A stretch of DNA of 27,155 nt, from contig MU633717.1 in NCBI GenBank assembly GCA_026770595.1, positions 1 to 27,155 of the forward strand, in the 5' to 3' direction. Both the position numbers and the translations under genes were made by a program. Shown here in pieces: positions 1 through 27,155 of the stretch (position 1 is the first letter of the stretch; the number at the start of each line of letters is the position of its first letter). Below the pieces are notes generated by a model. The model was not told where the DNA came from. It searched no databases and saw nothing but the letters and a program-made list of their open reading frames with translations. Source of the DNA: Ochromonadaceae sp. CCMP2298. Its lineage: Eukaryota > Sar > Synurophyceae > Ochromonadales > Ochromonadaceae.

Positions 1-95
1 GTGTATGGTGTATGGTGTATGGTGTATGGTGTATGGTGTATGGTGTATGGTGTATGGTGTATGGTGTATGGTGTATGGTGTATGGTGTATGGTGT
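1..95. repeat. (GTGTATG)n minisatellite, about 13 copies
   Basis: This is a near-perfect array of the 7-mer GTGTATG from the first base to about 95. By comparison with paralog 2 it belongs to the intron that ends at 135. The array starts at the window edge, so its full length is unknown. A degenerate array of the same unit is in a different intron at about 5093-5170. Confidence 0.95.
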
Positions 96-135
96 ACTCT
101 CTGTGTTGTATGCTCTGATCCTCCACTCCCCACAG

Positions 136-1359
136 TTTATAAAGGACGGCGGGGAGGAGTGGAACTCGGACGACAGCAGCGACTCCGACGACGATGACGT
201 CACCGAGATACCCCCTCAAAATACTCTCTTCAGCAGCAGAGGGGGGGCAGTGCCCCTTCACAGGCGAGCGCAATATATTAAACCAGGTACTTGGCTTTTG
301 AGCAACTCACACCTGCAGGCCCTTCCCCCCCGCATGAAAATGGACACCATCAGTTTTCACATCCTGGACCACGGATACGGCGCGCACGCCCTGCTCACCG
401 TGAGGGAGATGGACAGCGAGAGGCAGAAGCGACTGACCTCGGAGCAGAAGAGCCGAACGGGCATTCTGGGCAGAATTATGTCAGGGGCGTGGGTCCGCTT
501 AGCTGAGGTAAGCACACGCAATACCTGCCCATGCCCATGCCCATCCCCGCATGCCCTCGCCCTGCGCATGCTTATGCACATGCACATGCACATATACATA
601 CCCTTGCCCTTGCCCTTGCCCTGGCCCTTGCCCTTGCCCCTGCTCCTGCCCATGCTACGCCAATCCGTCACCGACTCATATCAAATCGTTGCCCCTGCTC
701 CTGCCCCCAAGGTCACGATGCTAGGCGGGGGCGCGGACGTAACAGGCGAGCTGGCAGACAGCCCCGCTAGTTTGGTCACCCTGCTGCAGCTGCTCATACA
801 CAACTTCAGTATGGATAGCAGCACAGCCATCGGTGACTGGCTGAAGCTGCTGGAGAAGGAGATCAAAGACGTCGTTGTGTCCAAGCACAGCGCTCACCTA
901 ATAGAGGCGGAGCGAGTGGTGAAAGGTTAGAAAGGGACTCAACGTATTTTTTGCAAACCCTGCTCCGACTAACTCCATCTCCCGAATGTTCCTGACTAAA
1001 CCTATGTCCAGATTTTGTGTATTACGTGGAGCCGCTGGACACTCTGTACCGCGTGTTCGCGAAGGAGCAGCAGGAGGAGCTGCAGGCAGAGTTCCAGGCG
1101 CAAACATTGCGGCAGGCGGAGGCCAATGCTACCAATGCGGCCTCGTCTCCAGTTGCTGCCATTCCTACGCACATATCTCTGTCCCTCAACATGCCCAGGG
1201 GGTCGCACTATGGAGGTAAAATTTACATTTATAACGCCAACACACATACCTATACTCCTACCTACCCACATACACATACCTATACACATACACATGCACA
1301 TGTGCATACCTCCGCATATTGCATATCACATTGCTTTCGCTAACGTCTGCTAACGTCCT

Positions 1360-1396
<37 letters not shown>

Positions 1397-1900
1397 GACA
1401 CGCACGATAACTGCGATTATTCGGAGGCCAGCGGCTCCATGGTGGACAGGTACTACAGAGAGGCGGTGGCCCACAACATCGAAAAGGTGCCCCTGTCTTT
1501 CGCCCTGATAAAGCACTTCCTGGGCGACGACCCCTACAGAGAGCTGCGCACTACGCTGGATGGCTACGAGCTGCTGGACGTGAAGGGCCTAATCTACTGG
1601 AAGGACCGCTTGAAGAAGTACGGCAGCAAGATCGAGGGACTAAAGTCGCTCATCTCCGCGCAGCTGGACGAGAAGAGGAACTTCATGTCCTTCATGCTCA
1701 CCATCATTACCACCGTGCTGGCCCCGCTGGCTATCCTCACCAGCTATTTCGGCATGAACTTCGATAATATGAAGGAGCTGGACAGCAACACCTACCCCAA
1801 CACGCCAGGCATTGTCCTCATGTGGGTAATTACTGGCAGCGCGTATGCCTTTCTGCTATTCATAGCCCTGCATTTCCGAATCTTGTACAGCGCCACATAA
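136..1900 (+). CDS. CorA-like Mg2+ transporter, paralog 1 (5' partial)
   Basis: This is the C-terminal 430 residues of a CorA/Mrs2-superfamily divalent-cation channel. Exons are 136-507, 712-925, 1012-1215 and 1398-1900 (stop TAA); introns are GT-AG with phases 0, 1 and 1. The 5' exons lie outside the window, and bases 1-135 are the end of an intron whose acceptor (CCACAG before FIKDGG) matches the paralog at 3802. An acidic stretch (DDSSDSDDDD) opens the visible part. The last exon carries a helical stretch (LKKYGSKIEGLKSLISAQLDEKRNF), membrane segment 1 ending in the family signature YFGMNF (GMN), a short loop, membrane segment 2 (IVLMWVITGSAYAFLLFIAL) and a short tail. The pore-loop GMN and two C-terminal helices define the family, which forms pentameric Mg2+ channels. 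The last exon is unbroken where paralog 2 has two introns. Whether this copy also has an N-terminal EF-hand cannot be seen. The cellular membrane is not determinable. Confidence 0.88.
527..655. repeat. Intronic CCCATG / CCCTTG simple repeats
   Basis: The intron 508-711 of CorA paralog 1 is filled with hexamer-like units: TGCCCA runs near 527-548, CACATG units near 575-595 and CTTGCC units near 601-650. The intron is 204 nt and keeps the frame open, so retention would not cause a stop. The equivalent intron of paralog 2 (4168-4311) instead carries CCCGTA/CCCGTATG-like units. Confidence 0.8.
1216..1397 (+). other. Intron 3 of CorA paralog 1, related in sequence to intron 5 of paralog 2
   Basis: This is a 182-nt phase-1 GT-AG intron with donor GTAAAATTT and acceptor CACGCAG. 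The middle is CACATAC/CA-rich. The 3' half holds TCCGCATATTGCATATCACA, a CTAACGT-CTG-CTAACGT pair and a (CA)n run to the acceptor. The same landmarks, in the same order, form the intron at 5397-5547, yet the two introns interrupt different codons of the paralogous proteins. Confidence 0.9.
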
Positions 1901-2501
1901 GGAGCCCTTTTATTGCTGCACTGGAAGTATCTTTTAGTAGAGTAGTGAGATAGTTTCTTTTATTGACTGACTAGGATCTAGTATTTTATGAGTTCCAGAC
2001 ACCCAGAAATTTACCGGATCCTTGGATCCAGTGCATCACACATTCATCTCTAATTTATCTAAAAGAAAAAGGTGTACTGAATTTGAAACTACCTTCTTGC
2101 TCTACTACACTAATCTTGTAATTGCGTACATCGGTGGGGGTTGCCACCCTTCCTCTTGCTCATCTAACATGTAACGTTATTTATGCGTTTTTAGCACGGG
2201 GTTTTCAGCCATCTTAAAAACGGCTCTCTGCTGGAGCAAAATTAAGGAAGCTGCTGAGGCTAGTCTGTTCTCCGGGCAGCACAACTTCTGCGAGCAGCAA
2301 AGACAGCAGCGGAGCAGAGGCAGCAGCAGAGGCAGCAGCAGAGGCAGCAGCAGAGACAACAGCAGAGGCAGCAGCAGAGACAGCAGCTGTAGAGGCAGCA
2401 GCAGAGGCAGCAGCAGAGGCAGCAGCTGTAGAGGCAGCAGCAGAGGCAGCAGCAGCAGAGGCAGCAACAGAGAAAGAACGCCAGAATCTGCACTCAGCGG
2501 C
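1901..2501. other. Intergenic region between the CorA paralogs
   Basis: These 601 bp hold the 3' flank of paralog 1 and the 5' region of paralog 2. The first 350 bp are AT-rich without any recognisable feature apart from a short GGATCC-TT-GGATCC inverted motif near 2017-2031. The second part contains the GSSR-type minisatellite described separately. No ORF on the minus strand here looks real. Confidence 0.7.
2296..2470. repeat. (GGCAGCAGCAGA)n 12-bp minisatellite just 5' of CorA paralog 2
   Basis: This is about 12-14 copies of GGCAGCAGCAGA with variants (GACAACAGCAGA, insertion of TGT or AGC). Every length change is a multiple of three, and the frame that leads into the ATG at 2502 reads Gly-Ser-Ser-Arg repeats with no stop back to 2172. 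It is either 5' UTR or part of an unrecognised N-terminal extension. Confidence 0.9.
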
Positions 2502-5500
2502 ATGTCGGGAATCTCCAAGAGCAAGGTCTATACCGAGGAAGTTCAGCCTGCGGCCATGAAATCGGCTCCCGGTAGTTCCAAGAGCAAGGGGTCGGAGGGC
2601 AGTTCGAAAAGTTCGAAAAGCAAGCTCGTGGGCGCCAGTACTGGAAATATAGACAATATGTTCCGCATGATGACCTCGGGGAAGACCCCGGAGAAGGGGA
2701 AGAAGCGGCGCCAGATGCTGACCTCTGCGCAGCTGTCCGCGCTCTTCTCTCGCCTAGATAAGGACGGAGACGGGGATCTGGACCTAGATGAGTTCACGGG
2801 CATTATCAAGATGCTGCACATGCACGTGACCCCCGACTACATCGCCAAGGTCTTCCGGGCGGTCGAGAACCCCTCCGAGGACGCCTACCAAGACCTACAG
2901 GACGTCAAGGGCACCCTAGATATTGAGCAGTTCATAAGCGCCTACCAGCTTATCTTTAGCGGGACGGAGAGGTCAGACCTCGGGGAGGGGGGCAAGGACG
3001 GCTTTGCGCGTGCGACGCGGTACGGCTGCGACGAGAAGGGCAACTACCTGTTCGAGTGCTATACGATCCACCCAGACGGCAGGGGTAAGAAGTTCACTCT
3101 GAGGGACATGCCCTCGGCGAGTACGAAGATGCACGAGCTGCAGAGGGAGGGCCTGCTGGAGAAGCTCAGCTCAGCAGAGACGCAGGAGTGGAAGGGCAGC
3201 CTGGAGGACGTTTCAGCCATGATGCACAGGGACGGACTGCGCAACGCACGCGACAAGTCGAAGATACTATGGTGGGTGGATCTGTCCTTCCTCGAGGTCA
3301 ATATGTCAGTCGCCGAGGAGCTCGTTGCGAATTTCGGCCTGCCCAACACCTCCAAGCTCATGAGCTGCTTCGGGAACTGGGGAGGGGCTCTGGGGGTAGA
3401 CCCCAAGACGCGCATGTATGCGGGGAAGGGCAGCTGCCGAGAGGGTTCGGTCTGGTCTTTGAGCGTGTTCGCACAGACGTTGTGGATGCAGCACCGTCCC
3501 GTGGTGCACCAGCTCCCCGTATGGATCGATGCATGGCAGGGCAGGGAGGTGGCCGACAAGACGCTGCTGGGCAGGTGCATAAGGCGGGCGGTGCTGTACT
3601 ACACCAGCAGGTTCAGCTGGATGTTCAACCTCAGCTGGACTAACAGCACTGCTGCGGATGAGCGCGCGGGGGCCTACGAGCGAGCCGCCGCTCTCGGGGA
3701 GGTGAGTTCCCCATTAACCCCATATACACCCATATCCCCCCTCAATTCTCCCATCGTGCATGATCTCACAACCCTCTCTCCACTCCCTTTACCCCTACCA
3801 GTTCATAAAGCGCACCGAAGACGAGGGCGACATCGAATCCGACGACGACACTGTGGACGTGGACTTCAAGCCCGACAGCACCATCTTCAGCACCAACGCG
3901 GAGGCCATGCCTCTCAGGGACGAGATTCGCTACGCCCGCGCACCTACCTGGCTCCCCTCCTCCACGAAGCTGTACAACTCCCCGCCGCGCATCCAGATCG
4001 ACACATGCTCCTTCCACATCCTGGACCACGGATACGGCGCGCACTCGCTGGTCACCGTGAGGCAGATAGATGCAGAGGGGCACCCGAAGAAGACGGACCT
4101 GGAGCAGCTCAGCCGCACTGGCACCGTGGGCAGAATATTGTCAGGGGTGTGGGCGCGCATGGCGGAGGTAAGTGTTGGTAGACGGCCCTGTACGACACCT
4201 ATGCGAGTACTGCACAGTGCCCCGACCTCGACTCACCACCCTTTCCTGCCTTGTCCCGTATCCCGTATGCCCCATCCCGTACCTTGTACCCTTACCGCAC
4301 CCCGCATGTAGGTCACTATGCTGGGTGGCAGTGCCTCCGTATCAGGAGAGCTCCTGGACAGCCCCGCCTCCGTTGCCACCCTGGCTCTGCTGGCCATGCA
4401 CACCTTCAGCATGGATTCATCCACCGGGCTGGACAACTGGCTGAAGCTGCTGGAGAAGGAGATCAAAGATGTCGTGGTGTCGAAGCACAGTAGCCACATT
4501 GACGAGGCGCGGCGCATGCTCAAAGGTAGGTTCCGCACAGCGCCTTGCTGTCGCGCCACTGAGTGACCAACCCCTCAACCCCTCTGATTCACCAATCCCT
4601 ATGATTTAATGTGCATCTCGTCTGTCTGTCGCGTGTCGTCTGTTCTCTGTTGCCTGTCCTCTGTAGAGTTCCTGGGGTACGTGGAGCCCATGGTGTCGCT
4701 ACTGCGCACCATGATGAACCAGCAGGCGGAAAAGATGCAGCAGGAGCTGGAGGAGGGGTACGCCGACGTGATCTCACACCCCACCGGGTCCTCGAAGATC
4801 TCCATGAAGAAGAGTAGTCCGCAGAAGGGGAATGATCTGCAGAAGGGTAATGATCCGGAGCGTCGTCAGGCATTCTCCGAGAACGTGGAGAAGGTGCCTC
4901 TGACCTTCGCCACTGTGGAGCCCTTCTTGGGGGTGGATTCCTACAGAGAGCTGCGTATGATTCTGGACGGGCACGAGCACATGAAGGGCCTGCTCTACTG
5001 GGAGGAGCGCTTGAAGAAGTACGGCAGCAAGATCGAAGAACTAAAGTCGCTCATCTCCGCGCAGCTGGACGAGAAGAGGAACTTCATGTACGTATGGCTG
5101 TATGGTGTATGGTGCATGGTGTGCGGTGTATGGTGTATGGTGTATGGTGTATGGTGTATGGTGTGCGGTGTGTATGATGAATGTACCTGCTCAGTCATAG
5201 CCGCAGCCCTCGTGTTCATAGCTGCTGCCCCTTCCCCACTTCCCCTTCCCTACTTCCCCCACCCCCCCACTTCTCCCCACCTCCTTTCTCTTCCCCCTCT
5301 TCCCCCTCTCCCCACCCAGGTCCTTCATGCTCACCATCATCACTACGGTGCTGGCCCCGCTGGCCTTGCTGACGGGCTACTTTGGGATGAACTTCGGTAA
5401 ATTTTATTTTATATAGCAAACACACATACACACATGCATACCTATGCACCCTCCACATTCACGCGCACACGTGCATAACAGTGCCCTCCGCATATTGCAT

Positions 5501-5684
5501 ATCACAGCGCTTTCGCTAACGTCTGCTAACGTCTTCCACACACACAGACAACATGGCGGAGCTGGACAGCAACACCTACCCAAGCACGCCAGGCATAGCC
5601 TTTATGTGGGTAATTACTGGCAGCGCGTATGCCTTTCTGTTAGTCATAGCCCTGCATTTCCGAATCTTGTACAGCGCCACATGA
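2502..5684 (+). CDS. EF-hand-containing CorA-like Mg2+ transporter, paralog 2
   Basis: This is a complete 804-residue CorA-superfamily channel. Exons are 2502-3701, 3802-4167, 4312-4525, 4667-5087, 5320-5396 and 5548-5684 (stop TGA), joined in frame by GT-AG introns. Residues 1-55 are Ser/Lys-rich. A canonical EF-hand loop (DKDGDGDLDLDEF) lies at about 86-98, followed by a degenerate second EF-hand. The CorA cytosolic domain includes ILWWVDLSFLEVNMS. The C terminus has helical KKYGSKIEELKSL, membrane segment 1, the GMN signature at 756-758 and membrane segment 2. CorA proteins pass Mg2+ (sometimes Co2+ or Ni2+) and are gated by Mg2+ bound to the cytosolic domain; the EF-hand suggests added Ca2+ control, which is inference. 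It lies 600 bp behind paralog 1 in the same orientation and shares exon structure through the LKG junction, so the pair is a tandem duplication. The ATG at 2502 is the first in frame after a stop at 2172, although an open Gly-Ser-Ser-Arg repeat frame precedes it. Confidence 0.9.
5093..5175. repeat. Degenerate (GTGTATG)n array in intron 4 of CorA paralog 2
   Basis: About ten copies of the GTGTATG unit, with GTGCATG and GTGTGCG variants, lie directly after the donor GTACGT at 5088. It is the same unit as the array at 1-95, but that one is in the intron preceding FIKDGG, a different intron position. Confidence 0.92.
5225..5318. repeat. Long polypyrimidine tract before a splice acceptor
   Basis: Nearly 95 bases of C and T (CCCTTCCCC, CTTCCCCCTC units) run up to the acceptor CCCAG at 5319. 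This acts as the polypyrimidine tract of the intron 5088-5319, far longer than needed; a mirror-repeat C/T tract could also form triplex DNA. Confidence 0.8.
5397..5547 (+). other. Intron 5 of CorA paralog 2, related in sequence to intron 3 of paralog 1
   Basis: This is a 151-nt phase-1 intron right after the GMNF codons, with donor GTAAATTTT and acceptor CACACAG. Its last 60 nt are about 95 percent identical by eye to 1310-1370 (CTCCGCATATTGCATATCAC, then GCTTTCGCTAACGTCTG). Paralog 1 has no intron at GMNF. Confidence 0.9.
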
Positions 5685-6080
5685 TTACACATAGTGGCTT
5701 GACAAAAGCAACCCGGTATTATTTTTTAATATATGGGATTAATCAATCAGATTAGAAAGTAATAAATTTGTATTGTTTTCTTTTCTTCAGGAATGATAGT
5801 TTAGTGAAGAGGATGGGTTGAAGCAGTTCTGGAGTTGGCTCACTTCTACTTGCCGCACATGATTTTTTTCGACCGTATTCTTCTTGCGGGGACCCGGGTT
5901 TGCAACCATTATTCGGTAAAAAATATTGCCGTATTCTTGTGGGGTATTGAAAAACAGAGGAACAACAAAAGGCGCCAGCCCTTGCCCGCGTTGTAAGTTA
6001 AGTTATGGACGATATCACTCTCTCTACCCCTTTCACAGTTCACCAGTTCATCATTCTGTCGCCGGTGGGTAAAAACGGCG
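5685..6080. other. Intergenic region upstream of aldose 1-epimerase
   Basis: These 396 bp are AT-rich flanking sequence. The only structure seen is a short imperfect direct repeat, CCGTATTCTTCTTGCGGGG near 5874 and CCGTATTCTTGTGGGG near 5931. No ORF, RNA gene or TATA-like element could be assigned. Confidence 0.5.
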
Positions 6081-7403
6081 ATGTCTTTTACGCGTAGTCA
6101 GGAGTCCTTTGGCTCGGTCCCTGGGGTCGGCGGCGAGGTCATAGCATATACAATAGCAAACAGCACTGGCATTAGCATCACAGTACTCAACTACGGTGCT
6201 ACACTGCTCAGCGTTACAGCGATCGATAAGAAAGGGGTCAGCGAGGAAGTCACCTTGAACTATAGAACTCTAGATGAAGTGGTGACGAACCATGGCCCGT
6301 ATTACGGCTGCATCGCGGGGCGTGTTGCAAACAGAATCAAGCACGGGAAGTTCAGCGTCGATGGGGTCGACTACAACTTGGCCATCAACAATGGCGAAAA
6401 CTCTCTGCACGGCGGTACTGTCGGGTTCGACCAGAAGATCTGGACTGCTGTGGAAATCGAATCTGCGAGCGGCGAAAGCTGCGGTGTAGAGCTCAGCTAC
6501 ACATCACCCGACGGAGAGGAAGGCTACCCCGGGAACCTGAAGGTATAAACATCCTCACGATAGTGATCTCAATGCGTGAAATAAATCCAACCTGATTGTT
6601 GTGCTCTGCTGGTGCTGGTGCTGATGCTGATGATGATGCTGGTGCTGTATATCACAGGTGACCGTGCGGTACGAGCTCACGTTGATGAACCAGCTGGGCA
6701 TAACCTACGAAGCCTCCACGGACAAGGCGACACCCGTGAACCTCACCAACCACACCTACTGTAAGAGTGGCCTTTGACCAATGCGTTTCATTCAGTTAAT
6801 GATCAGTTTTATCCATGCTATATTTTATACGTCTCTGTGTCCGTAGGGAACTTGAGCGGGAATTGCCGTGCGCAGGTTTACGACCACACCCTCCTGCTCT
6901 CCTGCGACCGCTACCTGCCCACCACCGCAGCCCAGATACCCACAGGAAAACTGCAGCAAACGCAAGGGTCTCTCTTCGATTTTTCCACTGAGCGCTGCCT
7001 ACGCCCTGCCCTGGAGGGAATCGGCAAAGACGACGCTGGCAGGCCCGGACTGGACCACTGCTTCGTTGTCAACGGGGCCCTCGGCGAACAGGGTGAGTAC
7101 CTGTACGACCCCGTTGAGCAGAAGGCCCTGTGCCCCCCCCTTCTCCATGTGGCCACGCTAAGCGACCCGCTGTCCGGACGTGTCTTGGACGTGATGGCGA
7201 CGCAGCCGGGAGTGCAGCTCTACTCCGCCAACTGGCTGGCCGACCCTAGTTCCGACTTGGCCCCGCATATCATGCACAACGGCCTAGCAATCGAGACGCA
7301 GCACTTCCCGGATGCGATCAACCAGGCCAGGTTTCCCCCCGTACTGCTAAGGCCCCACATGCCCTACTATCACCAATCCTTGTTCGTCTTTAGCACCATG
7401 TAA
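6081..7403 (+). CDS. galM: Aldose 1-epimerase (galactose mutarotase)
   Basis: This enzyme interconverts the alpha and beta anomers of galactose, glucose and related aldoses, the first step of the Leloir pathway. Exons are 6081-6542, 6658-6760 and 6847-7403, giving 373 residues, close to the usual family length. The second junction splits the Trp codon of NHTYWNLSG, which confirms it. Family hallmarks are visible: GCIAGRVANRI, the substrate-binding His110 in ENSLHGG, His186 in TNHTYW, Asp258-His259 in GLDHCF, and the catalytic-base Glu338 in IETQHFPDA near the C terminus. No targeting peptide is seen, so it is probably cytosolic. The ATG follows AACGGCG, a purine at -3. It converges on the minus-strand gene at 7510 with only about 100 bp between stops. 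Confidence 0.95.
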
Positions 7404-7509
7404 GCGCAATTTAAACAATAACCTCCTTTGAACAGATGAGTCATCAGTGACCAGAAGCGAAGGGGAAATTAACAGAGCTTGTTGGTGGCGTATTACGATG
7501 AAGTCCTAA

Positions 7510-8024
7510 CTACAGCGGCCGACCTTTGCTCATCCTCACCTTGGTAAACGGACTCGAGTGCCTAGGTTTGTCGGTAAACAGTTCTCCGTAGGGTTTTCCT
7601 GACCCGTACAGCTTCGACACATCTATAACCATGTACTCATTCTGAGGAGGACGCTCGGGCATAGAGAAGCTCTCGCCGATCGGGATCTCTATGTCGCCTC
7701 GGCTCGTACTGAAGTGCTCCATGAGCTCGTCCATTTCTCCATATGGCTTCATCTTGAGCTGCTTCTTTTTCTCTTTCGCATCGAGGCGCAGCTGCAACTT
7801 CTGCTTCCAAGAAAAAGCTACAAGATAGGTCACGAGAAAAAGGAGTCGAATAACGGAGTTAGCCTCAACGAGTACCAATTAATTTGACGTACTCCAAAGA
7901 AGCACTTACTTGGTCGCCCACCAGGTCTGCCACCTCCTCCAGCGTGGCGCACGACGGTTTTCAAGCAGGATGAGCTATTAGCACAAGGAGTGATGACCCT
8001 CCGCGCTGCTGTCAGGGCCTGCAT
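7510..8024 (-). CDS. Small basic protein with mitochondrial-like leader, unknown function
   Basis: This is a two-exon gene read on the minus strand: exon 1 is 8024-7910, exon 2 is 7817-7510. The donor (A followed by GTAAGTGC) and acceptor (CTTGTAG) join in phase 1 to give 140 residues. The start MQALTAARRVITPCANSS is rich in Arg, Ala and Ser with no acids, like a mitochondrial presequence. A Gly/Arg/Pro stretch (GGGGRPGGRP) follows, then a charged helix (KQKLQLRLDAKEKKKQLK) and a C-terminal half with EYMVIDVSKLYGSGKPYGELF and a basic end. I do not recognise the family. Such size and composition are common for accessory subunits of respiratory complexes or mitoribosomes, but this is only a guess. 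The clean splice and single open frame make it a probable real gene. Confidence 0.6.
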
Positions 8025-8349
8025 GCTGCTGAAGATACGAGGCTATCGAGGAAATTTCGTAAGGACCCTCAGCTCAGAGAACGTCGCCTTGATCGAAGAA
8101 CACCAATACTGCAGAAGAAATGGCAGTGGTTGGGAGCAGCGACCGCAGAGGCAGGATCAGAACACGACCGCCAGCAGAGCAAGAGGCAGAAGCACGCAAG
8201 CGCGGAAAAGCTTTAAAATCCCTGGGGACTGAGAGAGTTTCTAAAAGTCCCAGGGGACTGACGAAATCTATTTGGGTAACGTATGAGGGAAGGATAACTT
8301 TAATTTTAGTCATGTCTATTTACATATATCATACTGTATATATTCAACG
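8025..8349. other. Intergenic region between two minus-strand genes
   Basis: These 325 bp lie 5' of the small orphan gene and 3' of the secreted stalk gene. An imperfect direct repeat is visible: AATCCCTGGGGACTGAGAGA near 8218 and AGTCCCAGGGGACTGACGA near 8246. Nothing else is recognised. Confidence 0.5.
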
Positions 8350-11300
8350 CTAATAATTATTACGCGTTCCACAATTTTCTGTGCCGAATCCGTGGAAGCA
8401 TTTACATACGCCCAAGCGGTGGTCGCACACGCCTTTGTTCGAGCAGTCCACGTGGCACAGGTTGCCCGAGCCCCCCACCTCGCTGCCCCCTGTTTGGATC
8501 TTCCCTTCGCAGTCTGTTTCAACCACTGTCGTGGTAGGGTCGTCACCAGTGGGGCAGCGCCTTTCTTCGCAGTTGGGTCCGAAGTACTCTGCCAGCTGCG
8601 TCTGCCCCGAGAGCAGGCCCACCTCCCAGGCCGAGTCGCACAGACACGAGTGCCCGAAGTTGACGTCCCACGCCGACTGCAGGGAATCGTTCGTGTTGAG
8701 GTATCGGACGACGCTGGAGCTCAGGGGCAGCGCATCCAGGCGCATGGATAGGCGGTTGATGGGCAGACAGCGTCCTACAACAACACAAGCACAAGCACAA
8801 AGCATGGTCAGTCAAGGCAAGTAGTGAAACAAATGCAGCGTTCTTACCTCTTCCTGAGCACTCAAATCCACCTTTGCGGTTTCCGCCACACAAATCCAGC
8901 TTTTGGCAGGCGTCTCCCCAGTACCCTGGCCTGCAGTCACAAGTGCCATTCACCCTAACATGACGTGGGGAAGAGAGAACAAAAGAGCAAAAGAGCAAAG
9001 CAAATTAAAAATTCGGCCGAACTTTAATTTGGTGTGTCGCTCTCCCCGTACCTGTTGCACAGCCCGGCATTCGAGCACTCCACCTCTCTGTGCATGAAGT
9101 TCTGCACGTCGTCGCTTCTGGGGACGAGGTTGTCGTGCAGCACCAGCGTGCCCATGGAGGGGCCCCAGGGACACACCTTGGAGGAGCAGTCGCTCGCGAA
9201 GTCTCCGTTTTTGAATCTGTTCAGGTCCTCCGCTGAGCCGTAGCCCTCCTTGCAGGTGCAGGAGGACGTGCAGTAGTCGCACTCCCCGTTGCCGCTGCAG
9301 TTGTTCTGGCAGCCCAGGCCGACAGCGTTAGCGGCTCCCACGGAGACCGAGTCTGAGTAGAAGTAGGTGGAGGCGGTGGAGATCTTGAGGTCTGGGGAGT
9401 TCTGGCGCAGGCCGCAGGTGGGTATGATGTGGTTTAGAGACTTGGGGATGTTTATCCACATGAGCGCGTTGTACGCCTGCAGGCCCAGGGCGGTGATCTC
9501 GATGCTAGAGGAGGCGTAAGCGTCTAGGAACGAGCCCTCATTCCATGTGGCGGAGAAGGAGAAGTTGGTGTTGGAGGTGACGCCGTACAGAGTTGCATCG
9601 TCGCCGTTGCTGATCATGTCTGATACTACCTCTTTCATCTTGTTGAGCCGATAGGCCCCCACCTTGTTGGTGAACCCGGGCAGGTGCAGGGTGATGACGG
9701 TGCTGGGTACTATCTCGTACCCCAACTGCAGCGTCACATTGATGCCAGTGAAGAACTGCTGCATGCTGTTGCTGAAGTGCAGCGAGCTCTCGTAGACGAA
9801 GCAGCGCTTGGGCAGGCTCTCCACCACATCGATAGTCCCCACGACGCCGCTGGTCTTCCCAAACGGGTTCACCACAACCTCCCAGGTGGTGCTCTGAGAG
9901 CAGCTGCGGCGGATGTTATTCGCTCTGTCGATCACCATCGTGTACGTCTTGGAGGAATCAAGGACGTCGCCGGTGATGACGAAGCGGAAGCGGGAGGAGG
10001 CGTAGCTGTCCAGATAGGTGCCCTCGGTGTAGGACACGGTGAACTTGTCTTCGTTCGGGACGGTGATCGAGTCGATGCTGTACCCATCCGTGGCGTTATA
10101 GCACGCCCCTGAGGTCATGCCTGGCGCATATATGGTGAAGTCTGAGCCCGCGGTGATGTTCTTGGTGAAGGAGATAGTGATCGTTATCTCCACGGGGTAG
10201 CAGGACGTCTCTGCGTCTGGCTCGAAGGTCACCATGCCCACCACGTTCACGTCCTCGAAAAAGGCAGTGGGGCTGAGTGTCTCGGGGATCCCGCCTGGGA
10301 ATGTGGGTCTGCGTGTGGGACTGCACGTGGGGATGCTGGTCGGTTTGCGCGTTGGTCTGTAGGTCAGCGTGGGTACTGAGGTAGGCTCAGCCTGAGGCTG
10401 TGCCGAGGGGACTGCCGAAGGCTGCGAACTCGGCTGAGAGGAGGGATGCGACGTAAGGGTGGGCGTCGGCGTGGGTTGTGGTGTGGGTGGCACGGTGGGG
10501 GTGCTGGAGGGCTGTCCAGTGGGCATCGTTGGCATGGACGAAGGCTGGCTGGACGGCTGTCCTGTGGGCGTGTCAGACGGCTGCGTGCTTGGCTGGCTGG
10601 TTGGCTGGCTGCTGGGCTGACTCGATGGGCTGTCGGTCGGTTGGCCAGTCGGTATGGAGGCGCTCACGGTAGGTACTGAGCTGGGCTGGCTACTGGGCTG
10701 GCCGGAGGGCTGTGCGGAGGGCTTGCCTGAGGGCTGGGAGCTGGGCGATGAAGAAGGCTTCCGGGTAACGGTGGGCTCAGCACTGGGTCTGGTAGTAGGC
10801 TGGCCGGAGGGGGCCATGGAGGGCTGCGTTGATGGCTGCGATGTGGGATTGGTGGACCATGTGGGATTGGGCGTAGGTTTGGGAGTGGGTAGCTTGGAGG
10901 GCGCAGAGGAGGGCTGTCCGGTGGGCCAGGTGGAAGGCTGCGACGAGGGCTGCGACGATGGCTGCGACGAGGGTCTGTACGTCGGCATCGATGGAGAGGG
11001 CGTGGGTTTGCTTGTTGGGAAAGCGGAGGGGTCGGAAGTCGGCTGGCCCGTGGGTTGGGAGCTGGGCTGAAAGGTTGGGTTCGAGGGAGCGAAGGTGGTC
11101 GGTCTCCGCGTGGGGGAAGCTGTCGGCTTCCGCGAAGGGGTTCGCGTTGGGGAGGATATGGGTGCCTTCGTGGGATTCAGGGAATATGAGGGGTGGCTCG
11201 TCGAAGGCGCTCGAGTGGGTTTGCCGGTCGTGGACGGTGAGCTGGAGGGCTGGCTCGTCGGCATGGTTGGCGAAGAGGAGGGCTGCGAGCTGGGCTGACT

Positions 11301-11666
11301 CGTCGGAGGCGAAAACGGCTGCATTGAGGGCTGCGATGAAGGTTGGCTGCTGGGCGACGATGAAGGCTGACTAGAGGGGAAAGGTGTGGGGTCCTTTGTT
11401 ACCGTCGGTTGTGAGGTTGGCTGGCTTGAGGGCAAATACGTTGGCTTGCTAGTCGGTGTGACTAGTGGCGTATGAGTTGGCGCAATAGTTGGTGGGCGCG
11501 ACGGTTTTGCTGTCGATGGCTTTTGAGTTGGTGATGCTGTCGTTGGTTTCTGAGTTGGCACAATAGTTGGTTGGCACGACGGTTTACTCGTTGTGGTTGC
11601 CGAACTCAAGCACCAGAGCACAACGACGAGCAAAAGCCGCAGCGCATTGTGCGAGCTCGCCACCAT
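8350..11666 (-). CDS. Secreted Pro/Ser/Thr-Gln stalk protein with duplicated domain and EGF-like modules
   Basis: This is a predicted extracellular or cell-surface protein of 1048 residues. Minus-strand exons are 11666-9052, 8954-8848 and 8774-8350. The ATG at 11666 is the first in frame, has a strong context (GCAGCC before ATGG) and starts a signal peptide (MVASSHNALRLLLVVVLWCL). Residues about 28-455 are a low-complexity stalk of PSSQPS/PTxQPT units, likely O-glycosylated. Two related all-beta-looking domains follow at about 465-640 and 620-775, both containing an EGT/SYLDxYASS-type motif. The C terminus is Cys-rich: NNCSGNGECDYC, VECSNAGLCNR, GTCDCRPGYWGDAC, and a final CHVDCSNKGVCDHRLGVCKC module with CPTGDDPTT upstream. 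This stalk plus Cys-rich layout recurs in diatoms, pelagophytes, brown algae and oomycetes. No transmembrane segment or GPI signal is evident. Function is unknown; an extracellular-matrix or adhesion role is inference. Confidence 0.82.
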
Positions 11667-12524
11667 GGCTGCCGTTGTCAGTGGAGCCGGGCCTCTCCTC
11701 TTTGCCGGAGACAGCTCGAAGACCTTTGGATCACGCGGCCTGAAGAGAAGAGCCACGAGAGAGGAGAAGAGCTTCGACTTTTTGGCAGCGAGACCCAAGA
11801 AAGAGACCGAACCGTTTTGCGGGGTGTGAAGTCCCTCCACCTCAACTGCTCAAGGCAGAGCGAATCGATAATTTTCTGTAACACTGATATTGGCATAAAA
11901 TCCCAAGTATTTTACAGTAAATGACGCCTACTATAGATATTTTTTGTATCACTAGAATTAGCATCTTAGCTATGTCTTGTAATGTAAATAACGCCTATTA
12001 TACATTAACCGATTATATTTTTGGGTTATATTATAATTTTAATTAAAAAGTCTTTTTTGCCTGCCAAAAGCGCCTAAATGAGAGATATTTTGCACAAAGT
12101 TCAATCTTTGCGACGAGAACTCGTTTCGAATTATCCTCGATTCGACTTCAAATTCTGGTTGCAGGTTTTTTGTGTCAAAATTTCTCTCATTTAGGCGCTT
12201 TTAGCCGTGATTTTTTAACCCTTTCCCTCTGGTGAAACTTTTTGGCTACCCTCAGATCTGAATGTACTGCGTACGTACAGTGATGTACTCTCGGAAAGGG
12301 TTAGCGTAACGGCGATTTCGGCACAACCAATCACACAGCGTCGAGACCGGCTTCGTCAGGTTGAAGCTCCCAGCAAGACCTGACCCCCAAAAGGCACCTT
12401 TGCACATGCATTGCGTTGCAACGAAGCGCAGCCCTGGATACAACTGAACACGGCGCGTTTGGTTTGTCGAGGTTGCCGCAAGCAGCTCATCAGTTCGAAG
12501 CTCTGCGCGGTCTGATCGGTCAGA
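11667..12524. promoter_or_regulatory. Divergent intergenic (promoter) region with MITE-like insertion
   Basis: These 858 bp separate the start codons of the minus-strand secreted protein and the plus-strand plastid protein, so both promoters must lie here. The part near 11860-12060 is very AT-rich. The MITE-like element sits at 12063-12206. An imperfect palindrome ACTGCGTACGTACAGT lies at 12267-12282, and AACCCTTTCCCTCT (12217) is partly inverted by GGAAAGGGTTA (12293). No core promoter element was assigned. Confidence 0.6.
12063..12206. mobile_element. MITE-like palindromic element, copy A
   Basis: This is a 144-bp non-coding element bounded by about 30-bp terminal inverted repeats. The left arm (12063-12092) contains AAAAGCGCCTAAATGAGAG and the right arm (12176-12206) its reverse complement; over the best 27 bases there is one mismatch. 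The interior includes CGTTTCGAATTATCCTCGAT, which is identical in copy B at 21858-22001. Two similar copies with inverted ends and no ORF fit a MITE. Target-site duplications are not clear. Confidence 0.8.
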
Positions 12525-15500
12525 ATGAAGTTTTATGTGTTCGTCCCGCTGCTGCTGGTCTGCCTCGTGCAGCTGGCTCTGGCGTTCCGTATGCCCAGCC
12601 ACAGATCATGGGCCTCTCTCCAGCACAGTTCGTCCCGGAGATTCGCGCTGTTGATCTCTCCGAAGGTCGGAGACGTGGTGGTTGCCGAGGTGGAGGACTT
12701 CGTGGGCACGATCAAAGACCCCGCCGTGTCTTTCTCGGTGCGTCATTGAGCCCTCGAAACAACCGAATGCGTCCAAGATGACTCACCTTACCTCTTAATC
12801 TCTATTTTCAAGCAGATCAGGCGCGAGGGTGAGTTGTTCAAGGCCGTCATGCCGACCAAGACGCTGTCGCCGAACGAGCGCCTGGCTCTGCAGATGGGCG
12901 CAGTCTTGCAAGTCAAAGTGGCGCGCGTGGACGACGACGGAAAGATCAACGTGAACTTCGACAGCTCCCGCGCCTCTGCATTTGAGGATGCTATTTTCGA
13001 GGACGCCCCTGTGCGCGTCAGCCCTGTCCTGCGCCCCCGCCGCATCACCGAGGTGCCCGCTGAGCGCCCGCCGCCCCCGGGCCCCCTGCTCAACAACCTG
13101 AAGACGGGAATGAAGCTGGAGGGCATGGTGGCTGCCAGCACCCCTTACGCGGCATTTATCAACGCGGGCGTGTTCCGGGCTGCGAAGGGCAAGAGCTACA
13201 CGGAGGTGAACGCGATGCTGCACAAGACGGACGTGGGCAGCGAGATGCTCAAGTCTCTGCGCAAGAACGTCCGCAAGGGCCAGAGCCAGCTGCTGGACAA
13301 GGGCACACTCGTGACAGTCTACGTGAAGGAGGTCTTCAAGCAATCGGGGCGCTTCACCGTGACCACCGATGCCGGTATCGAGAAAGCTAAGGTGATCGAG
13401 AGAAAGCAGCTCACCAAGGTTGAGGGCAATGAGAGACGGAGGTCCCGCAGGCTGCGGCGCCAGCTGGAAGGCGTCGTGGCTGGCAACACCGTGGAGGGCG
13501 TGGTGCAGCGCGTGGTGCCCGAGGGCGTGTTGGTCACTGTAACCTCTTTGGGTCCCCTGAACGTCACAGGACTGGTGAGCAAGCGGGACCTTCCCAAGCA
13601 GTTCGAGGTGCCCCCGGACCTTAAGGAGTCCTTCCAGGCGCAGCTGCTGGCCCAGGACTTCGCCCCCGGCCGCACCATCACCTGCGGTATCGCCAAGGTG
13701 CACCCCAACCCCAGTGTCTCTTTGGTGTACAACCTGAAGCTGCAGTTCGAGGAGTTCGGCGCGATGCCCGTGGACGACGTGGAGATCGTGGACAAGTTCG
13801 ACAGCATGTCCCAGGAGGACCAGGACAAGGTGGTGACAGAGCGTGTAGGCGAGGAAATCGAGGAGGACTTCGAGGAGGCCTTTGAGGAGGAGGAGGAGAG
13901 GGAGGAGGGGGAGGAGGACGGGGATGTGCTGGACATCTTCAACGCTTTGAAGAGCGAGGGCGGGGTCGTGTTGCTGGCGGATCTGCTGGACTGGGATGGC
14001 ATGCAGGATATGCTAGAGGAGGGGGAGATAACCAAGGCCGACTTCGACGCAGCCGTTAAGGAGGTGGGGGGTACTTCGAAGGGTCTGACTATGTCCCAGT
14101 TTACGGACTTCATCGAGATCATCCAGGACACGGTGCAGGACAACGAGGAGGCGGAGGACCTGCGCCCCTACAACGAAGATAACGACGCGATGGAGCAGGA
14201 GGAGGAGGAGGATGTGGATGTGGACGAGCTGGCGGAGCAGGTGGAGGAGATCGGTGCTGCTGCGGTGGCTGCGCAGAAGAAGGCCTCCACCCCGGTGGTG
14301 CCTGCGGTGAGCAGTGACGAGAGCGCGTTGAGCGGGGACGAGGAGGAGAACATCGCTGACGAGAGCCTGGCCGAGGTCACGCTCGAGCTGTTCAACGAGC
14401 TCAAGGGCGCCTCTCCCACGCTGTCTGTGAAGCAGTTCAAGGCGTGGGAGGACGTGAAGGAGCTGGTGCAGGCGGGTGTGATGGAGATGGCTGATGTGGA
14501 CGCTCTGGTCAAGCAGGTCACCCAGGGCAACACCATCAGCTACGACCAGTTCTTCGAGCTGATCGAGCTGATCGACGAGGCTTCTCTGGAGTCATCCATG
14601 GACGACGACGAGGAGGAGGAGGAGGAGGAGGAGGAGGAGGAGGAAGAAGAGGTGGTGATGGTGCAGCCCAAAGCCAAGGCTTCCAAGACCCCCGCCGCCG
14701 CCCCCGCCCCCGCCTCTGAGGAGGAGGAGGAGGACTTCGAGGAGAACGAGGAGAGCTTCGAGCTGCTGCTGCAGGAGATCTTCGACGAGCTCAAGGGTGC
14801 GGACGGACAGCTCTCAGTGAGCACCTTCAAGGCCTGGGACGACGTGCAGGACATGGTGGAGAACGGCATTATCCAGGAAGCCACTCTCGACGCACTCATC
14901 GGCGAGGTCGTGCAGGAGGAGGGGCTCTCGGTGCCGGTCGACTCGCTGTCAATGGACTTCGAGCAGTTCAGCGCGCTGGTGGGGCTGCTGGACGAGGCAG
15001 CGGGCATGATGGATGGCGACGAGGACGAGGGGGGGGACGATGAGGAGGCGGAGGAGGAGGAGGAGGGGGATGTGAGCGGCGAGCTGATCGAGTCCGAGGA
15101 GGAGGTGACGAGAGAGGTGTTCAACGAGCTGTGCAATGAGAACCAGCTCGTGCCGGTGAAGGACTTCCTCGCCTGGGACGAGCTGCAGGAGCTGATGGAG
15201 GGGGGCTTCTTGGACGCAGACAGCATCAACGTGCTGCTGGAGGAGGTGGGGACCACTAGGAAGGGCACGCTTACCTTCGAGCAGTTCCAGAACCTCCTAG
15301 GCATGATCGACGACGCCACTGCGGCTATGATGGACGAGGACGAGGGGGACGACGACGAGGACGATGAGGAGGAGAATGAGGAGGTTCTCCACGTCGCCTC
15401 CAGCTCCAGCGTAGATGAGCGCGACGCTAAGGTCCAGAAGCCCCGTGCCATGCCCAACCCCACTATCAACCGAGTAGAGGAGGATGAGGAGGAGGAGGAG

Positions 15501-17540
15501 GAGGAGGAGATGCCCACAGAGGAGGAGCTGGTGCAGATGGCTGAGGGCATATATGAGGAGCTCAGGCCTAAGGGGCCCAAGGGCAAGAAGGGCGTGCCCG
15601 TCGCGGCCTTCCTCAACTGGGAGAGCATCAAGGACGAGCTGGCTGAGGGTAGTCTGCAGAAGGAGGACGTGGACCGGGTGCTGCGGGAGGTGGACAGTGG
15701 GAAGACGGGCTATTTGACTCTGGCGCAGTTCATGCAGGCGATGGAGCAGCTGGAGGATATTATGGACCAGGCAGAGGGAGAGGAGCAGTTCGTATTCGAG
15801 GCAGAGGAGGATGAGGAGGAGGAGGATGATGAGGAGGAGGAGGAGGAGGATGATGAGCCTACTGAGGAGGAGCTGAGGGAGATGTCGGCTGCGGTGTTTA
15901 AGGAGCTGAGGCCCAAGGGGTCCAAGACCGTACCCGTGGAGGCATTCCTGGCCTGGGACAGCGTGCAGGACGAGCTGGCAGAGGGAAACCTGCTGCCCTC
16001 CGATGTGACCAAGGTGATGAAGCTGGTGGACAAGAAGGGCAGCGGGCAGCTGACTCTGGACATGTTCGTGCAGGCTATGGACCAGATGGAGGAGATCATG
16101 GAGGTGCGGTTCCTGGAGAATGCAGCGGCCGAGGACCTCGAGGAGGAGGAGGTGGAGGTACCGGTCAAGAAGGGCAAGGGCAAGGAGGCACCCGCACCCA
16201 AGGAGGCCGCACCCAAGCAGCCCAAAGCTGTGCTGAAGGCGGTGGAGACCACTGCGTCCGGCACTGGCTTCGGCAAGAGCACTGAGGAGATCAGCGCGGC
16301 CAAGAAGGCCAAGTCGGCTGCCAAGGGGGACGAGAATGGGGAGGAGATAGAGTCCATGACGAGCGACATCTACGACGACCTGAGGGGCAAGGGCAAGACG
16401 CTGAGTGTGAAGAGTTTCAAGGAGTGGGACGAGCTGTCGGATATGATCGAGTCGGGGGCGATGAAGAGAAGCTCTCTGGAGAAGGCGCTGATGAAGGCGG
16501 GGTGCCTGGAGACCGGCCAGATGACTCTGCAGCAGTTCTCCAAGGTTCTCGACTTCGTGCAGGCCACTGTGGACGTGTCCAGCCTCGGCGGGGCGTTGGA
16601 GGATCTGGAGGCGGAGGGTGAGACGGGTCTGCAGGGTCTGCGGTCCTCCAAGAACTCGCAGGTCATGAACCCAGACCTGGACCTGGACGAGACGGACGAG
16701 GAGGACGAGGACATGGACATGGAGGACATCGACAGCGAACAGAGCGAGGAGGAGGGCGCTAGGGAGATCTACGACGAGCTCAGGGGGGCCGCGGAGACGC
16801 TCAATGTCGGTCAGTTTCTGCGCTGGGACGACGTGCAGGAGCTGCTGTTGTCGGGCGCACTGACCAAGGACGACCTGGCCCAGGCTATCGAGAACTGCGT
16901 GTCGGAGATCGACTCCGGGGACGAGAGCGTCCTGACCTTCGAGACCTTCTACGACCTCGTGCAGGTCATCGACGAGTATGTGAACACCGACCTGCTGCCC
17001 GACTCGGACGGGGAGGAGCTCCTAGTGGAGAAGAGGCTGGTGGCGGGCGACGACGTGGACGAGGTGATGGGCATCATCGACGACTTCGAGGAGGGTGAGG
17101 GGGTGACCAAGATCTCCTACAAGCAGGCGGACGGCGAGCTGCTCAAGGGCGACGCTGCTGTGACTGCGATGGAGGCAGCCCTGGAGCAGATGGAGGAGGA
17201 CGACGAGCAGAGCACTGCTAGCGAAGAGGAGGTGCTGGAGATGTTCGAGGAGCTGGCCAAGGGCAAGAGCTACATCACCGAGAAGGCGCTCAGGAGGTGG
17301 GACGAGCTGCAGGAGCTGGTGCAGGCCGAGCTGGCCACGCAGGAGATAATCGACTCCTACTTCCGGAAGCTGGACATACAGGGGGGGCGGGTGGACCTGC
17401 CTACCTTCCAGAGGTTCGTGGAGATGCTGGACACCGTGCTGGTGGATGGGGGGGGCAACCTGCTGGGCCTGGATGACATCGACAGGGCGATCGACGTTGA
17501 TGGCCTAGACATCGACGATGATGAGGAGGAGGACGAGTAG
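12525..17540 (+). CDS. Plastid-targeted S1-domain protein with nine EF-hand-like repeat modules
   Basis: Exons are 12525-12737 and 12816-17540 (phase 0), giving 1645 residues. The N terminus MKFYVFVPLLLVCLVQLALAF is a signal peptide with Phe after the predicted ALA cleavage site, then a Ser/Arg-rich transit-like stretch (HRSWASLQHSSSRR); this matches secondary red plastid import signals. Residues about 45-430 hold S1/OB-fold-like segments, for example KVGDVVVAEVEDFVGTI, LKTGMKLEGMVAASTPYAAF and VAGNTVEGVVQRVVPEGVLV. From about 443 to 1615 there are nine modules of about 70 residues, starting near 443, 592, 722, 836, 979, 1094, 1253, 1385 and 1543. Each has the pattern (I/V)(F/Y)xEL, a central F-x-x-W-(D/E)-x-(V/L/I) motif and a final (L/M)T-x-x-x-F. 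Acidic Glu/Asp linkers separate them. S1 folds bind RNA, so a plastid translation or RNA role is inferred. The modules resemble degenerate EF-hand pairs, but most lack full Ca2+ ligand sets. Confidence 0.85.
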
Positions 17541-17919
17541 ATGAGTAGGAGGAGGGGGACGCTTGATTCTATCGAGATAAGTTCCTTGGGCCCTGGAGGG
17601 GTGGGAAGAGACTTTATAAAGAGACACATAGTCCTGTAGCGGTGTAGGTTGCAGGCATTTTTGAAGTGGTTGCTTCGCGTTGTAAAAAGAAAGGAGAAAT
17701 CGTATACTCAGATACTGGTGGCGTACATAGTATAATCAGCCACAGGGATTGTTTTTAGTTTCGTTCCAATTTCAATGAGGTCTGTTGTATTTTAAGATTC
17801 TTTCGTTACAGTGTAGACAAGTTATCACATCCTTATATAGATCAACATCGCATGAGATAAGTAGCAAGACTCCTGACTCCTGACTCCTGACTCTTGAGGC
17901 CTCCCTAGAGCATTACAGT
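17541..17919. other. Convergent 3' intergenic region with GACTCCT repeats
   Basis: These 379 bp are between two convergent genes. The only structured part is a short direct array at 17868-17895: three perfect GACTCCT units and a fourth degenerate one (GACTCTT). The rest is AT-rich sequence without recognised signals. Confidence 0.7.
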
Positions 17920-19935
17920 TCAGAGCACCAGACCATCAGCGCCTTTGACCTTCTGCACGACGCACAGGTACCGGGAGAGCGTGTCGGAGAATTGCTGTCG
18001 GTGCAGCGACCGCAGGCGCAGGCCGGGCGGGAGGGCCCGCAGCACTGGGGGTATCTCGCCTCCGTCAGCGGTACAGGGGTCGCAGGATATAGGGGAGTCC
18101 GCAGAAGAGGTGGAGGCAGAGGAGGCAGGGGAAGGTGAGGCAGAGGGGGGCAGGGGGTCTGAGCGATGCGCTACGAAGAATACCATTTTGCCTCCCTTCT
18201 TCAGACACAGCTGCGCTATTCTCAGCAGCGTTTTCACGCCCTCGTCCGAACTCGCATTGCCTTCCGAGCCAGAGCCGCGGACCCTCTGCTGCTGCTGCTG
18301 CTCTATCTGCCCCGCTCCCTCAATCCCACGCGCGGGCTCCCTCAGCCTCCGCATAGGCTCCATCACCGCGTAGGGGGGGTCTGTGATGATTGCGTCGAAT
18401 TGCAGCCCCACCCCTCGCACCTCCTCCACGAGGGCTTGGAAGGAGACGCGGGCGGGGTCGCAGTGGGCGTACATCTGGTGCAGCAGCTGCTCCTGGGGGG
18501 TGAAGGGGCCCTCCCCTCGGCTGTCTCTGCTGTCTCCACTGTCTCCGCTGTCTCTGGAGCTGCACAGTGCCAAGAACGTCTCTGCGTAGGCGTGGAGCAG
18601 GATGGGTGGGAGGGAGATAGCAGGCACCTTGCCCAGCATGGAGAGCCGATCCAGCTGAGCGAAGTTGGCGGCGATTCCCTCCTGGGGCAGGGTGGCTGCG
18701 TTGGCGTCGAGGCCAAGGAGGTCGCACTGCCCCCCGCACTGCAGAGAGGCCACGCTGAGGATCGAGCAGCTGCCGCAGAAGGGGTCCAGTATTCGCCAAG
18801 GCATGCTCGCTACTGTCTTTGATGGTGCTCCTGTCGCTGCTCCTGTCGCTGCTCCTGTTGCTGTCTCTGTCCCTATCATTGCCTGTGAGCTGCCCCCACT
18901 GCCCCCGCTGCCCACCGCGTCTCTCTCGTCTCTCTCGTCTCTCGCATACACGCCAGCGAGATTCGCCATTAGAAATGACAGCTCCGGCTCCATCGCCGTG
19001 GGGGTCTTAAAAACCATATTCTTCAGCGATATGTGCTTCAAAACCCCACTCGTGGGACGCCTCAAAGCCCCGAAAATAGGGAACGGATCACGCTGACCCT
19101 CGCCGCTGCGGGAGGGCGCAGCCAGTCCCAGCGCCAGCTGCTGGCATAGCAGAGAGGGGCCGTCCAGTGTAGTGCTGAAGAGCCGAATCTCCACGTCGGT
19201 GTCGTGGGTGTGGTAGATGGGCATGCCCTTGTCTCCTCTGGCAGTAGGGAGCAGGGGCAGTAGGGGCAGTAGGGGAAGTAGGGGCAGTAGGGGCAGCAGG
19301 GGCGCCACGCAGCACTGCAAGAGCGCCTCCTCTAACTGCGCAGCCAGCGATGCGATGCGGCTCTGCTCCAGGTAGGGCAGGCCCAGGACGCCCACGGCGA
19401 CTCTGAAGCGGGGCTTGCGGCCGGGGGGGCCCTGCCACTGAGGGGAGGGGTCAGAGGGAGTGACTGCTCCCGCGTAGGCTGACTGCAGCTCCCGCAGCGC
19501 CGCCGAGGGGCTATCCCCCGCTGCATGTAGCAGGTACAGACCGTGCAGCAGAATGCACTGCTGCGAAGCTCGCACCAGCGTGTCGAGCTGGGACAGGCGA
19601 ACATCCACGATCCGGATCTGATCTGTCACTGCACTGTCCAGCAGCTTCTCAAGACCCAGCCCCAGCAGCGCAGGCAGGTCTGGCAGCTCTGGTAGCTCGG
19701 GCAGCACGTCCACGGAGCCGAGCCCGAAGCGCACGCACCGCATATCGCCCCCGCGTGCTTCGAAGACCGAAGACAGCTCAACAAAGGGCAGTTCCCACCT
19801 CTGCAGGGGGTATATCCTGGCGGTATTGCGCGAGCGCGGGCGCGCGACTGCCAGAAGCCGGACCACGGAGTCGAGGGCCCAGCAGTGCAGAGCGCAGAGC
19901 AGTGCAACCGCAGCCACCCATACGACTCGTACCAT
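17920..19935 (-). CDS. Trm11-like tRNA (guanine-N2) methyltransferase with signal peptide
   Basis: This is an intronless 671-residue protein. The Rossmann methyltransferase domain shows motif I as ILDPFCGSCSIL (Asp384-Ser389 region), then LLGLDAN, and the N2-guanine catalytic motif DPPY at 519-522 (AIITDPPYAVMEPMRR). TAMEPELSFLMANLA and the end QFSDTLSRYLCVVQK match the Trm11/UPF0020 family, which makes m2G or m2,2G at tRNA position 10. The usual N-terminal THUMP region would be about residues 60-300 but is divergent. Unusually, the protein starts MVRVVWVAAVALLCALHCWAL, a signal-peptide-like segment, so a plastid or secretory route is possible. Two low-complexity insertions occur: a Leu-Leu-Pro run near 220 and a Gly/Ser/Ala-Thr run near 355-375. 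It is divergent from the HisC gene, with 423 bp between their starts. Confidence 0.8.
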   Translation of the reverse strand: MVRVVWVAAVALLCALHCWALDSVVRLLAVARPRSRNTARIYPLQRWELPFVELSSVFEARGGDMRCVRFGLGSVDVLPELPELPDLPALLGLGLEKLLDSAVTDQIRIVDVRLSQLDTLVRASQQCILLHGLYLLHAAGDSPSAALRELQSAYAGAVTPSDPSPQWQGPPGRKPRFRVAVGVLGLPYLEQSRIASLAAQLEEALLQCCVAPLLPLLPLLPLLPLLPLLPTARGDKGMPIYHTHDTDVEIRLFSTTLDGPSLLCQQLALGLAAPSRSGEGQRDPFPIFGALRRPTSGVLKHISLKNMVFKTPTAMEPELSFLMANLAGVYARDERDERDAVGSGGSGGSSQAMIGTETATGAATGAATGAPSKTVASMPWRILDPFCGSCSILSVASLQCGGQCDLLGLDANAATLPQEGIAANFAQLDRLSMLGKVPAISLPPILLHAYAETFLALCSSRDSGDSGDSRDSRGEGPFTPQEQLLHQMYAHCDPARVSFQALVEEVRGVGLQFDAIITDPPYAVMEPMRRLREPARGIEGAGQIEQQQQQRVRGSGSEGNASSDEGVKTLLRIAQLCLKKGGKMVFFVAHRSDPLPPSASPSPASSASTSSADSPISCDPCTADGGEIPPVLRALPPGLRLRSLHRQQFSDTLSRYLCVVQKVKGADGLVL
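19238..19305. repeat. In-frame 9-bp repeat (GGGGCAGTA) inside the Trm11-like gene
   Basis: About six or seven units of GGGGCAGTA and close variants (GGGGAAGTA, GGGGCAGCA). On the coding minus strand they encode a Leu-Leu-Pro run near residue 220, a low-complexity insertion that is absent from ordinary Trm11 proteins. Length is likely to vary between strains. Confidence 0.85.
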
Positions 19936-20358
19936 GACCCCTCCCCCCCTTCACGGCTCCATCTACGTCGAATCCTGCCCTGCCCAGGCGCGTTAGGGCA
20001 CGAGAGACATCGACAAAACGATTCCCAGCATCACACTTGTCCACAGCTCACTCAGTGTGGATTGAGCTTAGTTATGGTGTTAGGTTCCTACCCGTAGGTG
20101 TCCCTGAGAAACCTGAGAGCCTCCAAAAACCTGTACCGGTACCACATTACTGACACAGGTAGTATACAATTTTTACACAAACGGCGTTAAAAAAGAAACG
20201 TCTTTTACCGGTAGGATATCTGGGAGGGAAGGGAGATTGTGGATTGCATTCTTGCATTGGCTCTACATAATCCAAGCGAGGCAGCGTCTGAGAGCACTCT
20301 CTTACCCTCAATCTATTTCTCTGGTACGCGCTGGTGGCTTGCTCGAGATTTGGAAAGC
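19936..20358. promoter_or_regulatory. Divergent promoter region between Trm11-like gene and hisC
   Basis: These 423 bp separate two divergent start codons and must contain both promoters. A short upstream frame (ATG at 20074, seven codons, stop at 20095-20097) precedes hisC if transcription starts early enough. ACCGGTA-type hexamers occur near 20135 and 20207. No core element was identified with confidence. Confidence 0.5.
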
Positions 20359-21444
20359 ATGGCCCAATTTGCAAGTTTTGATCTGTCCAAGGTGGCACGA
20401 AAGAACATCCTCGAGCTGGCTCCCTACCGGTGCGCAAGAGATGACTACAGCGAAGGTGTACTACTCGATGCAAACGAGAACAGCTTTGGACCAGCAGTTA
20501 CGTCTCACGCCCACCTTGCGTTGAACCGCTATCCTGACCCGCTGCACTACGAGGTCAAGCAGCCTCTCGCGGAGCTCAGAGGAGTGAAGAAGGAGCAGAT
20601 CTTCATGGGCGTGGGCAGCGACGAGGCCATTGACATTCTCTTCCGCATCTTCTGCGATCCCGGCAAGGACAACGTTGTGATCACGCCGCCCACTTACGGG
20701 ATGTACAAGGTGTGCGCCAAGGTCAACGACGTGGCCTACAAGGAGGCACCGCTCACCCCGGAGTTCGACGTGGACATGCCCACCACCCTCGCCGCGATCG
20801 ACGAACACACCAAGCTGGTTTTCTTGTGCTCTCCGGGTAACCCCACCTGCAAGGTGATCCCGAACAGTGTGGTGGAGGAGGTTCTGGCGAGCTTCGGCGG
20901 CATCGTGGTGGTGGACGAGGCCTACATCGACTTCAGCGGCACCGAGTCCGCCTGCAGCCTGGTGGCCAAGTACCCCAACGTCGTCGTGCTGCAGACGCTC
21001 TCGAAGGCCTTCGGGCTGGCGGGCATTCGACTGGGCATGGCCTTTGGGGACGAGGCGGTGATCCAGCTGATGAACAACGTCAAGGCGCCCTACAACGTCA
21101 ACAAGCTCACCGCAGAGGTCGCCCTGGAGGGACTGAAGGACCAGACGCTATACCGCTCAAACGTGGCCAGCATCCTGTTGGAGCGCGGGTACCTCCTGCA
21201 GCAGCTGCAGGCCCTGCCCCAGGTGAAGAAGATCCACCACACGGACGCCAACTTCATCCTCTTCGTCGTGCCCAAGGCGCTCGAAATTTACAAGATCATG
21301 GCCGATAGGGGCATCGTGTGCCGGTATCGGGGCTCCGAAATGAACTGCGCATCATGCCTGCGGCTTACGGTGGGCACGCGCACGGAGAACGACGCCTTTA
21401 TCGCGCTCTTCAACGCAGTCATGCAGGAGCTGGGCGTGGAGTAG
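20359..21444 (+). CDS. hisC: Histidinol-phosphate aminotransferase
   Basis: This PLP enzyme transaminates imidazole-acetol phosphate to L-histidinol phosphate in histidine synthesis. The 361-residue intronless frame starts at the first in-frame ATG (A at -3, G at +4) and fits the family length of about 350-360. Class I/II aminotransferase hallmarks are seen: LDANENSFGP near the N terminus, the turn GVGSDEAIDIL, PTYGMY, SPGNPT, Asp186 in VVVDEAYIDF that contacts the pyridine nitrogen, and the Schiff-base Lys216 in TLSKAFGLAGIRLG. LRLTVGTRTEND at the C terminus carries the substrate-carboxylate Arg. The sequence pattern is HisC rather than a general aspartate aminotransferase. No transit peptide is encoded from this ATG. 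The frame is open upstream to about 20239 but has no earlier ATG, so a plastid pre-sequence would need an unseen 5' exon. Confidence 0.95.
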   Translation: MAQFASFDLSKVARKNILELAPYRCARDDYSEGVLLDANENSFGPAVTSHAHLALNRYPDPLHYEVKQPLAELRGVKKEQIFMGVGSDEAIDILFRIFCDPGKDNVVITPPTYGMYKVCAKVNDVAYKEAPLTPEFDVDMPTTLAAIDEHTKLVFLCSPGNPTCKVIPNSVVEEVLASFGGIVVVDEAYIDFSGTESACSLVAKYPNVVVLQTLSKAFGLAGIRLGMAFGDEAVIQLMNNVKAPYNVNKLTAEVALEGLKDQTLYRSNVASILLERGYLLQQLQALPQVKKIHHTDANFILFVVPKALEIYKIMADRGIVCRYRGSEMNCASCLRLTVGTRTENDAFIALFNAVMQELGVE

Positions 21445-22178
21445 GCGAGTGAGTCCATAGCCAAATATGATACTGCTCTGTCGAAGTCAACCTGGATAGA
21501 ATATTTATGGATTCTTCGAAAGTGCTGTAGGTTTGGGCCAGCCGGTGGGTTGGGTGGGGTCCCCCGCTTCCCCGGGGAGGTTGCATGACAGGGTGGCTGA
21601 ATTAAGCTGTGGACCCACCCACAAGTGTTCCTGTATCTTACGTGAATATTGTAAGGAAAAAGAAGATGGCTAGATCCTCAGGCGTTGGTATTTACAGTAT
21701 CCTTATATCCGGCTTCCTTTCCGGCCAAAACAAAGACAGATAAAAAGGCCCTCTAAAATTAGAACAGTTAGAAACTCCAGCCAATTTCATCGTGAATCCG
21801 CTCACCTGCCGAAGGGTAGCCAAAACTCCAGAGGCCAAGGTTATTCGTTTTTTGCCTGCCAAAAGCGCCCAAATGAGAGATATTTTGCACAAAATTCTGT
21901 TTCTGCGACTAGAATTCGTTTCGAATTATCCTCGATTCGACTTGGAATTCTGGTTGCGGGGTTTTCTGTATCAAAATATCTCTCATTTAGGCGCTTTTGG
22001 CTGTGAAAAAATAACCCGTGTTTCACTAGAAAGTAACCGTTGTGGCACCAAACAGACGACCAACAGAACTGCAGAAGTGGGCAAGCATTGCCTCAACAAG
22101 GGGTACAGTTTGCACTTCCCTGGGATCGCGCTCCCCTGTCGGTGTCGTGGCAGCTGCAAGGATCTGGCGGGAATCAGA
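21445..22178. other. Intergenic region 5' of the NlpC/P60-TTLL gene
   Basis: These 734 bp contain MITE-like copy B (21858-22001) and, directly left of it, GGTAGCCAAAACTCCAG (21815-21831) and GGTTATTCG (21839-21847), which match the partial repeat near 27006-27067. The frame of the downstream gene is open from about 21792 on, across the repeat, apparently without a coding reason. Confidence 0.7.
21858..22001. mobile_element. MITE-like palindromic element, copy B
   Basis: This is a 144-bp element in the same orientation as copy A. Left arm 21858-21887 and right arm 21972-22001 are inverted repeats with one mismatch in the best 27 bases (AAAAGCGCCCAAATGAGAG versus AAAAGCGCCTAAATGAGAG). The interior shares CGTTTCGAATTATCCTCGAT with copy A. 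Shared similarity to copy A extends a few bases outwards (TTTTTTGCCT on the left, TAACCC on the right). Confidence 0.82.
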
Positions 22179-24749
22179 ATGGAACAGCCGAAAGAGCAGA
22201 ACAACGAGAACATGGAAAATAGAGTCAAGCCGAACGCCGGCGAACTGCTCATTATTGGCGATGAGGGTCCCGCGAATAAGGCCAGCCTGCAGGATAACTT
22301 CGCCAAGTTCCGCGACCAGAAGATGAAGGAGCGAAAGCTCATGAAGGCCTGTCGCTCTGCCGCGCTGGCTGGGGGACGAACAGAGGATTTCAAGGGTCAG
22401 CTAAGAATAAAGTTCGTCGAGCAGGCCAAGCGCTACGTCGGTGTGCCTTACGGCATCAAGTACAAGAAAGAGGAGGACCCTGTGGCACCTTTGTACTTGG
22501 ACTGTTGTGGCCTGGTACGTCAGTGCGTGCAGGATCTGCAGGAGGACTTTGGCTTCGTGATTGGCAAATGGAACCAAGCCTACCAGATGGACACCCTGCC
22601 CGTCGTGCTCACACAGGCGGAGCTCAAGCCCGGCGACTTGATCTTCTACGAGGGAAAATACAAGTCCAATCGATCCAAGGAACAGAAACACAATAACGTG
22701 CACGTTGAAATATACCTCGGGGGCGAGACAGGCGAGGCCACTATCGGCTCTCGCTTCCACCGCGGCAACGTGTCCGTCTTTCCCTCCTACAAGTTTGACT
22801 CCAGCACGTGGGAGCTGCAGCAGTACCACTTCCGCTCTTTGGACACGTGGCTGGGCGGTGAGTGCGTGTCGCACTGCTCTGAGCATGTGTGGCACAGTGA
22901 CTCTCTCAACTACGTCGAGGCCGCAGGGCGTAAGTCCATCTTTAGCTCGCAGGAGCAGGAGGACTGCTCTGCGGGCGGCGAGGAGCAGGACGAGGAGGGC
23001 GGGGGGGACGATGAGGACCAGGGCGGGGGAGAGGGCGAGGGGGATGATGATGGGCCCGTCCCGATGCCCGGGCCCACGCCATCTGCTGAGCCTGAGATGC
23101 ACCTGGAGGCGGATGCGGAGGCAAGCGACACAGCAGAGAGCAAACCCAATACTAGCATCAGCGTCAAGAAGCCCAAGCGCGTGTCGGCATTCAGCAAGGA
23201 AGGGGCCTCTACCTCTACCTCTACCTCTGCCTCGGGAAAACTGCCGCGCTCGGTGAGCCGCACTGCCGCTCAGGAGAGCTCCCTGGCCGCCCTGTCCAAG
23301 TCGAACAAGGAGGGCGGTGCGAGGTCCTACTACCTGGGCAAGGCTAACGGCTGGAAGATCGTGCGCGACGCGATGACCAAGCGTGGCTGGACGATGATGC
23401 CCTCAGAGTACCACTTCTCCAACCGCTACGGGCTGAAGTGGGTGGAGCGGCGCAACCAGATCGACTACCTCGCGCATGTGCCGGGGCAGCTCGTGTGCCA
23501 CATCCCCAACAACGACATCCTGACCACCAAGATCGGGCTGCTCTGCACCATGCGGGAGAAGTTCTGCCGCCAAGTGGGCAGCAATGCGCGGGTGCACCCC
23601 CCCTGGCTGCCCCACACATACGATCTCGAATCCCCCGCTGACTGCTTGTCTCTCATCGCCGAGGAGGAGCGTCTAGCCAGCGGCGCCGCCAGCTCCAGAA
23701 CCCGTCCCCCAGAACCCGCCGCCGACCTGAAGGTGGGGCCGCCGCAGAGCCCTGTAGACCCTCTTAAAGCCGCGGAGGGCCCGGAGGAGGCAGATGCCGA
23801 GGCCCAGCAGGCAGACGACGAGGACGAGTCGGCAGGCAAGGTGGGCAGCGACATCAAGGGCGGCATCTGGATCTACAAACCCTCCTGCGCGAACCGCGGG
23901 CGCGGAATACGCGTGGTCACTGGAGTGGAGGAGCTGAGAGAGCTAACGGTGGGGCAGGTGATGGGCAGCGACCCGGACGGTATGCGCATCCCCTACAAGG
24001 GCATTGTGCAGAAATACATCCGCAACCCGCTACTGCTCACGCCAGAGGGCTACAAGTTCGATATTCGCGTCTACCTGCTGGTGGCCCGCAACTACCCCAC
24101 GACTTTGGCCTTTTACCACCCCGGCTATGTGCGCATGGCTCTAAAGCCCTACTCTGTGGCCACGAAGGAGTCTCTGGAGGACGAGTGCGTGCACCTGACA
24201 AACGCGTCTATTCAGAAGAAACACACCGTCTACAAAGAGGAGGGCAACAAGGAGGCGCAGGTGCAGGGCATCGAGGCCATAGCGAAGGGCCTAGACGATA
24301 TAGGCAAGAGCGACAGCGCGGAGTACATGCGCAACACGCTGGACCACGAGATAAAGCTGTGCCTGGTGGACCTGCTCAAAGCCTCCAACCACATATTCCT
24401 CAAGAGGCACGGGTACTTCGACCTGCTGGGGTGTGATTTCATGCTCTCTGCGAGCAACAAGCTCTCCCTGCTGGAGGTCAACACCAACCCCGCACTGACG
24501 CTGGACAACTCCACGCTGGCCAACATGCTCCCCGGGGTGGTGGACGCCACGATCGAGCTCGTGATGCAGTCCCAGGGTCCCGACCGCCGCATCACTGACC
24601 CAGACGACTTCCTCAAAAGCTCTCTGGCGGGTGGGTACCAGCTCATCTTCGACGAGGGCGCCGGTTATATGTACAAGCCCACGCGCAAAGGTAAGTCCAC
24701 CAAGGCCAAGGCTGCAACAGAGGCACAGGCACCGGAACCGAAGGCATGA
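22179..24749 (+). CDS. NlpC/P60 peptidase-like domain fused to tubulin-tyrosine ligase-like (TTLL) domain
   Basis: This is an intronless protein of 856 residues from the ATG at 22179 (A at -3, G at +4). Residues about 80-225 look like an NlpC/P60 papain-like fold: VGVPYGIKY, Cys109 in YLDCCGLVRQ as nucleophile, KPGDLIFYEG, then His175 in VHVEIYLGG; the third polar residue could be His194. Residues about 255-345 are acidic, Gly-rich and Ser-rich linker. The TTLL ATP-grasp domain follows at about 370-820: WIYKPSCANRGRGI (from Trp564), VQKYIRNPLL, KFDIRVYLLV (626-635), HLTNASIQK (from 672) and the Mg2+/ATP site LEVNTNPAL with Glu766 and Asn768. TTLL enzymes ligate Tyr, Glu or Gly to tubulin and other proteins; which one applies here is not clear. 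The frame is open upstream through a MITE-like element, with an in-frame ATG at 21873, so a longer product cannot be excluded. Confidence 0.85.
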   Translation: MEQPKEQNNENMENRVKPNAGELLIIGDEGPANKASLQDNFAKFRDQKMKERKLMKACRSAALAGGRTEDFKGQLRIKFVEQAKRYVGVPYGIKYKKEEDPVAPLYLDCCGLVRQCVQDLQEDFGFVIGKWNQAYQMDTLPVVLTQAELKPGDLIFYEGKYKSNRSKEQKHNNVHVEIYLGGETGEATIGSRFHRGNVSVFPSYKFDSSTWELQQYHFRSLDTWLGGECVSHCSEHVWHSDSLNYVEAAGRKSIFSSQEQEDCSAGGEEQDEEGGGDDEDQGGGEGEGDDDGPVPMPGPTPSAEPEMHLEADAEASDTAESKPNTSISVKKPKRVSAFSKEGASTSTSTSASGKLPRSVSRTAAQESSLAALSKSNKEGGARSYYLGKANGWKIVRDAMTKRGWTMMPSEYHFSNRYGLKWVERRNQIDYLAHVPGQLVCHIPNNDILTTKIGLLCTMREKFCRQVGSNARVHPPWLPHTYDLESPADCLSLIAEEERLASGAASSRTRPPEPAADLKVGPPQSPVDPLKAAEGPEEADAEAQQADDEDESAGKVGSDIKGGIWIYKPSCANRGRGIRVVTGVEELRELTVGQVMGSDPDGMRIPYKGIVQKYIRNPLLLTPEGYKFDIRVYLLVARNYPTTLAFYHPGYVRMALKPYSVATKESLEDECVHLTNASIQKKHTVYKEEGNKEAQVQGIEAIAKGLDDIGKSDSAEYMRNTLDHEIKLCLVDLLKASNHIFLKRHGYFDLLGCDFMLSASNKLSLLEVNTNPALTLDNSTLANMLPGVVDATIELVMQSQGPDRRITDPDDFLKSSLAGGYQLIFDEGAGYMYKPTRKGKSTKAKAATEAQAPEPKA

Positions 24750-25084
24750 GTGTATCAATCTTTTGGCTTACAGATATTGCGCGTGGCGCCGGGGTGTAGA
24801 TTTCGAAATATTTAGAGATGGAAATTAGCAAATTTGTTTTCAGTGGTGTGGTCAAGTTCAACAGCAATATATAGTACTGATTTTGTTAGAAACCGGGAGA
24901 AAACAGTGAACTGCAGCTACAAACGTAAACAGCAGCCAGAACTGTAGGGAACTGCATCTATACAAGGATAGTATGTACATCGTGTCCCAAACAAGAGGAA
25001 AGATAGTGTGCCTTGCGTCTTGGAGCACTGAGGCCGGAGGAACAGGGGGACGGGGGACGGGGTACGTGGATTACGAGGGAGCAC
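24750..25084. other. Convergent 3' intergenic region
   Basis: These 335 bp lie between the stop codons of the TTLL fusion gene and the oxygenase gene. They should hold both polyadenylation regions, but no canonical AATAAA was recognised. Nothing else is seen. Confidence 0.5.
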
Positions 25085-26773
25085 CTACAGCTCCACATCC
25101 TCGTCGGGCGCTCCGATCTCCTTCAGGTACTTGGTGACTGGGTGGTCTTCCTCGAGGTAGTGCTTGGCGATCCACATGGCCGCTCCGCCTGAGAGCACCT
25201 TCTCGCTCGTGTCCGCGCCCAGGTCGATCAGCAGCTTCACAGTGTCAAGGGAGCCGCTGCGCACCGCCTCGTGCAGCAGCTGCCACTCGTTCTCGTCCTT
25301 GTTGTGGATGAGGTGGATGTGCTGAGTGTCTAGAAGGCGCTTCAGCTGGTCGAAGTCTCCGTCAGAGGCAGCGTCGCGTATGGCCCCCTCCATGGCCGTG
25401 TTCTTAGAGCCCACCGCATCCGCTATCTCGTTCGCCGCCTCTTTCATCATAGCGCGCTCTTGTTCTAGGTGCGTCTCGTCAATCCCGTGTAGATGCTCGG
25501 GGCCTGAGCGATCGCGCGCAGCTACTGGCGTGAAACTCCTGTGGAAACGGGAATCAGAAGGCGCGCGCACTGGCAGCTTGCGCTTCGCGATGATCTCCTT
25601 GAGCGCCTCAGTTTTCGCTGCCGCCTCAGCAGCAGACTTGGCCGCCGCCTCCGCCGCAGCATCTGCCACAGAGGCGTCAACCTTCAGGCGCAGCGCCTCG
25701 TGTGGGTCCTTCTTCCCGAGGGCGGCGGCCAGCAGCTCTTCGCTGTCTATGGCGGCCAGGTGCAGCTTCACGTGGTCCTCGTCGTGGTTGTCCTGCTCAT
25801 GGCCGCCCACGTTTTTGGCCCTCATGCTAGGAATCAGCATCCCCAGCAGGCTGGAGCTGCTCTTGGCCTTATTCAGTTTGTTCATGGCTATCCTGGCCGT
25901 CTCCTGCTCCTCGGCGTCCACCAGGTTCATCTTCGAGTGGTCCACGGGCTGGAAGTGCACAAAGAGGTTCGCGTAGCTGCGGCCCACCAGAGGGAAGGGT
26001 CTGCCGTGCATGACTGTGTGGCTCTCGTAGAGCACCATATCTCCCGGCTGCATGGTAACGTTGTAGGCCTTGCCTGCGTGGCTGTACACCTCGATGGGCC
26101 AGGGCTCGTCCACGTCCTGCGCCACCTGGATGATGCAGGAGGACACCAGCGGAAGCCTGTCCACGTGCGTGGAGAGCATTGCCCCAGAGTTGTACACGCG
26201 CACTCCGTACATGGAGGTGGGCTCGAGCTGGTGGCCGGTCCACTCCTCCAGGATGGGTTTCACGGTCTCCCAGACGAGCGACTTGAGGTCCTGCCCCCCT
26301 CGCAGCTGACGGTCCTCCAAGCTAACCATGGACGTCTTCGAGTCCCAGTGATTCACATACGTGTTACCGCGGGGCCAATTCTCGGGCTTGACGTTGTCTT
26401 TATTTCTCTCGAACCATTCCAACAGCGGCTCCCAGGCAGTCTGCGGGCACTTCAACTTCTTGAATCCGATGTCGGTGTAGTTGTGCTGATGCGGGGGCTG
26501 GTCTCTGTTCATCTGCAACCGCGCGCGCTCAGTTGCATCGCACTCCCTTTTGCTGTATATATCGTAGCAGCCCTGCATCATCTTTTCATAACGGAGCTTC
26601 CCAACGGGAGCTTTCTTCGCGTCGAGGTAGTAGTGAATGGGAAAGCTGACGTCCACCCCGTAGTCAGCGGGTTCTGCAGCTGCAGCAGCATTATCTCCAC
26701 CTGCCAGAACGTAGTGATCCTCGAAATGAAGCAGCAGGCAGATCGCCAATACGGTACGCGAAGCGAAATTCAT
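25085..26773 (-). CDS. Secreted prolyl 4-hydroxylase-like 2OG-Fe(II) oxygenase with ankyrin tail
   Basis: This is a 562-residue intronless gene. The ATG at 26773 is the first in frame and begins a signal peptide (MNFASRTVLAICLLLHF), placing the enzyme in the ER or secretory path. The oxygenase domain (about 110-275) contains NHWDSKTSMVSLED, YGVRVYNSGAMLSTHVDRLPL with the iron ligands His203 and Asp205, and MVLYESHTVMHGRPFPLVGRSYANLF with distal His256 and the 2-oxoglutarate-binding Arg265. This is the P4H alpha-subunit pattern, with Arg in place of the usual Lys. An Ala/Glu/Lys coiled-coil-like stretch (about 365-395) leads to ankyrin repeats near 480-550 (WQLLHEAVRSGSLDTVKLLIDLGAD). Such enzymes hydroxylate proline in wall or matrix proteins; the Pro-rich secreted protein in this window would be a plausible kind of substrate, which is inference only. 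Confidence 0.87.
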   Translation of the reverse strand: MNFASRTVLAICLLLHFEDHYVLAGGDNAAAAAEPADYGVDVSFPIHYYLDAKKAPVGKLRYEKMMQGCYDIYSKRECDATERARLQMNRDQPPHQHNYTDIGFKKLKCPQTAWEPLLEWFERNKDNVKPENWPRGNTYVNHWDSKTSMVSLEDRQLRGGQDLKSLVWETVKPILEEWTGHQLEPTSMYGVRVYNSGAMLSTHVDRLPLVSSCIIQVAQDVDEPWPIEVYSHAGKAYNVTMQPGDMVLYESHTVMHGRPFPLVGRSYANLFVHFQPVDHSKMNLVDAEEQETARIAMNKLNKAKSSSSLLGMLIPSMRAKNVGGHEQDNHDEDHVKLHLAAIDSEELLAAALGKKDPHEALRLKVDASVADAAAEAAAKSAAEAAAKTEALKEIIAKRKLPVRAPSDSRFHRSFTPVAARDRSGPEHLHGIDETHLEQERAMMKEAANEIADAVGSKNTAMEGAIRDAASDGDFDQLKRLLDTQHIHLIHNKDENEWQLLHEAVRSGSLDTVKLLIDLGADTSEKVLSGGAAMWIAKHYLEEDHPVTKYLKEIGAPDEDVEL

Positions 26774-27155
26774 TGTCTGGATTGGCCAAGAAGTACAACA
26801 CACAGCACAACGTTGTTCGAGCCGAGGTTGGAGCGGGGAGTCAGTTGGCGATGGGCTCCCAACAGAGATCTGGCACCTTTGTCTCTGTAGATCAGTGTCG
26901 CTCGTTCCCTATGTGAGGATCATGGTTAACGGAGGTCAATGGAGGTCAAAGCTTCCCAGTTGGTGTGCCCCCAAAACTTCCGCTCCACCACCTGCTGCCC
27001 CAGCGTAGCCAAAACTCCAGCCAAAAAAACGAATAACCCTTTCCCTCTAGAGGCTGGAGTTTTGGAGGGCCGCTCACCTTTCTCCCTCAAACGGCGGACT
27101 TCTGCAGCTGTCACCCGCAGACGGTAACCGCCGGAAGCTCGGTTTCAGCTGTCTC
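26774..27155. other. 5' flank of the oxygenase gene, running to the window edge
   Basis: These 382 bp hold the presumed promoter of the minus-strand oxygenase gene. A short direct repeat (GGAGGTCAA, 26932 and 26941) and the partial repeat element at 27006-27067 are visible. No ORF here looks real. Confidence 0.55.
27006..27067. repeat. Short inverted-repeat element related to the outer end of MITE-like copy B
   Basis: CCAAAACTCCAGCC at 27009-27022 is perfectly inverted as GGCTGGAGTTTTGG at 27052-27065. Between them lies CGAATAACCCTTTCCCTCT. The reverse complement resembles 21818-21860 (CCAAAACTCCAG, then GGTTATTCG and TTTTTT), while AACCCTTTCCCTCT also follows copy A at 12217. It looks like a solo terminal part or a smaller relative of the same family. 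Confidence 0.7.

Follow-up and report, generated by a model that had tools for sequence, protein, structure and literature searches.

Starting from the gamma-linked branch points made by TTLL3/8, TTLL10 extends the glycine chains (PMC12340829; the publications given by PMC number are cited here from excerpts). The erasers of TTL and TTLL marks, namely CCPs, TMCP and vasohibins, are proteins separate from the ligases. CCP and TMCP are carboxypeptidases while vasohibins are transglutaminase-like (PMC10318531), and vasohibin is also a papain-like cysteine peptidase (PMC10318531, PMC11244163). The excerpt of a 2024 paper refers to tubulin 'unidentified deglycylases' (PMC11244163) and that of a 2025 preprint describes polyglycine length limits as 'independent of a deglycylating enzyme' (PMC12340829). 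Among the peptidases, YkfC-type NlpC/P60 enzymes cleave beside gamma-linked D-Glu, with S1 sites tailored to gamma-D-Glu; the catalytic triad of YkfC is Cys238, His291 and His303, and its gamma-D-Glu site consists of Tyr226, Trp228, Asp237, Ser239 and Ser257, the free amine being held by Asp256 (PMC2954226). NlpC/P60 genes of diplomonads have been treated as horizontally acquired wall-degrading enzymes, in passages that do not deal with the family described here (PMC11437800). Finally, trypanothione synthetase-amidase carries a CHAP amidase and a synthetase on one chain that make and cut the same product. It is a precedent for opposed activities within a single protein, although one to be taken with caution, as the amidase activity is <1% of the synthetase activity in two species (PMC2784880). 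Chains that combine a ligase with a papain-like hydrolase are known, but no description of a TTLL or tyrosine ligase paired with an NlpC/P60 domain was found in the open-licence full-text literature.

The window analysed here, a stretch of 27,155 nucleotides of contig MU633717.1 of Ochromonadaceae sp. CCMP2298, a flagellated ochrophyte alga of the Ochromonadales, encodes such a pairing in one frame (22179..24749, +). Its product of 856 aa (P0001) is a single chain in which a papain-like domain of the NlpC/P60 fold, its Cys and His conserved, precedes a TTL ligase with conserved ATP-grasp residues. The TTL half groups with a TTLL10-named protein and the family occurs in distant eukaryotes. Like the TTLL10 polyglycylase, which acts with TTLL3/TTLL8 initiases, P0001 has conserved ATP-grasp residues and its TTL half falls with the Intoshia linei TTLL10, from which it differs in having an N-terminal NlpC/P60 domain. 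With RipB, YkfC / dipeptidyl-peptidase VI and MepS it shares the fold, the catalytic Cys and His and the active-site Tyr and Asp; unlike them it has an altered pocket, no identifiable third catalytic residue and a tubulin-type ligase attached. The likeness to the glutathionylspermidine/trypanothione synthetase-amidases is an analogy of architecture only, as those use other amidase and synthetase families and have a small-molecule product; the E. coli Gsp amidase appeared as an insignificant Foldseek row (E 0.73). The best explanation, to which we give a probability of about 45%, is that P0001 would be a bifunctional polymodification enzyme in which a glycylating ligase is combined with a side-chain peptidase that sets chain length.

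Layout and spread of the two-domain chain

The ATG at 22179 sits within a longer open frame in the ORF translation (21792-24749), and the frame that it starts is uninterrupted and has near full-length homologues. P0001 is composed of the NlpC/P60 domain (residues 80-225), a disordered linker (residues 259-377) and the TTL-type ligase (residues ~380-835). A conserved N-terminal helix (residues 37-63; 22287..22367, +) was found in the alignment consensus as SLQxxFxKFRxxKxxER and as a helix in the model, and the low-complexity linker (22953..23309, +) is predicted disordered with pLDDT <50 at residues 259-373 and 375-377. The residue numbering of the preliminary description (Cys109 in LDCCGLVR, His175 in HVEIYLG, Glu766 and Asn768) was correct at all positions. 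The same description had placed both domains on one chain and named transcripts from two separate genes as the contrary outcome. Transcripts of relatives, from species other than CCMP2298, hold NlpC/P60 and TTL in a single ORF and show the fusion rather than split genes; that of Spumella elongata (P0003) covers 97% of the query at 63% identity. A promoter and terminator scan, with a scanner not meant for eukaryotes, showed promoter-like sites at chance level and no terminator-type sites.

Other frames were also identified in the window. A class I/II aminotransferase frame (20239-21444, +; PF00155, E 2.3e-61) lies just upstream of the fusion frame. Two further long open frames are found on the same strand, one with an EF-hand match above the EF-hand_7 cut-off (12834-17540, +) and one with EF-hand matches below the EF-hand cut-offs and just above the EH domain cut-off (2502-4181, +). 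On the opposite strand, a 938-aa frame with PT disordered repeats (9024-11840, -; PF04886, E 1.2e-33) lies within a strong GC skew and a 572-aa frame (25085-26803, -; PF13637, E 3.9e-7) has ankyrin repeats towards its C-terminal end. The contig end (1-100) carries a short tandem repeat of GTGTATG-like units.

The full-length search scored 7993 candidates sharing most words and produced 180 homologues, the best 120 of which were aligned; it took in proteins of 0.55-1.75x the query length, so that short NlpC proteins fall outside it. Of the 108 aligned sequences in which the NlpC domain is complete, P0001 among them, 107 have TTL sequence, which given this length window is not to be read as a rate. 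Cys109, His175, Lys626, Glu766 and Asn768 are kept in 76/76 sequences, again counting P0001, that have both domains complete. In 74/75 pairs the NlpC core had a higher identity to P0001 than the TTL catalytic part (medians 65.8% vs 49.8%), which speaks against a decaying, passive or merely structural appendage. For the same architecture, which the preliminary description had suggested looking for in other algae, the named carriers are Spumella elongata, Ectocarpus fasciculatus (partial) and Triparma strigata, with more in transcripts and metagenome proteins. The two-domain chain occurs as transcripts in distant eukaryote groups, and the pairing of an NlpC/P60 domain with a TTLL10-like ligase is old. 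The Triparma protein is named 'NlpC/P60 domain-containing protein' in the database; names of this type tell that the domain was recognised by annotation pipelines, but are no sign of any study of the pairing.

A search with the NlpC part (proteins of ~110-345 aa) gave 196 matches, of which the best 120 were examined. Short NlpC proteins of ~50% identity were found among them in Andalucia, Cafeteria (P0183), Carpediemonas (P0184), Blepharisma (P0188), Lottia (partial), Giardia muris (P0208) and Spironucleus (P0214). Tyr91, Asp108, Cys109, Cys110, His175, Glu177 and Arg192 are kept in 11/11 selected short rows (seven named, four transcripts), which are read as separate NlpC proteins, with the reservation that gene models may be cut. 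To our knowledge, all named carriers are flagellated or ciliated at some life stage. The Andalucia godoyi protein (P0168, 292 aa) is named 'tubulin-tyrosine ligase family protein' and has the NlpC domain while a TTL domain is not visible; it probably owes this name to a relative that has the fusion.

The NlpC/P60 domain and its active site

The NlpC/P60 core (residues 80-225; 22416..22853, +) was delimited by Pfam, predicted fold and profile comparison. Pfam NLPC_P60 (PF00877, cut-off 23) scored 20.5 bits with the whole protein, 23.5 with the domain alone and 23.9 in the six-frame search, and matched 59/59 aligned NlpC domains at E <= 0.1. By sequence the NlpC call is therefore marginal and other evidence is needed. 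A profile of these 59 related domains matched solved dipeptidyl-peptidase VI proteins (E 2.3e-8), and in this match the Cys and His line up. The profile was built from the P0001 piece and 58 of the listed NlpC-part matches, picked for a complete domain, some of which could represent exons or pieces of fused genes, a TTL motif being visible in P0132 and P0133. The AlphaFold2 model of residues 21-256 had core blocks with pLDDT 90-98, and each of rows 1-18 of its Foldseek search in the PDB was either an NlpC/P60 protein or a complex of MepS, itself an enzyme of this family. The profile match and the predicted fold thus bear out the NlpC/P60 assignment first made from visible motifs, with the Pfam score borderline, and the fold, for which a structure prediction had been proposed as a check, is of the NlpC/P60 papain-like peptidase type.

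Two other origins or folds were considered and rejected. LRAT and YiiX types are permuted papain folds; a weak PF05708 match of this kind covers a stretch of P0001 (54-100) that includes neither catalytic residue, and both the order of Cys before His and the structural matches point to an unpermuted NlpC/P60 domain. As for a recent transfer from bacteria or viruses, tblastn gave 61 pattern matches in viral contigs and 35 in GTDB species genomes, 0 of which were confirmed as relatives in either set, and no close prokaryotic relative was found in the latter. These scans used short patterns, some from the TTL part, with confirmation against the 236-aa NlpC piece, and distant homologues could escape them.

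The catalytic Cys, following an Asp, and then the His are present in 108/108 and 59/59 sequences and align to the solved enzymes. Asp108-Cys109-Cys110 (22500..22508, +; each 108/108 and 59/59) contains the predicted nucleophile Cys109, and His175-Val176-Glu177 (22701..22709, +; His175 and Glu177 108/108 and 59/59) the predicted catalytic base His175. Tyr91 of the GVPY motif (22449..22451, +; 108/108) corresponds in the profile alignment to the active-site Tyr, Tyr226 of YkfC. For the third polar catalytic residue the profile alignments stop short of the site and no canonical residue was seen; placed by hand, Gly190 of Gly190-Ser191-Arg192 (22746..22754, +; Gly190 105/108, Ala 3/108, Arg192 108/108) would sit about where other NlpC/P60 members have it.

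Comparison of the pocket with YkfC showed that two gamma-Glu residues are retained (Tyr226 as Tyr91, Asp237 as Asp108) and three are replaced (Ser239 by Cys110, Trp228 by the variable residue 93, Asp256 by Gly129). The small residue 257 of YkfC corresponds to position 130, which is mostly basic (Arg 58/108, Lys 42/108) and as such would suit an acidic tail. The combination of Asp256, Trp228 and Ser239 that defines the YkfC / dipeptidyl-peptidase VI subfamily is not found in P0001, and with Cys110, residue 93, Gly129 and Lys/Arg130 the pocket is unlike that of a standard gamma-D-Glu enzyme. The earlier suggestion of a gamma-linkage-type peptidase accordingly held for Tyr91 and Asp108, but not for the Trp, the Ser beside the nucleophile and the YkfC Asp, which are replaced, nor for the canonical third residue; such an activity of the NlpC half is plausible. 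Since several YkfC pocket residues are replaced and the third residue, placed by hand, falls at Gly190, murein is probably not what the domain cuts, and it would work with a dyad or an unusual third residue.

The departure of the S1 pocket from gamma-D-Glu enzymes would also agree with an NlpC half that cuts another protein, 14-3-3-like for example. In this alternative, or in a related one in which the NlpC half pre-processes the substrate by exposing an acceptor glutamate, the two halves would share a location and not a bond. The occurrence of the NlpC domain as short proteins indicates that it may act without the ligase, but its repeated pairing with one ligase class in distant groups suggests a common substrate, and we know of no precedent for pretrimming among TTLLs. 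We consider the alternative rather unlikely. Giardia, which has the short NlpC protein, offers a case of another substrate, as polyglycylation targets 14-3-3 there; deglycylation of this 14-3-3 is reported to be by two metallocarboxypeptidases (PMC3962474), a point against the bifunctional reading.

A non-hydrolytic reader, in which the retained fold would serve for binding gamma-linked side chains and guiding the ligase, appears improbable. The lack of a visible canonical third residue would be in line with it, and one of the structural neighbours, RipD, is described in its title as a non-catalytic NlpC/P60 protein that has adapted to peptidoglycan binding. However, a binding-only domain is expected to drop its nucleophile in some lineages, and Cys109 and His175 are invariant in both alignments. 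Intact active sites in both halves are a point in favour of the bifunctional reading.

Class of the ligase half

The TTL N-terminal/central part (residues 381-462; 23319..23564, +) was recognised from conserved columns, with the structural match beginning at residues 378-381, and the ATP-grasp catalytic domain (residues 550-795; 23826..24563, +) from Pfam and conservation. Pfam TTL (PF03133) scored 148.4 bits against a cut-off of 20.1, and Lys626, Asp628, Arg630, Glu766 and Asn768 were each found in 82/82 aligned sequences, which assigns the half to the TTL/TTLL family and confirms the complete TTLL ATP-grasp domain with Glu766 and Asn768 that had been described at the outset.

A four-row profile of the TTL part, compared with solved structures, scored the TTLL3 glycylase (144.8 bits) above TTL (92.5-119.4), TTLL6 (105.6-109.0), TTLL7 (103.2) and TTLL11 (74.7). 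Single-sequence class scores were not clear-cut: P0001 alone gave 76.5 for TTL and 71.7 for TTLL3, and the TTLL10-named Intoshia protein P0304 alone gave 79.1 for TTLL3, 77.3 for TTL and 74.5 for TTLL6. TTLL6 was the top Foldseek and VIA match of the whole model. In the tree, 20 rows including P0304 were separated from TTL and TTLL3 with support of 100/98, on only four reference rows and with a long-branch warning, and P0304 paired with the two-domain P0277 (support 98/96; 41% over 417 aa). The references were 8asn, 3tig and 5vlq, which we take to be human TTL, Xenopus TTL and Xenopus TTLL3, and a paralogue on contig C58; mammalian TTLL10, the glutamylases (TTLL6/7/11) and rows P0118, P0244 and P0114 are outside this tree. 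The NlpC motif is present in 17/19 rows of its NlpC-TTL group (P0271 and P0243 are without it), P0290 forms a long branch, and at its base the group is not resolved. TTLL10 also stands in the depositors' JGI names of P0089, P0255, P0317 and P0320 among the matches listed; the best 120 of the 284 matches of the TTL search were examined. Overall, the ligase half looks TTLL10-like, a label taken from depositors' names with no mammalian TTLL10 compared. The Intoshia TTLL10 is without an NlpC domain, which indicates that the NlpC half is dispensable to the ligase.

The assembly itself (11.2 Mb, 724 contigs) has at least one fusion-like locus and at least one further TTL-family locus, on C58 (5810-9598, with long insertions). 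The latter scored 213.7 bits with TTLL3 against 94.8 with the best TTL and is likely a copy of a TTLL3-type initiase. One match filed as 'archaeon' EON65_24955 (P0301) was 53% identical to the algal TTL query and is likely a eukaryotic contig mislabelled archaeal.

The top rank of TTLL6 for the whole model and the preference of P0001 alone for TTL over TTLL3 are points in favour of a polyglutamylase or other TTLL, joined to a peptidase, that adds glutamate or another amino acid and not glycine. The NCBI name of a protein fragment from the same contig (P0291), 'tubulin-tyrosine ligase/Tubulin polyglutamylase', points the same way. A non-glycine ligase is assigned a low probability, and the glycylating class is kept in the preferred reading.

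That the fusion is an artefact, with two genes joined or a spurious frame in the contig, is suggested by P0291 as a 197-aa partial piece with 17 residues omitted as if by an intron, but it has a negligible probability and is contradicted by the single-ORF transcripts of relatives (P0003, P0004, P0060, P0104, P0105, P0115, P0116, P0121 and P0277), by the lack of any interruption at 22179-24749 and by the counterpart of the 17 residues in Spumella P0003. The gap of P0291 corresponds to 23949-23999 of the window (residues 591-607), the rest of P0291 matching the fusion frame, and the intron call looks wrong because P0003 has a counterpart of this stretch.

Proposed making and cutting of side chains by one chain

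With a TTLL10-like ligase and an NlpC/P60 domain side by side, it is most economical to suppose that one chain holds a writer together with an eraser or trimmer. The TTL half would add side chains, of glycine or less probably of glutamate, to tails rich in glutamate, with axonemal tubulin as the likeliest target, and would elongate chains started by a TTLL3-type initiase, the likely genome copy of which is that on C58. The long flexible linker would tether the NlpC half to the ligase, and the Cys109 thiolate and His175 would hydrolyse the same kind of side chain that the ligase makes. Cutting may occur inside the glycine chain or at the gamma-glutamyl branch point, whose chemistry resembles that of the gamma-D-glutamyl bond in bacterial NlpC/P60 substrates. 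A single protein would in this way determine chain length by both building and cutting the side chains; the coupling of writer and eraser is an inference. Against cutting of the gamma-D-Glu type stands the third catalytic residue, which is not identifiable and has Gly or Ala apparently in its place; in addition, the branch-point Glu of tubulin is an L residue within a chain and differs in this from the bacterial NlpC/P60 substrate.

A broader proposal, which is tentative and which we hold to be on the unlikely side, makes the NlpC/P60 domain the long-missing eraser of tubulin side chains, a deglycylase or branch-point isopeptidase that would be widespread among eukaryotes. Several flagellates would have it as a separate short protein, and in stramenopiles and other groups it would be fused to the TTLL10 that writes the marks. 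Being conserved, a member of a superfamily that cuts gamma-glutamyl bonds and physically linked to a TTLL10-like ligase in distant eukaryotes, this cysteine peptidase is a concrete candidate deglycylase. If the eraser reading is true, axonemal chain length would be set by one chain that both writes and erases.
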